From the NCBI RefSeq assembly GCF_030866805.1, contig NZ_CP133019.1, forward strand, positions 1,302,001 to 1,366,000: a stretch of 64,000 bases of DNA. Direction: 5' to 3'. This document shows positions 1 through 64,000 of the stretch, in pieces. Below the pieces are notes generated by a model. That model was not told the DNA's origin and made no database searches. It saw only the letters and a program-made list of their open reading frames with translations. Each line of letters opens with the position of its first letter. The stretch's first letter is position 1. Position numbers and translations under genes: made by a program. This stretch comes from Microbacterium terrisoli (GTDB taxonomy: Bacteria; Actinomycetota; Actinomycetes; Actinomycetales; Microbacteriaceae).

Positions 1-2
1 TG

Positions 3-512
3 GCGGGCGATCCCACCGTCCTGGTGGCCAACCTGCCCTACAACGTCTCGGTGCCCGTGCTGCTGCACTTCCTCGAGACGTTCCCCCGCCTGCAGCGGGG
101 CGTCGTGATGGTGCAGGCCGAGGTGGGGGAGCGCCTCGCGGCCCCGCCCGGGTCGAAGACCTATGGCTCGCCGAGCGTGAAGGCGGCCTGGTACGGTGCG
201 TGGCGACTGGCCGGCACGGTGTCGCGGCAGGTCTTCTGGCCCGTGCCCAACGTCGACAGCGTGCTGGTGGCGTTCCAGCGTGACCGGCAGCCGCGCGGCG
301 ACGAGGACGAGCGTCGGCGCACGTTTGCGATCGTGGACGCTGCGTTCGGCCAGCGCCGCAAGATGCTGCGCCAGGCGCTGTCGGGCGTGCTCGGAGGCTC
401 GGCCGCCGCCGCGTCGTCCGTGCTCGAGCGCGCGGGGGTCGCCCCCACCGCGCGCGGCGAGCAGCTCACGATCGACGACTTCGTGGCGATCGCGCACCAC
501 GCAGCCGACTAG
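3..512 (+). CDS. rsmA: 16S rRNA dimethyladenosine transferase RsmA, C-terminal part
   Basis: Reading frame open from the left edge, so the 5' end is missing. RsmA (KsgA) dimethylates two adjacent adenines near the 3' end of 16S rRNA using S-adenosylmethionine. The catalytic NLPYN motif lies at nt 30-44, followed by the family pattern of a VQAEVGERL segment, the YGSPSV segment and the FWPVPNVDS segment. The C-terminal helical domain (FGQRRKMLRQAL) is complete and ends in TAG. In actinobacteria rsmA usually lies next to ispE; here an aldo/keto reductase gene sits between them. The missing N-terminus should hold the SAM-binding motif. Confidence 0.95.
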   Translation, partial: AGDPTVLVANLPYNVSVPVLLHFLETFPRLQRGVVMVQAEVGERLAAPPGSKTYGSPSVKAAWYGAWRLAGTVSRQVFWPVPNVDSVLVAFQRDRQPRGDEDERRRTFAIVDAAFGQRRKMLRQALSGVLGGSAAAASSVLERAGVAPTARGEQLTIDDFVAIAHHAAD

Positions 513-547
513 GCGCGCATCGCGTCGCGCACGTGCACAGCGCTCGC

Positions 548-553
548 TAGCCT
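548..553 (+). promoter_or_regulatory. -10 element TAGCCT of a leaderless promoter
   Basis: TAGCCT ends 6 nt before the GTG at 560, so transcription would begin at or next to the start codon. No Shine-Dalgarno sequence precedes that GTG, which fits leaderless translation, common in actinobacteria. The start site itself is inferred. Confidence 0.55.
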
Positions 554-559
554 GGACAC

Positions 560-1627
560 GTGACCGACGAGCCGCGCTTTCGCACCGACATCAACGACAT
601 CCATCGCCCGTACACCGCCGCCGAGGGCCGCTATGACGCGCTGTCCTACCGGCAGGTGGGCGACTCGGGGCTCTACCTGCCGCCGATCTCCCTCGGCCTG
701 TGGTGGAACTTCGGCGACAACTTTCCGTTCGACGACCAGCGTGCGCTGCTGCGGCACGCCTTCGACAGCGGCATCACGCACTTCGACCTGGCGAACAACT
801 ACGGTCCGCCGTACGGCTCGGCCGAGACGAACTTCGGGCGGATGATGCGCGAAGATCTGCATCCCTACCGCGACGAGCTGATCATCTCGTCGAAGGCCGG
901 GTGGGATATGTGGCCGGGACCGTACGGCGACCTGGGCAGTCGCAAGTACATCCTCGCCAGCGCCGAGCAGTCGCTCGCGCGCATGGGTCTGGACTATGTC
1001 GACATCTTCTATTCGCACCGCGTCGACCCGGTCACCCCGATCGAGGAGACCATCGGGGCGCTTGACACGCTGGTGCGGCAGGGCAAGACTCTGTACGTCG
1101 GCATCTCGTCGTACAGCGCCGAGCGCACGGCCGAGGCCAAGGCCGTGGCACGCAGCCTCGGCACCCCTCTGGTGATCCATCAGCCGGCGTATTCGATCCT
1201 GAACCGCTGGGTCGAGGACGGGCTGACCGGGGTGCTCGCGCAGGAGGGGATGGGTGCGATCGCCTTCACCCCGCTCGCGCAGGGCCTGCTCACCTCGAAG
1301 TATCTCGGCGACGGCACCGCCGAACGTGCGCAGCGCCGTTCCTCGTTGCCCGACGGACGGCTTTCGGACAAGGGTCTGGCGTCTTTGCGCGGACTGGATG
1401 CCGTCGCAAAGGAGCGCGGTCAGACTCTGGCCCAGATGGCGCTGCAGTGGGTGCTGCGCGACCGGGTCGTGGCATCCGCCCTCATCGGTGCGTCCCGGCC
1501 CGCCCAGCTCGACGAGAACCTCGGCGCGCTGTCCGGCCCCGCGTTCGATGAGGCCGAGATCGAGCAGATCGACAGGCTCAGCGACTCCATCGACGTCGAC
1601 CTCTGGGCGGTGTCGACGAAGCTGTGA
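560..1627 (+). CDS. Aldo/keto reductase, YghZ / Kv-beta-like group
   Basis: A 355-residue NADPH-dependent aldo/keto reductase. The catalytic tetrad is visible as D76 (HFDLANNYG), Y81, K112 (SSKAGW) and H153 (YSHRVD). The GSAE and GLDYVDIFYSHR segments resemble the YghZ/L-glyceraldehyde-3-phosphate reductase group, which detoxifies aldehydes, so a cytosolic reductase of short sugar-derived aldehydes is the likeliest role; the substrate is not shown by sequence. The GTG start is chosen for the -10 element just upstream. The stop overlaps the next start (GTGA), implying cotranscription with ispE. Confidence 0.85.
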   Translation: MTDEPRFRTDINDIHRPYTAAEGRYDALSYRQVGDSGLYLPPISLGLWWNFGDNFPFDDQRALLRHAFDSGITHFDLANNYGPPYGSAETNFGRMMREDLHPYRDELIISSKAGWDMWPGPYGDLGSRKYILASAEQSLARMGLDYVDIFYSHRVDPVTPIEETIGALDTLVRQGKTLYVGISSYSAERTAEAKAVARSLGTPLVIHQPAYSILNRWVEDGLTGVLAQEGMGAIAFTPLAQGLLTSKYLGDGTAERAQRRSSLPDGRLSDKGLASLRGLDAVAKERGQTLAQMALQWVLRDRVVASALIGASRPAQLDENLGALSGPAFDEAEIEQIDRLSDSIDVDLWAVSTKL

Positions 1628-2559
1628 GCATGGCATCGACCGTCGACCGGGTGCACGCACGCGCGCCCGGCAAGATCAACGTGTACTTCCGCGTCGGCGG
1701 CCTCGCCGACGACGGATACCACCCGGTCGCATCGGTGTATCAAGCGGTGTCGCTGTATGAGGATGTGTGGGCCACGCCCGCCGACGGTTTCACGCTCAGC
1801 GTGACCGGCAGCGTCGAGCTCGGTGCCGTCCCGCGCGACGACACGAACCTGGCGCTGCGCGCCGCGCGCCTGCTCGCCCGCGAGATCGGCATCGAGGACG
1901 GCGTGCACCTGCAGATCCACAAGACGGTGCCGGTGGCCGGAGGCATGGGCGGCGGGTCGGCGGACGCGGCAGCCGCATTGGTCGCCTGCGACGCGCTGTG
2001 GGCGGCGGGGCTCTCGCATGCCGAGCTGATGGCGCTGGCAGCGCAGCTGGGCGCCGACGTGCCGTTCGCGCTGATGGGCGGCACCGCGGTGGGCACCGGA
2101 CATGGCGACCAGCTCAATCCGGCGCTGGCGCAGGGTCGGTTCGACTGGGTGCTGGCCATCAGCGACGAGGGGCTGTCGACACCTGCCGTGTACGCCGAGC
2201 TCGACGAGTACCGTCTGGCGGCTGGCCCCCGGGCCGAGCCCGCCGTGGCGCACCCCGGCGTACGGCCCGCAGTGCTGCAGGCGCTGCGGCAGGGAGACGC
2301 GCGGCGACTGGCCTCGGCATCCCACAACGATCTCGACCCCGCGGCGCTGCGGCTGCGCCCGCCGTTGGACGACATCATCAACCTGGGCCTGGACGAGGGC
2401 GCGCTGACCGCGTTCGTGTCGGGCTCGGGGCCCACGATCGCGATGCTCGCCGAAGATGAGCGCGCCGCGATCGGACTGCAGATCAGCCTCAGCACACAAG
2501 GACACAAGGCGCTGCACGTGCACGGACCGGTGCCGGGCGCGCGTGTGGTCGCCTCGTGA
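1624..2559 (+). CDS. ispE: 4-diphosphocytidyl-2-C-methyl-D-erythritol kinase
   Basis: IspE phosphorylates CDP-methylerythritol in the non-mevalonate (MEP) isoprenoid pathway. The N-terminal APGKIN motif (residues 14-19) and the glycine-rich GHMP-kinase ATP motif around 103-117 (PVAGGMGGGSADAA) are intact, and the C-terminal SGSGPT motif is present. Length of 311 residues fits the family. The GTG at 1624 overlaps the upstream stop; an in-frame ATG at 1630 is an equally possible start. Confidence 0.93.
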   Translation: MSMASTVDRVHARAPGKINVYFRVGGLADDGYHPVASVYQAVSLYEDVWATPADGFTLSVTGSVELGAVPRDDTNLALRAARLLAREIGIEDGVHLQIHKTVPVAGGMGGGSADAAAALVACDALWAAGLSHAELMALAAQLGADVPFALMGGTAVGTGHGDQLNPALAQGRFDWVLAISDEGLSTPAVYAELDEYRLAAGPRAEPAVAHPGVRPAVLQALRQGDARRLASASHNDLDPAALRLRPPLDDIINLGLDEGALTAFVSGSGPTIAMLAEDERAAIGLQISLSTQGHKALHVHGPVPGARVVAS

Positions 2560-2585
2560 CGCGCTGACAGAGGAACAGGAGAACC

Positions 2586-3905
2586 ATGGACGACGACCTC
2601 GCCGCACGGCATCTCGCCGGTCCGGTCGACGACGCTGCGGCACAGCGGCTGCGCACGATCGGACTGGACCTGCGTCGCGTTGCCCCGCAGCGCCCCGAGC
2701 TGGACGGATGGCAGCAGGCGACTGCGCGCGGCTTCCTCGATGCCGAACGCACACCCGAGCAGTTGGAGGCCTCGCTGGGACGGGCCGGCTATCGGCGATT
2801 CCTGGGCGTGTACGACCCGTCGGGACCGATGACCGAGGTGCCGGTGGGCACATTCGCCTCGTGGGTCGGTGAACTCACCCTGCCCGGCGGTGCGCTGCTG
2901 CCCACGGCGGCCATCAGTGCCGTCACCGTCGCACCCACGCATCAGGGGCGCGGCATCGCCCGGGCGATGATGGAGGGCGAGCTGCGGTATGCGGCCTCGC
3001 TCGGGGTGCCGATGGCAGCGCTGACGGTGAGCGAGTCGACGCTGTACGGACGCTACGGATTCGCCCCGGCCACTGCGGCGGCCACGTGGGTGATCGACGC
3101 CAAGCGCGCGCGCTGGACGGGGCCGGTCGCACCCGGCCGGGTGGACTTCGTCACCCGCGAAGACGCGCGCAGGCTCGCGCCCGAGGTGCACGAACGGGTG
3201 CGCGTGTCCCGGCCGGGCGAGCTGGCCGTTCCGGAGGTCCACTGGGGGCGGTTCACCGGCACCGATGCCGACGCCGACAAGCCTGGTGGGGTGCGGGCGG
3301 TGCGCTACGCCGACCAGTCCGGCAACGCGCGCGGGGTGGCGACATACACCGTGCACGAGAACCACGACGACTACACGAAATCGTCGGTGCGGGTCCTGGC
3401 GCTGATCGCCGACGGCGACGAAGCGTACGCGGGGCTCTGGCGATACTTCCTGCAGCTGCCGCTGGTGGGCACCGTGACGGCCACCGAGCTGTCGACGGAC
3501 GAGCCCCTGCTGTGGATGATCTCGGATCAGCGCGCGGCGACGGTCACTGTCACAGACCACCACTATGTGCGGGTGCTGGACGTGCCGACGGTGCTGCGCG
3601 CACGACGCTACGCGGGCGCGGGCCGCCTCGTGCTCGAGGTGACCGATCCGCTGGGCATCGGCGGCGGGTCCTGGCTGGTGCAGACCGAGGCCGGCGGGCC
3701 GGCCCGGGTCGAGCCGGTCGTCGGCGGACAGGATGCTGATGCACCCGTGGTGAGTCTGGGAACGACCGAGCTGTCGGCGATCGTCCTGGGCGGTGTGTCG
3801 CTGGCGACGCTGGCGGCGGCGGGTCGGGTCAGGGCGACGGATGCCGCGGCTGCGGCATCCGTGTTCGCCTGGCCCGTGGCACCGCGACTGAGCTTCTGGT
3901 ACTGA
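2586..3905 (+). CDS. Eis-family GNAT N-acetyltransferase
   Basis: A 439-residue protein with the tripartite layout of Eis (enhanced intracellular survival) enzymes: N-terminal GNAT domain, second GNAT-like domain and a C-terminal SCP2-like domain. The acetyl-CoA pyrophosphate loop is VAPTHQGRGI at 115-124, and a YGRYGFA segment (154-160) supplies the candidate catalytic tyrosine. Eis uses its C-terminal carboxylate as a base; this protein ends FWY, so that carboxylate would belong to Tyr rather than Phe. Family members acetylate amines such as aminoglycosides or polyamines; the substrate here is unknown. An AGGAG precedes the ATG. The stop codon falls inside a tandem repeat. Confidence 0.85.
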   Translation: MDDDLAARHLAGPVDDAAAQRLRTIGLDLRRVAPQRPELDGWQQATARGFLDAERTPEQLEASLGRAGYRRFLGVYDPSGPMTEVPVGTFASWVGELTLPGGALLPTAAISAVTVAPTHQGRGIARAMMEGELRYAASLGVPMAALTVSESTLYGRYGFAPATAAATWVIDAKRARWTGPVAPGRVDFVTREDARRLAPEVHERVRVSRPGELAVPEVHWGRFTGTDADADKPGGVRAVRYADQSGNARGVATYTVHENHDDYTKSSVRVLALIADGDEAYAGLWRYFLQLPLVGTVTATELSTDEPLLWMISDQRAATVTVTDHHYVRVLDVPTVLRARRYAGAGRLVLEVTDPLGIGGGSWLVQTEAGGPARVEPVVGGQDADAPVVSLGTTELSAIVLGGVSLATLAAAGRVRATDAAAAASVFAWPVAPRLSFWY

Positions 3906-3941
3906 TCTGCGCTTCTGGTACTGATCTGCGCTTCTGGTACC
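3893..3941 (+). repeat. 19-bp tandem repeat containing the acetyltransferase stop codon
   Basis: Two perfect 19-bp copies (3893-3911, 3912-3930) and a partial third copying the final codons, the TGA and 6 nt after it. The 19-bp period breaks the reading frame between copies. Confidence 0.9.
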
Positions 3942-3986
3942 AGCTGGGTGTCTGACACGAACTGTCTCGGTGTCGGAAGGCTGGGT

Positions 3987-3992
3987 TAGTCT
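3987..3992 (+). promoter_or_regulatory. -10 element TAGTCT upstream of DUF427 and betaine importer genes
   Basis: TAGTCT in an otherwise GC-rich gap, placing transcription start near 3999 and giving a leader of about 30 nt that contains the GGAGGT ribosome-binding site at 4021-4026. No convincing -35 is seen. It would drive the five-gene unit to 7537. Confidence 0.45.
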
Positions 3993-4030
3993 CGAAAATG
4001 CGCGGTTGGATCGGCGACATGGAGGTAACC

Positions 4031-4333
4031 ATGAGAGCACGACTCGGAGATGTCACGATCGCGGAGGCGAACGAGGCGGACCTCATCAGGATCGAAGGCA
4101 ACTGGTATTTCCCGCCGCAGGCGGTGGACTTCTCGCTGCTCGTGAGCAGCGACACGCCTTACACGTGCCCGTGGAAGGGCCAGTGCCAGTACTACTCGGT
4201 CAAGGACGGTGACAGCGTGCTCGCCGATCGCGCCTGGGCGTACCCGGTGCCGTATGCGAGCGGGATCGAGAAGGTGGGCAAGGACTTCTCGGGCTACGTC
4301 GCGTTCTGGAAGGAAGTAGAGGTCGCACCCTGA
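4031..4333 (+). CDS. DUF427 domain protein
   Basis: A 100-residue protein matching the DUF427 pattern: an IEGNWYFPP segment, a CPWKGQCQYYSV segment and an AWAYPVPY segment. The family is a small single-domain beta fold of unknown activity. The start is fixed by a strong GGAGGT 4 nt before ATG 4031; an in-frame ATG at 3998 lies too near the -10 to be preferred. Its stop overlaps the presumed CTG start of the transporter ATPase, so it is translationally coupled to the betaine importer. A role in osmoadaptation is only an inference from position. Confidence 0.85.
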   Translation: MRARLGDVTIAEANEADLIRIEGNWYFPPQAVDFSLLVSSDTPYTCPWKGQCQYYSVKDGDSVLADRAWAYPVPYASGIEKVGKDFSGYVAFWKEVEVAP

Positions 4334-5187
4334 TCGAGTTCCGCGGCGTCTCGAAGCTGTATGCCGACGGGACGGCCGCCGTCCGCGATTTCGATCTGGT
4401 CATCCCGGCTCGCAAGATCACAGTCCTGGTCGGTTCCAGCGGCTCGGGCAAGACCACGCTGCTGCGCATGATCAACCGCATGGTCGATCCGACCGCGGGC
4501 GTGATCGAGATCGACGGCGACGACATCGCGACGCGACCGCCCGTACCGCTGCGGCGCGGCATCGGCTACGTCATGCAGAATTCGGGGCTGCTGCCGCATC
4601 TGACGGTCGAAGACAACATCGCGACCGTTCCGGTGCTGCAGGGCGTCAAGAAGAAGGCCGCCCGTGCCCGTGCCCGCGAGCTGATGGACACGGTCGGGCT
4701 TGACCGCGAGATGGCCACGCGCTACCCGAGCCAGCTCTCCGGCGGCCAGCAGCAGCGTGTGGGGGTGGCACGGGGTCTTGCCGCCGACCCCAACATCCTG
4801 CTGATGGACGAGCCCTTCGGCGCGGTCGACCCGATCGTGCGCGCGGAGCTTCAGCAGGAGCTCATCCGACTGCAGCGAGAACTCGACAAGACCGTCGTGT
4901 TCGTCACGCACGACATCGACGAGGCTTTCCTCCTGGGGGATCAGGTCGTGATCCTGCAGAAGGGGGCGCAGATCGCGCAGAGCGGCTCGCCCAGCGAGAT
5001 CATCGAAGCGCCGGCGGACGATTTCGTCTCGACCTTCATCGGCGCCGAGCGCGGCGCGCGTGCACTGCACGTCAAACGCACACCGCGGGGCCTGGTGGTG
5101 GTAGACACGGTGGGCCGCACGCAAGGCTCGATCGTGGACGCCGCAGCGCTGTCCGAGCCTGCGCCGGCCGAGGAGGGCACCGGGTGA
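4330..5187 (+). CDS. Osmoprotectant ABC transporter ATP-binding protein (OpuCA-like), CTG start
   Basis: A 285-residue ATPase energising glycine betaine/choline-type uptake. Walker A GSSGSGKT (35-42), signature LSGGQ (136-140), Walker B ILLMDEP (156-162) and H194 are intact. The homologous N-terminus ([13 protein letters not shown]) begins directly at codon 2, and no ATG, GTG or TTG lies in frame between the upstream gene and Walker A. The only sensible start is CTG 4330, with GAGGT 6 nt before it, overlapping the DUF427 stop as CTGA. The first in-frame ATG (4468) would delete Walker A. C-terminal CBS domains, present in many OpuCA proteins, are absent. The stop overlaps the next gene (GTGA). 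Confidence 0.88.
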
Positions 5188-5861
5188 TCTGGCTCTCCGA
5201 GAACGTCGGACTGATCCTGCAGCTGTCGCTCGTGCATCTGCGACAGAGCCTCATCCCGATCGTGCTCGCGTTCGCGCTGTCCATCCCGCTCGGGTGGGTC
5301 GCGTGGCGCTACCGCTTGCTGCGCGGTCCGCTCCTGGTGATCACCGGACTGCTCTACACGATCCCATCGCTTGCGCTGCTGGTGCTCCTCCCGCTCCTGC
5401 TGGGCACGAGCTACCTGAGCGATGTCAACCTCATCGTCGCCCTGACCGTCTACGGCGTCGCGTTGATGGTGCGCGCGGTGACCGACGGGCTCGACTCCGT
5501 CGACGGGGACGTGCGCCTCGCCGCGATCTCCGTGGGCTACGGCGGGTGGCGACGCTTCTGGGCAGTCGAATTCCCGCTGGCCGGACCGGTGGTGCTCGCC
5601 GGGCTGCGCGTGATGGCTGCCAGCACCATCGCCCTGGCCACGGTGGGCATCCTCATCGGCGTCACCAACCTCGGCTACCTGTTCACGAACGGGCTGCAGC
5701 GGCGGATCGTGCTCGAAGTGCTCGCGGGGATCGTCGCCGTGATGGTCATCGCGCTGATCATCGACCTGCTGCTGGTGATCGCGGGGCGTCTGCTGATGCC
5801 GTGGGCGAGACATTCTCGTCCTGCCGCCGGCTCTGCCATCGCGCAGGAGGCGATCGCGTGA
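5184..5861 (+). CDS. Osmoprotectant ABC transporter permease (OpuCB/OpuCD-like), first subunit
   Basis: A 225-residue inner-membrane permease with about six hydrophobic helices. The cytoplasmic loop (VDGDVRLAAISVGYGGWRRFWAVEFPLAGP) carries the EAA-type sequence that contacts the ATPase. It pairs with the next gene as the heterodimeric membrane channel. Start and stop both overlap neighbours through GTGA, so the operon is translationally coupled. Confidence 0.9.
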   Translation: MIWLSENVGLILQLSLVHLRQSLIPIVLAFALSIPLGWVAWRYRLLRGPLLVITGLLYTIPSLALLVLLPLLLGTSYLSDVNLIVALTVYGVALMVRAVTDGLDSVDGDVRLAAISVGYGGWRRFWAVEFPLAGPVVLAGLRVMAASTIALATVGILIGVTNLGYLFTNGLQRRIVLEVLAGIVAVMVIALIIDLLLVIAGRLLMPWARHSRPAAGSAIAQEAIA

Positions 5862-6586
5862 GCTTCCTCATCGACGCCATCAGATGGATCTTCGGCGGCG
5901 ACCTCGCCGGCACCGACCCGATTCCGGTCGCTCTGGCCGTGCACATCCTGTATTCGGTCGTCTCGGTGGCCGTCGCGATGCTGATCGCCGTGCCGATCGG
6001 GTGGTTCATCGGTCACACCGGCAAGGGGCGCGACATCGCCGTCGCGATCTCGGGCTCCACACGTGCGGTGCCCTCGTTCGGGCTGTTCATCCTGCTGGTT
6101 CTCGTGATGGGCGTGCTGCTGACACCGGCGGCCGCGATCATCACGTTCGTGATCCTGGCCATACCGTCGATCCTGGCCGGTGCCTATGCCGGTTTCGAGG
6201 CGATCGACCGCTCCGTGGTCGGCGCCGGACGCGCCGTGGGCATGACGCAGTGGCAGGTGCTGTGGCGCATCGAAGTCCCGCTCGGGCTGCCGTTGCTGGT
6301 CGCAGGCATCCGCTCGGCGATGCTGCAGGTCGTGGCCACCGTGACGATCGCGGCTTACGTGCCGATCGGCGGGCTCGGTCAGTACATCATCGCCGGATTT
6401 CCGTTGCAGCGGCTGGACATGGTGCTCGGCGGCGCGATTCTCGTCGCCGCCCTCGCCTTCGCGCTGGATGGCGTCTTCGCGCTGCTGCAGCGGTGGAGCG
6501 TCCCGCACGGCGTTCGTCCCGCGAAGCGAGCGCGCAGCAGCCGGACCGCAGCGGACGACGAGCTCGTCCGCCAGGCGCTGACCTGA
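5858..6586 (+). CDS. Osmoprotectant ABC transporter permease, second subunit
   Basis: A 242-residue permease with an IPSILAGAYAGF segment and an EAA-type loop (VGAGRAVGMTQWQVLWRIEVPLG). It is homologous to its neighbour, and together they form the OpuC-like channel. The GTG start overlaps the previous stop. The C-terminal 25 residues are basic and charged, probably cytoplasmic. Confidence 0.9.
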   Translation: MSFLIDAIRWIFGGDLAGTDPIPVALAVHILYSVVSVAVAMLIAVPIGWFIGHTGKGRDIAVAISGSTRAVPSFGLFILLVLVMGVLLTPAAAIITFVILAIPSILAGAYAGFEAIDRSVVGAGRAVGMTQWQVLWRIEVPLGLPLLVAGIRSAMLQVVATVTIAAYVPIGGLGQYIIAGFPLQRLDMVLGGAILVAALAFALDGVFALLQRWSVPHGVRPAKRARSSRTAADDELVRQALT

Positions 6587-6628
6587 TCTTCTGCGACCCC
6601 ATAACCCCCCAAAGAAAGAGAAGTCATC

Positions 6629-7537
6629 ATGCACGCGAAGAAGACCCTCGCGGCCGTCGCCGCCCTCGCCGGGGCGGCCCTCGCCCTCGCCGGCTGCGCC
6701 TCGAGCAACCCGCTGACCGGTCCCACGACCGACGCCCCGGGCAGTTCGGGCGCGACGATCGTCGTCGGCTCCCAGGCGTATGCATCCAACGAGATCATCG
6801 CCGAGATCTACGCACAGGCGCTGGAAGGCGACGGCATGACCGTGCAGCGCAAGTTCAACATCGGGCAGCGCGACGCCTACATGCCCACCATCGAGAGCGG
6901 TCAGATCCAGCTGTTCCCGGAGTACACCGGAAACCTGCTGCAGTTCCTGAACAAGGACGCGACCGAGACGGCTCCCGACGACGTCTACGCCGCGCTGAAG
7001 AAGGCGCTGCCCGACAACCTGGCAGTGCTCGACATGGCCACCGCCACCGACCAGGATTCGTACACGGTCACCAAGGCCTTCGCCGACAAGTACCATCTGG
7101 CCACGATCGCCGACCTGGCGAACGTGAAGGAACCGCTCACCCTGGGCGGCAACCCCGAACTCGCCGACCGCCCGTATGGCCCGAAGGGCCTGAAGTCGGT
7201 CTACGGCATCGACATCGGCTTCAAGGCGACGGGTGACACCACGGTGGAGAGCCTGGTGGCCGGCACGATCAACGTGGCCGACGTCTACACGTCGGACCCG
7301 CGCATCAAGACCGACAACCTCGTCGTGCTGCAAGACACGAAGGGCATGATCCTGGCATCCAACATCGTGCCGCTGGTCAGCAAGGACATCGAGGGCAAGG
7401 TGGCAGACGTCATCAACGCAGTCCAGGCCAAGCTCACTCCGGACGCGCTGGTCGAGATGAACGTCGAGAACACGGCCGGTCAGCAGTCTCCGTCCGCGAT
7501 CGCAAAGAAGTTCCTGGCCGACAACGGACTGAAGTAG
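6629..7537 (+). CDS. Osmoprotectant ABC transporter substrate-binding lipoprotein (OpuCC-like)
   Basis: A 302-residue secreted binding protein with a lipoprotein signal peptide (lipobox LAGC, lipidated C23). The mature domain has the periplasmic choline/betaine-binding fold with the family segments VVGSQAYASNEIIAEIYAQAL and LFPEYTGN. It delivers the ligand to the two permeases encoded just upstream. An AAAGAAAGAGAAG ribosome-binding region precedes the ATG. The ligand is inferred from family; aromatic-box residues were not modelled. A strong bidirectional terminator follows. Confidence 0.92.
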   Translation: MHAKKTLAAVAALAGAALALAGCASSNPLTGPTTDAPGSSGATIVVGSQAYASNEIIAEIYAQALEGDGMTVQRKFNIGQRDAYMPTIESGQIQLFPEYTGNLLQFLNKDATETAPDDVYAALKKALPDNLAVLDMATATDQDSYTVTKAFADKYHLATIADLANVKEPLTLGGNPELADRPYGPKGLKSVYGIDIGFKATGDTTVESLVAGTINVADVYTSDPRIKTDNLVVLQDTKGMILASNIVPLVSKDIEGKVADVINAVQAKLTPDALVEMNVENTAGQQSPSAIAKKFLADNGLK

Positions 7538-7547
7538 CCTCGACCGT

Positions 7548-7603
7548 GCTCATACCGCAGCCGCCGTCCCGAGGGGAATGTGAGACGGCGGCTGCGGGTG
7601 AGC
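7548..7603. terminator. Bidirectional hairpin terminator between convergent genes
   Basis: Arms 7548-7568 and 7584-7603 pair almost perfectly (20 bp with one bulge) around a 15-nt loop. No U-tract follows on either side, as is usual in high-GC actinobacteria. Confidence 0.8.
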
Positions 7604-7610
7604 ACGCGGG

Positions 7611-8192
7611 TCAGTTGACCAGCGACCAGCCCAGTGAGAAATCGAGCGCGACGGCCACCATCAGGTACATCAGCCACAGCCCCGTGATGATGTGCCAGAA
7701 TCCGAGCGCGCGCTCGCCGAGCTTCACGCCGATCGCGGCGAAGAAGTCCGACAGATAGATCAGTGCCAGCCCCACGAACAGCAGGCCGACAGCCCAGTCG
7801 CCGGCAGCGAAGAACACGATGAAGCCGGTGACTGAGATGATGAAGAACGCGACGCACATGCCGGCGTTGGGACGTGCGTCGTTGCCGCGGTAGCGGTTCC
7901 AGCCCAGTGCGAACCAGTGGATGCCGTATGCCGAGAACGCGAGCGCGGCCATGTACAGCGGTGCGCCCTTGAACACCTGGAACCAACTCAGCCCGATGAA
8001 CAGGATGACTCCGGTCACGAACTGACAGAATCCGGGTAGCCAGATCCCCCAGACGCCGGTGGCGCGGTCGACCCGTTCGTCGCGGGACGGCCACCCGAAC
8101 AGCTCCTGTGGACCATAGATGAGATAGCCCGTACCGAGGCCGAAGAACCCCAGCGCCAGTGGCGGGAACATCGACACTGCGAATTGCATCAT
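7611..8192 (-). CDS. Conserved six-helix membrane protein, function unknown
   Basis: A 193-residue hydrophobic protein with about six predicted transmembrane helices. Helix 1-2 loop: GTGYLIYGPQELFGWPSRDERVDR; helix 2: GVWGIWLPGFCQFVTGVILF. The overall size and helix number resemble small transporters such as the GPR1/FUN34/YaaH or AmiS/UreI groups, but I do not see their signature motifs, so no transport function is assigned. Two ATGs in tandem begin the frame, with AGAAGG upstream. Single-gene unit ending at the shared terminator. Confidence 0.7.
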   Translation of the reverse strand: MMQFAVSMFPPLALGFFGLGTGYLIYGPQELFGWPSRDERVDRATGVWGIWLPGFCQFVTGVILFIGLSWFQVFKGAPLYMAALAFSAYGIHWFALGWNRYRGNDARPNAGMCVAFFIISVTGFIVFFAAGDWAVGLLFVGLALIYLSDFFAAIGVKLGERALGFWHIITGLWLMYLMVAVALDFSLGWSLVN

Positions 8193-8298
8193 GAACCTTC
8201 TTCGATTTCTATCAGGTTCCCCTCAGCCACATCATGGCCTTGTCTGCAGAGAAGATCGAGAATTCATCGGAGGTTCATAAGCTCGCCGTTCGGATGCC

Positions 8299-10116
8299 TC
8301 ACCCCAGTTGCTCGGTCACCTCGAACCACTGCAGCTCAAGTTCCGCGATCTCGTCCTGTTTCGCCGTTATCGCCTTCATGCTCTCGGCAAGCCCCGCGTA
8401 GTCGGACTGATCGTGATCGACCAGTGCCCGCTTGCCGCGGTCGACCTCGTCGTTCAGCCTGTGCATGCGCCGCTCCAGCGCCGCGATCTCCTTCTCGGCG
8501 GCACGACGGTCTGCACCTGCCAGAACGGGGGAGGATGCCGCTGCTGCGGCATCCTGCTTCGCCTGCGCCGCCGGATGTCGGCGCTGGTCTGCGCGCAGAC
8601 GCAGGTACTCGTCGACGCCGCCGGGCAGGTGTCGGAACCGGCCATCGAGGATCGCGTACTGCTGGTCGGTGACCCGCTCCAGGAAGTACCTGTCGTGGCT
8701 GACGACCAGCAGCGTTCCCGGCCAGGAGTCCAGCAGCTCTTCCATCGCGGCGAGCATGTCGGTGTCGAGGTCGTTCGTGGGCTCATCAAGGATGAGGACG
8801 TTGGGCTGGCTGAGCAGGACGAGCAGCAGCTGCAGCCGGCGCTGCTGGCCGCCCGAGAGGTCCTTGACCGGTGTCGACAGCTGTGCGCTGGAGAACCCCA
8901 TGCGCTCCAGCAGCTGTCCGGGGCTCAGCTCGGTCGCCTTGGAGCCGGCGCCGAATGTGTAGGTCGTGCGCAGCCTTTCGAGCACGACGCGAACCGGCTT
9001 GTCGAGGTGCTCGGCCAGCTCGTCCATCCGCTGCGAGAGCGCGGCCACCTGCACCGTCTTGCCGCGCTTGACCCGCCCTGCCGTGGGCTCGACGGTGCCG
9101 TCCACCAGTCCCAGCAGCGTCGACTTGCCGGCGCCGTTGACGCCGAGGATGCCGGTGCGCTCCCCGGGCGCGATGCGCCATTCGACTCCCTGCAGCACTT
9201 CGCGCCTCGCGCCGGTGTCGGGGTCGGGATATGAGACGGATGCCGCGAGCAGGTCGACGACGTCCTTGCCCAGGCGAGAGGTGGCCAGCGCCTGCAGCCC
9301 GACGGTGTCACGCAGCGGCGGCACGTCGGCGATGAGGGCGTTGGCCGCATCGATGCGGAATTTCGGCTTGGACGTGCGGGCGGGAGCGCCTCGGCGCAGC
9401 CATGCCAGTTCGCGACGGGCCAGGTTCTGACGTCGTGCCTCGACGGACGCCGCCTGCCTGTCGCGCTCGACGCGCTGCAGGATGTAGGCCGCATAGCCGC
9501 CTTCGAACGGCTCGACGATGCGGTCGTGGACCTCCCACGTCATGTTGCACACCTCGTCGAGGAACCATCGGTCGTGCGTGACGACCATCAGCGCGCCGCT
9601 GTGAGTGCTCCACCGCGTCTTCAGGTGCTCAGCGAGCCACGCGATCGCCTCGACGTCGAGGTGGTTGGTGGGCTCGTCCAGGGCCATCACGTCCCAGTCG
9701 CCGCACAAGAGCGCCGCCAGGGCGACGCGACGGCGCTGGCCGCCCGAGAGGGTGCTGATCCGACCGTGCCAGTCCAGATCCGCGACCAGTCCCGCGATCA
9801 CATCGCGCACGCGCGGGTCACCGGCCCATTCGTGCTCGGGGATGTCGCCGACGATCGCGTGGCCGATCGTCTCGTCGTCCTCCAGCGCGTCCTGCTGGGC
9901 GAGCACGCCGATCCGCACGCCCCCGCGCACAGTGACCCGACCGCCGTCGGGCGTCGCCCGACCGGTGAGCATGCCGATCAGGCTCGATTTTCCGTCGCCG
10001 TTGCGGCCGACCACGCCGATGCGGTCGCCTTCGTCCACGCCGAGGCTGACCGAGTCGAACACGATCCGGGTCGGGTACTCCAGGTGCAGGGACTCCGCCC
10101 CGAGAAGATGTGCCAT
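8299..10116 (-). CDS. ABC-F family ATPase (Uup/EttA-type translation factor)
   Basis: A 605-residue soluble protein with two ABC ATPase domains and no membrane segments. First domain: Walker A GRNGDGKSS (37-45), LSGGQ (123-127), Walker B with DEPTNHLD. Second domain: Walker A GVNGAGKST (325-333), LSGGQ, LILDEPTNDLD. A linker containing KPKFR joins them, and a charged C-terminal coiled coil (about 540-605) resembles the Uup DNA/ribosome-binding extension. ABC-F proteins act at the ribosomal E site to rescue stalled translation; some give antibiotic resistance. Which type this is cannot be told from sequence. Confidence 0.9.
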   Translation of the reverse strand: MAHLLGAESLHLEYPTRIVFDSVSLGVDEGDRIGVVGRNGDGKSSLIGMLTGRATPDGGRVTVRGGVRIGVLAQQDALEDDETIGHAIVGDIPEHEWAGDPRVRDVIAGLVADLDWHGRISTLSGGQRRRVALAALLCGDWDVMALDEPTNHLDVEAIAWLAEHLKTRWSTHSGALMVVTHDRWFLDEVCNMTWEVHDRIVEPFEGGYAAYILQRVERDRQAASVEARRQNLARRELAWLRRGAPARTSKPKFRIDAANALIADVPPLRDTVGLQALATSRLGKDVVDLLAASVSYPDPDTGARREVLQGVEWRIAPGERTGILGVNGAGKSTLLGLVDGTVEPTAGRVKRGKTVQVAALSQRMDELAEHLDKPVRVVLERLRTTYTFGAGSKATELSPGQLLERMGFSSAQLSTPVKDLSGGQQRRLQLLLVLLSQPNVLILDEPTNDLDTDMLAAMEELLDSWPGTLLVVSHDRYFLERVTDQQYAILDGRFRHLPGGVDEYLRLRADQRRHPAAQAKQDAAAAASSPVLAGADRRAAEKEIAALERRMHRLNDEVDRGKRALVDHDQSDYAGLAESMKAITAKQDEIAELELQWFEVTEQLG

Positions 10117-10189
10117 AGCCTTCTCAGGCTAGGCCACCGTGCTGTGCGGGGCTCTCAGGAGGGCTGGGTGGACGCGTGTGCCGGCGCCG

Positions 10190-10489
10190 TCACACGACAG
10201 CTTCGATCGACATGCGCACGCGGTCGCCCAGGTCGACGCCCTCGCGCACGCGAATGACCTTCTTCACCGCCAGGACATAGCCGCCGTCAGGCTCGGGGAA
10301 GATCGAGGTCGACCAGCGCGACGATCCCAGCGTGGCGATGATCTTCACCGAGTCGAAGCCTCCGCGCCGCAGCGGCATGTCGCGGATCTCGTCCGCGATC
10401 TCGTCGGGCAGGCGGGCGAAGACCCACAGCTCGCGCCTGGCCGCCCAGCGGAACAGGGACGTCTCGAATTCGTACCGGATGCCGTCCAT
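10190..10489 (-). CDS. DUF1905 domain protein
   Basis: A 99-residue protein with the DUF1905 pattern: FETSLFRW, a WVFARLP segment, GGFDSVKIIATLGSSRWSTSIFP and VRVREG-type C-terminal strand. It forms a small beta-barrel domain of unknown activity, often found alone or fused to YdeI-like domains. The frame continues upstream without good codon context, so the ATG at 10489 is taken as the start. No operon partner is evident. Confidence 0.8.
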   Translation of the reverse strand: MDGIRYEFETSLFRWAARRELWVFARLPDEIADEIRDMPLRRGGFDSVKIIATLGSSRWSTSIFPEPDGGYVLAVKKVIRVREGVDLGDRVRMSIEAVV

Positions 10490-10592
10490 TCCCTCACCGT
10501 AAGCGCCGACGCCTCCCGTTCCCGCGCGCCTCGTCCTCCCCTCGTCCCTCACACGCCCGCCCTCCCGCTCCCGCTCCTTCCCTCCCGCCGCC

Positions 10593-10654
10593 GGTGAGTT
10601 GACAGAAATGGCCGGAATTCCCGCGAGCATTCCGGCCACTTCTGTCACCTCACC
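10593..10654. repeat. 62-bp imperfect palindrome (28-bp arms, 6-nt loop)
   Basis: Arms 10593-10620 and 10627-10654 pair over 28 bp with three mismatches. It lies between two minus-strand genes, in a pyrimidine-rich gap (10490-10686) that otherwise holds nothing recognisable. It could be a terminator for the zinc-ribbon gene or a mobile palindromic repeat (REP/MITE-like). Confidence 0.75.
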
Positions 10655-10686
10655 GAGAGATGGGGGGAGGAGCGGGATGCGGGGGG

Positions 10687-10905
10687 TCAGTCGCCCTCGC
10701 GGCGGGTGCCGCCGCAGCGCCAGCAGGCGGTGCCCGGCGGACCCTCGATCATGGCGCCGCAGTCGGCGCACAGGCTCGGCAGCCAGCACGCGGCGTCGCC
10801 GCCGAGGGCCTCATCGGCGAGGGCGCCACCGCCGCGCGCATCGGCGGCAGCATCGCTGCCACTGAGGTGCTGTGCGGAGTGCGGCATCCGATCCTCGTCG
10901 CCCAT
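10687..10905 (-). CDS. Small zinc-ribbon protein
   Basis: A 72-residue protein whose C-terminus has paired CxxC knuckles (CADC and CWRC, 13 residues apart), a typical zinc ribbon. The N-terminal half is Ala/Gly/Asp-rich and probably disordered. The start is uncertain: ATG 10905 is chosen, but a GTG at 10926 with a purine-rich context is possible. It is divergent from the flavin-reductase-fold gene. The function is not known. Confidence 0.6.
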   Translation of the reverse strand: MGDEDRMPHSAQHLSGSDAAADARGGGALADEALGGDAACWLPSLCADCGAMIEGPPGTACWRCGGTRREGD

Positions 10906-10954
10906 ATGCCCATCATGCTCCGTCACACGCGGCGAGGGGGTGCGTGACCGCTGA

Positions 10955-10960
10955 TACGTT
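10955..10960 (+). promoter_or_regulatory. -10 element TACGTT of a leaderless promoter
   Basis: The hexamer ends 6 nt before ATG 10967, and no Shine-Dalgarno sequence is present, which fits a leaderless mRNA. Confidence 0.5.
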
Positions 10961-10966
10961 CGCAGC

Positions 10967-11602
10967 ATGGTCGCCGAAATCCCGTCCCACGTCGTCGCCC
11001 ATCCGCACGTGCTGTACGTGGGGACGCCGGCATTCCTGGTCGGATCGACGAATCCCGACGGCACGGCGAACCTGGCTGCGGCATCCTCGTCCTGGGCGTT
11101 GGGGGACATGCTCTGCCTGGGCATCGAGGCGGACGGACAGACCGCGCTGAACCTCGCCGAGCGTCCGGGGATCACGGTGAACTACCCGTCGGCGCCGCTG
11201 TGGCCCGCGCTCGTGCGCCTGTCGCGGCTGACCGGCCGGTCGCCGGTGCCCGCGGCGAAAGCCGACCGCTACACGTTCGAGCCAGACAAATTCACCGCGG
11301 CCCGGCTGACACCGCAGGCCTCTGAGCTGGTCGAAGCCCCGAGGGTGGCAGAGTGCCTGCTGCAATTCGAGGCGGCCGTGCGCAGGATGACGCCCGGGCT
11401 TGACGGGTCGTATTTCATGGTCGAGGCAGAAGTCGTGCGTGTGCACGCCGACGAGTCGATCGTGCAGCCCGGCAGCGGAGAGATCGATCCGCGTGCGTGG
11501 CATCCGCTGGTCTATGCGTTCCGGCACTTCTTCGATCGGGGCGACGAAGTGGGCTGGCTGCCCTCGAGTCGCATCGCGCCGCACCCGCCGGTCATCGACT
11601 GA
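10967..11602 (+). CDS. Flavin reductase-like / FMN-binding split-barrel protein
   Basis: A 211-residue protein resembling flavin reductase-domain (split beta-barrel) enzymes: an N-terminal strand ending LYVGTPAFLVGSTNPDGTANLAAASSSW and a GITVNYPSAPLWPAL segment fit the FMN-contact strands. Such proteins bind FMN and reduce it or act as oxidoreductases; no substrate is evident. The ATG follows a -10 directly. It converges on a MarR regulator gene, with a 6-bp tandem repeat between them. Confidence 0.75.
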   Translation: MVAEIPSHVVAHPHVLYVGTPAFLVGSTNPDGTANLAAASSSWALGDMLCLGIEADGQTALNLAERPGITVNYPSAPLWPALVRLSRLTGRSPVPAAKADRYTFEPDKFTAARLTPQASELVEAPRVAECLLQFEAAVRRMTPGLDGSYFMVEAEVVRVHADESIVQPGSGEIDPRAWHPLVYAFRHFFDRGDEVGWLPSSRIAPHPPVID

Positions 11603-11646
11603 GTCCGGGCGTGCCCGGCCGAACCCACCCCAACCCATCCGACCCG

Positions 11647-11670
11647 CTCAGGCTCAGGCTCAGGCTCAGG
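11647..11670. repeat. 6-bp tandem repeat (four copies) spanning the MarR gene stop codon
   Basis: Four copies of CTCAGG; read on the minus strand, each carries a TGA, the first being the stop codon of the MarR-type gene. Confidence 0.9.
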
Positions 11671-12166
11671 CGACGTCGAATCCCAGACTGAGCTTGCGCA
11701 GCAGGCTCGCCAAGCGCTCCCTGTCGCTGTGCGAGAGCCGTGAGAGAAGCGCGGCCTCTGCATCGACCAGCCGGGTGATGGCGGCATCCACCCGCACTTT
11801 GCCGTCGGGGGTCATCACCACCAGAATGCTGCGACCGTCGTCGGGATCGGCCTCGCGCCGCACCAGCCGGCGCCCCACCAGCCGGTCGATGCGATTGGTC
11901 ATGGTGCCGCTGGAGACCAGGGTCTGCAGCAGCAGCTGCTTGGGAGTGAGCCGGAACGGTTCGCCCGCGCGGCGTAAGGCCGACAGCACGTCCCACTCCC
12001 ACGGTTCGAGCTCGCTGCGCAAGAACGCTTCGCGCCGTGCGCGGTCCAGGTGCTTGGAGAGCCGGTCGACCCGCGAGAGCACCTCCAACGGTGAGAAGTC
12101 CAGGTCCGGTCGCTGCGAGACCCACGCCGCGACGATCCTGTCCACTTCGTCGGTCTCGTGCGCCAT
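11666..12166 (-). CDS. MarR-family transcriptional regulator
   Basis: A 166-residue winged-helix regulator: the LTPKQLLLQTLVSSGTMTNRIDRLVGRRLVRREADPDDGRSILV stretch is the recognition helix plus wing. The N-terminal helix and C-terminal helices (LSHSDRERLASLLRKL) form the dimer interface. MarR proteins are usually ligand-released repressors. Its target is unknown; a -10-like AACAAT lies 6 nt before the ATG on the minus strand, suggesting a leaderless mRNA. It is divergent from tRNA-Gln/glmU. Confidence 0.88.
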   Translation of the reverse strand: MAHETDEVDRIVAAWVSQRPDLDFSPLEVLSRVDRLSKHLDRARREAFLRSELEPWEWDVLSALRRAGEPFRLTPKQLLLQTLVSSGTMTNRIDRLVGRRLVRREADPDDGRSILVVMTPDGKVRVDAAITRLVDAEAALLSRLSHSDRERLASLLRKLSLGFDVA

Positions 12167-12237
12167 GCCCTCATTGTTGCGCACGCGGGAGCAGGGTTCA
12201 GGATCTGGCAGACTTGGAGCGGCCGCGGATGCGGCGG

Positions 12238-12309
12238 TCCGCCGTGGTGTAATGGCAGCACGACAGCCTTTGGAGCTGTGAGGTCTAGGTTCGAATCCTG
12301 GCGGCGGAG
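12238..12309 (+). tRNA. tRNA-Gln (anticodon UUG)
   Basis: A 72-nt cloverleaf. The acceptor stem is 12238-12244 with 12302-12308 and the discriminator is G12309. The anticodon stem ACAGC/GCTGT encloses the loop CTTTGGA with anticodon TTG, and the T arm carries GGTTCGAATCC. CCA is not encoded. The glmU start codon begins only 1 nt after the discriminator base. Confidence 0.97.
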
Positions 12310-12310
12310 C

Positions 12311-13780
12311 ATGGCTGACAACATCGATGAGCGTCTCGCCGTCGTGATCCTGGCTGCAGGTCAGGGCACCCGCATGAAGTCGACATTGCCGAAAGTGCTG
12401 CACCGCATCGGCGGGCGGGCGCTGGTCGGGCATGTGCTGACCTCGGCGGCAGAGCTGCTCCCCGCGCACACGCTCGTGGTGGTGCGCCACGAGCGTGACC
12501 TGGTCGCGCAGGCGGTCGCCGACGACGCCCCGACGGCCGTGGTCGTCGACCAGGACGAGATTCCCGGCACCGGTCGCGCGGTCGAGGTGGCCATCGAGCG
12601 GCTGCCCGATTTCACCGGCGACGTGCTCGTGCTCTCCGGCGACGTGCCGTTGCTGGATGCCGCGACCCTCAGCTCCTTCGTCGCCGGGCACCGCGCCTCC
12701 GGTGCCGCGGTCACCCTCATGACAGCGGTCGTGGCAGATCCGAACGGGTACGGCCGCGTGATCCGCGACGCAGACGGGGGCGTGGACCGCATCGTCGAAC
12801 AGAAGGACGCCACGGCCGAGGAGGCGGCGGTCAGCGAGATCAACGCGGGCGTCTACGTGTTCCGCTCCGAGGCGCTGCGCACGCACCTGCCCACCATCGG
12901 CACGGACAACGCGCAGGCCGAGAAGTACCTGACCGATGTCGCGGGACTCGTGCGTCGCACCGGCGGCCTGGTCGCGGCATCCGTCGTCTCAGACGTCACC
13001 CTCACCTACGGTGTGAACGACCGGGCGCAGCTGTCGGATGTCGGGCGACTGCTGAACGCGCGCACCGTGCGGCGCTGGCAGCTGGAGGGGGCCACGATCC
13101 TGGACCCCGCCACGACCTGGATCGACGTGACCGCCACGCTCGCCGCCGACGTCACGGTGCTGCCGAACACGCACATCCTGCGCGCGACCACCATCGCCAC
13201 CGGTGCCGTGGTCGGTCCCGACACGAGTCTCGTGGACTGCGAAGTGGGGGAGCGGGCCACGGTGCGTCGCACCGATGCGACGCTGGCGGTGATCGGGGCG
13301 GATGCCATGGTCGGGCCGTTCTCGTATCTTCGGCCGGGCACCTACCTGGCCGACCACGGCAAGATCGGCACGTTCGTGGAGACCAAGAACAGCACGATCG
13401 GCGAGGGCAGCAAGGTGCCGCACCTCTCGTACATCGGCGACACCACGATCGGCACCGGGGTCAACCTCGGCGCGGGGGCCATCACGGCCAACTACGACGA
13501 TCTGACCAAGCACCGCACCGAGATCGGCGACCAGGTGCACACCGGCTCGCACAACGTCTTCGTGGCGCCCGTTAGGATCGGAGATGGCGCGAAGACCGGG
13601 GCGGGAGCCGTCATCCGCAAGGATGTGCCCGCCGGAGCCCTGGCATTGAGCGTGGCCCCCCAGCGCAATGTCGAGGGGTGGGTCCAGAAGAACAGATCGG
13701 GCACGAAGGCGGCGGATGTCGCGAGCCGGGCCCGATCCACACAGAAAGCCGGCGATGGGCCACAAAGACAAGAAGGTTGA
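12311..13780 (+). CDS. glmU: Bifunctional UDP-GlcNAc pyrophosphorylase / glucosamine-1-phosphate acetyltransferase
   Basis: GlmU acetylates glucosamine-1-phosphate and then makes UDP-GlcNAc, the precursor of peptidoglycan. The N-terminal uridyltransferase motif LAAGQGTRM (14-22) with K28 is intact, as is the C-terminal left-handed beta-helix (hexapeptide repeats) including the LADHGKIGTFVE and NYDD segments. 489 residues, with a basic tail of about 35 residues. The first codon is almost inside the tRNA-Gln gene, leaving no room for a normal ribosome-binding site, so translation is probably leaderless after tRNA processing. The end overlaps prs by 26 bp. Confidence 0.95.
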   Translation: MADNIDERLAVVILAAGQGTRMKSTLPKVLHRIGGRALVGHVLTSAAELLPAHTLVVVRHERDLVAQAVADDAPTAVVVDQDEIPGTGRAVEVAIERLPDFTGDVLVLSGDVPLLDAATLSSFVAGHRASGAAVTLMTAVVADPNGYGRVIRDADGGVDRIVEQKDATAEEAAVSEINAGVYVFRSEALRTHLPTIGTDNAQAEKYLTDVAGLVRRTGGLVAASVVSDVTLTYGVNDRAQLSDVGRLLNARTVRRWQLEGATILDPATTWIDVTATLAADVTVLPNTHILRATTIATGAVVGPDTSLVDCEVGERATVRRTDATLAVIGADAMVGPFSYLRPGTYLADHGKIGTFVETKNSTIGEGSKVPHLSYIGDTTIGTGVNLGAGAITANYDDLTKHRTEIGDQVHTGSHNVFVAPVRIGDGAKTGAGAVIRKDVPAGALALSVAPQRNVEGWVQKNRSGTKAADVASRARSTQKAGDGPQRQEG

Positions 13781-14789
13781 TCTGGATCGCGACCGTGGGA
13801 TAGCTCCCAGCCTGGTCGCCAAGACCAAGAAGCGTCTCGTGGTCGCCTCCGGCAGCTCGCATCGGGCCCTGGCAGCCGAAGTCGCCCAGGCACTGGGCAC
13901 CGAGCTCGTGCCCACCGAGTACCGCACGTTCGCGTCGGGCGAGATCCTCACCCGCTTCGAGGTCTCGGTGCGCGGCTGTGACGTGTTCCTCATCCAGTCG
14001 TTCGGCCCGCCGGTGAACGAGTGGCTCATGGAGCTGCTGATCATGCTCGATGCGGCCAAGCGCGCCTCGGCCAAGCGCATCACCGTGGTCGCCCCGTACT
14101 ACCCGTACTCACGGCAGGACAAGAAGGGCCGTGGGCGTGAGCCGATCAGCGCGCGTCTGGTCGCCGACCTGATGAAGACCGCCGGGGCCGACCGTGTGAT
14201 GAGCGTCGATCTGCACGCCGCGCAGATCCAGGGCTTCTTCGACGGCCCGGTCGACCACCTGTTCGCCAAGTCGGTGCTGCTGGAGTACTTCCAGCGGACC
14301 CTGAGCGGCGAAGACCGTGCGAAGCTCACGGTGGTCTCGCCCGACACCGGCCGGGTGCGCGTGGCCGACCAGTGGTCCGACAGCCTGGATGCGCCGCTGG
14401 CCATCATCCACAAGCGCCGTGACCCGAACGTGGCCAACCAGATCACCGTCAACGAGATCGTCGGTCGCGTGCGCGGTCGGGTCTGCCTGCTGGTGGACGA
14501 CATGATCGACACCGGCGGCACGATCCTCAAGGCTGCCCAGGCGCTGAAGGCCAACGGGGCCGAGCGCGTCATCGTCGCCGCGACCCACGCCGTGTTCAGC
14601 GACCCGGCGGTGCAGCGGATGCAGGACGAGGCGATCGACGAAGTCGTCGTCACCGACACGATCCCGCTGCCCGAAGACAAGCTGTTCCCCGGCCTGACGG
14701 TCTTGCCGATCGCCCCGCTGCTGGCCCGCGCGATCCACGAGGTGTTCGTCGACGGCTCGGTGACGAGCATGTTCAACGGCGCCGCCTGA
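13755..14789 (+). CDS. prs: Ribose-phosphate pyrophosphokinase (PRPP synthetase)
   Basis: Makes PRPP from ribose-5-phosphate and ATP for nucleotide, histidine and tryptophan synthesis. Conserved segments: FASGE, PYYPYSRQDKK flexible loop, VDLHAAQIQGFF, and the PRPP loop VDDMIDTGGT. At 344 residues it is about 20 longer than usual because of a basic N-terminal extension (MGHKDKKVDLDRDRG). The ATG lies inside the glmU frame, so the two genes are coupled, an arrangement common in actinobacteria. Confidence 0.95.
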   Translation: MGHKDKKVDLDRDRGIAPSLVAKTKKRLVVASGSSHRALAAEVAQALGTELVPTEYRTFASGEILTRFEVSVRGCDVFLIQSFGPPVNEWLMELLIMLDAAKRASAKRITVVAPYYPYSRQDKKGRGREPISARLVADLMKTAGADRVMSVDLHAAQIQGFFDGPVDHLFAKSVLLEYFQRTLSGEDRAKLTVVSPDTGRVRVADQWSDSLDAPLAIIHKRRDPNVANQITVNEIVGRVRGRVCLLVDDMIDTGGTILKAAQALKANGAERVIVAATHAVFSDPAVQRMQDEAIDEVVVTDTIPLPEDKLFPGLTVLPIAPLLARAIHEVFVDGSVTSMFNGAA

Positions 14790-14810
14790 TCCCGGGTCGG
14801 CGGTGACGGC

Positions 14811-16376
14811 GTGAATCCATCGCTGCGCGCGAGCTGGAACCGCGGCTTCCAGCTGCTGGGCAAGGTCTCGATGTACCGGCTGACGCTGCTGGCGCTGGCG
14901 CTGCTGGCCGTCATCGCGCTGCTGCTCTCGCTGGCCGGCATCGCCGGCCCCACTCCGCTCGAGCTGGTCGCGACCGCCGCCGTATTGGTCGTGGTGTGCG
15001 CGGGGGTGGATGCCGCGGCGCAGCGACTTCTGAAGCTGCCCTGGCGGCTCGAATCCTCGCTGATCACCGCGGCGATCCTGCTGTTCGTGCTGCGCCCCTC
15101 GGACGAGGTGCTCGGGCTCGTGGGGATCGCGATCGCAGGGGCCGTGGCATCCGCATCGAAATACGTCTTGGCCTGGCGCGGGCGGCACATCTTCAACCCG
15201 GCGGCGGTGGGGGCGACGGTGCTGACACTCCTGTCGGCATCGACGGCCGCGTACGCCCTGGGCTCGTCGTCGTGGTGGATCGGCTCGCCGGCGTTTGGCC
15301 CCGTGGTGCTGCTGCTGGGCGTGATCGTGCTGTGGCGCACCGAGAAGCTGCGGGTGATCGCGCTGTTCTGGGTGGTGGCGCTGGTGGTCAGTGTGGCCAC
15401 CGTCGCCGCCGAATACCGGCAGCTGGGCTCCCCAGTGGACACGTGGACCATCCTCGGCCAGCAGCTGTGGTCCTCGCCCCTGCTGTTCCTGGGCGCGTTC
15501 ATGCTGTCTGAGCCGCTGACCCTGCCGCCGCGGCGCTGGCAGCAGCTGATCGTGGCGGCCGTCGTGGGTGTGCTGGTGGGCTGGGCGCCACTGATCGGCA
15601 CCTTCCCCGTCTCGCTGGGTCAGGAGCGGGCGCTGCTGATCGGCAACGCCGTCGCGTTCGCATTCGCCGTGCGCTCCGCGGTGCGACTGGTCTATGACCG
15701 GCATGCCGATCTGACCCCGTCGATCGAAGAGCTGAGCTTTCACGCCGGTCGGGGCTTCTCGTTCACCGCCGGACAGTTCCTCGAGCTTGACGTGCCGCAC
15801 CGTCGGCCCGATGCACGGGGCACGCGGCGCGAGTTCAGCATCGCCTCGGCTCCGGCGGACCTTCCCACCGTCCGCATCGCGTTCCGCCGCGGATCGCAGT
15901 CCACCTACAAGAAGGCGCTTGCGGCGGTGCAGCCGGGCACGGCGCTGGCGGTGACCGGCGTGTGGGGCGACTTCGTGCTGCCGCGACAGTCGGACAGCCC
16001 GCTGCTGATGGTGGCCGCCGGCATCGGGGTCACGCCGTTCGTGTCACAGCTGCGCCAGCTCATGCTCACAGGCCGCAGTCGTGACATCGTCGTGGTGTAC
16101 GTGGCCGGCGAGGCCGCCGAGCTCGCTTTCCGTGAGGACCTCGAAGCGTCGGGCGTGCGGGTGGTCGTCTTCACGCGCGACGAGCCGAAGGATCTCGCAC
16201 CGCATTGGGAGTGGGCCAAGGGTGTGCGATTGGATGCCGCAGGCCTGGCGCGCACGGTTCCCGACATCGCGCGGCGGCATGCGTACGTGTCGGGCCCGGC
16301 GGGGCTGATCGCCGACCTCGCGCCGGCGCTGGAGAAGGCCCGCTCGATCACCACCGACGCGTTCAGCGGGTACTGA
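14811..16376 (+). CDS. Membrane-bound flavin oxidoreductase: RnfD/NqrB-like helices fused to a ferredoxin-NADP reductase domain
   Basis: 521 residues. The first ~295 form eight to ten hydrophobic helices with a GRHIFNPAAVGAT segment (124-136) resembling the NqrB/RnfD family. The C-terminal part (about 305-521) is a ferredoxin-NADP reductase fold: REFSIAS (340-346) matches the flavin-binding RxYS-type motif, GIGVTPF (404-410) the nucleotide-binding loop, and YVSGPAG the C-terminal nicotinamide site. It likely passes electrons between NAD(P)H and a membrane acceptor. No separate Rnf or Nqr subunits are nearby. GTG start 20 nt after prs. Confidence 0.75.
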   Translation: MNPSLRASWNRGFQLLGKVSMYRLTLLALALLAVIALLLSLAGIAGPTPLELVATAAVLVVVCAGVDAAAQRLLKLPWRLESSLITAAILLFVLRPSDEVLGLVGIAIAGAVASASKYVLAWRGRHIFNPAAVGATVLTLLSASTAAYALGSSSWWIGSPAFGPVVLLLGVIVLWRTEKLRVIALFWVVALVVSVATVAAEYRQLGSPVDTWTILGQQLWSSPLLFLGAFMLSEPLTLPPRRWQQLIVAAVVGVLVGWAPLIGTFPVSLGQERALLIGNAVAFAFAVRSAVRLVYDRHADLTPSIEELSFHAGRGFSFTAGQFLELDVPHRRPDARGTRREFSIASAPADLPTVRIAFRRGSQSTYKKALAAVQPGTALAVTGVWGDFVLPRQSDSPLLMVAAGIGVTPFVSQLRQLMLTGRSRDIVVVYVAGEAAELAFREDLEASGVRVVVFTRDEPKDLAPHWEWAKGVRLDAAGLARTVPDIARRHAYVSGPAGLIADLAPALEKARSITTDAFSGY

Positions 16377-16403
16377 GCCGCCTCGTCTCCGGGCCGATCC
16401 TGT

Positions 16404-17894
16404 TCACGTGTCCGGGTCGTGCGGCCGGGCGGGCAGCCGCACCTCGAACGTGGTGTCGCCGGGCCGGGAGCGCACGCTGATGGTGCCGTGGTGCGCTCGC
16501 ACGATAGCGCGCGCGATCGACAGGCCCAGACCCGTCCCGCCGGTGTTTCGCGCACGGGAGCGGTCGGCGCGCGCGAACCGCTCGAACAGCTCGGCCGACA
16601 CCGAGGGGTCGATCCCCGGGCCGTCGTCGTGCACGCGGATCACCGCGTCGCCGTCGTGGCGGGTCACGCTCGTGGTCACTTCGGTGCCCGCCGGTGTGTG
16701 CGTGCGCGCATTGGCGAGGAGGTTGGCCAGCACCTGGTGCAGACGCGCGGTGTCGCCGGCGACGATGACGGGTTCTTCGTCCACATCGACCAGCCAGCTG
16801 TGGTCGCGCCCTGCCGCCTGCGCGTCGCCGGTGGCCTCGACGGCGAGCTGCGACAGATCGACCGTGCCGAATACGAGTTCCTGACCCTCGTCCAGGCGCG
16901 CCAGCAGCAGCAGGTCCTCGACGAGCGCGGTCATGCGCAGGGACTGGGCGTGGATGCGCTCCAGCGCCTGGGCGCTGGTGTCGCTGAGGGTGCGGTCACG
17001 CAGAGACAGCTCCGAATATCCGCGGATGGACGCCAGCGGGGTGCGCAGCTCGTGGCTGGCGTCGGCCACGAAGCTGCGCATGCGCTCCTCGTTCGCCTGG
17101 CGCGCCTGCAGCGACGAGCCGACGTGGTCCAAAAGTGTGTTCAGTGCCGTGCCGACGCGGCCGATCTCGGTGTGGTCATCGACCTGATCGCCCGGCACCC
17201 GTGCCGAGATCGAGACGTCGCCCTCCGACATCGGCAGGCTGGCCACACGGGTCGCCGTCTCTGCCACGGCGCGCAGGGGCTGCAGTCCGCGGCGGATCAC
17301 GACGGCGATGGCGCCGGCCAAGAGGAGAAGGCCGCCCAGGGTCACCAGCAGCACGGTGGTCAGGATCTGCGCGATCGTCTCATTGACCTCGCTCAGCGGC
17401 AGCCCGCCTGCGACCTGCACCGTGGAGCCGAGGCTGCCCAGCCGCATGCGGTAGGCCCCGAGCGAGTCGATGGCGACCGTCGAGCTGTTGGTGTGCGCCA
17501 GACTCAGCACCACTTGCTCGACCTGGTGCGCCGACATCTGCTGCACGTCGCCGTCGTCGGTCACGTACGCGCCGTCGGCGGCACTGCCGCGCGCACTCAC
17601 GATCAGCAGATAGCCGGGCAGGCGTCGCGGGCCCAGTCCCTGCAGGATGTCGTAGGCCTGGTTGCCCGACTGGATCAGTGAGGGGGGATCGATGGATGCG
17701 CTCTGCAGGACCAGTGTCGTGGTCTCGCGCACCTTCGTGTCGAGGTTCTGCTGCAGGATGCCGCCGATGATCGCACTGGTGCCCAGAGCCACCGCGGCCA
17801 GGATCAGCGCGACGATGCCGATCACCGTGGCCATCAGACGGGTCTGCAACGTCAGGCGCCGCCGGGAGCGGCCGGGGTGGTCCGGTGCGGTCAC
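16404..17894 (-). CDS. Two-component sensor histidine kinase (HAMP, HisKA)
   Basis: 496 residues. An N-terminal transmembrane helix (about 21-45), an extracytoplasmic sensor domain (about 46-172), a second helix (about 175-200), HAMP, then HisKA with phosphoacceptor H281 (ASHELRTP) and HATPase with N, G1 (DDGPGID) and G2 (GTGLGLSIA) boxes. GTG start overlaps the response-regulator stop (GTGA). The stimulus is unknown; the sensor domain has no recognised motif. Confidence 0.93.
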   Translation of the reverse strand: MTAPDHPGRSRRRLTLQTRLMATVIGIVALILAAVALGTSAIIGGILQQNLDTKVRETTTLVLQSASIDPPSLIQSGNQAYDILQGLGPRRLPGYLLIVSARGSAADGAYVTDDGDVQQMSAHQVEQVVLSLAHTNSSTVAIDSLGAYRMRLGSLGSTVQVAGGLPLSEVNETIAQILTTVLLVTLGGLLLLAGAIAVVIRRGLQPLRAVAETATRVASLPMSEGDVSISARVPGDQVDDHTEIGRVGTALNTLLDHVGSSLQARQANEERMRSFVADASHELRTPLASIRGYSELSLRDRTLSDTSAQALERIHAQSLRMTALVEDLLLLARLDEGQELVFGTVDLSQLAVEATGDAQAAGRDHSWLVDVDEEPVIVAGDTARLHQVLANLLANARTHTPAGTEVTTSVTRHDGDAVIRVHDDGPGIDPSVSAELFERFARADRSRARNTGGTGLGLSIARAIVRAHHGTISVRSRPGDTTFEVRLPARPHDPDT

Positions 17895-18625
17895 TGCGGG
17901 GCTTTGATCATGTATCCGACGCCGCGCACCGTGTGGATGAGCGCCTCGGCACCCTGGTCGATCTTCTTGCGCAGGTACGAGATGTACAGCTCGACGACGC
18001 TCGAGCGCCCGCCGAAGTCGTAGTTCCACACGCGGTCGAGGATCTGCGCCTTCGAGACCACGCGGCGCTGATTGCGCATCAGATAGCGCAGCAGCTCGAA
18101 CTCGGTCGCCGTCAACTCGATCTCGCGCCCGGCGCGCTCGACCTCGTGACTGTCTTCGTTCAGCGACAGGTCGCCCACGCGCAGGATGGGCTCGGACTCG
18201 GCCGCTTGTGCGGTGCCTGCGCGGCGCATGAGTCCGCGCAGGCGCGCGACGACCTCTTCGAGGCTGAACGGCTTGGTGACATAGTCGTCGCCACCGGCGG
18301 TCAGACCCGCGACCCGGTCGCTGACCGAGTCCTTCGCTGTCAGGAACAGCACCGGCACGTTGTTGCCGCTGTGACGCAGCCGCTGCAGCACGCTCATGCC
18401 GTCCAGATCGGGCATCATGATGTCGAGCACCATGGCGTCGGGGGCGAAATCCCGCGCGGCCTGCAGCGCCTCGAAGCCGGAGGCGGCCGAGTGGACGTCC
18501 CATCCTTCCATCCGCAGCGCCATCGACAGCAGATCGGTGAGCATCTGCTCGTCGTCGACGACGAGGATGCGAGGGGCAGCGCCGTCGGCGCGGTGCAGTG
18601 TGGTGCCGGGTGCAGTCATGGTCAT
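17891..18625 (-). CDS. OmpR/PhoB-family response regulator
   Basis: 244 residues. Receiver domain with acidic pair (VVDDE), phosphorylated D68 (LDIMMPD) and K118 (TKPF). C-terminal winged helix with the LTATEFELLRYLM and VELYISYLRKKID segments. First gene of the two-component operon. Direct repeats upstream (18647-18689) are candidate self-binding sites. An AGGAG (rc of 18634-18642) precedes the ATG. Confidence 0.95.
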   Translation of the reverse strand: MTMTAPGTTLHRADGAAPRILVVDDEQMLTDLLSMALRMEGWDVHSAASGFEALQAARDFAPDAMVLDIMMPDLDGMSVLQRLRHSGNNVPVLFLTAKDSVSDRVAGLTAGGDDYVTKPFSLEEVVARLRGLMRRAGTAQAAESEPILRVGDLSLNEDSHEVERAGREIELTATEFELLRYLMRNQRRVVSKAQILDRVWNYDFGGRSSVVELYISYLRKKIDQGAEALIHTVRGVGYMIKAPQ

Positions 18626-18646
18626 GCCTCGATTCTCCTCAGCGGA

Positions 18647-18689
18647 CTGTGAATCATCTATGGCAAAGGCTATGGCGATCCTGTGAATC
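18647..18689 (-). promoter_or_regulatory. Direct repeats upstream of the response regulator (candidate autoregulatory site)
   Basis: On the plus strand CTGTGAATC occurs at 18647-18655 and again at 18681-18689 (34-nt period), with CTATGGC twice between (18658, 18670; 12-nt period). OmpR-type regulators bind paired direct repeats, so this is a good autoregulation candidate. Binding is inferred. Confidence 0.5.
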
Positions 18690-18774
18690 CCGACAGCGGA
18701 GGCGCCTGTGGGCCCGACTCAGGTGCACGCGGCCGTGCGGCGCACGCGCATCGTCGCAGACAGGCGGGTCGCCG

Positions 18775-20235
18775 TCAGTGCGTGTCCTGCGCGTCGACTT
18801 CGCTGCGGTCGCCCGACCACAGGGTGTGGAACGTGCCTTCACGATCCGTGCGGCGGTACGTGTGGGCTCCGAAGAAGTCGCGCTGCCCCTGGATCAGGGC
18901 GGCCGGCAGCCGGTCGGCGCGCAGTCCGTCGTAGTAGGCCAAAGAGGACGAGAAGGCCGGTGCCGGGATGCCGGAGCCTGCCGCGGTCTGCACGATCCGC
19001 CGCCACGCGTCCTGTGCGCGTTCGAGTGCGTCCACGAAGTACGGCGCCGTCAGCAGCACCGTCAAATCCGGAGTCTGCGCATACGCGTCCGAGATCCGGT
19101 TGAGGAACTGCGCGCGGATGATGCAGCCGCCTCGCCAGATCTTGGCCACGGCGCCCAGGTCGATGGTCCAGTCGAACTGGGCGGCGCCGGCGCGGATCTC
19201 ATCGAACCCCTGAGAGTAGGCGACGATCTTCGAGGCGAACAGCGCCAGACGTACGTCCTCGATGAAGGCCTCGGCGTCATCGGCCTGCGGCGGCGCGGTC
19301 GGTCCGGGCAGACCCGCCGCGACGGCGCGCTGCTCGGGGTGGCTCGACAGCGAGCGGGCGAACACGGCCTCGGCGATGCCCGAGACCGGCACGCCCAGGT
19401 CGATCGCCGTTTGCACCGTCCACCCGCCGGTGCCCTTGGCGCCGGCCTGATCGAGGATCACATCGACCAGCGGGGCCTGGGTCGCGGCATCCTGCTGGCG
19501 CAGCACTTCGGCGGTGATCTCGATGAGATACGAGTTCAGCTCGCCCTCGTTCCACTGCGCGAACACGTCAGCGATCTCGGCCGGGCTCTTGCCGGTGCCG
19601 CGGCGGATCAGGTCGTACGCCTCGGCGATCAGCTGCATGTCGGCGTATTCGATGCCGTTGTGCACCATCTTGACGAAGTGTCCGGCGCCGTCGTGGCCGA
19701 CGTGCGTGACGCACGGCTCGTCCTCGGCGACCGCGGCGATGGAGCGCAGGATCGGGCCGAGGGTCACCCACGACTCGTCTGATCCGCCGGGCATGAGAGA
19801 CGGGCCCAGGAGCGCTCCCTCTTCGCCGCCGGACACTCCCATGCCGACGAAGTTGATGCCGGTGGAGCGCACGGCCTTCTCGCGGCGGATGGTGTCGGTG
19901 AACAGCGCATTTCCGCCGTCGACGATGATGTCGCCCGGTTCGAAGACCGCCACGAGGTCGTCGATCACGGCATCGGTGGGGGCACCGGCCTTCACCAGGA
20001 TGATGGCGGTGCGCGGCTTGGACAGCGATGCGGCGAACTCGGCATATGAGAACGCCGGGATGAATCCGGCCTCGGGGTGTGCGGCCACCAGTTCATCGGT
20101 CTTCGAGCGGCTGCGGTTGTACACGGCCACCGTGTTGCCCTCGCGGCTGGCGAGGTTGCGGGCGAGGTTCGAGCCCATCACCGCCAATCCGACGACGCCG
20201 ATGTTCGCGGTGGGCTGGGATGCGGGCACGGTCAC
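18775..20235 (-). CDS. gnd: 6-phosphogluconate dehydrogenase, NADP-dependent, decarboxylating
   Basis: Converts 6-phosphogluconate to ribulose-5-phosphate, CO2 and NADPH in the oxidative pentose-phosphate pathway. N-terminal Rossmann motif GLAVMGSNLARN, substrate motif GMGVSGGEEGA, catalytic lysine in HFVKMVHNGIEY and the C-terminal IWRGGCIIRA segment are all present. 486 residues, full length for the long homodimeric type. The GTG at 20235 is chosen because AAGGAG lies 5 nt upstream; the frame extends 7 codons further. Convergent with nothing, transcribed as a single gene. Confidence 0.95.
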   Translation of the reverse strand: MTVPASQPTANIGVVGLAVMGSNLARNLASREGNTVAVYNRSRSKTDELVAAHPEAGFIPAFSYAEFAASLSKPRTAIILVKAGAPTDAVIDDLVAVFEPGDIIVDGGNALFTDTIRREKAVRSTGINFVGMGVSGGEEGALLGPSLMPGGSDESWVTLGPILRSIAAVAEDEPCVTHVGHDGAGHFVKMVHNGIEYADMQLIAEAYDLIRRGTGKSPAEIADVFAQWNEGELNSYLIEITAEVLRQQDAATQAPLVDVILDQAGAKGTGGWTVQTAIDLGVPVSGIAEAVFARSLSSHPEQRAVAAGLPGPTAPPQADDAEAFIEDVRLALFASKIVAYSQGFDEIRAGAAQFDWTIDLGAVAKIWRGGCIIRAQFLNRISDAYAQTPDLTVLLTAPYFVDALERAQDAWRRIVQTAAGSGIPAPAFSSSLAYYDGLRADRLPAALIQGQRDFFGAHTYRRTDREGTFHTLWSGDRSEVDAQDTH

Positions 20236-20297
20236 GGGCGCTCCTTGGCAAGGCATTGGGGACGGCGGGGAATCGGGGGAGACGGGATCGGGTCGGT

Positions 20298-20319
20298 GGA
20301 CCCGGGTCCCTCCAGATTA
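20298..20319 (-). promoter_or_regulatory. gnd promoter -10 TAATCT with a 12-bp palindrome at the transcription start
   Basis: TAATCT (minus strand, 20319-20314) is a good -10. A perfect 12-bp palindrome GGACCCGGGTCC (20298-20309) covers the expected start site, a possible operator position. Confidence 0.45.
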
Positions 20320-20366
20320 GAGCGTGCCTCGCAGCGCGGGCCCGTGTGTTGCAGACGCGGACCGGA

Positions 20367-20489
20367 TCAGTGCTTGCGGTAGGCCTGCCGGCCCAGGAAC
20401 CAGAATGAGAGCACCGCGCCGATCACTCCGAGGCAGACGACCAGGCCGACGAAGCCCAGAACGAGGTCTGAAGCGAGCTGTGCGTCCAT
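20367..20489 (-). CDS. 40-residue single-helix membrane protein
   Basis: A very short gene with one strong hydrophobic helix (about residues 9-31) and a basic C-terminus (RQAYRKH), giving an N-out/C-in single-pass topology by charge. GGGAGGA lies 6 nt before the ATG, a near-ideal ribosome-binding site and the main reason to accept it. Function unknown. Confidence 0.65.
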   Translation of the reverse strand: MDAQLASDLVLGFVGLVVCLGVIGAVLSFWFLGRQAYRKH

Positions 20490-20548
20490 GTGAGGTCCTC
20501 CCGGGGGTCGATGCGCAGGCGTCGTCTTCATCGTAGCGGGCGCCCTGG

Positions 20549-20702
20549 TAGACTCGGGACGCAACTTCGGCGAGGGATGCTCGGCATCCGTGATCGACGC
20601 AGTGATGCGGGCCCTGACGGCTTTCCTCACGCGCATGCGTTCGAGTTGAACAAAACCCCGATACATCAGGACCCGCCCGCCGGGTTCGTCAAGGAGAAGA
20701 AC
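20549..20702 (+). promoter_or_regulatory. rplY promoter (-10 TAGACT) and ~140-nt untranslated leader
   Basis: TAGACT at 20549-20554 is a good -10. The remaining leader up to 20702 contains a small hairpin (GGATGC/GCATCC at 20575-20589) and ends in AAGGAGAAG before the ATG. The length leaves room for leader regulation, but I recognise no known ribosomal-protein leader. Confidence 0.5.
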
Positions 20703-21320
20703 ATGTCCGACGACACCAAGGTCCGCGCCGAGCGGCGCGAGAACTTCGGCAAGGGCTTCGCGCGGCGCCTTCGCGCGGCCGGCCAGATCCCTGCCGTCAT
20801 CTACGGTCACGGCACCGACCCGGTGCACGTCGCCCTCCCGGGACACCAGGTGTCTCTGCTGGTGCGTCGCGCCAACGCGCTGCTCGAGCTCGACCTCGAC
20901 GGCACGCACCAGCTGACGCTCGTGAAAGACATCCAGCGCGACCCGGTGCGCCAGATCATCGAGCACATCGACCTGCTTCTGGTCAAGAAGGGCGAGAAGC
21001 TGCAGGTCGAGGTTCCGGTTCTGGTCGTGGGTGAGTCCGCTCCCGGCACCATGGTCAACCTCGACACCGCCACGCTGCGCCTCGAGGTCGAAGCGACGCA
21101 CATCCCCGAGCGCATCGAGGTCAGCGTCGAGGGCCGCGAAGAGGGCGAGCACATCACCGCGGGCGACATCGCGCTGCCCAAGGGTGCGACCCTCACCGAC
21201 GACCCCGAGCTGCTGATCGTGGCCGTCTCGGTGCCGGCCTCCGGCGCAGACGAAGAAGCAGCCGAGGAGGCCGCTGAGGCTGCCGAGGCGGCACCGGCCG
21301 AGGAGGCCGCTGCGGAGTGA
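20703..21320 (+). CDS. rplY: 50S ribosomal protein L25 / general stress protein Ctc
   Basis: Binds 5S rRNA in the large subunit. 205 residues, the long TL5/Ctc form: N-terminal 5S-binding domain (RRLRAAGQIPAVIYGHG, KDIQRDPVRQIIEHIDLLLV) followed by the C-terminal beta domain and an Ala/Glu-rich acidic tail of about 25 residues. Located upstream of pth, the usual bacterial order. A hairpin terminator separates them. Confidence 0.95.
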   Translation: MSDDTKVRAERRENFGKGFARRLRAAGQIPAVIYGHGTDPVHVALPGHQVSLLVRRANALLELDLDGTHQLTLVKDIQRDPVRQIIEHIDLLLVKKGEKLQVEVPVLVVGESAPGTMVNLDTATLRLEVEATHIPERIEVSVEGREEGEHITAGDIALPKGATLTDDPELLIVAVSVPASGADEEAAEEAAEAAEAAPAEEAAAE

Positions 21321-21337
21321 TCCGCGATCGTTCCATC

Positions 21338-21370
21338 GTCGAGGGGGTGCGCACAGCGCGCCCCCTCGAC
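21338..21370 (+). terminator. Hairpin between rplY and pth
   Basis: 15-bp stem (21338-21352 with 21356-21370, one G-U) and 3-nt loop. No U-tract. It probably gives partial termination after rplY, as pth starts 20 nt later. Confidence 0.7.
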
Positions 21371-21390
21371 GCATGCGGGGAGAGATGGGC

Positions 21391-21975
21391 ATGACCACGA
21401 CGTGGTTGGTGGTGGGGTTGGGCAATCCCGGCCCCCAGTATGAGCTGACACGGCACAACATCGGCCAGCTGGTGGTCGACGAACTCGCCGATCGCCGTCA
21501 TGAGCGCTTCAAGGCGCACAAGGCGAATGCGCGCGTTGCCGAGACTTGGGTGCGTCCCGGCGGTGACAAGGTCGTGCTGGCCAAGCTCAACTCGTTCATG
21601 AACGTGTCGGGCGGACCCACCGCGAACCTCGCGAAGTTCTACGGCATCGACCCGGCGCATGTGGTGATCGTCCACGACGAGCTCGACATCCCGTTCGACA
21701 CGATCAAGCTGAAGATGGGCGGCGGTCACGGCGGCCACAACGGCGTGCGCGACGTGGCCAAAGCGCTGGGCACACCTGAATTCTCCCGTGTGCGGGTGGG
21801 CATCGGCCGCCCGCCGGGGCGCCAGGATGCGGCGGACTGGGTGCTGGATCCGTTCAGCGCCGCCGACCGCAAGGCCCTGCCGATGCTGCTGTCCGATGCC
21901 GCCGACGCGGTCGAACAGCTCATCGACGAAGGCCTGCTGGCCGCGCAGCAGAAGCATCACGCGCCGCGAGCATGA
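21391..21975 (+). CDS. pth: Peptidyl-tRNA hydrolase
   Basis: Releases tRNA from dropped-off peptidyl-tRNA. 194 residues. Conserved GLGNPGPQYELTRHNIG (catalytic His), FMNVSGG and VHDELDIPF motifs with GGHNG downstream. Three in-frame ATGs lie close together (21373, 21385, 21391); 21391 is chosen since GGGGAGAG sits 7 nt before it and the protein begins at the usual place (TTTWLVVGLGNPG). Confidence 0.95.
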   Translation: MTTTWLVVGLGNPGPQYELTRHNIGQLVVDELADRRHERFKAHKANARVAETWVRPGGDKVVLAKLNSFMNVSGGPTANLAKFYGIDPAHVVIVHDELDIPFDTIKLKMGGGHGGHNGVRDVAKALGTPEFSRVRVGIGRPPGRQDAADWVLDPFSAADRKALPMLLSDAADAVEQLIDEGLLAAQQKHHAPRA

Positions 21976-21986
21976 GCGAGCGCCGG

Positions 21987-21992
21987 TAGACT
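21987..21992 (+). promoter_or_regulatory. mfd -10 element TAGACT, leaderless
   Basis: TAGACT ends 6 nt before GTG 21999, and no Shine-Dalgarno sequence lies between them. Transcription would start on the GTG. Confidence 0.6.
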
Positions 21993-21998
21993 CTTCGA

Positions 21999-24900
21999 GT
22001 GACAGTTCCCGGGATCGCGCGCGCCCTCGCGCAGGCCGAAACCGTGCGGGACGTGCTGGCCGCGGCATCCGTCGACACCGATCTCTCCCTCGTCGAAGGC
22101 ATGGACGCCCCCGTGCTGGCGGCGTTGATCGAACGCCGCCGCGCTGCCGGCCACGCCGCCGCCCTGCTGGTGATCACGCCCACGGGCAGGCGGGCCGATG
22201 CCGTCGGGCCGGCGTTGGACGCGCTGCTGCCCAGTGCGCAGGTTCTGCATTTTCCGGCGTGGGAGACGCTGCCCCACGAGCGGCTCAGCCCCAGTGCCGA
22301 GACGGTCGGGCGTCGGTTGGAGGTGCTGCGGCGTGCACGCGAGTGGAGCCAGAGCGACCCCGGGCAGCGCCCTCCGCTGGTGATCACCGCGTCCGTGCGC
22401 GGAGCGCTGCAGCCGTTGGCGGCGGGTCTGGCCGACGCAGGGCCGATCGTCCTGGCAACCGGCGGCCGCGGACACGATCTGGGCGCGGTGGCCGCTCAGC
22501 TGGTCGAGCGCGCCTATCTGCGCGTGGACATGGTCAGCCGTCGTGGCGAGTTCGCGCTGCGCGGCGGCATCCTCGACGTGTTCCCGCCCACCGCCGACCA
22601 CCCGTACCGCATCGAGTTCTTCGGTGACGAGGTGGATCAGATCCGCGCGTTCTCCGTCGCCGATCAGCGCAGCCTTCCCGGCGAGGTGGCCGAGGTCGAA
22701 CTGCTCGCCAGCCGCGAACTGCTGCTGACCGCCGAGGTGCGCGCGCGTGCGGCGGCACTGGCCGAGCGGTCGCCGGGGCTGCGCGGCATGCTGGAGAAGA
22801 TGAGCGAGGGAATCCCCGCCGAGGGGATGGAATCGCTCACGCCGGCGCTCGTGGACGACCTGGTCAGCCTCGTGGATTACCTGCCGGAAGGCACTGCGGT
22901 CGCGCTCCTGGACCCCGAGCGGGCAGTGACGCGTGCGCTCACGCTGTCTGAGACCAACCGCGAGTTCTTGGACGCGGCCTGGAGCGTGGCCACCGCGGGC
23001 GGCGAGGCGCCGATCGACCTCGGGGCCGGCGACTTTCTGGCGCTGCCCGAACTGCGCGAGGTCGCCCGCGTGCGCGGAGGCGTCTGGTGGACGCTGAGCG
23101 TGTTCGATTCGGGTGCCGCCGACAGCGCGGCCGCTCTCGGCGCCGACGCGGACACCGAAACCGACGCGGTGCGCGTGCCCGGTCGTGCCGTCGGGTCGTT
23201 CCAAGGGAGCATCGACGGCGCCACCGAGCGGATCGGGCAGCTTCTGGCGGACGGGCTGCGCGTGGTCGTGACGGTGTCGGGCCCCGGCCTGGCCGACCGT
23301 GCCCGCGACGTGCTGGCCGAGCGGGGGATCGCCGCACGGCGCGTCGACGAAGTACTGGAGGTGCCCGAACCGGGCGTGGCGCACGTGGTGGTGGCCGCCC
23401 TGGAGCGCGGGTTCGAGTCGCCCGAGGCGGGTATCGCCGTCTTCACCGAGGCGGAGTTCTACGGGCGTACGGTCGGCTCGGACACGCGGACGGTCAAGAA
23501 GCTCGCGTCTCGGCGGCGCAACGTCGTGGACCCGCTGCAGCTGAAGGCGGGCGATTTCGTCGTGCACACCACGCACGGCATCGGCCGCTTCGTCGAATTG
23601 ACGCAGCGCGAGGTCTCCAGCGGCGGTCGGCACCCGGTCAAGAGCACGCGCGAGTACCTCGTGCTCGAATACGCACCGAGCAAGCGCGGGCACCCCGGCG
23701 ACAAGCTGTATGTCCCCACCGACCAGCTCGATCTTCTCTCGCGCTACGTCGGCGGCGAGGCACCGACGCTGTCGAAGATGGGCGGGAGCGACTGGGCCCA
23801 TACCAAGGGCAAGGCGCGCCGTGCGGTGCGCGACATCGCCGTCGAGCTCGTGAAGCTGTACTCGGCGCGGATGGCCGCCCGAGGCTATGCGTTCGGGCCC
23901 GACACCCCGTGGCAGCGCGAGCTGGAAGAGGCGTTCCCGTTCGCTGAGACGCCGGATCAGCTGCAGACGGTCGACGAGATCAAGGCCGACATGGAGAAGC
24001 CGATCCCGATGGACCGGCTGCTGTCGGGGGATGTCGGATTCGGCAAGACCGAGGTGGCCGTGCGGGCTGCGTTCAAAGCGATCCAGGACGGCAAGCAGGT
24101 CGCGATGCTCGTGCCGACGACCCTGCTGGTCAAGCAGCACCTCGACACGTTCACCGAGCGGTTCGCGGGCTTTCCGGTCAAGGTCCGGCCGCTGTCGCGC
24201 TTCCAGACCGACAAGCAGGCACGCGATACGTTGGCCGGGCTCACCGACGGCACGGTCGACATGGTGATCGGCACCCACCGCATCCTCACCGAGAAGGTGA
24301 TCTTCAAAGACCTGGGCCTGCTGATCATCGATGAGGAGCAGCGGTTCGGTGTCGAGCACAAGGACGCCCTGAAGAAGCTGAAGACGAATGTCGACATCCT
24401 CGCGATGAGCGCCACTCCGATTCCTCGCACGCTGGAGATGGCCGTCACCGGGATCCGCGAGATGTCGACGCTGCAGACCCCGCCCGAGGATCGGCATCCG
24501 ATCCTGTCGTATGTGGGCGCGCGCAATGACAAGCAGATCGCCGCCGCCATCCGTCGCGAACTGCTGCGCGAGGGCCAGGTGTTCTACGTGCACAACCGCG
24601 TGCAGTCGATCCAGCGGGTCGCCGCGCACCTCGCCGAGCTCGTGCCCGAGGCACGCATCGTGGTCGCCCACGGTCAGATGGGTGAGAACCAGCTCGAGCG
24701 GGTCGTCGACGACTTCTGGGAGCGTCGCGCGGACGTGCTGGTGTCCACGACGATCATCGAGACCGGCATGGACATCTCCAACGCCAACACGATCATCATC
24801 GACCGCGCCGACAAGTACGGGCTCTCGCAGCTGCACCAGCTGCGCGGCCGTGTGGGTCGTGGGCGCGAGCGCGCGTACGCGTACTTCCTGTACGACGAGC

Positions 24901-25625
24901 AGAAGCCGCTGAGCGAGACCGCCGCCGATCGACTGGAGACGATCGCGGTCAACAACGACCTCGGCAGCGGCATGCAGGTGGCGTTGAAGGACCTCGAGCT
25001 GCGCGGCGCCGGAAACCTGCTCGGCGCCGAACAGGCCGGTCACATCGCCGGGGTGGGATTCGATCTGTACCTGCGGATGGTCGGCGAGGCCGTTGCGACG
25101 TTCCGCGGCGAGGAGAACGAGGGACCGACCGAGCTGCGGCTCGAACTGCCGGTGCAGGCGCGCATCCCCGAGGACTACATCGACAGCGAGCGGTTGCGTC
25201 TGGAGGCGTACCAGAAGCTGTCGGGCGCTGCCGGCGTGGCGGCGGCCGAGGAGGCCATCGACACCGTCGTGGACGAACTGCGCGACAGGTACGGGGAGCT
25301 GCCCGCCGAGGCTGAAGGACTCGTCGCCGTCGCGCGGCTGCGGCGCCGCGCGGCGCAGGCGGGGCTGTCGGATGTCGTGGCCATGGGTCCGAACCTTCGC
25401 CTGGCCCCGGCCCGGCTGCCGGACTCGATGCGGGTGCGCCTGCAGCGGCTGCACCCTCGGGCGAAGCTCGTCGCCAGCGGCGAGGCCGTCGTCGTGCCGC
25501 TGCCGACCGCGGGCGGCGACTCCGTGTCGGATGCCGATCTGATCGCCTGGACGAGGCAGCTCATCGATCAGCTCTGGCCGCTGCCGGTCGCCGCACCCGA
25601 GAGCGCCGCGGCCGCGGCATCCTGA
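21999..25625 (+). CDS. mfd: Transcription-repair coupling factor
   Basis: A DNA translocase that removes stalled RNA polymerase and recruits UvrA. 1208 residues, full length. Order: UvrB-homology region, RNA-polymerase-interaction domain (about 480-560), superfamily 2 helicase motor with Walker A GDVGFGKTE (about 676-684), DEEQ box (about 778) and SATPIPRTL, then the RecG-like TRG motif region and the C-terminal D7 domain. Own leaderless promoter although pth lies only 23 nt upstream. Confidence 0.97.
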   Translation: MTVPGIARALAQAETVRDVLAAASVDTDLSLVEGMDAPVLAALIERRRAAGHAAALLVITPTGRRADAVGPALDALLPSAQVLHFPAWETLPHERLSPSAETVGRRLEVLRRAREWSQSDPGQRPPLVITASVRGALQPLAAGLADAGPIVLATGGRGHDLGAVAAQLVERAYLRVDMVSRRGEFALRGGILDVFPPTADHPYRIEFFGDEVDQIRAFSVADQRSLPGEVAEVELLASRELLLTAEVRARAAALAERSPGLRGMLEKMSEGIPAEGMESLTPALVDDLVSLVDYLPEGTAVALLDPERAVTRALTLSETNREFLDAAWSVATAGGEAPIDLGAGDFLALPELREVARVRGGVWWTLSVFDSGAADSAAALGADADTETDAVRVPGRAVGSFQGSIDGATERIGQLLADGLRVVVTVSGPGLADRARDVLAERGIAARRVDEVLEVPEPGVAHVVVAALERGFESPEAGIAVFTEAEFYGRTVGSDTRTVKKLASRRRNVVDPLQLKAGDFVVHTTHGIGRFVELTQREVSSGGRHPVKSTREYLVLEYAPSKRGHPGDKLYVPTDQLDLLSRYVGGEAPTLSKMGGSDWAHTKGKARRAVRDIAVELVKLYSARMAARGYAFGPDTPWQRELEEAFPFAETPDQLQTVDEIKADMEKPIPMDRLLSGDVGFGKTEVAVRAAFKAIQDGKQVAMLVPTTLLVKQHLDTFTERFAGFPVKVRPLSRFQTDKQARDTLAGLTDGTVDMVIGTHRILTEKVIFKDLGLLIIDEEQRFGVEHKDALKKLKTNVDILAMSATPIPRTLEMAVTGIREMSTLQTPPEDRHPILSYVGARNDKQIAAAIRRELLREGQVFYVHNRVQSIQRVAAHLAELVPEARIVVAHGQMGENQLERVVDDFWERRADVLVSTTIIETGMDISNANTIIIDRADKYGLSQLHQLRGRVGRGRERAYAYFLYDEQKPLSETAADRLETIAVNNDLGSGMQVALKDLELRGAGNLLGAEQAGHIAGVGFDLYLRMVGEAVATFRGEENEGPTELRLELPVQARIPEDYIDSERLRLEAYQKLSGAAGVAAAEEAIDTVVDELRDRYGELPAEAEGLVAVARLRRRAAQAGLSDVVAMGPNLRLAPARLPDSMRVRLQRLHPRAKLVASGEAVVVPLPTAGGDSVSDADLIAWTRQLIDQLWPLPVAAPESAAAAAS

Positions 25626-25784
25626 ACTGCGCGTCGGGCCGGCAGGCGCTGTGCGGACATTCAGCAGACGCCTCGATCACCGGAAGCGCGCGCATAGCCA
25701 TCTCGGGGATGGCAGCAAGCTCGCACTCGTACGCTCACGAGGGCGTCGCGTCACAGTCCCGCGCGACGCAGTGCAGAAGGGTGG

Positions 25785-27107
25785 ATGCCGATGGTTCGGT
25801 GGTTCCTGAACCTCGATGTCATGAGCGGCGCCCTGCCCGAGGCGCTGTGGTTGCTGACAGCGCTCGTCGGCGTCGTGCTGCTGGTGCGCGATCGGACGCG
25901 CACGTGGGCGATCACCGCCCTTCCCGCCGTTGCCGGCGGTGCGATCGTGGGTGTGATCGCCGTGTGGATCACCGATGCGACCGACGCTTTCGGGGTGCCG
26001 ATGCCCAAGGGGACCACCTGGTGGATGATGCTGGCCGGCGCCGGAATCGGGCTGGGGGTCGCGAGCTTCTGGCGCACGCCGGTGTGGCGCAAGGTGCTCG
26101 CCGGTCTGCTGATCGTGATCGCTCCGCTGTCGGCGGCGATGGGCATCAACGGCGGGTTCGGACTGACCCCGACGATCGCCGATGTGCTGGGGGTGAGCAC
26201 GCTGCCGTCGGTGGGCGCCCTGCCGATTTCGCGGGCTCACCCCGCCACCGGTACCGGCGCCCAGCCCTTGTACCTGACGTGGAAGGCTCCGGCGAACATG
26301 CCGAAGGCAGGCCGCGTCGGCACGCTCTCGGGCGCACAGCGCATTGCCTCCACGGGCGGGTTCATGCCGCGTGACGCGACGGTCTATCTGCCGCCGGCAG
26401 CCCTGGTGCCGAATGCTCCGGCCCTGCCGTTCATGGTCATGATGAACGGCAAGCCGGGCAGCCCGACCCCGCGGTTCATCGAGGCGGCGCTGAATGAGCA
26501 GGCCGCCGCGCACCATGGCCTGGCACCGATCGTCGTCATCGCAGACCAGCTGGGCACGCCCATGCAGCAGCCTGCGTGCTCGCCCTACTCGAAGTTCGGC
26601 AACGTGTCCGAGTACGTCAACGCCGACATCGTGCGCTACGCGCGCACGCATCTGAACATCATCGACAACCCGCGGTACTGGACCATTGCGGGATACTCGG
26701 ATGGCGGCGCATGCTCGCTCAAATGGGCGACCGAATATCCGAAGATCTGGGGGAATCTGATCAGCATCTCCGGCGACCGGTATCCCGGTGCCTCAGAACC
26801 GGCCACCTCGCTGCGCGAGGCATTCCGCGGCAGCATGAAGCTCGAGCTGTCGCAGCGTCCTGCGGTGTTCGTCAAGAAGAACGCCGGGCAGTTCGCCGGT
26901 CACGTGGCGCTGTTCACGGGCGGGTCGCTGGATGCCAAGTTCTCGGGGTATGCGCGCAGCAATGCCGAGATGCTGAAGGCCGCCGGATTCACCACGACCC
27001 TGATGGAGGTCGCCGGGGCAACCCATGTCGGCACCGCCCTGAGCGGGGGACTCGCCGAGGCCTTCACCCAGTTGTATCCCGTGCTCGGTCTGTCGCCGCG
27101 CGTGTGA
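25785..27107 (+). CDS. Membrane-anchored alpha/beta-hydrolase esterase
   Basis: 440 residues. The N-terminal ~125 residues hold four hydrophobic helices; the rest is an extracytoplasmic alpha/beta-hydrolase domain of the esterase D / mycolyltransferase-like type. The nucleophile elbow is GYSDGG (Ser near residue 303) and the C-terminal THVGTAL supplies the catalytic His. PACSPYSKFGNVSEYV is the lid-like segment. Nine nt downstream begins an MprF-like gene, so the pair is an operon. The enzyme may act on aminoacylated lipids (inference). ATG 25791 is an alternative start. Confidence 0.8.
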   Translation: MPMVRWFLNLDVMSGALPEALWLLTALVGVVLLVRDRTRTWAITALPAVAGGAIVGVIAVWITDATDAFGVPMPKGTTWWMMLAGAGIGLGVASFWRTPVWRKVLAGLLIVIAPLSAAMGINGGFGLTPTIADVLGVSTLPSVGALPISRAHPATGTGAQPLYLTWKAPANMPKAGRVGTLSGAQRIASTGGFMPRDATVYLPPAALVPNAPALPFMVMMNGKPGSPTPRFIEAALNEQAAAHHGLAPIVVIADQLGTPMQQPACSPYSKFGNVSEYVNADIVRYARTHLNIIDNPRYWTIAGYSDGGACSLKWATEYPKIWGNLISISGDRYPGASEPATSLREAFRGSMKLELSQRPAVFVKKNAGQFAGHVALFTGGSLDAKFSGYARSNAEMLKAAGFTTTLMEVAGATHVGTALSGGLAEAFTQLYPVLGLSPRV

Positions 27108-27115
27108 GACGGACG

Positions 27116-29608
27116 ATGGTGCGCAGCGGCCTGCGCTATCTGCGGAGCAACCCGTTCTCCGTCTCCGTCGCCGTCACGGTGCTGATCACCGGCTTCATCT
27201 TCTCGTTGCCGAGGACGCATGCCACGCGATGGGTGGCCGCGGGGCCGGTCACCACCGGCGAAGAGCACCTGTGGTGGACGTCGGTCACGGCTCTGCTGGT
27301 GCCCGGCTCGCTGCTGGACGCACTGCTCAGCGCCGCGGTCGCCCTGACCGTGATGGCCTACATCGAGCGGCTGATCGGCACGGCGCGCACCGTGCTGGCG
27401 TACTTCGGCGTCGGCGCGATGGCGATCCTCAGCGGCATCGCGCTGCACCTGCTGACGATCTGGCTGGGCACGCCGTTGCTGCTGCTGGCCCGCCCCGAGC
27501 TGTCGCTGGATCCGGCGATCGGCGTGTTCGGGGTGCTCATGACCGGCAGCGCGTTCGCACCGGTGCTGTTCCGCCGCCGCATCCGCGTCATCGGCTTCGC
27601 CGTCGTGCTCACTTTCGCCCTGTACGGAGGCGACCAGGACAGCTTCTATCGGGTGATCGCGGCGCTTCTGGGCCTCGCGCTGGGCGCGGCCCTGGGGCGG
27701 GGGATGCCGGTGGCGCGCACGCGCCCGCGCGCCCGCGGCTGGCGGCGCGCATCCTACGGCGAGGTGCGCACGCTGGTCGCGGCCGTGGTGGCCGTCACCG
27801 GCGTCGGCCCGGTGATCGTGCTGCTGGATCGAACGCTGGTCGGCCCGCTCGCGCTGGTCGTCTCCGGCATCGCCCAAGTCAACGGCGGTGAGGCGTTCGA
27901 GGCGTGCGCCACCTACTTCCGCAGCGCGTGCGATGCGCCCGGCGACATCCATATGATCGCGCACGGGGTTGGGCGGGTGCTGCTCTCGCTGGTTCCGGTC
28001 GCACTGAGCCTGGTGGCGGCGTGGGGGCTGCGCGCCGGCCGGCGCGCGGCATGGGCGATGGCGCTGGCCGTCAATGCCGTGACGTTGGTGGCCACAGCCG
28101 CCGCCGTCGGCGTGCTCAGCCTGTCGTCGCTGCAGGGGATCGAGCGCGTGGGCGAACGGTTCGCGCTCAGTGCGGTGCTGGCGGTGGGAGTGCCGCTTGC
28201 CGTCATCATCCTGCTCGCGCTGACCCGTCGCCGGTTCGAGGTCACGGCCGCGCGCGATGCGGTGCGACGCTTCTGGCTCACCGTCGGCATCGCATTCGTC
28301 GCGGTGATCGCGCTGTGGGTCGTGGCGTTCATCACGATTGGTGGGTCTGCCGTCCCGGTGGGTCCCGTGCCGCTGGCCGTTCGCGACATCTTCCTCGGCC
28401 TGATCGTGGTGCTGCTGCCGGCCGGGTACACCCGCGGCATCGCGCACGGCAGGGTGCCCGGTCATGGCGTGGTGGTCTTGGCCGACCAGTGGGCGGGTGT
28501 GGCGTTCTGGCTCGCCGTGATCGTCGCGGCGATCGTGCTGCTGCGATCGATCGGGCACAGTGACGTGTCGCAAGCGCGGTTCCGCGAGCTGCTGCGCACG
28601 ATCGGCGGCGGGACGATGAGCTTCATGGGCACCTGGGAAGGGGCTCGGCATTGGATCGGCGAGAGTGGTGCTGTCGCGTACCGGCTGGTGCGCGGGGTGG
28701 CGCTCGTGATCAGCGATCCCGTCGCCCCGCCCGGGGCGATGGCCGGCGTGCTCGACGGATTTCTGGCGTTCTGCGACCGACAGGGCTGGACCCCCGTGTT
28801 CTACGGTATCCACACTGCCACCCGCGACGCGCTGCGCGCCCGCGGCTGGCGCGATGTGTCGGTCGGAGAGGAAACGGTCATCCACCCGGCAGCGCTCGAG
28901 CTGGCAGGCGGTCGAGGCAAGCGCGTTCGGCAGGCGCTGGCCAAGGCCGACCGGCTGGGCGTGCAGATGATCTGGACGACATGGAAGGATCTGCCCACGT
29001 CGCGGGCGACGCAGATCGAAGTGCTCAGTGAGCACTGGGTGTCAGAGAAGGCGCTGCCCGAGCTCGGTTTCACGCTCGGCGGCATCGCCGAACTGCGCGA
29101 TCCCGACGTCGCACTGCTGCTGGCGGTCGGTGCCGACGGTGAGCTGCAGGCGGTGACCAGCTGGCTGCCCTCGTGGCGGGACGGCACGGTCACCGGCTGG
29201 ACATTGGATTTCATGCGGCGCGCAGACGATGCGATGCCTGAGATCATGGTCGCGGTGATCGCCACTGCGGCGCTGCGCATGCGCGAGGCCGGAGTCGGCG
29301 TGATGAGTCTGTCGGGCGCGCCGCTGGTGACCCGGCCGGTCGCCGAAGGGCAGCTGCCCCCGCGCTCGTCGCTGCTGAGCCGCATTCTGGGATGGTTGGC
29401 CGACGTGCTCGAACCGGTCTACGGATTTCGGTCTCTGTTCGAGTTCAAGCAGAAGTTCCACCCCGAGCTCGAGACCGTCTACATGTCGTATCAGGATGCC
29501 GCGAGCCTGCCGGCGGCGGCATCGGCGATCCTTCGCGCCTACCTGCCGACGGCATCGCCCCGGCAGGCGCTGGCGATCGTGCGCGGGCTGTCCGCCCGCC
29601 GCTCCTGA
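27116..29608 (+). CDS. MprF-like membrane protein with C-terminal DUF2156 domain
   Basis: 830 residues. The first ~200 form a rhomboid-like hydrophobic bundle lacking an evident Ser-His pair, followed by further helices to about 490, then a soluble GNAT-like DUF2156 domain (SFMGTWEGARHWIGESGAVAYRLVRG to FEFKQKFHPE), the catalytic module of lysyl/alanyl-phosphatidylglycerol synthases. Such enzymes transfer an amino acid from aminoacyl-tRNA to membrane lipid, lowering negative charge and raising resistance to cationic peptides. The amino acid is unknown. Ends at a 6-bp tandem repeat. Confidence 0.82.
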   Translation: MVRSGLRYLRSNPFSVSVAVTVLITGFIFSLPRTHATRWVAAGPVTTGEEHLWWTSVTALLVPGSLLDALLSAAVALTVMAYIERLIGTARTVLAYFGVGAMAILSGIALHLLTIWLGTPLLLLARPELSLDPAIGVFGVLMTGSAFAPVLFRRRIRVIGFAVVLTFALYGGDQDSFYRVIAALLGLALGAALGRGMPVARTRPRARGWRRASYGEVRTLVAAVVAVTGVGPVIVLLDRTLVGPLALVVSGIAQVNGGEAFEACATYFRSACDAPGDIHMIAHGVGRVLLSLVPVALSLVAAWGLRAGRRAAWAMALAVNAVTLVATAAAVGVLSLSSLQGIERVGERFALSAVLAVGVPLAVIILLALTRRRFEVTAARDAVRRFWLTVGIAFVAVIALWVVAFITIGGSAVPVGPVPLAVRDIFLGLIVVLLPAGYTRGIAHGRVPGHGVVVLADQWAGVAFWLAVIVAAIVLLRSIGHSDVSQARFRELLRTIGGGTMSFMGTWEGARHWIGESGAVAYRLVRGVALVISDPVAPPGAMAGVLDGFLAFCDRQGWTPVFYGIHTATRDALRARGWRDVSVGEETVIHPAALELAGGRGKRVRQALAKADRLGVQMIWTTWKDLPTSRATQIEVLSEHWVSEKALPELGFTLGGIAELRDPDVALLLAVGADGELQAVTSWLPSWRDGTVTGWTLDFMRRADDAMPEIMVAVIATAALRMREAGVGVMSLSGAPLVTRPVAEGQLPPRSSLLSRILGWLADVLEPVYGFRSLFEFKQKFHPELETVYMSYQDAASLPAAASAILRAYLPTASPRQALAIVRGLSARRS

Positions 29609-29631
29609 CGCGGACGCGGACGCGGACGCGG
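29608..29631. repeat. 6-bp tandem repeat (four copies) starting at the DUF2156 gene stop codon
   Basis: ACGCGG repeated four times, beginning with the final A of the TGA, in the short gap between convergent genes. Confidence 0.9.
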
Positions 29632-29639
29632 CCGTCGGG

Positions 29640-31067
<1,428 letters not shown>

Positions 31068-31177
31068 TCATACATTACCGGCGCTACGCTGACGGGTGGG
31101 CCCATCGACGTAACATCCGGCGGGGTCTGCGCGCCGCGAGGCGACGCTCCGGCAGGTGACGCACAAGGAAGTGACAC

Positions 31178-31783
31178 ATGTTGTTCGAACATCTCGGAGT
31201 CGGCCCGCGGGTGGATCCGACCGCGCAGATCGCGCCGACGGCAGTGATCAGCGGAGACGTCACGATCGGGCCCGATTGCCAGGTGCTGCACGGTGCGGTG
31301 ATCACCGCCGAGGGCGGACCGATCACGCTGGGTCGCAGCGTGATCGTGATGGAGAACGCGCTGATCCGTGCGAGTGCATCGAATTCCGTGCACATCGGCG
31401 ACCACACTCTCGTGGGGCCCATGGCGAGCATCTCGGGCGCCACGATCGGGGACGAGGTCTTCTTGGCCACCGGTACACGTGTGTTCAACGGGGCCCACAT
31501 CGACGCGCGCTGCGACGTGCGCATCAACGCCGTGGTGCATCTGCGCACGCACCTGCCCGAAGACAGCGTCGTGCCGATCGGGTGGGTCGCCGTGGGCGAA
31601 CCCGTGCAGGTACTGCCGCCCAGCGAGCATGAGCGCATCTGGGATCTGCAGCAGGAGCTGGACTTTCCCGGCTACGTGTTCGGGCTGGACCGAGAGACGC
31701 CCGACCTCATGGTGCAGCTGACCGAGCGATACGGCCGCTCTCTCGCGCGGCACTCCGATGATCGCCCCGTCGAGGGCGCGTGA
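31178..31783 (+). CDS. Gamma-class carbonic anhydrase family protein
   Basis: 201 residues of left-handed beta-helix hexapeptide repeats (about 15-140) with histidines in HIGDH and AVVHLRTHLP placed like the gamma-carbonic anhydrase zinc ligands, then a C-terminal helix. It would interconvert CO2 and bicarbonate if active. It converges with ppc, whose enzyme consumes bicarbonate, with only 3 nt between stops. AAGGAAG precedes the ATG. Activity is inferred; many family members are inactive or have other roles. Confidence 0.82.
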   Translation: MLFEHLGVGPRVDPTAQIAPTAVISGDVTIGPDCQVLHGAVITAEGGPITLGRSVIVMENALIRASASNSVHIGDHTLVGPMASISGATIGDEVFLATGTRVFNGAHIDARCDVRINAVVHLRTHLPEDSVVPIGWVAVGEPVQVLPPSEHERIWDLQQELDFPGYVFGLDRETPDLMVQLTERYGRSLARHSDDRPVEGA

Positions 31784-31786
31784 GCC

Positions 31787-34462
31787 TCACCCGGTGTTCT
31801 GCAGGCCCGCAGCCACCCCGCTGACTGCCAGCAGCAGCAGGCGCTCCTGATCGGGATCGGGTTCGGGCGCGTCGGGACCCTGTGCGCGCAGTGCGCGCAG
31901 GGCACGCAGCTGCAGCAGCGACAGCGCGTCGACGTACGGGCTGCGCAGGTTCACGGCGCGCTGCAGGATCGGCTTGTCGGCCAGCAGGTCGCCCACCCCC
32001 TTGATGCGGGTGACCCAGTCGCGGGTCAGCGCCAGCTCGTCGCGCACGAGGGCTGCCAGGTCGTCGCGGTCGCCGAGGGACAGATAGCGTTCTGCGATGC
32101 GGTCGTCGGTCTTGGCCAGACCCATCGCGACATTGTCGATCATCGTGTGCAGCAGCGGCCAGTGGGCGTACGCGTCCTGCAGCCTGGCCAGGTCGCCCAC
32201 CGCCTGCAGCGCCGTGCCCAGGCCGAACCAGCCGGCGAGGTTGATGCGCGCCTGCGCCCACGAGAACACCCACGGGATCGCCCGCAGGTCTTCCAGCGAC
32301 TCGACCGACAGTCCCCGTCGCGCCGGGCGCGAACCGAGGGCCAGACGGCCGATCTCCTCCATCGGCGTCACCGTGGCGAACCAGGGGGCGAAGCCGGGGG
32401 CGTGCACGAGCTCGAAGAACCGTGCGCGGGATGAGGCATCCATCGCTTCGGCGATGTCGGCGAATCGCTCGGCCGCGCGGCTGTTGCGCTGCTGCACCGA
32501 AGGCGCCCACGCCAGCAGCGTCGCGGCGGCCACCTGGTCGATGTGGCGCATCGCGATGGCCGGTTCGCCGTAGCGGGCGAAGATCACCTCGCCCTGCTCG
32601 GTGAGCTTGAACCGGCCGTCGACGGAGTGCGGCGGCTGGGCCAGGATCGCGCTGTTGGCGGGGCCGCCGCCGCGGCCGAGCGCCCCGCCGCGCCCGTGGA
32701 ACAGAGTGAGCGTGATGCCGGCGGACTGCGCCCAGGCGCCGATGCGCTCCTGCGCTTCGTACAGCGCGAGGGTGGCGGCGACCGGACCGACGTCCTTCGA
32801 CGAATCGGAGTAGCCGAGCATGACCTCCAGCCGATTGCCCGTCTCGCGCAGGCGCGCGGCGAACGCCGGCAGGGTGATGGTCTCGGCCAGTGCTTCGGGA
32901 GCCGCCTGCAGGTCGGCGAACGTCTCGAACAGCGGGATGACGTCCAGCACCGGGGCGGGTGCGCCGTCGGCGGCCGCGTACTCGGCCAGCCGGTGCACGG
33001 CGGCGAGGTCTGCGGCCGAGCGGGTGAACGAGACGATGTACCGCCCGGCGGCCCGCATGCCGTACCGGCTCTGGATGTGCGCGATCGCACGGAAGACCTC
33101 GAGCACCTCCTCGGTCTGCGCGCTGCGCTCGCCGCCGGCGTCGAGCTCAGCCAGCGCCTTGGCGTGCACGGCGGAGTGCTGGCGCACCTCGAGTTCGGCC
33201 AGGTGGAAGCCGTAGGACTCCACCTGCCAGATCAACTGCTGCAGGTGGCCGTATGCCGCGCGCACGGCACCGGCCGCGGCCAGCGACTCCTGCACCGCGC
33301 GCAGGTCGGCGAGAAGTTCATCGGCGTCGCCGTAGGCGAGATCGGCGTTGCGCGTGCGGGTGGCGGCGAGCTTGCGGGCGATCAGCAGCACGAGCCGCCG
33401 GTGCGGTTCATCGGGGGAGTGCTGTGCGATCTCGTCGGCGCCTGATTGGTCGGCGTCGCGGTAGCGGCGCCACAGCGCGCGGACGGCGTCGGAGGCGGGC
33501 GTGTCGTCGGCATCGAGGGTGAGGGTGCGTCCGATGCGCGCGGTGGCCGCCTCCAGCGCGCGCAGGGCGTGCTCGGATGCGATGGCTGCGGCCTGACGGG
33601 TGACCGATGCCGTGACGAACGGGTTGCCGTCGCGGTCGCCACCCACCCATGTCCCCAGGCGCACGAACGGCGGGACGACCGGTGCGGCACGCCCCGCGTC
33701 CGCGCCCTGCAGGGCGTCGTCGGCGCGGCGGTACACGTGCGGCACCGCGGTGAACAGCGTCTCGTCGAACACTGCGGTCACGGCGCTGACCTCGTCGACG
33801 GGTGCCGGTTTGTGCGGGCGCAGGGGAGCCGTGCGCCACAGTGTGTCGACTTCTTCGAGCAGGCGCCGACGGGCACGGCGCCGTTCGGCGCCTTCGGGGA
33901 TCGCCGCGTCGTGGGCGTCCAGCAGGGCGGCCAGACGTCGGATGCTGGAGGCCACGGCCTTGCGGCGCGCCTCGGTGGGGTGCGCGGTGAACACCGGATG
34001 GAAGCGCAGATCCTTCAGCCGTGCCCGCGCCTGCTCGTCGCCGACCTCGGCGGCCAGCCGGAGGTAGGCGGCGGCGAGCGAGTCACCGGCATCCTCACGA
34101 TCCGGGCGGCCGTCGCGCTCGCGCAGCGCACGCACCCTCTGGTGCTCTTCGGCCAGGTTGGCCAGGTGGAAGTAGCACGTGAACGCCCGTGCCACCTCGT
34201 CGGCGCGGGTGACCGAGAACCCGTCGGCGATCTGCTCGGCTTGTGCGAATGCGTCCGGTGTGCCCTCGACGCGGGCACGGATCGTCGCACCCCGCAGCCG
34301 CTCGACATCGTCGAACAGCCCGTCGGATCCGCTCTCGCGCAGCACCTGGCCCAGCAGCTCGCCCAGCAGCCGGACATCGGCGTGCATGCGCTCGGGGATC
34401 GCATCGCCCGACGCATGCCGTCCGACCAGGGTGAGGGCTTCGGTGGGGGTGGGTTCGCGCAT
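31787..34462 (-). CDS. ppc: Phosphoenolpyruvate carboxylase
   Basis: Replenishes oxaloacetate from PEP and bicarbonate. 891 residues. Catalytic His161 in FTAHPTEARRKA, the GYSDSSKD motif, the FHGRGGALGRGGGP loop and the C-terminal QRNSRA-to-NTG end are all present, so the enzyme looks complete. Starts at ATG 34462 on the minus strand, divergent from nhaA. Confidence 0.96.
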   Translation of the reverse strand: MREPTPTEALTLVGRHASGDAIPERMHADVRLLGELLGQVLRESGSDGLFDDVERLRGATIRARVEGTPDAFAQAEQIADGFSVTRADEVARAFTCYFHLANLAEEHQRVRALRERDGRPDREDAGDSLAAAYLRLAAEVGDEQARARLKDLRFHPVFTAHPTEARRKAVASSIRRLAALLDAHDAAIPEGAERRRARRRLLEEVDTLWRTAPLRPHKPAPVDEVSAVTAVFDETLFTAVPHVYRRADDALQGADAGRAAPVVPPFVRLGTWVGGDRDGNPFVTASVTRQAAAIASEHALRALEAATARIGRTLTLDADDTPASDAVRALWRRYRDADQSGADEIAQHSPDEPHRRLVLLIARKLAATRTRNADLAYGDADELLADLRAVQESLAAAGAVRAAYGHLQQLIWQVESYGFHLAELEVRQHSAVHAKALAELDAGGERSAQTEEVLEVFRAIAHIQSRYGMRAAGRYIVSFTRSAADLAAVHRLAEYAAADGAPAPVLDVIPLFETFADLQAAPEALAETITLPAFAARLRETGNRLEVMLGYSDSSKDVGPVAATLALYEAQERIGAWAQSAGITLTLFHGRGGALGRGGGPANSAILAQPPHSVDGRFKLTEQGEVIFARYGEPAIAMRHIDQVAAATLLAWAPSVQQRNSRAAERFADIAEAMDASSRARFFELVHAPGFAPWFATVTPMEEIGRLALGSRPARRGLSVESLEDLRAIPWVFSWAQARINLAGWFGLGTALQAVGDLARLQDAYAHWPLLHTMIDNVAMGLAKTDDRIAERYLSLGDRDDLAALVRDELALTRDWVTRIKGVGDLLADKPILQRAVNLRSPYVDALSLLQLRALRALRAQGPDAPEPDPDQERLLLLAVSGVAAGLQNTG

Positions 34463-34616
34463 GCTTCCACGGTAGCCGCGTGCTGCCGGCGTCTTTCGCT
34501 GTGTGACTTCGGCCCGACTCAGTACGATGGGATGCGGTGTGCCGGGAAGTCTGGTCGGCGATGCCTGCCCGCATCCGTGCGGCTGCAGGGCACTCAGCCC
34601 ACGCTCCGGAGGTTCC

Positions 34617-35816
34617 ATGACCCGTTCGCCTGCCGACACACCGCCCGCCGATGCCGAACCGAGCGTGTCCGGTCGTCTGCTGCGTTCGGCACGATTCCCT
34701 GCGATCCTGCTGCTGATCTCGGCGGCAGCGGGACTCCTCCTGGCGAACACGCCCGCCGCGGAGGCGGCCTTCGCGGTGCAGCACTTCACGTTCGGGATCG
34801 TCGGCACCGCGTTCGACCTCGACGTGGGGCACTGGATCGCCGACGGCCTGCTCGTGGTCTTCTTCTTCACTGTCGCCGTCGAACTGCAATACGAGCTGAC
34901 CTCGGGAGAGCTGCGTTCGGCGCGACGCGCCGTGCTGCCGGCGATCGCCGCCGCCGGTGGAGTGGCCGTGCCGATCGCGCTGTATCTGGTGATCGCCGCA
35001 CCCGGCGGTGTCGCGGTCGGCTGGCCGGTTCCCACCGCGACCGACATCGCGTTCGCGCTCGGTGTGCTGGCGGTGTTCGGACGCGGCCTACCCTCGGCTC
35101 TGCGGGTGTTCCTGCTGGCGCTCGCGATCCTCGACGACATCATCGGCATCGTGTTCATCGCGGTGCTCTTCGCGACGGATGTGAATGTCTGGATGCTGCT
35201 GCTCGCGCTTGTTCTCACGGTGGGCATCGGCATCCTGAGTCGTCAGCTGGGCGGCCGCGGGACGCGCGCGATCGGTGTGTCGATCGTCGTGCTGGCCGTG
35301 TGCGTCTGGGCTGCCGTGCTGGCGTCGGGGGTGCATGCCACCATCGCGGGTGTGCTGGTCGGTCTGGCCGTCGCGCAATATCCGGGCATGTGGACGCGGC
35401 ACCTGCTCGAGCCATGGGTGAACGGCCTGGTGCTGCCCCTGTTCGCACTGTCGGCCGCGCTCGTGACGATCCCGGCCGTGGGCGCGGGCGGGCTCTCGCC
35501 GGCGTTCTGGGGGATCTTCGTCGCCCTGCCGGTCGGCAAGCTGGTCGGTATCTGCGGCACGGCCTGGATCGCACAGCGCGCGCTGCGCGTGCCGGCTGCG
35601 GCCCGGCTGGCGTTCCCCGACCTCATCGCCGCCGGTGCCTTGGGCGGCATCGGGTTCACGGTCTCGCTGCTGTTGGCCGATCTCGCGTTCGCCTCGGTGC
35701 CCGAGCTGCGCGACGAGGCCGTGCTCGGCGTGCTCGCCGGCTCGACTGCGTCGCTCGTGCTCTCCGGGTTCGTCGTATCGTGGCGTGCACGAGTCCACCT
35801 CAGGAGGCCTGTATGA
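34617..35816 (+). CDS. nhaA: Na+/H+ antiporter NhaA
   Basis: 399-residue inner-membrane antiporter with about 11-12 helices, exporting Na+ in exchange for protons. Characteristic ATDIAFALGVL (ion-site Asp on the unwound helix) and LDDIIGIVFIA (the paired aspartates) are present, with the C-terminal GFTVSLL helix. GGAGG lies 4 nt before ATG 34617, ruling out longer starts. The stop overlaps the next start (ATGA). Confidence 0.94.
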   Translation: MTRSPADTPPADAEPSVSGRLLRSARFPAILLLISAAAGLLLANTPAAEAAFAVQHFTFGIVGTAFDLDVGHWIADGLLVVFFFTVAVELQYELTSGELRSARRAVLPAIAAAGGVAVPIALYLVIAAPGGVAVGWPVPTATDIAFALGVLAVFGRGLPSALRVFLLALAILDDIIGIVFIAVLFATDVNVWMLLLALVLTVGIGILSRQLGGRGTRAIGVSIVVLAVCVWAAVLASGVHATIAGVLVGLAVAQYPGMWTRHLLEPWVNGLVLPLFALSAALVTIPAVGAGGLSPAFWGIFVALPVGKLVGICGTAWIAQRALRVPAAARLAFPDLIAAGALGGIGFTVSLLLADLAFASVPELRDEAVLGVLAGSTASLVLSGFVVSWRARVHLRRPV

Positions 35817-36622
35817 CCGGTGACCACCAGCGGATCGATTCCTGGGCGGACCTCCGCGGCGTCCGGCTGCGCTACACGATCGAGGGCTCCGGCCCCCTCG
35901 CCGTCTGGGGGCATGGGCTGAGCAGCGACCGCTGGGCGATGGAGAACGACGGAGTGCTGGATTTCGCCCCCGTGGTCGACTCGGGGCGCACCCTCGTGCG
36001 CCTGGACTGGCGCGGTCACGGGGACTCCGGCGGCGGCGGCGACCCGGAGCAGTACTCGTGGGCGAGCCTCGGCGCAGACCTGCTCGCCCTGATCGATCAG
36101 CTGAGCCCGAATGCCCCCGTGGATGCCATCGGATGTTCGATGGGCACCGGTGCGATCCTGCACGCGGCCGTCACTGCGCCCGACCGGTTCCGCACGATCG
36201 TGCTCACTGCGCCGCCGACCGCGTGGGACACGCGCGCCGCACAGGTTGAGACGTATCTCGCGCTCGCGGAGGCCGCCGAGCAGGGGGGTCGTGCGGCCAT
36301 CGAGCGTCTCTTCGCGATGCAGCCCGTTGCGGGTCCGCTCGGCGAGCTCGACCTGCCGCCGCGGGTCAGCATCGATGAGGCGCGTCTGCCCATGGTGCTG
36401 CGCGGGGCGGCGCTGAGCGATCTGCCCGATCCTGATCGCCTGGTGCGGCTGAGGATGCCGACGCAGATCCTCAGCTGGGCAGACGATCCGGGACATCCGG
36501 TCTCGACGGGGCAGCGGCTGCACGAGCTGATCGCCGGTTCCCGGTTCGCGGTGGCTGCGGCGCTCGCCGATGTGCGCGGCTGGGGTGGCACGATCGCAGA
36601 GTTCCTGTCGGAGACGGCATGA
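35813..36622 (+). CDS. Alpha/beta hydrolase
   Basis: 269 residues. Oxyanion HGLSSDRW, nucleophile elbow GCSMGTG (Ser near 105), and a DDPGHPV segment containing the acid and possible histidine. A C-terminal HELIAGSRF segment may position the catalytic His. Cytosolic, substrate unknown. Coupled to nhaA and to the following mazG gene by ATGA overlaps. Confidence 0.82.
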   Translation: MTGDHQRIDSWADLRGVRLRYTIEGSGPLAVWGHGLSSDRWAMENDGVLDFAPVVDSGRTLVRLDWRGHGDSGGGGDPEQYSWASLGADLLALIDQLSPNAPVDAIGCSMGTGAILHAAVTAPDRFRTIVLTAPPTAWDTRAAQVETYLALAEAAEQGGRAAIERLFAMQPVAGPLGELDLPPRVSIDEARLPMVLRGAALSDLPDPDRLVRLRMPTQILSWADDPGHPVSTGQRLHELIAGSRFAVAAALADVRGWGGTIAEFLSETA

Positions 36623-37296
36623 ACGACGACGCTGCGACCCACCGCGCCGCCGACGACCCCCTGCGCGCCGCGGCCGACGTCATGCGGGCAGTGCGCGACC
36701 GGTGCGTGTGGACGCAGCAGATCACGCATCGGGACCTCGTGCCGTATCTGGTCGAAGAGAGCGCCGAGCTGATCGACGCGGTCGAAGACGGCACCCGTGC
36801 CGACATGCGCGAAGAACTCGGCGATCTGCTGTGGCAGGTGCTCTTCCACGCCGAGATCGCCTCACGCGACGCCGATGACCCGTTCGACATCGACGACGTC
36901 GCCCGTGTCCTGACCGAGAAGATGATCCGCCGGCACCCGCACGTGTTCGGCGATGCGACCGCCACCACGCCCGAAGAGGTGCTCGTGCTCTGGAACGCCG
37001 CCAAAGCCGCCGAGAAGAGCCAGCGCCGCTCGGTGCTGGACGGGGTGAGCGAACGGATGCCGTCGCTCGCACTGGCCCAGAAGCTCCTCGGGCGCAGCGC
37101 GCCGCTCCTTCCCGAGGCGCCTCGCACGGCCGGCGAGTCGGAGCGACCTGCCGCGCCCACCACGGAGGCGGGCCTCGGCGACGCGCTGCTGGATCTGGTC
37201 CGGATCGCACGTGAGAACGGCTGGGACGCTGAACGGGCGTTGCGCGAGCGACTCCGCGTGCTGGAGGCCGACGTGCGGGCGGCCGAGGCCGGGTGA
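36619..37296 (+). CDS. mazG: MazG-family nucleoside triphosphate pyrophosphohydrolase
   Basis: 225 residues. House-cleaning hydrolysis of NTPs to NMP and pyrophosphate. The metal-binding EExxE..ExxD pattern is seen in EESAELIDAVEDG and EELGDLLWQVLFHAEIA, with the RHPHVFGD segment. Shorter than the two-domain E. coli MazG (263), with one clear MazG domain and a shortened second helix set. ATGA overlap with the hydrolase gene. Confidence 0.9.
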   Translation: MNDDAATHRAADDPLRAAADVMRAVRDRCVWTQQITHRDLVPYLVEESAELIDAVEDGTRADMREELGDLLWQVLFHAEIASRDADDPFDIDDVARVLTEKMIRRHPHVFGDATATTPEEVLVLWNAAKAAEKSQRRSVLDGVSERMPSLALAQKLLGRSAPLLPEAPRTAGESERPAAPTTEAGLGDALLDLVRIARENGWDAERALRERLRVLEADVRAAEAG

Positions 37297-37304
37297 GGCC
37301 GCCC

Positions 37305-37346
37305 CGACGGACCTGGGGCGACGGACCCGGGACGACGGACCTGAGA
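37305..37346 (+). repeat. Three 14-bp tandem repeats before hisS
   Basis: Near-identical 14-bp copies at 37305-37318, 37319-37332 and 37333-37346, filling the mazG-hisS gap and reaching the expected -10 region (GAAGAT, 37345-37350), which ends 6 nt before the hisS GTG. Confidence 0.85.
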
Positions 37347-37356
37347 AGATGGTTCC

Positions 37357-38655
37357 GTGGCATCCGTCAATCCGCCGCGCGGCATGCGCGATTTCCTCCC
37401 TGCCGACAAGGCCCGCCGCGAGCGTGTGCTCGCCGTCATCCGCGACCGCTACCGCGCGCACGGGTTCGACGAGATCGAGACCCCCGTCATGGAGGAATAC
37501 GCGCGCCTGCACGCCGGCGTGGGCGGTGACAACGAGAAGCTCGCCTACAACGTGCTGCGTCGCGGGCTGTCGGGCGAGGCGATCGAGCGCATCGGCCGCG
37601 ACACCGAGTCAGCGGCCGACAACGTCGCCCAGCTCACCGATCTCGGCCTGCGCTACGACCTGACCGTGCCGCTGTCGCGGTTCTACGCGAGTCACCGCGG
37701 TGAACTGCCGGGCGTGTTCCGGTCGATTCAGATCGCACCGGTGTGGCGCGCGGAGCGTCCGCAGAAGGGCCGCTACCGCCAGTTCATGCAGTGCGACATC
37801 GACATCATCGGCGATGCCTCGGCGCGTGCGGAGGCCGAGCTGGCGGTGGCCACCCTCGACACGATCGATGCGCTGGGTCTGCACGGCGGCACGATCCGCA
37901 TCAACGACCGCCGCGCGCTGGACTGGATGCTCGGCACCTTCGGCTTCGCCGACCACGAGCGACCCGGCGTGCTGATCACGATCGACAAGCTCGACAAGAT
38001 CGGCGTCGAGGGGGTGGCCGCCGAGCTGCGCGAGCGCGGGGCGACACCTGCGGCGGTGGACGCGTTCGAGGCGTTCCTGCGGCGCCCGCAGACGCGGGAG
38101 CACGTGCCGTACGGCGGGCGCCAGATTCGCGCGGCGCTGCCCGAGGGTGCGCCCGACGACGTCGTCGCGCACCTCGCCGCGATCGGTGAGGCCGTCGGGG
38201 CTGCGCGCGCAGCGGCCGACGTGCCGCTTGTGTTCGACCCGTTCCTCGTGCGCGGCATGGGCTATTACACGGGCACGATCTTCGAGCTCGCGCACCCGAG
38301 CGTGTCGTACTCGCTGGGCGGGGGCGGCCGCTACGACGGCATGATCGGCAGATTCCTCGGACAGGATGTGCCCGCAGTCGGCTTCTCGATCGGTTTCGAG
38401 CGCATCGTGGATCTGGTGACCGAGGATGAGGATGCCGCGGCCCCGGCCGTCGTACTGGTGCACGAGCGTGACGTGCCGCTGCCGGAACTGGCAGCGCACA
38501 AGGCGCGTCTGGTCGCCGGCGGCGCGCGCGTGCGGCTGGAGACTCGGACCAAGAACCTGAAGGCGCTGCTGGATCGCGCCACCGCCGACGGCTACACGAG
38601 CTTCGCCACTCTCGCCGCCGGCCAGGAAGACCTCGAGCTCAAGTCGCTCGGCTGA
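37357..38655 (+). CDS. hisS: Histidyl-tRNA synthetase
   Basis: 432 residues, class II synthetase. Motif 1 is DEIETPVMEEY, motif 2 APVWRAERPQKGRYRQFMQCDID, and motif 3 GGGGRYDGMIG, followed by the HisA anticodon-binding domain from about residue 350. The HisRS substrate loop is GMGYYTGTIFEL. GTG start, apparently leaderless. Confidence 0.96.
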   Translation: MASVNPPRGMRDFLPADKARRERVLAVIRDRYRAHGFDEIETPVMEEYARLHAGVGGDNEKLAYNVLRRGLSGEAIERIGRDTESAADNVAQLTDLGLRYDLTVPLSRFYASHRGELPGVFRSIQIAPVWRAERPQKGRYRQFMQCDIDIIGDASARAEAELAVATLDTIDALGLHGGTIRINDRRALDWMLGTFGFADHERPGVLITIDKLDKIGVEGVAAELRERGATPAAVDAFEAFLRRPQTREHVPYGGRQIRAALPEGAPDDVVAHLAAIGEAVGAARAAADVPLVFDPFLVRGMGYYTGTIFELAHPSVSYSLGGGGRYDGMIGRFLGQDVPAVGFSIGFERIVDLVTEDEDAAAPAVVLVHERDVPLPELAAHKARLVAGGARVRLETRTKNLKALLDRATADGYTSFATLAAGQEDLELKSLG

Positions 38656-38693
38656 GCGTCGCGATCACAGGCCGAGCGGCCGGGCCGACCGAC

Positions 38694-39203
38694 TCACGCC
38701 TGCTGCTGCGCCGCCCATTCGGCCACCCGCGCGGCGCTTTCCTCCTCGGAGAGGTCTTCCACCCGGGTCATCAGCGACCAGCGCACCCCGAACGGGTCGC
38801 GGATCGAGGCGAACCGGTCGCCCGAGACGAACGTGGACGGCCTCTCTCGGACGGTCGCGCCGCCCGCGATCGCACGACCGGTGGCGGCATCCACATTCGG
38901 CACATACAGAGCGATCGAATAGCAGTCGCCCTCCTCGTCACCGTCGGGGGCGGAGATCAGGCCGTCATCGGGGGAGGGCTCACCGAGCTGCAGCAGGCCG
39001 ACGCCGAAGTCGACGGTGGCGTGCACGACGATCCCCTCGAACTCGGTGACATCGACGATCCGGGCGCCGAACACATCGCGGTAGAAGGCGAGGGCGGCCC
39101 GCGCGTTCGTGAGGACGAGGAACGGAGTCAGGCTCGTGGCGGTGTTCGGGCGGCCGTCGGTTGTGTGCGCACCGGTCACGCCGGTGATGTTCTGTGCGGT
39201 CAT
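38694..39203 (-). CDS. VOC (glyoxalase/bleomycin-resistance) superfamily protein
   Basis: 169 residues, two beta-alpha-beta-beta-beta halves of a vicinal-oxygen-chelate fold, PhnB-like: TPFLVLTNARAALAFYRDVFGA, then the RDPFGVRWSLMTR end. Substrate unknown. Lies 9 nt downstream of the DUF4442 gene on the same strand, so probably cotranscribed. Confidence 0.8.
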   Translation of the reverse strand: MTAQNITGVTGAHTTDGRPNTATSLTPFLVLTNARAALAFYRDVFGARIVDVTEFEGIVVHATVDFGVGLLQLGEPSPDDGLISAPDGDEEGDCYSIALYVPNVDAATGRAIAGGATVRERPSTFVSGDRFASIRDPFGVRWSLMTRVEDLSEEESAARVAEWAAQQQA

Positions 39204-39212
39204 ACCGCGACG

Positions 39213-39716
39213 TTACGGCCTGCGCGGGCCGGTGGGCTTGGATGTTCGCGACGTGGCCTGCGTCACGCGCTTCTTCTCGCGCACGTACACCTCGCGCCGC
39301 ACCCGGGCGACGACCTCACCGCTGCGGTCGGTGATGTCGGTGGAGAACCATTCGAGCACCTTGGCGCCGTCCTGCGCGCGCTCGCGCAGTTCCTGCACCT
39401 TCGCGGGGGAGACCTCAAAGTGGGCGGTGAGCACGCCGCGCCCGGGCCGGAGGAACTCGATCTCTGCGCGGGTGTCCCACACGACGTAGTCTCGGCCGAT
39501 CTGATGCATGACGAGCATGAAGAAGTAGGGGTCGGTCATGGCCTGCATGGCACCGCCGAACGCGGTCTTCACGTAGTTGCGGGTGAAGACGTTCACGTGC
39601 AGTTCGACCGTCGCGCTCGTCCAGTCCTCGGCGAATCGCTTCACTCGGATGCCGCTGAAAAGGTTCGGGATCCACAGGCTCATGGCCATCTTCAGACGCT
39701 GTGGTGTGACACGCAT
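39213..39716 (-). CDS. DUF4442 hot-dog-fold protein (putative thioesterase)
   Basis: 167 residues with the DUF4442 (PaaI/YiiD-like hot-dog) pattern: NVFTRNYVKTAFGGAMQAMTDPYFFMLV is the central helix region. These proteins are thought to act on acyl-CoA-type thioesters. Starts at ATG 39716 (a GTG two codons upstream is possible). Divergent from the GntR gene; the operator at 39774-39796 may affect both. Confidence 0.78.
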   Translation of the reverse strand: MRVTPQRLKMAMSLWIPNLFSGIRVKRFAEDWTSATVELHVNVFTRNYVKTAFGGAMQAMTDPYFFMLVMHQIGRDYVVWDTRAEIEFLRPGRGVLTAHFEVSPAKVQELRERAQDGAKVLEWFSTDITDRSGEVVARVRREVYVREKKRVTQATSRTSKPTGPRRP

Positions 39717-39765
39717 GGGCACAGTCTGCCGCGTGGCGGCACGACGGGCGCATCGAATGGACCTC

Positions 39766-39796
39766 TTTCACAATTATTCTAGTTGTCCTAGAATAA
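39766..39796 (+). promoter_or_regulatory. GntR-gene promoter and 23-bp inverted-repeat operator
   Basis: Perfect inverted repeat TTATTCTAG-N5-CTAGAATAA (39774-39796) in an AT-rich patch. A -10 TAGAAT (39789-39794) lies in the right arm, with a -35-like TTTCAC (39766-39771) 17 nt upstream. The operator therefore blocks polymerase directly. Autorepression by the YtrA-type regulator just downstream is the obvious reading. Confidence 0.8.
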
Positions 39797-39812
39797 GAGC
39801 ACGGGAGGTCCG

Positions 39813-40163
39813 ATGCTGATCCGAATCGATGCCGAGAGCACACAGCCGCTCTTCGAGCAGATCGCCGCCTCGGTGCGCGCCGATGTGCTCGCGCGCCGGC
39901 TGAGGCCGGGCGACCGCCTTCCCGCGGCGCGTGAAGTGGCCGCGGCGATCGAGGTGAACGTGCACACAGTCCTGCGCGCCTATCAGGAGCTGCGCTCCGA
40001 AGGGCTGATAGACCTGCGGCGCGGTCGCGGGGCGGTCATGTCGGCCGCAGCCGAGCCCCTGGCCGCGTTCGCCGACGACATCGCCGCATTGGTCGGCCGC
40101 GGCATCCGGCTCGGAATCACCCCCGCCACCCTCGCCGCGTTGATCAAGGAGATGGCACCATGA
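39813..40163 (+). CDS. GntR-family regulator, short YtrA type
   Basis: 116 residues: N-terminal winged helix (QPLFEQIAASVRADVLARRLRPGDRLPAAREVAAAIEVNVHTVLRAYQELRSEGLIDLRRGRG) and only a short C-terminal helix, as in YtrA-type repressors of membrane-protein operons. GGGAGG precedes the ATG. ATGA overlap with the DUF1648 gene, its likely regulatory target. A perfect operator lies just upstream. Confidence 0.93.
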   Translation: MLIRIDAESTQPLFEQIAASVRADVLARRLRPGDRLPAAREVAAAIEVNVHTVLRAYQELRSEGLIDLRRGRGAVMSAAAEPLAAFADDIAALVGRGIRLGITPATLAALIKEMAP

Positions 40164-41212
40164 CCGCCGACCATCCATCCCCGCACGCGTTCGAACGCCA
40201 TATCGCCGACGTGCCCGCGCGCGATCTGCGCCGCGCGCGTCGAGGCCTGCTGCTGGTGGGAGTCGTGGCGCCGGCGGTGCTCACCGCCGTCGCGGTGACG
40301 CTCATCGTGACGTGGCTGCCGCAGCTGCCGGATCCGGCAGCCGTGCACTGGGGCGTGGGCGGCGTCGACGGGTTCGGCCCCGCGATCGTCTATATCTGGT
40401 GGGCGGTGGGGATCGGGTTCGCCGTTCCGTTGGCGATCACGGTGGCGATCCTGGCCGGCGCGCGGCACCAGTGGGGCGGCGCAGCGCGGCTGTTGGGCGG
40501 GGTGGCGCTCGGCCTCTCGGGCTTCAGCGGGGTCACGACCACAGGGTCGGTCGCCATCCAGCGCGGGGTGGAAGACGCCGCCCAGGTCGGTGGCATCGCC
40601 GGTGTGCTGATCTCTGCGGTCGTGGCGCTGGCGGTGCTGATCTCGGTGGGCTGGTTCGTGCAGCCGCACGTGCACCCCACCCCGGGCGCACCGCTGCAGC
40701 CCGCGCATGTCGCTGCACTGTCGGCGGGGGAGCGCGTCGTCTGGATGGCCACGGCGTCGATGTCGCGCCGGGTGATGGTGCTGATCTCGCTGGTGATCGT
40801 GGTGGTGGTGGGAATCACTGCCGTGATGGTCGTGCAGGCCTCTGAGGGGGCCTGGATACCCGTGCTCACTCTGGTGCTGATCGGCCTGGCGTTCGCCTCG
40901 TCGGCGTCATTCCGCGTGCGGGTGGGGCCCGATGGATTGAACGTGCGTTCGCAGCTCGGCGTGCCCCGCGTGCACGTGCCTCTGGCAGAGATCACGGGCG
41001 TGCGCGCGGTGGAATGCCATCCCTTCGGCGAGTTCGGCGGATTCGGGTGGCGCGTCGGTCTGGACGGGCGCAGTGGCATCGTGCTGCGCACCGGACCGGC
41101 GATCCAGGTGGAACGGCGAGGCAAGCGGCCGCTGGTGGTGACGGTGGACGGCGCGGACGTCGGTGCGGCGCTGCTGCAGGCGTATCGGGACAGGGCAGGA
41201 GCAGAAGCATGA
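40160..41212 (+). CDS. DUF1648 membrane protein
   Basis: 350 residues, about six helices. The VHWGVGGVDGFG segment between the first helices marks DUF1648 (SdpI-related), seen in proteins tied to cell-envelope stress or antimicrobial-peptide immunity. The last ~90 residues form a soluble PH-like beta domain. Translationally coupled to the GntR repressor, as is typical for this family. Confidence 0.85.
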   Translation: MTADHPSPHAFERHIADVPARDLRRARRGLLLVGVVAPAVLTAVAVTLIVTWLPQLPDPAAVHWGVGGVDGFGPAIVYIWWAVGIGFAVPLAITVAILAGARHQWGGAARLLGGVALGLSGFSGVTTTGSVAIQRGVEDAAQVGGIAGVLISAVVALAVLISVGWFVQPHVHPTPGAPLQPAHVAALSAGERVVWMATASMSRRVMVLISLVIVVVVGITAVMVVQASEGAWIPVLTLVLIGLAFASSASFRVRVGPDGLNVRSQLGVPRVHVPLAEITGVRAVECHPFGEFGGFGWRVGLDGRSGIVLRTGPAIQVERRGKRPLVVTVDGADVGAALLQAYRDRAGAEA

Positions 41213-41301
41213 GCGGAGATGGGCGCGATGGCGTGGGCGAGGTGACCATCGGCGCAGGGCCTTGCGCCGTCACCTGCTCTGGGCCTCGCCCGCCCGCTCG
41301 C

Positions 41302-41307
41302 TAGACT
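41302..41307 (+). promoter_or_regulatory. eno promoter -10 TAGACT
   Basis: TAGACT gives a start site near 41314 and a ~50-nt leader with AAGGAG before the GTG. No clear -35. Confidence 0.5.
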
Positions 41308-41344
41308 CGTACCGGACCGACGACGCTCCGAGATTCCCCTCTGA

Positions 41345-42643
<1,299 letters not shown>

Positions 42644-42675
42644 CGCTCGCACGAGAACCGACGGAAGGGGGAGTC

Positions 42676-43158
42676 ATGGTCAGAGGACCGGCTTCCCCTT
42701 CCGGCATTTCGCGGCAGGTCCGCCGGGTCGACGTGCGCGGCTGGCTCGCGGCATCCCGTCTGTCCGGATTCACCGCGATCATGCTGGGGTTGGTGGTGCT
42801 CGGCGTGTTCGTGCTCGTGCCGACCGTCGGCACCTATGTGTCGCAGCGTCAGCAGATCGTGGCGCTGCAGCAGTCGGTGCAGGTGACGAAAGACCAGGTC
42901 GCCGACCTGCAGCGTCAGCGTGAGCGCTGGAACGATCCTGCCTACATCATGACCCAGGCGCGGTCGCGTCTGTATTACAGCAAGCCGGGTGAGGTCGTGT
43001 ACCTCGTCGATGACGACCTGCCCAGCGCCGACATTCCCCGCCCGCAGGCGCCGGTGAGCGCTACCGTGCAGACCACGCACACCGACTGGATGTCGCAGCT
43101 CGTGCGGTCGGTCACGCAGTCGGGCATCGCCCGCAGCGCGGTCCCCGCGCAGAAGTAG
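42676..43158 (+). CDS. Septum formation initiator (DivIC/FtsB-like)
   Basis: 160 residues: a basic cytoplasmic N-terminus (~30), one transmembrane helix (about 33-55), then an external coiled coil (QRQQIVALQQSVQVTKDQVADLQRQRERWNDPAYIMTQAR) with the family RSRLYYSKPGE segment. Part of the FtsQ-FtsL-FtsB-type division complex. The last eight codons and stop are tandemly copied downstream. Confidence 0.9.
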   Translation: MVRGPASPSGISRQVRRVDVRGWLAASRLSGFTAIMLGLVVLGVFVLVPTVGTYVSQRQQIVALQQSVQVTKDQVADLQRQRERWNDPAYIMTQARSRLYYSKPGEVVYLVDDDLPSADIPRPQAPVSATVQTTHTDWMSQLVRSVTQSGIARSAVPAQK

Positions 43159-43210
43159 GCAGCGCGGTCCCCGCGCAGAAGTAGGCAGCGCGGTCCCCGC
43201 GCACCAGTGG
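43133..43210 (+). repeat. 26-bp tandem repeat (three copies) including the DivIC-like gene stop codon
   Basis: Copies at 43133-43158 and 43159-43184 are identical; the third (43185-43210) has three mismatches at its end. Copy 1 ends with the TAG stop. Each copy contains GCGCGG-TCC-CCGCGC, a tight hairpin, so three hairpins follow in series. The period is not a multiple of three. Confidence 0.92.
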
Positions 43211-43250
43211 GCACACGAACCGGCTCAGCGCCATCCCAGCACGTGCCCGA

Positions 43251-43256
43251 TACCCT
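43251..43256 (+). promoter_or_regulatory. -10 element TACCCT of a leaderless promoter
   Basis: Ends 7 nt before GTG 43264, with no ribosome-binding site between them. Confidence 0.45.
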
Positions 43257-43263
43257 TGACCGC

Positions 43264-43824
43264 GTGACGACCCCGCCGTTCCCGCCTGTGACCGACGCCG
43301 ACCTCGCCGTGCTGCGCGAGCAGCTCGGTCGCCCGGCACGCGGTGTCGTCGGTATCGCAGCGCGGTGCGTCTGCGGCAACCCGACCGTCGTCGCAACGGC
43401 TCCGCGACTGCCCGATGGCACGCCGTTCCCCACGTTCTACTACCTGACGCATCCCGCTGCGACCGCCGCGATGTCGCGGCTCGAGGCAGATCACGTGATG
43501 CGCGAGTTGCAGGACGGTCTTGACGACGACGAGGTGCGCGCCGCCTACCGACGTGCGCATGAGGCCTACCTCGCGGACCGCGTGCAGTACGGCGAGGTCC
43601 CCGAGATCGACGGCATCTCGGCCGGCGGCATGCCCGAGCGCGTCAAGTGCCTGCACGCCCTTGCCGGCCACGCACTGGCGGCCGGTCCGGGGGTGAACCC
43701 CATCGGGGACGCCGCCCTGGAACGATCGGACTGGTCGCCGCTGCGCTGCGTGTGTGCGAATCCTGGACCGCTGCTGGCAGTCGCCGACGCCCACGGCGAC
43801 CACGTGGGGAGCACCGCAGAATGA
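43264..43824 (+). CDS. DUF501 protein
   Basis: 186 residues with the DUF501 hallmarks CVCGNPTVVATAPRLPDGTPFPTFYYLTHP and HEAYLADR, and a C-terminal CVCANPGPL. Family function unknown; it is a frequent neighbour of eno and the DivIC-like gene in actinobacteria. GTG start with leaderless context. The stop overlaps the S8 protease start (ATGA). Confidence 0.9.
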   Translation: MTTPPFPPVTDADLAVLREQLGRPARGVVGIAARCVCGNPTVVATAPRLPDGTPFPTFYYLTHPAATAAMSRLEADHVMRELQDGLDDDEVRAAYRRAHEAYLADRVQYGEVPEIDGISAGGMPERVKCLHALAGHALAAGPGVNPIGDAALERSDWSPLRCVCANPGPLLAVADAHGDHVGSTAE

Positions 43825-45095
43825 AGCGACTCCTGGTCGCGGCGGTGGTCGGGGCGCTCGCCCTGCTCACATGCACTGCGGCGGCCGTGGTGCCCGACCC
43901 CGAGCAGACGGGTGACCCGGTTCGCTCGGCCGAATACTGGCTGACGATGAATCATGTCGAGCAGGCGTGGAAGACCACCAAAGGCGCGGGCGTGCGCATC
44001 GCGGTGATCGACACCGGCGTCGGCCACGCACCTGAACTCGATCCCGCCGTCGTCGGCGGCAGCGACGTATCGGGTGCGGGAAGCCCCGACGGCCGCACTC
44101 CTGTCGGGACGCTGGACCGCAACCACGGCAGCTGGGTCGCCTCGCTTGCCGCCGGGCGCGGCACCGGACCTGACAAGGGCATGATCGGCGTCGCGCCCAA
44201 GGCCGACATCCTCGCGATCTCGGTCGGGTTCGGCGCGAGTTCGCAGGTGCCGTTCAGCGAGCAGATTGCAAAGGCCATGCGCTGGGCCGTCGACCACGGC
44301 GCGAAGGTCATCAATCTGTCGTTCACCACGAACACGCTGGATTGGGACGAGAGCTGGGATGACGCGTTCCTGTACGCGTTCGAGCATGACGTGGTGGTCG
44401 TGGTCGCCGCGGGCAACCGGGGGAGCGGGACCGACATCGTCGGGGCCCCGGCCACCATCCCGGGCGTGTTGACCGTCGCCGGCGTCGACCCGACCGGACG
44501 TGCCAGCGTCGAGGCATCCACCCAAGGGATCACGATCGGCGTCGCCGCTCCCAGTGAAGACCTGCTCGGGGTGTCGGCGGACGGCACCGTGCAGACGTGG
44601 GACGGCACCAGCGGGGCTGCCCCCATCGTGTCGGGGATCGCCGCACTCGTACGGGCCGCGCATCCGAGTCTGAACGCGGAGAACGTCATCGAGCGGATCC
44701 TGAAGACCGCACGTGAACCGGCGGGTGTCACAACGGTTCCCAGCCCCCTCTACGGGTACGGGATCGTGGATGCCGCCGCCGCCGTGTCGGCGAATGTTCC
44801 GCTCGTGTCGGGCAGTCCTGCGGACGACCTGAAGGAGTGGATCCGGGTGTATCGGCGAGCGCAGGTGGCGCCGGCGCCCGTGCACACCGACAAGCCGGTC
44901 GAGGTGTCGCCGCTTCCGCGTGCAGACAAGGTGACCAAGCCGTCCTCGGCATTCCTTCCCTCCCGCGACCGGGTGCTGTATGGCAGCCTCCCGCTGATGG
45001 CCGTCACGCTGCCCGCTATACTGGTTGGACTGGGCGTCACCGCTGCTGCCCGACGCATCCGATCGGCGCGCGGTACTCGCACGCCCCGCCGTTGA
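43821..45095 (+). CDS. S8 (subtilisin/mycosin-like) serine protease, membrane anchored
   Basis: 424 residues. A signal peptide (1-22), a catalytic domain with D64 (VIDTGVG), H102 (NHGSW) and S264 (GTSGAAP), oxyanion Asn in VAAGNRG, then a proline-rich stalk and a C-terminal transmembrane helix with a basic tail. This matches type VII secretion mycosins in layout, but no ESX component lies near. Extracytoplasmic processing of an unknown protein is likely. Coupled to DUF501 by ATGA. Confidence 0.88.
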   Translation: MKRLLVAAVVGALALLTCTAAAVVPDPEQTGDPVRSAEYWLTMNHVEQAWKTTKGAGVRIAVIDTGVGHAPELDPAVVGGSDVSGAGSPDGRTPVGTLDRNHGSWVASLAAGRGTGPDKGMIGVAPKADILAISVGFGASSQVPFSEQIAKAMRWAVDHGAKVINLSFTTNTLDWDESWDDAFLYAFEHDVVVVVAAGNRGSGTDIVGAPATIPGVLTVAGVDPTGRASVEASTQGITIGVAAPSEDLLGVSADGTVQTWDGTSGAAPIVSGIAALVRAAHPSLNAENVIERILKTAREPAGVTTVPSPLYGYGIVDAAAAVSANVPLVSGSPADDLKEWIRVYRRAQVAPAPVHTDKPVEVSPLPRADKVTKPSSAFLPSRDRVLYGSLPLMAVTLPAILVGLGVTAAARRIRSARGTRTPRR

Positions 45096-45121
45096 AAAAA
45101 TCTCTAGGAGTTCTCCCCACT

Positions 45122-46669
45122 GTGAACACCGCCGTGACCACTGTGCCCAAGATCCTCATCGTCGGCGGTGGGTACGCCGGCTTCTACACCGCGTGGAAGC
45201 TCGAAAAGCACCTGCGGCGCGGCGAGGCCGAAGTGACGATGGTCGATCCGCTGCCGTACATGACGTACCAGCCGTTCCTCCCCGAGGTCGCCGCCGGTTC
45301 CATCGAGCCGCGCCACGCCGTCGTCGCCCACCGTCGCCACCTCAAGCGCACCACCGTGATCGGTGCCAAGGTGACCGGCATCGACCACGCGCACAAGACC
45401 GCCACCATCACCGGGCCCGACGGCTCGACATGGCAGCACGAGTACGACCAGATCGTCGTGACCGCCGGGGCCGTCTCGCGCACGTTCCCGATCCCGGGCA
45501 TCGCCGACAACGCGATCGGGCTGAAGACGATCGAAGAAGCCGTCGCCGTGCGCGACCGCCTGATCAGCAACTTCGGCCGTGCTGCCGCGATGCCTGCCGG
45601 CCCCGAGCGCGATCGCCTGCTGACCGTCATCGTCGTCGGCGGCGGCTTCGCCGGCATCGAGGCGTTCGCCGAGCTGCGCTCGCTCGCCTCGGGGCTGCTG
45701 AAGGAATATCCGCAGCTCGCGTTCGAAGACACCCACTTCCACCTCATCGAGGCGATGGGCCGCATCATGCCTGAGGTGTCGCTGAAGACCAGCGAGTGGG
45801 TGCTGAAGAACCTCGCCAAGCGCGGTGCGTATGTGCACCTCGACACGCAGGTCACCAGCGCCGTGGACGGCAACGTCGAATTGTCGACCGGTGAGGTGCT
45901 CTCCAGCGACCTCATCATCTGGACCGCTGGTGTGATGGCCAACCCGACCGTCGTGCGCGGTGGTGACCTCCCCGTCGAAGAGCGTGGCCGCATCCGCACC
46001 CGTGCCGACCTCCGTGTGGGTACGCCCGACGAGTTCGTCGAGGGCGCATGGTCGGCGGGCGATGTCGCCGCCGTTCCGGACCTCACCGGTGGCGGCGTGG
46101 GCGGCTACTGCGTTCCCAACGCCCAGCACGCCGTGCGTCAGGCCAAGCTTCTCGCGAAGAACCTCGTCGCCGTGCTGCGTGGTGAACTGCCCAAGGACTA
46201 CTTCCACAAGAACCTCGGTGCCGTGGCGGGCCTCGGTCTGTACAACGGTGTGTTCCAGTCGGGCAACCTCGCTCTGAAGGGCTTCGTCGCCTGGCTCGCG
46301 CACCGCGGCTACCACGGCCTGGCCATGCCGTCGTGGGAGCGCAAGTGGCGCGTGCTGTGGGGCTGGTGGAACAACCTCTGGCTCGGCCGCGACTTCGTGA
46401 GCCTCGAGGCAGTGCAGACACCGCGTGCGGTGTTCGAGCAGTTCGCCGCGCGCCCACGACCGCCGCAGCCCATCGAGGCTGTTCCGGCTGCCAAGGCCGC
46501 TCCGGCCGCCAAGACCGCTCCGGCGCAGAAGGCCGCTGCGGCCGCCAAGACCGCGCCGGCTGCGAAGGCCGGCGTGGCGAAGGATGCCGCAGTCGCCGAC
46601 GACGAAGCGCCCGCCAAGAAGGCGCCGGCACGCAAGTCGGCCACCAAGAAGGCATCGGCGTCGGCCTGA
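45122..46669 (+). CDS. ndh: Type II NADH dehydrogenase with Ala/Lys/Pro-rich C-terminal tail
   Basis: Single-subunit NADH:quinone oxidoreductase of the respiratory chain, non-proton-pumping. 515 residues. First Rossmann GGGYAGFY binds FAD, second GGGFAGIE binds NADH; WSAGDVAAVPD and GGYCVPNAQHAVRQ complete the FAD and quinone regions. The final ~75 residues are KAAPAAK-type low complexity resembling a histone H1 or DNA-binding tail, absent from typical members. GTG 45122 has AGGAG 11 nt upstream, rather far. Confidence 0.9.
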   Translation: MNTAVTTVPKILIVGGGYAGFYTAWKLEKHLRRGEAEVTMVDPLPYMTYQPFLPEVAAGSIEPRHAVVAHRRHLKRTTVIGAKVTGIDHAHKTATITGPDGSTWQHEYDQIVVTAGAVSRTFPIPGIADNAIGLKTIEEAVAVRDRLISNFGRAAAMPAGPERDRLLTVIVVGGGFAGIEAFAELRSLASGLLKEYPQLAFEDTHFHLIEAMGRIMPEVSLKTSEWVLKNLAKRGAYVHLDTQVTSAVDGNVELSTGEVLSSDLIIWTAGVMANPTVVRGGDLPVEERGRIRTRADLRVGTPDEFVEGAWSAGDVAAVPDLTGGGVGGYCVPNAQHAVRQAKLLAKNLVAVLRGELPKDYFHKNLGAVAGLGLYNGVFQSGNLALKGFVAWLAHRGYHGLAMPSWERKWRVLWGWWNNLWLGRDFVSLEAVQTPRAVFEQFAARPRPPQPIEAVPAAKAAPAAKTAPAQKAAAAAKTAPAAKAGVAKDAAVADDEAPAKKAPARKSATKKASASA

Positions 46670-46677
46670 TCCACTTC

Positions 46678-46725
46678 GAGAGCCCGCGGGCGCTTCCTGC
46701 TGAGCAGGAGCGCCCGCGGGCTCTC
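46678..46725 (+). terminator. Long hairpin terminator after ndh
   Basis: 16-bp perfect outer stem (46678-46693 with 46710-46725), extended by an inner 6-bp stem and a 3-nt loop, about 22 bp in all. No U-tract. Confidence 0.85.
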
Positions 46726-46749
46726 GCATACCCGCTACGCTGACAGCGC

Positions 46750-46825
46750 GCCCCCATAGCCCAATGGCAGAGGCAGGCGACTTAAAATCGCTTCAGTCTG
46801 GGTTCGAGTCCCAGTGGGGGCACCA
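46750..46825 (+). tRNA. tRNA with UAA anticodon (nominally tRNA-Leu) and short variable loop
   Basis: 76 nt with encoded CCA. The acceptor is 46750-46756 with 46815-46821 and the discriminator is A46822. Anticodon stem GGCGA/TCGCT, loop CTTAAAA, anticodon TAA (46783-46785). T arm CTGGG-TTCGAGT-CCCAG. The variable loop is only 5 nt (46793-46797), whereas bacterial tRNA-Leu normally has a long variable arm. A -10 TACGCT (46736-46741) lies 8 nt upstream. Confidence 0.85.
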
Positions 46826-46907
46826 TCGAATGCAGTCCCGAACGCGGCAGATCCCGGCGCGTATGGCGGAATCGCGCTCACGGTCGCACGTCTGGGGCAT
46901 GCGCACC

Positions 46908-47645
46908 CTAGCCGATCTGCGAAACCGCCTGCGCGATCACGACGGCCAGCAGAACGAAGCCCGCGAAGGACTCGAGGGCCATCAACGCCTTCGCACGCGT
47001 CGACAACGGCATCGTGTCGGTCGCGCTGAACGCCATCGAGTTGCTCAGCGAGACGTAGAGGTAGTCCACGAAGGCAGGCACCCAGTCGCTCTTGGCCGAT
47101 GAGCCCTTCGCGACTTCGACGACGGTGTCCTCATCCTCGTCCTGGGGAAAGCGGAAGTCCGCCGCGGGCATCTCCGCGCGCGGCACCATGGTACGGGCGA
47201 CCGGGCCCGCGCGGTCGATGCACCAGAACACCAGCGCGAAGCCGATGACATTCGTCACCCACACCTGCAGCGCGGCTAGCAGCAGTCCGGAGCCCTCCGT
47301 GGACTTCTGCACCAGCTGCATGATCAGCAGCACCAGTGTGAGCTGGTTCGCGGCGACGATCACCAGCGCCAGCCCGAGCTCACCGAGCCGGGACAGTCGC
47401 GTCTCTTTCACATAGTGGTGCGGATTGATCGCGACCAAGGGGATCAGGAGGAGCAGCCCGATCGCCACCACGACATAACGCTGTGCCGCAAACAGACCGC
47501 TCGGCAGGAAGGTGTACAGGGCGAGCGCGATGAGCACGCCGACGACCACGGGCCAGCGGAGCTCGGGCCGTGCGGTCCGACTCTCACCCGCTCCGGCCCC
47601 GCCCTCCTCGGCGTCTTTGCTTGAAGTCTTCGCATGGTCTGCCAT
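46908..47645 (-). CDS. DUF1345 membrane protein
   Basis: 245 residues. A charged N-terminus (~25) then five or six helices. The C-terminal DYLYVSLSNSMAFSATDTMPLSTRAKALMALES segment is the DUF1345 signature, reminiscent of an ion-channel pore region. Function unknown. The ATG at 47645 has AGGAGAG upstream. It carries one of the shared GTCAA-N28 promoters. Its end lies 82 nt from the tRNA and the genes converge. Confidence 0.85.
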   Translation of the reverse strand: MADHAKTSSKDAEEGGAGAGESRTARPELRWPVVVGVLIALALYTFLPSGLFAAQRYVVVAIGLLLLIPLVAINPHHYVKETRLSRLGELGLALVIVAANQLTLVLLIMQLVQKSTEGSGLLLAALQVWVTNVIGFALVFWCIDRAGPVARTMVPRAEMPAADFRFPQDEDEDTVVEVAKGSSAKSDWVPAFVDYLYVSLSNSMAFSATDTMPLSTRAKALMALESFAGFVLLAVVIAQAVSQIG

Positions 47646-47700
47646 GTGCTCACTCTCCTGGTGTCGAGGCAGCGAGGCGCGACCCCGGGTCCTCAACACC

Positions 47701-47741
47701 ACGATCCCGCGGACGGGCGTGGGCGGTAAGGGGCTTGACGA
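47701..47741 (-). promoter_or_regulatory. Shared stress-type promoter, DUF1345 gene
   Basis: Minus strand: box TCGTCAA (47741-47735), 28 nt, hexamer GATCGT (47706-47701) followed by GG. The box lies in a GGGGCT-N5-AGCCCC dyad. About 55 nt before the ATG. Confidence 0.6.
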
Positions 47742-47996
47742 GCCCCGGCGCGTCTGTCAGGAGTGCTCACGTGGGCGCGCCCGCGACTACACCGCGATCG
47801 CCGTTGGGCCTGTCGTCCCTGCTCTCGTTCCGTCGGTCGCGCCCGCGATCACCGCATCCGCGATGCTCGCGCCTCTGCGACGCCGGATGGGCACATCCGA
47901 CGTGGGCGCGCATGCAGGCCGACCGACGGAACGAAGCAACCCCATGTCGGAATCATCGGCGAGGGCGGGGTCGGCAGAGAAGGGGATTGATCCCGG
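47742..47996. other. Gene-free stretch
   Basis: No reading frame here has family resemblance or a credible ribosome-binding site. Frames that cross it on either strand are shadows or spurious. I see nothing further. Confidence 0.5.
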
Positions 47997-48044
47997 CCGT
48001 CGGTTGACGTATAGGCGATACGAGCGTGCGTGCTCAACCGACGG
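47997..48044 (-). repeat. 11-bp inverted repeat spanning the DUF7882 gene stop codon
   Basis: CCGTCGGTTGA and TCAACCGACGG flank 26 nt, the stop codon lying in one arm. A possible terminator with a large loop. Confidence 0.6.
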
Positions 48045-48354
48045 ATTCACTCGCGACATCGGCCGGTTCCTGCACCAGCCGCAGACCGCCGACCGCATTG
48101 GCCGCCTCGGCGAGCAGCTGGAGCCAGGCACGGTTGATGCTCGGCGGCCGGCTGCCCTGGTATTTGAACACGAGGGACGAGCTTTGATTGATCCATATCG
48201 TCGTGCGGCCGCCGCCCACGCTCGGCTCCGCGTACCAAGTGAAGGTGACGGGCTCGCCGCGGCGCAGCTTGTCGGAGATCACGACCTGGAGATGGGCGAG
48301 GGGCCGGTCATCGATCTCCATCTTGACCCGGCCCTCATAGCTCAGGTACCCCAT
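48034..48354 (-). CDS. DUF7882-type small protein, paralogue 1
   Basis: 106 residues. Begins MGYLSYEG, then a VxxEIDDRPLAHLQVVISDKLRRGEPVTFTW segment and a GRTTIWINQSSSLVFKYQGSRPPSINRAWL segment, a pattern seen in small Microbacteriaceae proteins (often misnamed DNA ligases). Function unknown. Two more copies follow within 1.1 kb. A -10 TACAGT lies 33 nt upstream inside a dyad also seen before the LuxR gene. Confidence 0.75.
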   Translation of the reverse strand: MGYLSYEGRVKMEIDDRPLAHLQVVISDKLRRGEPVTFTWYAEPSVGGGRTTIWINQSSSLVFKYQGSRPPSINRAWLQLLAEAANAVGGLRLVQEPADVASESVG

Positions 48355-48376
48355 CTGCGTGCGGTTCGGATGTCAT

Positions 48377-48395
48377 CCACAGTGGTCACTGTAGC
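48377..48395 (-). promoter_or_regulatory. Dyad and -10 TACAGT upstream of DUF7882 paralogue 1
   Basis: CCACAGTG-GT-CACTGTAG, 7 of 8 arm positions paired. The right arm read on the minus strand contains TACAGT. The 14-mer GTGGTCACTGTAGC (48382-48395) recurs exactly at 52629-52642 before the LuxR-type gene. Confidence 0.45.
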
Positions 48396-48534
48396 TGTGG
48401 CGGCCTCACCCTTCGGGGTGAAATCCCGCTGCCTGCGGCCCCGCCCACCCGCTCACTCACTGCCGGGACGCAGGACTGTGGGGACGCGGCTCAGCCGACT
48501 CGATCCCGCCGGAAGGGGTCTGGGCGAGGACGAT

Positions 48535-48888
48535 TCATTCGGCCGCGGAGGGAACCGGCTTCTCCCCCCCTGCCATCCCTGCGAGCGGCTCGGGGGTCGG
48601 TTCCCGAGTGAGCCGAAGGCCGGAGAGGGAATTGGCCTCGACGGCCAGCGCCTCCAGCCACGCCCGGTTCAGTTCCGGCTGGCGACTGCCGTAGTACTTG
48701 AACACGATGTTCGCCTGCGAGCTCAGCCACACCGTCGTGCGCCCTTGGCCGTAAGACGGATCATCGAACCAGGTGAACGGAAACGCCTCGTTGCGGCGGA
48801 GCTTGTCGACGATCACGAATTGCAGGTGGAAGAGGGCACGATCTTCGATCTCAGTCTTGACGGACTCCTCGTAGATGAATTGGCCCAT
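48535..48888 (-). CDS. DUF7882-type small protein, paralogue 2
   Basis: 117 residues, beginning MGQFIYEES and keeping the ALFHLQFVIVDKLRRNEAFPFTW and GRTTVWLSSQANIVFKYYGSRQPELNRAWLEAL blocks, so clearly homologous to paralogue 1. A divergent C-terminal tail (residues 95-117) is Pro/Ala/Glu-rich. GGAGAG lies upstream of the ATG. Shares a divergent gap with paralogue 3. Confidence 0.78.
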   Translation of the reverse strand: MGQFIYEESVKTEIEDRALFHLQFVIVDKLRRNEAFPFTWFDDPSYGQGRTTVWLSSQANIVFKYYGSRQPELNRAWLEALAVEANSLSGLRLTREPTPEPLAGMAGGEKPVPSAAE

Positions 48889-49091
48889 GGTCCAGCTCTC
48901 CTCCGGTCTCACGACGTCGCACCGCATTGCGCCGCAGTTCTGGGCATTCGCTTCGTTCCGCCTCGCTCTGCCCCACAATATCGTGCAGACCACTGTGACG
49001 GTGCAACGCCGTCGGGCGCGCAGATGGCCCCATACTTGGCTGGGGAGCTATTGCTCACCGTCCAGGCGACCTGATGAACCGGAGCGGCACC

Positions 49092-49439
49092 ATGGGCACG
49101 ATGTACTACGGCGGTCCCGATACAGCGATCCACATCGAGGACCGTGCGCTTGCACACTTGAAGGTCGTCATCGCGACCAAGCTGCGGCGGGGCGAGAGCT
49201 TCACCCTGTCATGGCAGCACCCGGACGGCGAGCCGCGTGGTCGCTCCACCGTGTGGCTGCATCCGTCGATACCGTTGCGGTTCGTGTTCGATGCACCGCA
49301 GCCGCCGGAACTGAACCGGGAGTTCCTGCACGACCTGGCGAACTCGGCCAACACCTCCGGTGGGATCCAGCTGATCGCCGAGCACATCCACATCACACCG
49401 GACGACGCGGCCGCTGCCGCCCCATCGCCTCAGGAATAG
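49092..49439 (+). CDS. DUF7882-type small protein, paralogue 3
   Basis: 115 residues, beginning MGTMYYGG, with the shared IHIEDRALAHLKVVIATKLRRGESFTLSW and GRSTVWLHPSIPLRFVF blocks. ATG 49092 is chosen for the GGAG 7 nt upstream (an ATG at 49074 is less likely). Divergent from paralogue 2; the gap 48889-49091 contains the AT-rich CACAATATCGTG, a possible -10 or operator. Confidence 0.78.
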   Translation: MGTMYYGGPDTAIHIEDRALAHLKVVIATKLRRGESFTLSWQHPDGEPRGRSTVWLHPSIPLRFVFDAPQPPELNREFLHDLANSANTSGGIQLIAEHIHITPDDAAAAAPSPQE

Positions 49440-49501
49440 CCGCTGCCGCCGGAGAAGACAAGCCCGTGGACGGCTCGGGCATGCGGTGCGATCCTGGCGA
49501 G

Positions 49502-50038
49502 ATGGACGACACGACGGCCTCGGCCGGATCCGAGGATTCGACCGAGGCCATGCGCGGCGAGCCCCGTGACCGGAACGAGACAACGGCGGAACGGGCGGAC
49601 CGGAACTGGACCGATCTGCTGCAAGAACTCCGGGTCACTCAGACCGGAACACAGTTGATCGCAGGGTTCCTGCTGACACTGCCGTTTCAGCAGCGCTTCA
49701 CCGAGCTGGGAACTCTGCAGCTGGTGATCTACATCGTGCTCGTGTTTCTCGCCGCATTCGCGACGGGGATCGGCCTGGCGGCCGTCGCCTTGCACCGGGG
49801 TCTGTTCCGCCGACACCGAAAGCCGCTCTTGGTGGCCACGGGCGACAAGCTCCTGCGCGTGAACGTCGGCCTGACCGCGCTGCTCACTTCGGGCATCGTG
49901 CTGCTGATCACAGACGTGGTGTGGGGCAGCAGTCTGCTCGGCTGGGTCTGCGGGGCGGTCGTGCTGGTCGTGCTGGCCATGCTGCTGTGGCTCGTGCCGG
50001 CCCTTGAGCGCCGGGCAACGCAGACGACCGGGCGCTGA
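49502..50038 (+). CDS. DUF6328 membrane protein
   Basis: 178 residues. A charged N-terminal ~35 residues, then four helices; the RNWTDLLQELRVTQTGTQLIAGFLLTLPFQQRF segment is the family signature. Function unknown. The start is uncertain: ATG 49481 upstream in frame is possible. 60 nt downstream of paralogue 3 on the same strand. Confidence 0.75.
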   Translation: MDDTTASAGSEDSTEAMRGEPRDRNETTAERADRNWTDLLQELRVTQTGTQLIAGFLLTLPFQQRFTELGTLQLVIYIVLVFLAAFATGIGLAAVALHRGLFRRHRKPLLVATGDKLLRVNVGLTALLTSGIVLLITDVVWGSSLLGWVCGAVVLVVLAMLLWLVPALERRATQTTGR

Positions 50039-50119
50039 GGAGCGCCCGGTCGGCTGCGCGTTGCGACCCGCGGCGCCGCGCAGCCGGCAGGCCACCGACG
50101 ACGCCGCGGATCATGCGCG

Positions 50120-50284
50120 TCACACGCGGTTGCGTCCGCCGACCAGTCGGAACAGGAAAGCGATCAGCGCGATGACGCCGACGATGATCGCCACCCACAG
50201 CAACCACGACAGAGCGGCATTGAGCCCGCTGAAGATGGCCACGATGATGGCGACGATGACGATGATGGCGAGCACGATATTCAT
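50120..50284 (-). CDS. 54-residue two-helix membrane protein
   Basis: Almost entirely hydrophobic (two helices, about 3-20 and 27-47) with a short basic end (GGRNRV). AGGAG 6 nt before the ATG supports it. Small hydrophobic proteins of this type are often stress-induced. It carries one of the shared GTCAA-N28 promoters. Confidence 0.75.
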   Translation of the reverse strand: MNIVLAIIVIVAIIVAIFSGLNAALSWLLWVAIIVGVIALIAFLFRLVGGRNRV

Positions 50285-50332
50285 GGCGACTCCTGTTCTG
50301 CGTCGAGCCGTGGTGCCGACGTCCGATACCCC

Positions 50333-50373
50333 AATCTGCCAGTCCAGCAGGCGGACGCACACCCGCTTGAACA
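50333..50373 (-). promoter_or_regulatory. Shared stress-type promoter, 54-residue membrane peptide
   Basis: Minus strand: box TGTTCAA (50373-50367), 28 nt, hexamer CAGATT (50338-50333) then GG. About 49 nt before the ATG. The box is one base off the consensus. Nothing else is recognised in 50374-50570. Confidence 0.55.
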
Positions 50374-50570
50374 TCCAGGGCAAGCATGCTATCAGGGTGC
50401 CTGGGCGCGCCTCGTCCGTTTCTCCACTTCGTGACATCGTCGGACGTCGCCGTCGATGTCGCCGCGAACCGGCAGTCCGAGTTCCTGCAGTTCTGCCGCC
50501 TTCAGACCGGCGCGGCCAGGCGAGGACCAGTCCGCGTCCTCGCGGATGGCGAGCCCGCGCGAGCCGCCTC

Positions 50571-50611
50571 TTGTCAAGGGCCTCGTCGTGGGCCGGTGTC
50601 GTGCGTAGCGT
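50571..50611 (+). promoter_or_regulatory. Shared stress-type promoter, SDR gene
   Basis: Box TTGTCAA (50571-50577) within CTTGTCAAG, 28 nt, hexamer TAGCGT (50606-50611) then GA. The ATG lies 33 nt on, with GGAGGAAGG between. Confidence 0.6.
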
Positions 50612-50644
50612 GACGCCGAAGCGACCACGGGAGGAAGGACAGTC

Positions 50645-51535
50645 ATGAGCATGCCGAACAATGCCGGTGACCCGCGCGACGAGTATCGGGAGGAGGGCTT
50701 TCCCGGCCAGGAGCAGGATCAACCCGGCCAACTCGAGGAGACAAGGCCCCGACCCGATCATGGTGAGCACAGCTACCGCGGCCATGGGCGGCTGCAGGGG
50801 CGCAAGGCGCTCGTCACCGGAGGCGACTCCGGCATCGGCCGGGCGGTCGCGATAGCCTTCGCCCGTGAGGGGGCCGATGTCGCGATCGCTCATCTGCCTG
50901 AGGAGCAAGGGGATGCGAACGAGACCGTCCGCCTCATCCGTGACGCGGGACGCGAGGGGCTCAGCCTGCCCGGCGACGTGCGGGACGAGGCGTTCGCCGC
51001 GCAGATCGTCGACCGCACGCGAACCGGACTGGGCGGCCTCGACATCCTGGTGCTCAATGCCGGGTATCAGAAGGACCGGGCCGGCCTGGCGACCCTGGAG
51101 ACGGCTGAATTCGATCGGGTGCTGCGGACCAATCTCTACGGCCTCATGTTCACGGCGCGAGCGGCCGTGCCGGGCCTGGAGGCCGGGGCGTCGATCATCG
51201 TGACGGCGTCGATCCAGGCGTTCCAGCCGTCGCCGACCCTGATCGACTACGCCATGACCAAGGCTGCGCAGGTCGCGTTCGTCCGCGCCCTGGCCGAGGA
51301 GCTCGGCCCCGCAGGCGTGCGGGTGAACGCGGTGGCACCGGGGCCGATCTGGACGCCCCTCATTCCGGCGACCGGCTGGGACGAGGAGAAGCTGAACGCA
51401 TTCGGACAGGACACGCCTCTGGGGCGTGCCGGACAGCCCGCGGAGGTGGCGGGCGCCTACGTCTACCTCGCCTCGGAAGAGGCCTCGTATGTCTCCGGGG
51501 CCGTGTTGCCGGTCACCGGGGGAAAACCGCTGTGA
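50645..51535 (+). CDS. SDR-family oxidoreductase (YghA/YhxC-like)
   Basis: 296 residues: a hydrophilic N-terminal ~50, then a classical short-chain dehydrogenase. Cofactor loop TGGDSGIGRA, LNAGYQ, catalytic Ser in VTASIQ and Tyr/Lys in DYAMTKAAQ, and PGPIWTPL. This subgroup is commonly found with general-stress genes; the substrate is unknown. Shared GTCAA-N28 promoter. Confidence 0.88.
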   Translation: MSMPNNAGDPRDEYREEGFPGQEQDQPGQLEETRPRPDHGEHSYRGHGRLQGRKALVTGGDSGIGRAVAIAFAREGADVAIAHLPEEQGDANETVRLIRDAGREGLSLPGDVRDEAFAAQIVDRTRTGLGGLDILVLNAGYQKDRAGLATLETAEFDRVLRTNLYGLMFTARAAVPGLEAGASIIVTASIQAFQPSPTLIDYAMTKAAQVAFVRALAEELGPAGVRVNAVAPGPIWTPLIPATGWDEEKLNAFGQDTPLGRAGQPAEVAGAYVYLASEEASYVSGAVLPVTGGKPL

Positions 51536-51550
51536 CGGGGGCGCCTCCCG

Positions 51551-51844
51551 TCAGGGGATATCCTCCGCGGACGCGCCCAACAGCCGCCGTGCCAGGGCCT
51601 TGATCCGCGCGGCGGCCTCGGACGCTCCGGCCAGGACATCCGCATCGGGGGGCGAATCCTCGCTCGCGACATCCGTCCCGCCGAGCACGACCGAACAACT
51701 GCGCAGACGTCCGCCGGCCGCGATCGGTATCGTCACGACGTCGGAGGTGCCCGCGCCACGGAGCGCATGCTCATAGAGGAGGACGGCGTCCGCGACCTCG
51801 TTGGTGGTTTGGAAGCGCCCGCCCGCGACGACGAGATCCCTCAT
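51551..51844 (-). CDS. Hypothetical protein, 97 residues
   Basis: Unrecognised. Predicted soluble, with hydrophobic beta segments around GTSDVVTIPIAAGGRLRSCSVVLGG and a charged helical C-terminus (AAARIKALARRLLG). The ATG overlaps the stop of a 20-codon reading frame (ATGA), so coupling to that frame is likely. It lies downstream of the LuxR-type regulator on the same strand. Confidence 0.6.
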   Translation of the reverse strand: MRDLVVAGGRFQTTNEVADAVLLYEHALRGAGTSDVVTIPIAAGGRLRSCSVVLGGTDVASEDSPPDADVLAGASEAAARIKALARRLLGASAEDIP

Positions 51845-51903
51845 GGCGTCACCGTCGGCCGGTCGTGGTCCCTGTCGGTCGAGCTGTCAGTATCGCTGCT
51901 CAT
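51841..51903 (-). CDS. 20-residue leader reading frame
   Basis: MSSDTDSSTDRDHDRPTVTP, Asp/Ser/Thr-rich. GGAG 5 nt before the ATG and an ATGA overlap with the 97-residue gene support translation. It may only serve to couple translation. Confidence 0.45.
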   Translation of the reverse strand: MSSDTDSSTDRDHDRPTVTP

Positions 51904-51976
51904 CTTGTCTCCGTGCAGAACGATACGGGCCGCCGCCCGCACGACGCACGGGGATTGCAGGACAGCGCGTGCCGTG

Positions 51977-52627
51977 CTAGCGCGGTGCGTGCGCGGTGGC
52001 CCCCGCCTTCGCCGGGCGGAAGCCGTGGTCGACCCCCCAGAGCACCGCATTGGCCCGATCACCGACCCCGATCCGGCGATAGCAGGTGCGGATGTGCGTC
52101 TTGACCGAGTTGACCGAGAGATGCATCCGTTCGGCGATCTCGTCGTTGGAGAGTCCCTGCGTGATGAGGGCGAGGACCTCGCTCTCGCGCAGCGTCATGC
52201 CTTCTTCGCGGCCCGGCCAGTCGTTGCCGACCGGTGCGGCGAAACGGCGCGGTCGTCCATCGTCCGGGTGCCGCCCGGCGTGCACCGCGATCAGCGCTTC
52301 CACCAGTTTGGCAGCCGGCAGCGCTTTGGACAGATACGCATCGGCGCCATGGTCGAGTGAAGCCTGGATGAGGTCGCCGTCGAGGTTCCACGTGTATACG
52401 GCCACGCGTCGTGCGTGGCCGTTCTCGACCAGACGACGAACATCGCGGTGATCACCGGGGAACGCGGCGAACGTGTCGTAGAGGGCGATGTCCACCGTCT
52501 GCTCGACATCCTCGTTCGCATCGAGCTCGACCACTCGAACGACATCGCTGTAGCTGCGCAGCATGGCAGCCACGCCTTCAACGACGACCTGATAGTCGTT
52601 GACCACCGCGATCCGGATCTGGCCCAC
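51977..52627 (-). CDS. LuxR/NarL-family response regulator
   Basis: 216 residues. N-terminal receiver-like domain: an acidic site in VVNDYQ, an Asp in IALYDTFA at the phosphorylation position and Lys in YLSKAL, but the usual MPD after the Asp is replaced. C-terminal LuxR helix-turn-helix (LTLRESEVLALITQGLSNDEIAERMHLSVNSVKTHIRTCYRRIGV). No histidine kinase nearby. GTG 52627 has a -10 TACAGT 7 nt upstream (leaderless); GTG 52636 is alternative. The only regulator in the island, so a candidate activator of the shared promoters (inference). Confidence 0.88.
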   Translation of the reverse strand: MGQIRIAVVNDYQVVVEGVAAMLRSYSDVVRVVELDANEDVEQTVDIALYDTFAAFPGDHRDVRRLVENGHARRVAVYTWNLDGDLIQASLDHGADAYLSKALPAAKLVEALIAVHAGRHPDDGRPRRFAAPVGNDWPGREEGMTLRESEVLALITQGLSNDEIAERMHLSVNSVKTHIRTCYRRIGVGDRANAVLWGVDHGFRPAKAGATAHAPR

Positions 52628-52628
52628 G

Positions 52629-52642
52629 GTGGTCACTGTAGC
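52629..52642 (-). promoter_or_regulatory. Leaderless promoter of the LuxR-type gene (-10 TACAGT) in a shared 14-mer
   Basis: TACAGT (minus strand 52640-52635) lies 7 nt before GTG 52627. The surrounding 14-mer is identical to that upstream of DUF7882 paralogue 1. Confidence 0.45.
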
Positions 52643-52658
52643 CCACGCGCCCTCATCC

Positions 52659-53627
52659 TCACCGCTCGTCGGCCAGGAGGCGGCGGATCGCCGACTCCGG
52701 ACGCAGCCCGAGTTCGAGGAGGCGCCCGGCCCGATAGGCCGTGAACACGCCTGGGGCGATGTAGCTGCCGCGGGCGACAGCCGGTGTGTTGCCCAGAGAC
52801 TGCGCCACCGCCCGCACGGCGACGGCCTCGGCGTGCTTCCGCGTGCGGGCGTCGTCCGCGAGGCCGATCCGGGCCAGGGCGCGCGCGGCGAGGACCGTGC
52901 CGTGCAGCGTGCGGAAGTCCTTGGCGGTGAAGTCACCCCCCGTGATCTCACGGATATGCCTGTTCACGTCGGTCGGCGTGAGCCGGACATGTCGGCGCCC
53001 GACCGGGTACCACAGCAGGGGAGCGCGCCCCGGCCCGGCAGCAAGGGGCTCCATTGCGGCCGCGAGCTCGGCGTCATCGATCTCGAGGAGGGCGCGCTTT
53101 CCGCTCTTGGCGGGAAACGACAGTGTCACCGTGGGCGCCGCGATCACGGCATCGCGTCGCCGCAACGTGGTCAGTCCTCGGCTGCCGTGGCGCGCGAGAT
53201 ACCGATCGGAGCCGACGCGCGGCGCCGCCTCGTCGAGCAGCCGGAAGGCGACCGCCAAGGCATGATCACGGTCGAGCGTGCCGCGGCGCAGCGCCGAGGT
53301 GACCCGACCCCGGGCACCGGGGAGCGCTTCGGCGAGCTCCAGCGCGCGAGCGAACTTGCCGCGGTCTCGGCCAGCACGCCAGCGGGGGTGATACAGATAC
53401 TGCGTACGACCGGCCTCGTCGGTGCCGACCGCCTGGATGTGGCCCAGCGGCGCCGCCGAGATCCACACGTCGTCCCATGCCGGCGGAATGACCAGCTGCT
53501 GGATGCGCCGCCGGTCTGCGCGGGCCGCATCGCGGCCGCTCTCGTCGAGATAGCGGAAGCCCGATCCGGCACGTACCCGTCGATAGCCGGTGTCGACGCG
53601 CGGTCGGACCCGCGCGAGCCTGGCCAC
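52659..53627 (-). CDS. DNA topoisomerase IB (poxvirus type)
   Basis: 322 residues. Relaxes supercoils through a 3'-phosphotyrosyl link. The catalytic Tyr is near residue 289 (RGSYIAPGVF); the active-site Arg/Lys set is seen in the GLTTLRRRDAV and KDFRTLHGTVLAARAL segments. Typical of bacterial TopIB, which is frequent in stress or DNA-repair gene groups. GTG start, 7 nt after an 86-residue gene with which it forms an operon. Confidence 0.9.
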   Translation of the reverse strand: MARLARVRPRVDTGYRRVRAGSGFRYLDESGRDAARADRRRIQQLVIPPAWDDVWISAAPLGHIQAVGTDEAGRTQYLYHPRWRAGRDRGKFARALELAEALPGARGRVTSALRRGTLDRDHALAVAFRLLDEAAPRVGSDRYLARHGSRGLTTLRRRDAVIAAPTVTLSFPAKSGKRALLEIDDAELAAAMEPLAAGPGRAPLLWYPVGRRHVRLTPTDVNRHIREITGGDFTAKDFRTLHGTVLAARALARIGLADDARTRKHAEAVAVRAVAQSLGNTPAVARGSYIAPGVFTAYRAGRLLELGLRPESAIRRLLADER

Positions 53628-53633
53628 GACGGC

Positions 53634-53894
53634 TCACTCCACCGAGCTCGACAGCGGCGTGCCCTTCTCCGACGCGCCGGCGAGCGACGCGGGCCGAGCG
53701 CCTGCCGGCCGCGGGCAGGCGTCCATGTTCTGGCGACGCCGCGCAAGTTCGGCCGTCAGCGCGCGCTCGCGCGATCGGAGCGAGAAGCAGTCCCCGCTCT
53801 CGCGCCCCTTCTCGACCTGCTCGAGAGCGATCAGCAGCTCGCGAATGGTGGCCTGGCTCATGTCGCCGATCAGTTCACCCGATGACTCACCCAT
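53634..53894 (-). CDS. Hypothetical protein, 86 residues, upstream of topoisomerase IB
   Basis: Unrecognised. N-terminal helix MSQATIRELLIALEQVEKGR and a charged helix RSRERALTAELARRRQN suggest a short coiled coil, then an unstructured Pro/Ser tail. ATG 53894 is chosen (GGGAG 8 nt upstream); ATG 53909 is possible. Cotranscribed with topoisomerase IB; a shared GTCAA-N28 promoter lies about 100 nt upstream. Confidence 0.6.
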   Translation of the reverse strand: MGESSGELIGDMSQATIRELLIALEQVEKGRESGDCFSLRSRERALTAELARRRQNMDACPRPAGARPASLAGASEKGTPLSSSVE

Positions 53895-53993
53895 CAGATC
53901 CGCTCCCATTCTGAAGCACCTGCTTCGTCCGCGGGGGCCGGTCCCGCGACGCACCCCCCCGAGTGGTCGCGGGACCCTTGCCCCTCGACCAGA

Positions 53994-54034
53994 ATCCTGA
54001 CATCCACTCCCGAGAACGCGTGCGGGGTTGACTT
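53994..54034 (-). promoter_or_regulatory. Shared stress-type promoter, topoisomerase IB operon
   Basis: Minus strand: box AAGTCAA (54034-54028), 28 nt, hexamer CAGGAT (53999-53994). The leader is about 100 nt. The opposite strand of the box reads TTGACT, a possible -35 with TAAACG near 54051 for the FHA gene. Confidence 0.5.
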
Positions 54035-54106
54035 CGATGGGCGCGCGGTGCTAAACGGTGCGAGACCGCGCGGGAGGTCGCTCGGAGGAGGCAGATGACG
54101 CGGGCC

Positions 54107-54147
54107 TCGTCAAGCCCCTGTCGCGCCCGGTGTGCCGGGCCGAGCAT
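54107..54147 (+). promoter_or_regulatory. Shared stress-type promoter, FHA gene
   Basis: Box TCGTCAA (54107-54113), 28 nt, hexamer GAGCAT (54142-54147) then GG. The ATG lies 42 nt on, with GGAGG 4 nt before it. Confidence 0.6.
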
Positions 54148-54189
54148 GGAGGCACGCGTCGAGGCCGGCGCGGCTGGACGGGAGGAAGC

Positions 54190-54657
54190 ATGATCAAGCC
54201 AGAGATATCCACGACGCATGCCGGGTGGGGCGAGGGGAGGCCGCGCCTGATCATCGTCGGCGGCGGAGACCGTACCGAGGTGGCGTTGCAGCACGATGTC
54301 ACGCGCATCGGCTCGGGGCCGGATGCCGACATCCGACTGGACGGCATCGGCACGGTGGCCGGTGAGGTGGTCCACGATGAGATGGACGAATACGTCTTCG
54401 TTCCGCATGAGCCAGCTCAGACCAGCGCGCGTCCGGAACCGATGGGCACGGTCACCGGCCAGGACGGCGTGGTGCTGCGCACGGGCGCCCGGTTCGCTCT
54501 GGGGAGCTGGTCGTTCGTGTACATGCGCGACGAGTTCGCCGACCACGGCCGGCCATACGGCGGACGCGAGGGCGGCGAAGGCGAACATCAGCGGAGCCAG
54601 CCCGAGCGCCCCGACTACTCGGCGGAGGTGCCGGAGACGGACGCAGAATCTGACTGA
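54190..54657 (+). CDS. FHA-like domain protein
   Basis: 155 residues. The central region has the FHA pattern: VTRIGSGPDADIRLDGIGTVAGEVVHDEM, then TVTGQDGVVLRTGARFALGSWSFVYMRDEF. FHA domains bind phosphothreonine peptides. The core Arg and Gly-Ser are kept and the usual Ser-x-x-His is altered, so binding is uncertain. The C-terminal 40 residues are hydrophilic and acidic. No kinase gene nearby. Confidence 0.75.
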   Translation: MIKPEISTTHAGWGEGRPRLIIVGGGDRTEVALQHDVTRIGSGPDADIRLDGIGTVAGEVVHDEMDEYVFVPHEPAQTSARPEPMGTVTGQDGVVLRTGARFALGSWSFVYMRDEFADHGRPYGGREGGEGEHQRSQPERPDYSAEVPETDAESD

Positions 54658-54678
54658 CGCCGCCCGGCACCCTCCCCC

Positions 54679-55257
54679 TCAGCCTCGTGGTTCGCGGTTC
54701 TCCGCGCTCACCATCCAGGAGAGCTGTTCGATCCGCTCGAGAATCGTATGCAGGATGTCGGCGGTGGTCGGATCCTCCGCGTCCACGTCATCGTGCACCC
54801 GGCGGCACGTGTGGGCGACTGCGTCGAGCCGCTTCGTCATCGCCCCGATCACGACCGGCGTCGCCAGTTCCCCCTGCTCGATGGTGGGCAGGGTCGTGGT
54901 CGCCGACACGACATCGCTGCGGCCATCAGGCAGCGCGTGCAGCGAGCGCATCCGCTCGGCGATCATGTCGGCGAACACGCGGGCGTCGGCGACGATCTCA
55001 TCCAGCTGCAGATGGGTGTCGCGGAAATTCGGCCCCACCACGTTCCAATGCGCCTGCTTGCCCTGCAGTGCGAGTTCGATCAGGTCGACCAGCACGGCCT
55101 GCAGGTGCCCGCTCAGCTTCTGCGATGCGGCGAAACCGGACTCCGCGTTCTGTTCTGCGGTCAGCCGGTCGTCGATCTCGCGGGCCGCGGTCTCGTCGGC
55201 CTTCGACTTCTTGGGCCTGGTCTTCTTCGGACTGGCTTTCTTCGTGTCGGTGCTCAT
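54679..55257 (-). CDS. dps: Dps-family ferritin-like DNA-protection protein
   Basis: 192 residues. Dodecameric iron-oxidising protein that shields DNA. Ferroxidase residues seen in KQAHWNVVGPNFRDTHLQLDEI (H70, H82, D86). A Lys-rich N-terminal tail of about 20 residues (KKASPKKTRPKKSK) should bind DNA. AGGAGG just upstream of the ATG. Follows csbD on the same strand, with a strong hairpin between them. Confidence 0.93.
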   Translation of the reverse strand: MSTDTKKASPKKTRPKKSKADETAAREIDDRLTAEQNAESGFAASQKLSGHLQAVLVDLIELALQGKQAHWNVVGPNFRDTHLQLDEIVADARVFADMIAERMRSLHALPDGRSDVVSATTTLPTIEQGELATPVVIGAMTKRLDAVAHTCRRVHDDVDAEDPTTADILHTILERIEQLSWMVSAENREPRG

Positions 55258-55270
55258 GATTCCTCCTGGT

Positions 55271-55304
55271 GGTGCGGGGCAGGCCGCGGGGCCTGCCCCG
55301 CACC
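55271..55304 (-). terminator. Perfect 14-bp hairpin between csbD and dps
   Basis: Arms 55271-55284 and 55291-55304, 6-nt loop. It lies directly before the dps ribosome-binding site, so it may be an attenuator, processing site or partial terminator. Confidence 0.7.
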
Positions 55305-55311
55305 GGGTCGG

Positions 55312-55485
55312 CTACTTCTTGAATGCGTCCTTGACGTTCTCAGCGGCGTCGCGGAGGTGGCCCTTGGTCTGGTCGGCCTTGCCTTCCGCGACGAGCTTCT
55401 CGTCGTCGGACACATGTCCGACGGACTCCTTGATCTTTCCGCCGCCCTTCTCGGCAGCGGCCTTGATCTTGTCATCTGCACTCAT
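55312..55485 (-). CDS. CsbD-family stress protein
   Basis: 57 residues, hydrophilic: DKIKAAAEKGGGKIKESVG, then GKADQTKGHLRDAAENVKDAF, the CsbD pattern. General-stress induced in many bacteria; molecular role unknown. AAGGGA precedes the ATG. Likely first gene of a csbD-dps unit, with a shared GTCAA-type promoter (29-nt spacing). Confidence 0.9.
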   Translation of the reverse strand: MSADDKIKAAAEKGGGKIKESVGHVSDDEKLVAEGKADQTKGHLRDAAENVKDAFKK

Positions 55486-55534
55486 CGGTTCGTTTCCCTT
55501 CTGATCTGGTCTTGCGGTCTGGCATTGAGCGTCC

Positions 55535-55576
55535 ATCGTGGGCCGCGTGGGTGCCGCACCGCGACCGGGTTGACTA
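55535..55576 (-). promoter_or_regulatory. Shared stress-type promoter, csbD-dps
   Basis: Minus strand: box TAGTCAA (55576-55570), 29 nt, hexamer CACGAT (55540-55535) then GG. About 50 nt before the csbD ATG. Confidence 0.55.
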
Positions 55577-55707
55577 TTGCGCTCGCGTGAGATACCGGGG
55601 AGACAGGGCGGCATAGGACATGCTGCACTCCCGCGCAAGGGGGTTGGCATGGCTGCACCGACCCGGCAGGCTGATGATCGTGAGCCGGTCCAAGGGGAGG
55701 TACGGTG

Positions 55708-56028
55708 ATGGCGCAACGGCGATCGGGAGATCCGCTGCGGGTGACCGCGCAACCGGCCCTGACCACCTCCACCGGACGTCGGTGGCTGATCTGGGGCGCC
55801 GTGCTGGCCGCGGTGTCGGTTGGAGTGCTGGTCGCCTTGGCACTCGTGCGCAACCCGGCCGGCTGGGTGGCCGTCGCGATCGTGATCGCGCTCTATCTGG
55901 CGATGGTGGTCGTCCGCGTCGTCGTCGCGGCGACACGCGCACGACTCATTGTGCTCGCGTGCCTGATGGGCGCGATCGCCATTGTCGCGCTGGTGTCGAT
56001 CGTCGTGGTGGGCGCGCTATCGGCGTGA
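55708..56028 (+). CDS. Small membrane protein, three helices
   Basis: 106 residues: a basic N-terminus (~25) and three helices (about 27-47, 53-72, 80-103). GGAGG lies 7 nt before ATG 55708 (GTG 55705 possible). Function unknown. Upstream GCGCAA (55633-55638) is 28 nt from CAGGCT (55667), a poor match to the shared promoter. Confidence 0.7.
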   Translation: MAQRRSGDPLRVTAQPALTTSTGRRWLIWGAVLAAVSVGVLVALALVRNPAGWVAVAIVIALYLAMVVVRVVVAATRARLIVLACLMGAIAIVALVSIVVVGALSA

Positions 56029-56066
56029 AACCCCCGCGCCGGCGGCTGATACGAATCTGCGGCGAG

Positions 56067-56107
56067 TTGTCAACGCCCTATCCGCCGGGCGGTGCCGAGC
56101 CTAGCGT
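56067..56107 (+). promoter_or_regulatory. Shared stress-type promoter, DUF7218/Rho-N gene
   Basis: Box TTGTCAA (56067-56073) within GTTGTCAAC, 28 nt, hexamer TAGCGT (56102-56107) then GG. The ATG lies 46 nt on, with AAGGAGAGAG between. Confidence 0.6.
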
Positions 56108-56153
56108 GGGCGACGCGCATGACACAGAATCGCACGGACGAAGGAGAGAGAAC

Positions 56154-56423
56154 ATGCCGCGCACATCCACACCGAAGAGCCTGAAGGACCCCGAGCTGTA
56201 CGAAGAGCTGCGCGACGACGGCGCCTCCAAAAGCAAGGCGGCTCGCATCTCCAATGCGGCGGCAGCCCAAGGCCGCAGCCGAGTCGGTCGCCGTGGCGGT
56301 GAAGCCGCCGATTATGAGGACCGCACCGTGGCGCAGCTGCGGGCGCGCGCGAAAGAACTGGGGCTGCACGGATACTCGGGCAAAACCAAGGCGCAGCTCA
56401 TCGAGATGCTCCGCAATCACTGA
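56154..56423 (+). CDS. DUF7218-like protein with Rho-N/SAP-type motif
   Basis: 89 residues. The N-terminal LKDPELYEELRDDGASKSKAARISNAAAA segment is a plasmid-stabilisation/DUF7218-type motif; the C-terminal RTVAQLRARAKELGLHGYSGKTKAQLIEMLRNH is a clear Rho-N/SAP helix pair that can bind nucleic acid. Together this suggests a small DNA-binding stress protein (inference). The end overlaps the convergent DUF3618-like gene by 7 nt. Confidence 0.85.
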   Translation: MPRTSTPKSLKDPELYEELRDDGASKSKAARISNAAAAQGRSRVGRRGGEAADYEDRTVAQLRARAKELGLHGYSGKTKAQLIEMLRNH

Positions 56424-56677
56424 CGCGCTCGGCTGCGCCCGAGCGCGCGGACGAGCACCGCCGCACCGATCGCCATCGCCGCGGCGATCGCGATCCGCCG
56501 GATGCGGACTGTGCCCACGGCCGGTACGAGGCGGTGACGCAGTCGGGCGGCGCGATGCAGCTTCGCCTTCAGCGCGATCACGTCCTCGGCGAGATCTGCG
56601 CGCGCCTGTTCGACATCGGTCATCGACTCGTTCGTCATGCCGATCCAGGGCCGCTCGACCTCGTTTTGCCAACTCAC
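56417..56677 (-). CDS. DUF3618-like small membrane protein
   Basis: 86 residues. A DVEQARADLAEDVIALKAKL helix resembles DUF3618, followed by one transmembrane helix (about 58-78) and a basic end. GTG 56677 has AAGGAG 6 nt upstream; ATG codons lie further inside. Starts 16 nt after the enolase-superfamily gene on the same strand, so likely the last gene of that operon. Confidence 0.65.
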   Translation of the reverse strand: MSWQNEVERPWIGMTNESMTDVEQARADLAEDVIALKAKLHRAARLRHRLVPAVGTVRIRRIAIAAAMAIGAAVLVRALGRSRARQ

Positions 56678-56693
56678 GTGCGGCTCCTTCCCG

Positions 56694-57797
56694 CTAGCCG
56701 GTCCGATACGGTGCGACGTCACCGGCGCGCAGAGTCAGACCGGTGCCGGGGGCTGCCGCGTCCAGCGTCAGCGTCCCGCCCTGCGGATCCAGCGCGCCGT
56801 CGAAGAATCGGGTTTCGATCCGGACGTGATCGTGGAACCACTCCAGGTGACGCAGGTTCGGCGTCGCCGCGGCCACATGCGCGTGCAGGTGCGGGCTGCA
56901 ATGCGCCGACACGTCGAGACCGGATGCCGCGGCCACGGCTGCCGCGCGCACCCATTCCGTGATGCCGCCACAGCGCGACGCGTCGATCTGCAGACAGTCC
57001 ACCGCCTGTGCGTCGCACATACGCCGGAAGTAGACCAGGTCGAACCCGTACTCGCCGGCCGTGACATCCGCATCGACCGTGTCGCGGACTTCCCGCAGTC
57101 CGTCCAGGTCGTCCGATGACACCGGCTCTTCGAACCATCGCACGTCGAGGTCGGCGGCGGCCCGCGCGAGCCGGATGGCCTGCTTCGGCGTGTATGCGCC
57201 GTTCGCATCCACGTACAGCTCCGCATCCGCACCGATGACGCTGCGGGCCTGCCGCATCCGCTCCAGGTCGTGGGGCACCGCCGTGCCCCACGACTGGCCG
57301 ATCTTGATCTTGACGCGCGGAATGCCGTCGTCGTGCACCCAGCCGCCCAGCTGCTGCGCCAGCCGCCGGTCGGAGTATGTCGTGAAACCGCCGCTGCCGT
57401 ACACGGGGACGGTGTCGCGCACAGCGCCGAGCAGCCGGTACAGGGGGATGTCGAGCAGGCGCGCCTTCAGATCCCACAGCGCGGTGTCGACGGCTGAGAT
57501 CGCATAGCCGATCGCCCCCTGCCGACCGCTGTTGCGCACGGCCCTGACCATGCTCTGGAAGCAGCGGCCGGTCTCCAGCGGGCTGCGCCCGATCACGAGC
57601 GGCGCGAGCGTCGTGCGGATCACCGCGGCGCACTCCGCAGCGCCGTACGTCCACCCCGTCCCGACGAGCTGACCGGAATGCGCCTGCACGAGCACCATCG
57701 TCGTGGAATCCCAGGCGATGGTGCCGTCTGCTTCGGGCTCATCGGTCGGGACGGTGTACACCTGCACGTCAAGATGATCGATCTGCGGATCCGTCAT
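56694..57797 (-). CDS. Enolase-superfamily (mandelate racemase/muconate lactonizing group) enzyme
   Basis: 367 residues. Catalytic KxK (K163, K165), metal ligands D197 (YVDANGAY), E223 or E224 (FEEP) and E249 (AGEYG), and a His in SAHCSPHLH near 302. This fits sugar-acid dehydratases of the mandelate-racemase subgroup, which remove water from aldonic acids. The operon (GMC dehydrogenase and sugar porter) supports a sugar-acid substrate, identity unknown. Overlaps the MFS gene by 29 bp. Confidence 0.85.
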   Translation of the reverse strand: MTDPQIDHLDVQVYTVPTDEPEADGTIAWDSTTMVLVQAHSGQLVGTGWTYGAAECAAVIRTTLAPLVIGRSPLETGRCFQSMVRAVRNSGRQGAIGYAISAVDTALWDLKARLLDIPLYRLLGAVRDTVPVYGSGGFTTYSDRRLAQQLGGWVHDDGIPRVKIKIGQSWGTAVPHDLERMRQARSVIGADAELYVDANGAYTPKQAIRLARAAADLDVRWFEEPVSSDDLDGLREVRDTVDADVTAGEYGFDLVYFRRMCDAQAVDCLQIDASRCGGITEWVRAAAVAAASGLDVSAHCSPHLHAHVAAATPNLRHLEWFHDHVRIETRFFDGALDPQGGTLTLDAAAPGTGLTLRAGDVAPYRTG

Positions 57798-59205
57798 CGC
57801 CCCCCGCTTCCTCGTGCCGTGAATCCCCGGCGCGCGAGCCGACCAGCTCGTCTTGGATCTGCTCCAGGGACTTGTCCTTGGTCTCGGGCACCTTCCACGC
57901 GAAGAACAGGAACGCGAGGACTCCGAGCCCGCCGAAGAGGAAGAACGTGCCCTGGCGGCTGATCAGCGAGATCAGGGTCAGGAACGTCCCGGCGACCACG
58001 AAGTTGGCCGCCCAGTTGACCACCGTGGCCACCGACATCGCCTTGCTGCGGATGCCCATGGGATAGATCTCGGAGATCATCAGCCAGAACACCGGCCCGA
58101 GGCCCACCGCGAACGAGGCGATGTAGACGAGCAGGGCCACCAGCGCGAGGTAGCTCGCGCCCCGCTGCAGCGCGGGGGAGGCGAAGAAGACACCCAGGAA
58201 GACGATGGCGACGGTGAGACCGGCGGTGCCGATCAGCAGCAGCATCCGTCGTCCCACCTTGTCGAGCAGAAGAACGGCGACGACGGTGAACACGACGTTC
58301 GTGACCCCGACGAAGACGGTCTGGGTGATTGCGGCGTTGTCGGTCAGACCGGTCTTGGCCAGGATCGTGGGGGCGTAGTAGATGACGGTGTTGATGCCGA
58401 CGAACTGCTGGAAGACGGCCAGGCCGAGGCCGATCCAGAGCAGCGGTCGAATGTTCGGTCGCAGCAGATCGCGCAGCGTCGTCGAGCTCTCCTTCTGCTG
58501 CGCCTCCTGGATGCCGTGGATCTCCTTGTCGATGTCCGCCTCGGGATCCGAGCCGCGGAGCTTGACCAGCACGTCGCGCGCCTCGTCCTCCCTGCCCTGC
58601 TCCATCAGCCACCGCGGCGTGTGCGGCACCGTGAGCATGCCGATCGCCAGTGCGGCGCCGGGAATCGCACCGATTCCCAGCATCCACCGCCACCCTCCGG
58701 GCACATTCGCGAACGCGAAGTTGACCAGGTATGCCAGCAGAATGCCCAGGGTGATCAGCAGCTGGTTGAACGAGACGAGCCCACCGCGCACACGGGGCGG
58801 CGAGACCTCGGCGATGTACAGCGGAGCCACGAAGGATGCCGTTCCCACAGACAGACCGAGGATGAACCGGAATGCGATCAGCAGGGGGATGCTGACGGCG
58901 AAGGCGCATCCGAGCGCGCCGATCACGTAGACGCAGCCGGAGATGACCTTCGTCCATTTGCGGCTCAGCTTGTCGGCGAGGTAACCGGACAGGATCGCCC
59001 CGAGGATGGCACCCAGCAGCAGCACCGAGACGATCCATTCCTGCGCCAGGGAGTTGGCATGCAGGTCCTTCTTCACGAACAGCAGCGCGCCGGAGATGAT
59101 GCCGGTGTCGAAGCCGAACAGCAGTCCGCCGATCGCGGCGATGATCGAGATGCGCAGCAGGAGGCCGTTCCCGCTCGCGCGCATCCCACTGACGAAATCA
59201 CTCAT
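57769..59205 (-). CDS. MFS sugar/H+ symporter
   Basis: 478 residues, 12 helices, sugar-porter family: GGLLFGFDTGIISGAL in helix 1, the LSRKW and KVGRRM cytoplasmic motifs, PRWLMEQGR, QQFVGINTVIYYAPTI and PETKDKSLEQI at the C-terminus. Imports a monosaccharide by proton symport. GGGAGC precedes the ATG. Lies between the TPP enzyme and the dehydratase. Confidence 0.92.
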   Translation of the reverse strand: MSDFVSGMRASGNGLLLRISIIAAIGGLLFGFDTGIISGALLFVKKDLHANSLAQEWIVSVLLLGAILGAILSGYLADKLSRKWTKVISGCVYVIGALGCAFAVSIPLLIAFRFILGLSVGTASFVAPLYIAEVSPPRVRGGLVSFNQLLITLGILLAYLVNFAFANVPGGWRWMLGIGAIPGAALAIGMLTVPHTPRWLMEQGREDEARDVLVKLRGSDPEADIDKEIHGIQEAQQKESSTTLRDLLRPNIRPLLWIGLGLAVFQQFVGINTVIYYAPTILAKTGLTDNAAITQTVFVGVTNVVFTVVAVLLLDKVGRRMLLLIGTAGLTVAIVFLGVFFASPALQRGASYLALVALLVYIASFAVGLGPVFWLMISEIYPMGIRSKAMSVATVVNWAANFVVAGTFLTLISLISRQGTFFLFGGLGVLAFLFFAWKVPETKDKSLEQIQDELVGSRAGDSRHEEAGGDDGSADRSS

Positions 59206-59230
59206 GGTCTGCTCCCTTCTCAGGGCGGCG

Positions 59231-61057
59231 TCAGTCGTCCCGCTTCTTGTCGTGATGAAGCGTGCCCTTGATCCGCTCGATGCCTTCCGTGACGAGGGCC
59301 TTCGCCGAGTCGACAAGTACCGTCGGCTCTTCCGGGTCGCCCTTCAGCAGCGCCTCGGCAGTGTTCTCGGCGAACTGGAGGGTGATGTGCGGTGGAAGCG
59401 GGGGCACGTTCTTGCTCGTGTAGGCGTCGATGAGGGTGACGCCGTGATTTGCGAACGCCGCGTCCCAGGCGGCTCCGACTTCGTCATCGGTGCGGACCTG
59501 GATGCCGGTGAATCCCAGCAGCTGGGCCCATCCGGCGTAGTCGACGGATTCGACATCCTGCGACTCGGGCCACACCGGGTTGGCGTCCTCGGTGCGCATC
59601 TCCCACGACACCTGCGTGAGATCGTCGTTGTGCAGCACCATGATGATCAGCTGCGGGTTCTCCCACTCCTGTGCGTACTTCTTGATCGTGATCAGCTCGT
59701 TCAGACCCAGCATCTGAAAGGCGCCGTCACCGATCGTGCAGATCACACATCGATCCGGGTACGCGAACTTCGCCGCCGTGGCGTACGGCATGGCGGCCAG
59801 CATGCTCGCAAGCCGTCCGGACAGATCACCCCGCATGCCGCGGCGCAAGCGGATGTGGTGGCCGTACCAGTCGGCGGTCGATCCTGCGTCGGCCGTGACG
59901 ATCGCCTGGGGCGGAAGACGCTTGTTGAGCTCGTGGTAGACCCGCCGCGGATTGACCCCATCGTCGTAGCCGACGAGTGCCTGCGCCTCCATCTCGCTCT
60001 CCCACTCGACCATCTCGTCGGCGACCTTGCTCTGCCAGCTGTGGTCTCGTTTGGCATCGAGGTGTGGGATGAGCGCCGTCAGGGTGGCCTTCACGTCGCC
60101 CCACAGGTTCAGCTCGGTCGGGTATCGCAGCCCCATCTGCTCCGGCTTGAGATCGACCTGGACGGCCCGCGCCTGCCCGGTGGGCGGCAGGAACTGGCCG
60201 TACGGGTAGTTCGTACCCAACAGCACGAGGGTGTCGCATCCGCTCATCTGATGCACGCTGGGAAGCGAACCGAGCAAACCCAGCTGCTGCGAGTGATACG
60301 CGACGTCGGACGGAACGACGTCCTTGGCCCGGAGCGTCGTGATGATGCCCGCGCCGCACAGCTGGGCGGCCTTGAGCACCTCGTCGGTCGCGCCGTCGGC
60401 CCCGTGTCCGACCAGGAAGGTCACCCGGCTTCCGGCGTTGATGATGGATGCCGCCTGCCGGATATCGGTCTCGGGGGGTGTGATCGCAATCGAGGGGGCG
60501 ACGGCACTGGATCGGGACACCCAGTTCTGCGGTGCCAGCTCGGGCATCTGCATGCCCTGCACGTCGTGCGGCAGCACGACGACGGCGGGACCGAGCCGGA
60601 CCTGCGCGGTGCGGAAGGCGGTGTCGAGCACCGCCTGCGCCTGCGCGGGGGAGACGACGGTCTGCACATAGACGGCGACATCGGCCAGCATCCGCTCCAG
60701 ATTGCTCTCCTGCTGAGTGAACGTGCCCAGCGCATCCAGCCCCTGCTGGCCGATGATCGCGACGACCGGCTGGTTGTCCATCTGGGCGTCGTAGAGGCCG
60801 TTGAGCAGATGGAAGGCGCCCGGGCTCGAGGTTGCGATGCAGACGCCGACCTCACCGGTGAACTTCGCGTGGGCGGTCGCCATCAGCGCACAGATCTCCT
60901 CGTGCGTCGGACGCACGTACTGCAACCCGTCGCCGGAGCGCTGCGCCGCGCCCAGAGCGCCGTCGAACTCGCCGATGCCGTCGCCGGGGAACGCGAAGAC
61001 GCGGCTGACCCCCCACTGCCTGATCCGCTGGATCACGAAGTCGCTCACAGTTGTCAT
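59231..61057 (-). CDS. Pyruvate oxidase/dehydrogenase-like TPP enzyme
   Basis: 608 residues, three-domain TPP fold of the PoxB/acetolactate type: catalytic Glu in RPTHEEICALMA, central VTFLVGHGADGA domain, TPP/Mg motif GDGAFQM with ND downstream. Probably oxidises or decarboxylates pyruvate or a related 2-keto acid. The C-terminal membrane-binding peptide of PoxB is not obvious; the tail is charged (HHDKKRDD). AAGGGA before the ATG. Confidence 0.85.
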   Translation of the reverse strand: MTTVSDFVIQRIRQWGVSRVFAFPGDGIGEFDGALGAAQRSGDGLQYVRPTHEEICALMATAHAKFTGEVGVCIATSSPGAFHLLNGLYDAQMDNQPVVAIIGQQGLDALGTFTQQESNLERMLADVAVYVQTVVSPAQAQAVLDTAFRTAQVRLGPAVVVLPHDVQGMQMPELAPQNWVSRSSAVAPSIAITPPETDIRQAASIINAGSRVTFLVGHGADGATDEVLKAAQLCGAGIITTLRAKDVVPSDVAYHSQQLGLLGSLPSVHQMSGCDTLVLLGTNYPYGQFLPPTGQARAVQVDLKPEQMGLRYPTELNLWGDVKATLTALIPHLDAKRDHSWQSKVADEMVEWESEMEAQALVGYDDGVNPRRVYHELNKRLPPQAIVTADAGSTADWYGHHIRLRRGMRGDLSGRLASMLAAMPYATAAKFAYPDRCVICTIGDGAFQMLGLNELITIKKYAQEWENPQLIIMVLHNDDLTQVSWEMRTEDANPVWPESQDVESVDYAGWAQLLGFTGIQVRTDDEVGAAWDAAFANHGVTLIDAYTSKNVPPLPPHITLQFAENTAEALLKGDPEEPTVLVDSAKALVTEGIERIKGTLHHDKKRDD

Positions 61058-61070
61058 GACTGTCCCTTCT

Positions 61071-62711
61071 CTAGCGTTCTGTGCCGTCCGGCGTGTGGAT
61101 GAAACGTGCCGCCGCACGGGCGGCGTTGGCCATGATCGTCAAGGCCGGGTTCGCGCTGCCTTGAGTGGGCAGCACGCTCCCGTCGACGATCAGCAGGTTG
61201 GGCACCGCGAAGCTGCGGCAGTCGGCGTCGACGACGCCGTCGTGCTCGGTCGCGGCCATGCGTGCGCCCCCGACCAGGTGGGCGTAGCGGTCGATCGTGA
61301 TGACCTCTTCTGCCCCGGCGGCGGTGAGGATGTGCTCCATCACCGCCGTCGCGGCGCGGACGAGGGCCCCGTCGTTCTCACCCTGGGTGTAGTCGAACCG
61401 GGCGATCGGCATCCCGTGTCTGTCCTTCTGTTCGGCCAGCGTCACCCGGTTCTGCGGGCGCGGCAGGAACTCGCACAGCGCGCCCAGACACGCCCAGTGG
61501 ACATAGTCGCTCATGTAATCGCGCAGCGTGGCGCCCCAATGGCCCTGTGCCGCCACGTGCTCTGCCCAGGTGATCGGCAAGGGCGAGACCGTCTGCACCG
61601 AGAAGCCGCGCTTGTAGGGCTTGGTCGGATCGGTCTCGTAGAACTGTTCGGTGCTGACCTCGGGCGGCGGGCCCTTCCACATCCTCACCTCGTCTGAGAA
61701 GCGACCCGCCGTCTGCGGCGCCCCCTGCACCATGAGGTAGCGTCCGACCTGGTCGAAGTCATTGCCCAGCCCATCGGGGAAGCGATGGGAGGTCGAGTTC
61801 AGCAGCAGCCGAGGGGTCTCGATCGAATAGCCGGCCAGGACGACGGTGCGGGCGCGCTGGAATCGCTGCACGCCGCCGCGCACGTAGTGCACGCCGGTGG
61901 CCCGGCCCGTGCGCTGATCGATCTCGACGCGCGTGACCATCGAGTCGGGCCGCACCTCGGCGCCGTGCGCGAGTGCATCGGGGATGTGCGTGATCAGCGG
62001 CGATGCCTTCGCGTTGACCTTGCAGCCCTGCAGGCAGAAGCCGCGGTAGATGCAGTGCGGCCGATTGCCGAAGCGCCCGCTGGTGATGGCCACCGGGCCG
62101 ACCCGGGTGCTGATGCCCGCAGCCTCGGCACCGCGCTGGAACACCTCGCCGTTGCCGGAGACCGGGTGCGGACTGTACGGGTAGGAGTGCGGGTCGCCCC
62201 ACGGCCAGTGCTCGCCTGAGACCGGCAGCTCGCCCTCGATCTGCTCGTAGAACGGCTTCAGGTCCGCGTAGGCGATCGGCCAGTCGGCGCCGACGCCGTC
62301 GTCGGACTGAGTGCGGAAATCACTGGGGTGGAACCGCGGCGTGTAGCCGGCGTAATGGACCATGGACCCGCCGACGCCGCGGCCGGAGTTGTTCGAGCCG
62401 AGCGGGACGGGATCGTCGCCGCCGAGTTCGCGCGGTTCGGTCCAGTACAGGTCATGCGAGCCCGCCTCATCGCTGACCCAGTCCGTCTCGGGATTCCAGA
62501 AGGGACCTGCGTCCATGCCCACCACCGACATCCCTGTCCGCGCCACCCGCTGCAGAAAGGTCGCCCCACCGGCGCCGCAGCCGACGACCACGAGATCGAC
62601 CTCGTCTTCGTCGGCGAAGGTGCGCATGCTCTCGCGCAGCCGCGGCGCCAGAGCGGACCCATCCGGACTCAGCAGCCACGCCGACTCGTTCCGCGTGCGC
62701 ACGGTGCTCAT
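61071..62711 (-). CDS. GMC oxidoreductase, gluconate 2-dehydrogenase-like flavoprotein subunit
   Basis: 546 residues. FAD dinucleotide motif GCGAGGATFL (about 44-53), the GxxxPHCIYRGFCLQGCKVNAKASPL cysteine segment and C-terminal catalytic HLVGGARM with SANPALTIMANA. This is the large subunit of sugar or sugar-acid dehydrogenases that feed electrons to a membrane acceptor. ATGA overlap with the subunit-3-like gene supports a complex. No cytochrome c subunit follows. Confidence 0.88.
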   Translation of the reverse strand: MSTVRTRNESAWLLSPDGSALAPRLRESMRTFADEDEVDLVVVGCGAGGATFLQRVARTGMSVVGMDAGPFWNPETDWVSDEAGSHDLYWTEPRELGGDDPVPLGSNNSGRGVGGSMVHYAGYTPRFHPSDFRTQSDDGVGADWPIAYADLKPFYEQIEGELPVSGEHWPWGDPHSYPYSPHPVSGNGEVFQRGAEAAGISTRVGPVAITSGRFGNRPHCIYRGFCLQGCKVNAKASPLITHIPDALAHGAEVRPDSMVTRVEIDQRTGRATGVHYVRGGVQRFQRARTVVLAGYSIETPRLLLNSTSHRFPDGLGNDFDQVGRYLMVQGAPQTAGRFSDEVRMWKGPPPEVSTEQFYETDPTKPYKRGFSVQTVSPLPITWAEHVAAQGHWGATLRDYMSDYVHWACLGALCEFLPRPQNRVTLAEQKDRHGMPIARFDYTQGENDGALVRAATAVMEHILTAAGAEEVITIDRYAHLVGGARMAATEHDGVVDADCRSFAVPNLLIVDGSVLPTQGSANPALTIMANAARAAARFIHTPDGTER

Positions 62712-63364
62712 GGCGCGTCCTTCCGCGTGCGCCGGGAGGCGACCGGGTCATGGCGCGGGTGCACGTCCGCCACCTCGAACGACTCCCGCTTGCCCACACC
62801 CAGGTTCTTGTATCCGCGCGGGTAGGCCGGCCCGTCGAAGCCGATCTCGTTCCACGCCCATGGGTGCGAGTAGAACGCGGTGCAGGCGTAGCGCGTCCAC
62901 AGGCTCCACACCTGGGCGGCGATCATTCCGTGCCAGCGATCCGTGCCGAGGTCCTGGATCTGCTGCAGGATGTCGTGCTGCTGCGCCCACCGGCACTCGG
63001 CGAACGTCATGTCCTGGGCAGCGCGCGCATCGGCATCCAGGCCGGCCAGCGAGTCGCGCCACGCCTGAGCGTCGGGCGGCATCGTGCGGTAGTGCCACCC
63101 GTCGGTCTGGTCCTCGGCCAGCCGCACGTCCACCATCTGCACGACCGGGACACGCGGCTCGTCGCGTTGGTCGAGCAGCTGATCGAACAGCGCGAACGCC
63201 GCCGCCTCCTCAGCCTCGGTGAAGAACCGCATCGCCGGCTGTCGGCCCAGGCGGCCCTGCACGATCGCGCGGGTCGCGTCATCCCAATGCCGGGCTTGTG
63301 CGGTGACGTCGAATCCGGGGAAGCGACCGCCGCCATCGCTCGGCGGGAGCGACAGCGCGCTCAC
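62708..63364 (-). CDS. Gluconate 2-dehydrogenase subunit 3-like protein
   Basis: 218 residues. FTEAEEAAAFALFDQLLDQ resembles the N-terminal part of subunit 3 (the small, often exported, chaperone-like subunit). The C-terminal GFDGPAYPRGYKNLGVGKRE segment is typical. I see no signal or Tat motif. GTGA overlap with the upstream membrane-protein gene and ATGA with the flavoprotein. Coexpressed stoichiometric partner of the GMC subunit. Confidence 0.8.
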   Translation of the reverse strand: MSALSLPPSDGGGRFPGFDVTAQARHWDDATRAIVQGRLGRQPAMRFFTEAEEAAAFALFDQLLDQRDEPRVPVVQMVDVRLAEDQTDGWHYRTMPPDAQAWRDSLAGLDADARAAQDMTFAECRWAQQHDILQQIQDLGTDRWHGMIAAQVWSLWTRYACTAFYSHPWAWNEIGFDGPAYPRGYKNLGVGKRESFEVADVHPRHDPVASRRTRKDAP

Positions 63365-63828
63365 TTCTCCCGCCTCAGCACCGCCGCCAGCAGTCCCATG
63401 CCACCGACGAGAGTGACCAGCATCGGGGCCATCAGGGGCGGGCCCATCTCCATGTTGTAGCGGAAATTGCGCCAGCCCCCCGGCTTCTGCCTGATCCCTC
63501 GGGCGTGCAGCCACACGCCTTGCAGGCCGTTGGCGATGATCGTCGCCGAAGCGATCGGAAGCACCGTCTTCGCGGCGCGACGACTGCACACTGCTGCGGT
63601 CCCGGCGGCGGCACCGAGCGGCCCGAGCACCACGGGCACCCACATCCAGCGGTTCCCGAAGCTCGCCTTGTCATGCTCGAAGAAGATCTCGGCGGCGGTG
63701 ACGAGCGCTCCGGCCGCCGTCAGAGCGGCCAGGCTCCGTTCGAATCGGCCGGTGCGCACATCGCGCACGATCCGATCGATGCCGTAGACGGCATCCTCCA
63801 CCGGAGTGGCCGAACGGTGTACGAACAT
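63361..63828 (-). CDS. Four-helix membrane protein heading the dehydrogenase operon
   Basis: 155 residues. A ~30-residue soluble N-terminus (MFVHRSATPVEDAVYGIDRIVRD), then about four helices with an HARGIRQKPGGWRNFRYNMEMGPPL loop before the last. A GAGGA lies just before ATG 63828. Possibly the membrane anchor or quinone-reacting partner of the dehydrogenase (inference from position). Function not known. Confidence 0.72.
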   Translation of the reverse strand: MFVHRSATPVEDAVYGIDRIVRDVRTGRFERSLAALTAAGALVTAAEIFFEHDKASFGNRWMWVPVVLGPLGAAAGTAAVCSRRAAKTVLPIASATIIANGLQGVWLHARGIRQKPGGWRNFRYNMEMGPPLMAPMLVTLVGGMGLLAAVLRREK

Positions 63829-64000
63829 GGGGTCCTCGCAATCCTCGATGGCACGACGGTGTTCTTGGAGGATGCGTCCGGCGGAAGTGTTCGACAAGGG
63901 GGTGGCCAATGCCGCGATTCGGGTGTACACCGGTAGTCCGGCGCATGGTGCGATCACGGTACCGGCCGGGGGTCCGGTGCCGTCGCGCCTCGGGTGGCTC
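63829..64000. other. Upstream region of the dehydrogenase operon, no gene seen
   Basis: Should contain the operon promoter. TTGTCGAA (minus strand, about 63897-63890) loosely resembles the shared box but needs 29-nt spacing to CACCGT, so I do not count it. Confidence 0.4.

What the first reader, a model, noticed from the sequence alone, without database searches (positions are those of the whole stretch)
47701..56107. Seven transcription units share a GTCAA - 28 nt - NANNNT promoter layout: possible undescribed stress regulon
Seen directly: upstream of DUF1345, the 54-residue membrane peptide, SDR, topoisomerase IB operon, FHA, csbD-dps and the DUF7218/Rho-N gene there is a box (TCGTCAA, TGTTCAA, TTGTCAA, AAGTCAA, TCGTCAA, TAGTCAA, TTGTCAA). 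After exactly 28 nt (29 for csbD) comes a -10-like hexamer (GATCGT, CAGATT, TAGCGT, CAGGAT, GAGCAT, CACGAT, TAGCGT). GG follows the hexamer in five cases. In six of the seven the hexamer lies 30-60 nt before the start codon. The positions where a -35 should be are poorly conserved. The box then centres near -43, a class II activator position, and is partly palindromic (CTTGTCAAG). Inference: one activator controls all seven; the island's LuxR-type regulator is a candidate.
Basis: partly seen in the sequence, partly recalled or inferred. Interest (0 to 1): 0.8.

Follow-up and report, generated by a model that had tools for sequence, protein, structure and literature searches.

The report
Microbacteriaceae stress promoter with upstream box
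A conserved promoter layout, an asymmetric GTCAA(C/G)CCCCT box 22 bases before a TAGCGT-like -10 element and no visible -35, sits in front of stress-protection genes in one family of soil and plant bacteria, which points to a general-stress regulon whose regulator is still unknown.

Summary
Four of seven sites (DUF1345, SDR, FHA-labelled gene, DUF7218) are the four best matches in 64 kb to a profile built from other genomes; topoIB and csbD are weak, the 54-aa peptide site degenerate. In 59 genus genomes the pattern occurs 199 times, versus 14 reversed and 27 with a decoy spacing. All 8 SDR orthologs at >=70% identity keep the box, 7 with spacer 22. A strict form occurs in 9 of 29 Microbacteriaceae genomes and 0 of 318 of other families. 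ATG lies exactly 6 nt after the hexamer in 32 of 159 sites, as in leaderless mRNAs, so the hexamer is a true -10. The box (-45 to -34) is asymmetric. Targets include Dps, SDR, CBS, DJ-1/PfpI and BrkB-like genes. The proposed LuxR regulator is refuted: 5 of 59 genomes have it, none of the 13 motif-richest. Sigma-B/F/G passes its cut-off in 0 of 23 genomes. Most likely: housekeeping RNA polymerase recruited by one unidentified activator. No description was seen in the paper searches made.

The parts
47701..47739 (-). Promoter site before DUF1345 gene: box GTCAAGCCCCT 47739-47729, hexamer GATCGT 47706-47701, spacer 22
   Evidence: rank 3 of window
50333..50371 (-). Degenerate site before the 54-aa membrane peptide: TTCAAGCGGGT, hexamer CAGATT
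   Evidence: score 1.2, but 7 of 8 orthologous promoters score well at the matching place (4 of 5 if loci fetched for that site are left out)
50573..50611 (+). Promoter site before SDR gene: GTCAAGGGCCT, hexamer TAGCGT 50606-50611
   Evidence: 8 of 8 orthologs at >=70% identity, own included, have the box
53994..54032 (-). Weaker site before the topoisomerase IB operon: GTCAACCCCGC, hexamer CAGGAT
   Evidence: rank 30; one Salinibacterium topoIB has a consensus site directly upstream (L119)
54109..54147 (+). Promoter site before the FHA-labelled gene: GTCAAGCCCCT, hexamer GAGCAT
   Evidence: 8 motif-fetched loci hold a related gene behind the site
55535..55574 (-). Weak site before csbD-dps: GTCAACCCGGT, hexamer CACGAT, spacer 23
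   Evidence: rank 10; not found in the closest csbD relatives
56069..56107 (+). Promoter site before the DUF7218/Rho_N gene: GTCAACGCCCT, hexamer TAGCGT
   Evidence: best match in the window
46908..47645 (-). DUF1345-like membrane protein gene
   Evidence: 21.7 bits, below Pfam cut-off 31.8
50120..50284 (-). 54-aa membrane peptide gene; relatives form the largest target cluster
   Evidence: 17 loci; no Pfam family
50645..51535 (+). SDR oxidoreductase gene
52659..53627 (-). Topoisomerase IB gene, with a small ORF upstream of it (about 53634-53909)
54190..54657 (+).
54679..55257 (-). dps gene (Ferritin family)
56154..56423 (+). DUF7218/Rho_N gene
51977..52627 (-).
49457..49495 (+). Possible eighth site: GACAAGCCCGT, spacer 22, GATCCT, with ATG exactly 6 nt later (gene at 49502)
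   Evidence: score 13.4 in this genome, but 0 of 8 orthologs

Best explanation
The layout is a real, family-specific promoter class that defines a general-stress regulon of Microbacteriaceae. Shown by sequence: an asymmetric box GTCAA(C/G)CCCCT(C/G) at about -45 to -34, 22 (sometimes 21 or 23) nt before a TA(G/C)(C/G)GT -10 element, no visible -35, conserved in front of orthologous genes, a part of them leaderless by position. Inferred: RNA polymerase with the housekeeping sigma factor cannot use these promoters alone. A single activator binds the box as a monomer or asymmetric dimer next to sigma region 4 and the alpha C-terminal domain, recruits the enzyme under stress or in stationary phase, and so does the job that sigma-B does in other Gram-positives. 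The activator has not been identified; it is not the island's LuxR-type protein, and no candidate was seen beside the sites.
For: Genus-wide 199 hits vs 14 (reversed pattern) vs 27 (decoy spacing 4 nt shorter) in the same 59 genomes. Strict pattern in 9 of 29 Microbacteriaceae and 0 of 318 genomes of other families of the order. SDR orthologs at >=70% identity, fetched by protein: 8 of 8 have the box, 7 of 8 with spacer 22 chosen freely from 15-30; the eighth (L211) has the box without a -10 at 22. Peptide orthologs 7 of 8, or 4 of 5 not fetched by that site. Negative control: DUF7882 genes of the same islands, 0 of 58 upstreams over threshold for each of two overlapping queries. Logo of 92 sites: no -35; first -10 base T in 74 of 92; the A and last T were fixed by the seed. 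ATG exactly 6 nt after the hexamer in 32 of 159 sites, other offsets 0-10, in many different gene families. Recurrent targets of stress type (Pfam). Sigma-B/F/G: 0 of 23 over cut-off. In Curtobacterium aetherium, of the same family, CsbD and GlsB genes are induced by desiccation (PMC12029717: abstract, passages and section 3.8.4 seen).
Against: No expression, start-site or binding data were available for these promoters. The regulator is unidentified, so 'one activator' is inferred from one motif. The logo and the 22-nt spacing partly reflect how sites were collected; protein-anchored sets show drift (TTCAASCCCCC, GTCAAGGGGGT, spacers 21 and 23). csbD of this genome lacks ortholog support, the eighth candidate site too. 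Only 3 of the 18 further loci in the SDR search (52-63% identity) showed a plausible site (L215, L216, L231), though 8 of them could not be measured. The Curtobacterium paper has no mention of Dps, SDR or YihY in its main text, and its genome was not checked for the motif.
Confidence: 0.72

Rival explanations
1. The island's LuxR-type protein (51977-52627) is the activator of all sites.
For: It lies in the island; a 43% identical relative lies beside a motif-bearing gene in Leucobacter (L135).
Against: Found in 5 of 59 genus genomes, none among the 13 richest in motif; motif counts in carriers (4,1,3,3,1) are not higher than in others. Its own upstream has no site (0.2). The box is not palindromic.
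Confidence: 0.02
2. An alternative sigma factor (sigma-B/F type or ECF) reads box and hexamer directly as -35 and -10.
For: The target list resembles sigma-B regulons (recalled); stress regulons are often run by sigma factors.
Against: Box to hexamer is 22 nt (28 from GTCAA), against 16-19 for sigma factors (recalled), with no conserved -35 between. No SigB/F/G over cut-off in 23 genomes; the one near-cut-off protein is in G007, which has one motif hit. ECF genes were not surveyed.
Confidence: 0.1
3. A sigma-region-4-bound co-activator of the WhiB kind, rather than a classical activator, reads the box just upstream of the -35 position.
For: Asymmetric element at the edge of the sigma-4 footprint; all 23 genomes tested have WhiB proteins, at least two each.
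Against: About 11 conserved bases is more than WhiB proteins are known to read (recalled). The WhiB counts do not separate motif-rich from motif-poor genomes, but the motif-poor set is not a true negative set.
Confidence: 0.12
4. GTCAA is the reverse complement of a TTGAC -35 of a divergent promoter, and the hexamers are chance.
For: AGTCAA/TTGTCAA read backwards are near-consensus -35 hexamers, e.g. at 54032 and 55574 (read).
Against: Fixed distance and orientation to the hexamer and the downstream gene, starts at 6 nt, and conservation of the CCCCT half.
Confidence: 0.03

Closest known systems
Sigma-B general stress regulon of Bacillus and Listeria (recalled)
   Same: Type of target genes: Dps, CsbD, general-stress oxidoreductases and small stress proteins
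   Different: Promoter sequence and spacing differ; no sigma-B/F/G protein over cut-off in 23 genomes
Class II activator promoters with weak or no -35, e.g. PhoB, Spo0A or MarA/SoxS-dependent (recalled)
   Same: Activator box abutting the -35 position, functional -10, fixed spacing
   Different: Single non-palindromic 12-nt box without direct repeat; no such regulator identified here
WhiB7-sigma-A promoters of actinobacteria (recalled)
   Same: Asymmetric upstream element next to sigma region 4, housekeeping sigma
   Different: WhiB7 promoters keep a -35 and have a short AT-rich element (recalled); here GTCAASCCCCT and no visible -35
ECF41/ECF42 sigma promoters (recalled: TGTCACA / TGTCGAA ... 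CGT)
   Same: Similar TGTCAA-like letters
   Different: About 30 nt instead of 16-17 between the elements

Membership tests
Activator-dependent (class II-like) promoter | Activator box at a fixed distance next to the -35 position | tested here: met
   199 hits at the observed spacing vs 27 at one decoy spacing; 7 of 8 SDR orthologs with spacer 22 among 15-30
Activator-dependent (class II-like) promoter | Weak or absent -35, functional -10 | tested here: met
   By sequence only: logo of 92 sites; ATG 6 nt after the hexamer in 32 of 159. Function itself was not measured.
Activator-dependent (class II-like) promoter | A known activator binds the box | not testable with these tools
   No binding or expression data
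Sigma-B/F/G regulon | Genome encodes a SigB/F/G sigma factor | tested here: not met
   TIGR02980 over cut-off in 0 of 23 genomes, own included; G007 at 224.4 of 234.35 bits
Sigma-B/F/G regulon | Sigma-B type -35/-10 (GTTT ... GGGTA, recalled) at sigma spacing | tested here: not met
   -10 is TA(G/C)(C/G)GT and no -35 is conserved
ECF sigma promoter | -35 and -10 16-19 nt apart (recalled) | tested here: not met
   22 nt from box to hexamer, 28 from GTCAA
LuxR/NarL-regulated promoter (island regulator) | Regulator co-occurs with the motif | tested here: not met
   5 of 59 genomes, none of the 13 motif-richest
LuxR/NarL-regulated promoter (island regulator) | Palindromic box (recalled for homodimers) | tested here: not met
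   Logo GTCAASCCCCTS
LytTR-regulated promoter | LytTR protein in genomes with the regulon | tested here: not met
   Found in 8 of 23 genomes, but not in the own genome nor in motif-rich G001 and G021

The most novel reading that the evidence does not exclude
A whole bacterial family runs its general stress response without a dedicated sigma factor: one still unnamed activator that reads an asymmetric 12-nt box recruits housekeeping RNA polymerase to -35-less, often leaderless promoters of Dps, CsbD, SDR, CBS and other protective genes.
Probability: 0.5. Interest if true: 0.78.

Novelty: new variant of a known kind. Interest (0 to 1): 0.63.

Why it matters
How actinobacteria without sigma-B, such as the Microbacterium-group genomes tested here, control their stress proteins was not described in any paper the searches turned up. 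A motif this specific gives a ready bait to isolate the regulator, a list of target genes including many small proteins of unknown function, and a promoter class for work in this family.

Tried and rejected
LuxR as regulator: rejected by distribution. Sigma-B/F/G. LytTR. WhiB: present in all 23 genomes tested, not discriminating. Regulator gene among targets or recurrent neighbours: none recognised by eye in the cluster lists; not tested with HTH profiles, and one search printed only clusters of three or more loci among the first 60. Comparing genomes with and without the regulon: abandoned, because genomes first taken as lacking it keep drifted boxes (TTCAASCCCCC before csbD in G020 and G024, and also in G016) or a consensus one (G018); hence the 10 motif-poor genomes are not true negatives. 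Enumerating the own regulon with up to 3 mismatches: the reversed control (31) exceeds the hits (9), and I trust only the five hits with <=2 mismatches. DUF7882 neighbours as members: rejected. Literature: the box letters occur in 76 papers, of which the 25 listed look unrelated by title; six further text searches (up to 12 listings each, titles and abstract starts seen) showed no description of this motif; one search was a background search on sigma-B regulons. Most subscription journals are not held.
Full report
CHECK OF THE OBSERVATION. Six have GTCAA and the 54-aa peptide has TTCAA; hexamers follow at 28 nt, or 29 for csbD. In the 150 nt upstream of these seven genes, 6 of 7 carry GTCAA with NANNNT at 28-29, against a mean of 0.02 and maximum of 2 in 5000 Markov shuffles. 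Allowing any pentamer and any spacing from 10 to 35, the best real combination (GTCAA, 28) occurs in 5 of 7, and 300 shuffles never exceeded 3.

THE MOTIF IN OTHER GENOMES. GTCAASNCCCT-N23-ANNNT occurs 199 times in 59 genomes of the genus, against 14 for the reversed pattern and 27 when the gap is made 4 nt shorter (counted from its table). In 30 loci, one per genome as returned, a rough codon-position test put 29 sites outside coding DNA (heuristic). A stricter form, GTCAASCCCCTS-N21-TANNGT, was found in 9 of 29 Microbacteriaceae genomes and in 0 of 318 genomes of other families of the order; the own genome has no match to this strict form. A looser form over 249 genomes of the family matched 102 genomes, with lower reversed-control counts; many listed hits there look like chance coding matches, especially in small genomes (by eye). 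By title I set 44 aside (other phyla, one Streptomyces, one unplaced Actinomycetes MAG); the other 76 are Microbacterium, Agromyces, Plantibacter, Leifsonia, Protaetiibacter, Homoserinibacter, Salinibacterium, Klugiella, Leucobacter, Rathayibacter, Microterricola, unnamed Microbacteriaceae and two unresolved actinobacterial MAGs.

ANATOMY. In 92 distinct sites with spacer 22 (11 more have 23), the conserved positions are GTCAA(C/G)CCCCT(C/G) and T-A-(G)-(C)-(G)-T, with a T preference just before the box and C(-1)A(+1) at the presumed start. Positions -33 to -15 carry little information, so no -35 is visible. Letters fixed by the search seed are not independent evidence there. Independent evidence for the -10 comes from start codons: ATG lies exactly 6 nt after the hexamer in 32 of 159 Microbacteriaceae sites, 7 nt in 10 and 8 nt in 5, and at every other offset from 0 to 59 in 0 to 8; among the 44 set-aside sites the count at 6 is 0. 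The 32 belong to many different proteins, some of them orthologs of each other. This is what leaderless mRNAs starting at the first base of the start codon would give. The box is not palindromic and no second copy shows in the logo.

PROTEIN-ANCHORED TESTS. SDR relatives were fetched by protein, without using the motif, from 30 genomes; 26 loci from 19 genomes came back. All 8 at >=70% identity (own included) have the box, and the best-scoring spacer among 15-30 is 22 in 7 of 8; L211 has the box but no -10 at 22. Of three at 62-63%, two have GTCAAGGGGGT or GTCAAGGGGTT with spacer 21 before the SDR start and the third has no convincing site. Of 15 at 52-57%, likely paralogs, 8 could not be anchored and one of the other 7 has a moderate match (L231). 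The 54-aa peptide has a good site in 7 of 8 orthologs at the position where this genome has its degenerate one; three of the eight loci were fetched by that site, and of the other five four score well. DUF7882 genes, which sit in the same islands, have none in 58 upstream regions for each of two overlapping queries; relatives of the gene at 49502 have none in 8. 0 of 15 relatives at 67-79% identity do (one has a GTCAAGGGGGT variant), while 6 of 11 in a separate subgroup at 61-64% do; antisense control regions gave 0. So csbD membership in this genome rests on the weak site alone.

THIS GENOME. A profile made from 130 sites of other genomes ranks DUF7218, SDR, DUF1345 and the FHA-labelled gene 1 to 4 in the window; csbD is 10th and topoIB 30th. 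Outside the window, close matches lie before a small acidic protein gene (3142935) and before a gene resembling, by eye, the iron-containing redox enzyme family (3300132). A similar gene in G021 (L075) also carries the site and is PF14518. A further match, at 1532381, was not assigned to a gene.

TARGETS. Recurrent downstream genes in the collected loci, as numbers of sites in one cluster, are: 54-aa membrane peptide 17, SDR 14 (one, L151, a more distant SDR), Dps 11, BrkB-like 10, FHA-labelled 8, CBS 7, two families of small acidic proteins 7 and 6, DUF7218 5 (one of them the own genome), a roughly 116-aa family 5; many others occur once. Pfam names for representatives: BrkB, CBS, Transgly_assoc (GlsB-like), pyridoxamine-oxidase-like, DJ-1/PfpI, iron-containing redox enzyme, CsbD; 3 of the 10 scanned had no family. 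A second batch gave DUF2188, PRC-barrel, TspO, DUF72, DUF4383 and others. The automatic choice of the downstream gene favoured leaderless starts, so single assignments are provisional; the offset test did not use that choice. Such lists are typical of general stress regulons (recalled). In Curtobacterium aetherium several CsbD and GlsB genes rise on desiccation (PMC12029717; abstract, passages and one section seen); Dps and SDR are not mentioned in its main text. This fits but does not test the motif.

REGULATOR. Sigma-B/F/G is not found over cut-off in 23 genomes; each genome has one match of about 130 bits, which I take to be RpoD, some have weaker ones that may be flagellar sigma factors, and G007 has a 224-bit protein just under the cut-off of 234. 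LytTR is missing from the own genome; WhiB does not discriminate. ECF sigma, AraC and response-regulator families were not surveyed. What remains is an unidentified protein that reads an asymmetric site. The variants TTCAASCCCCC and GTCAAGGGG (5 and 4 distinct sites in the held loci, 0 in reversed controls) suggest that CAA is the core and that specificity drifts between clades, a handle for finding the protein by covariation.

VERDICT. No published description was seen in the searches listed, which do not cover most subscription journals. No expression data were available, so function, inducing signals and regulator remain inference.

Noticed in passing
window 49457-49502 (+): Possible eighth site, GACAAGCCCGT-N22-GATCCT with ATG exactly 6 nt later, before a 178-aa membrane protein gene whose relatives sit beside dps in several other genomes; 0 of 8 orthologs have it.
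   Followed up: partly
L293, L296, L298 (csbD upstreams); L215, L216, L284, L054: Drifted boxes: TTCAASCCCCC before csbD in three genomes and GTCAAG-GGGG-type boxes with spacers 21 or 23 in four loci; none in reversed controls.
   Followed up: partly
window 48034-49439: DUF7882-type genes (one Pfam-confirmed, PF25355, at 49092-49439) recur in these islands in many species yet lack the promoter motif.
   Followed up: partly
window 46750-46825 (+): A tRNA-Leu (taa) lies directly beside the start of the stress-gene island, a possible integration boundary.
   Followed up: no
   Followed up: no
L135:585-1253 (Leucobacter chromiisoli): A 43% identical relative of the window's LuxR-type protein lies beside a DUF7882-like gene and a motif-bearing DUF2188 gene.
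   Followed up: no
L233 (G007): One genome of the genus has a sigma-B/F-like protein just below the family cut-off (224 of 234 bits); the best match in the other 22 tested is about 130 bits.
   Followed up: no
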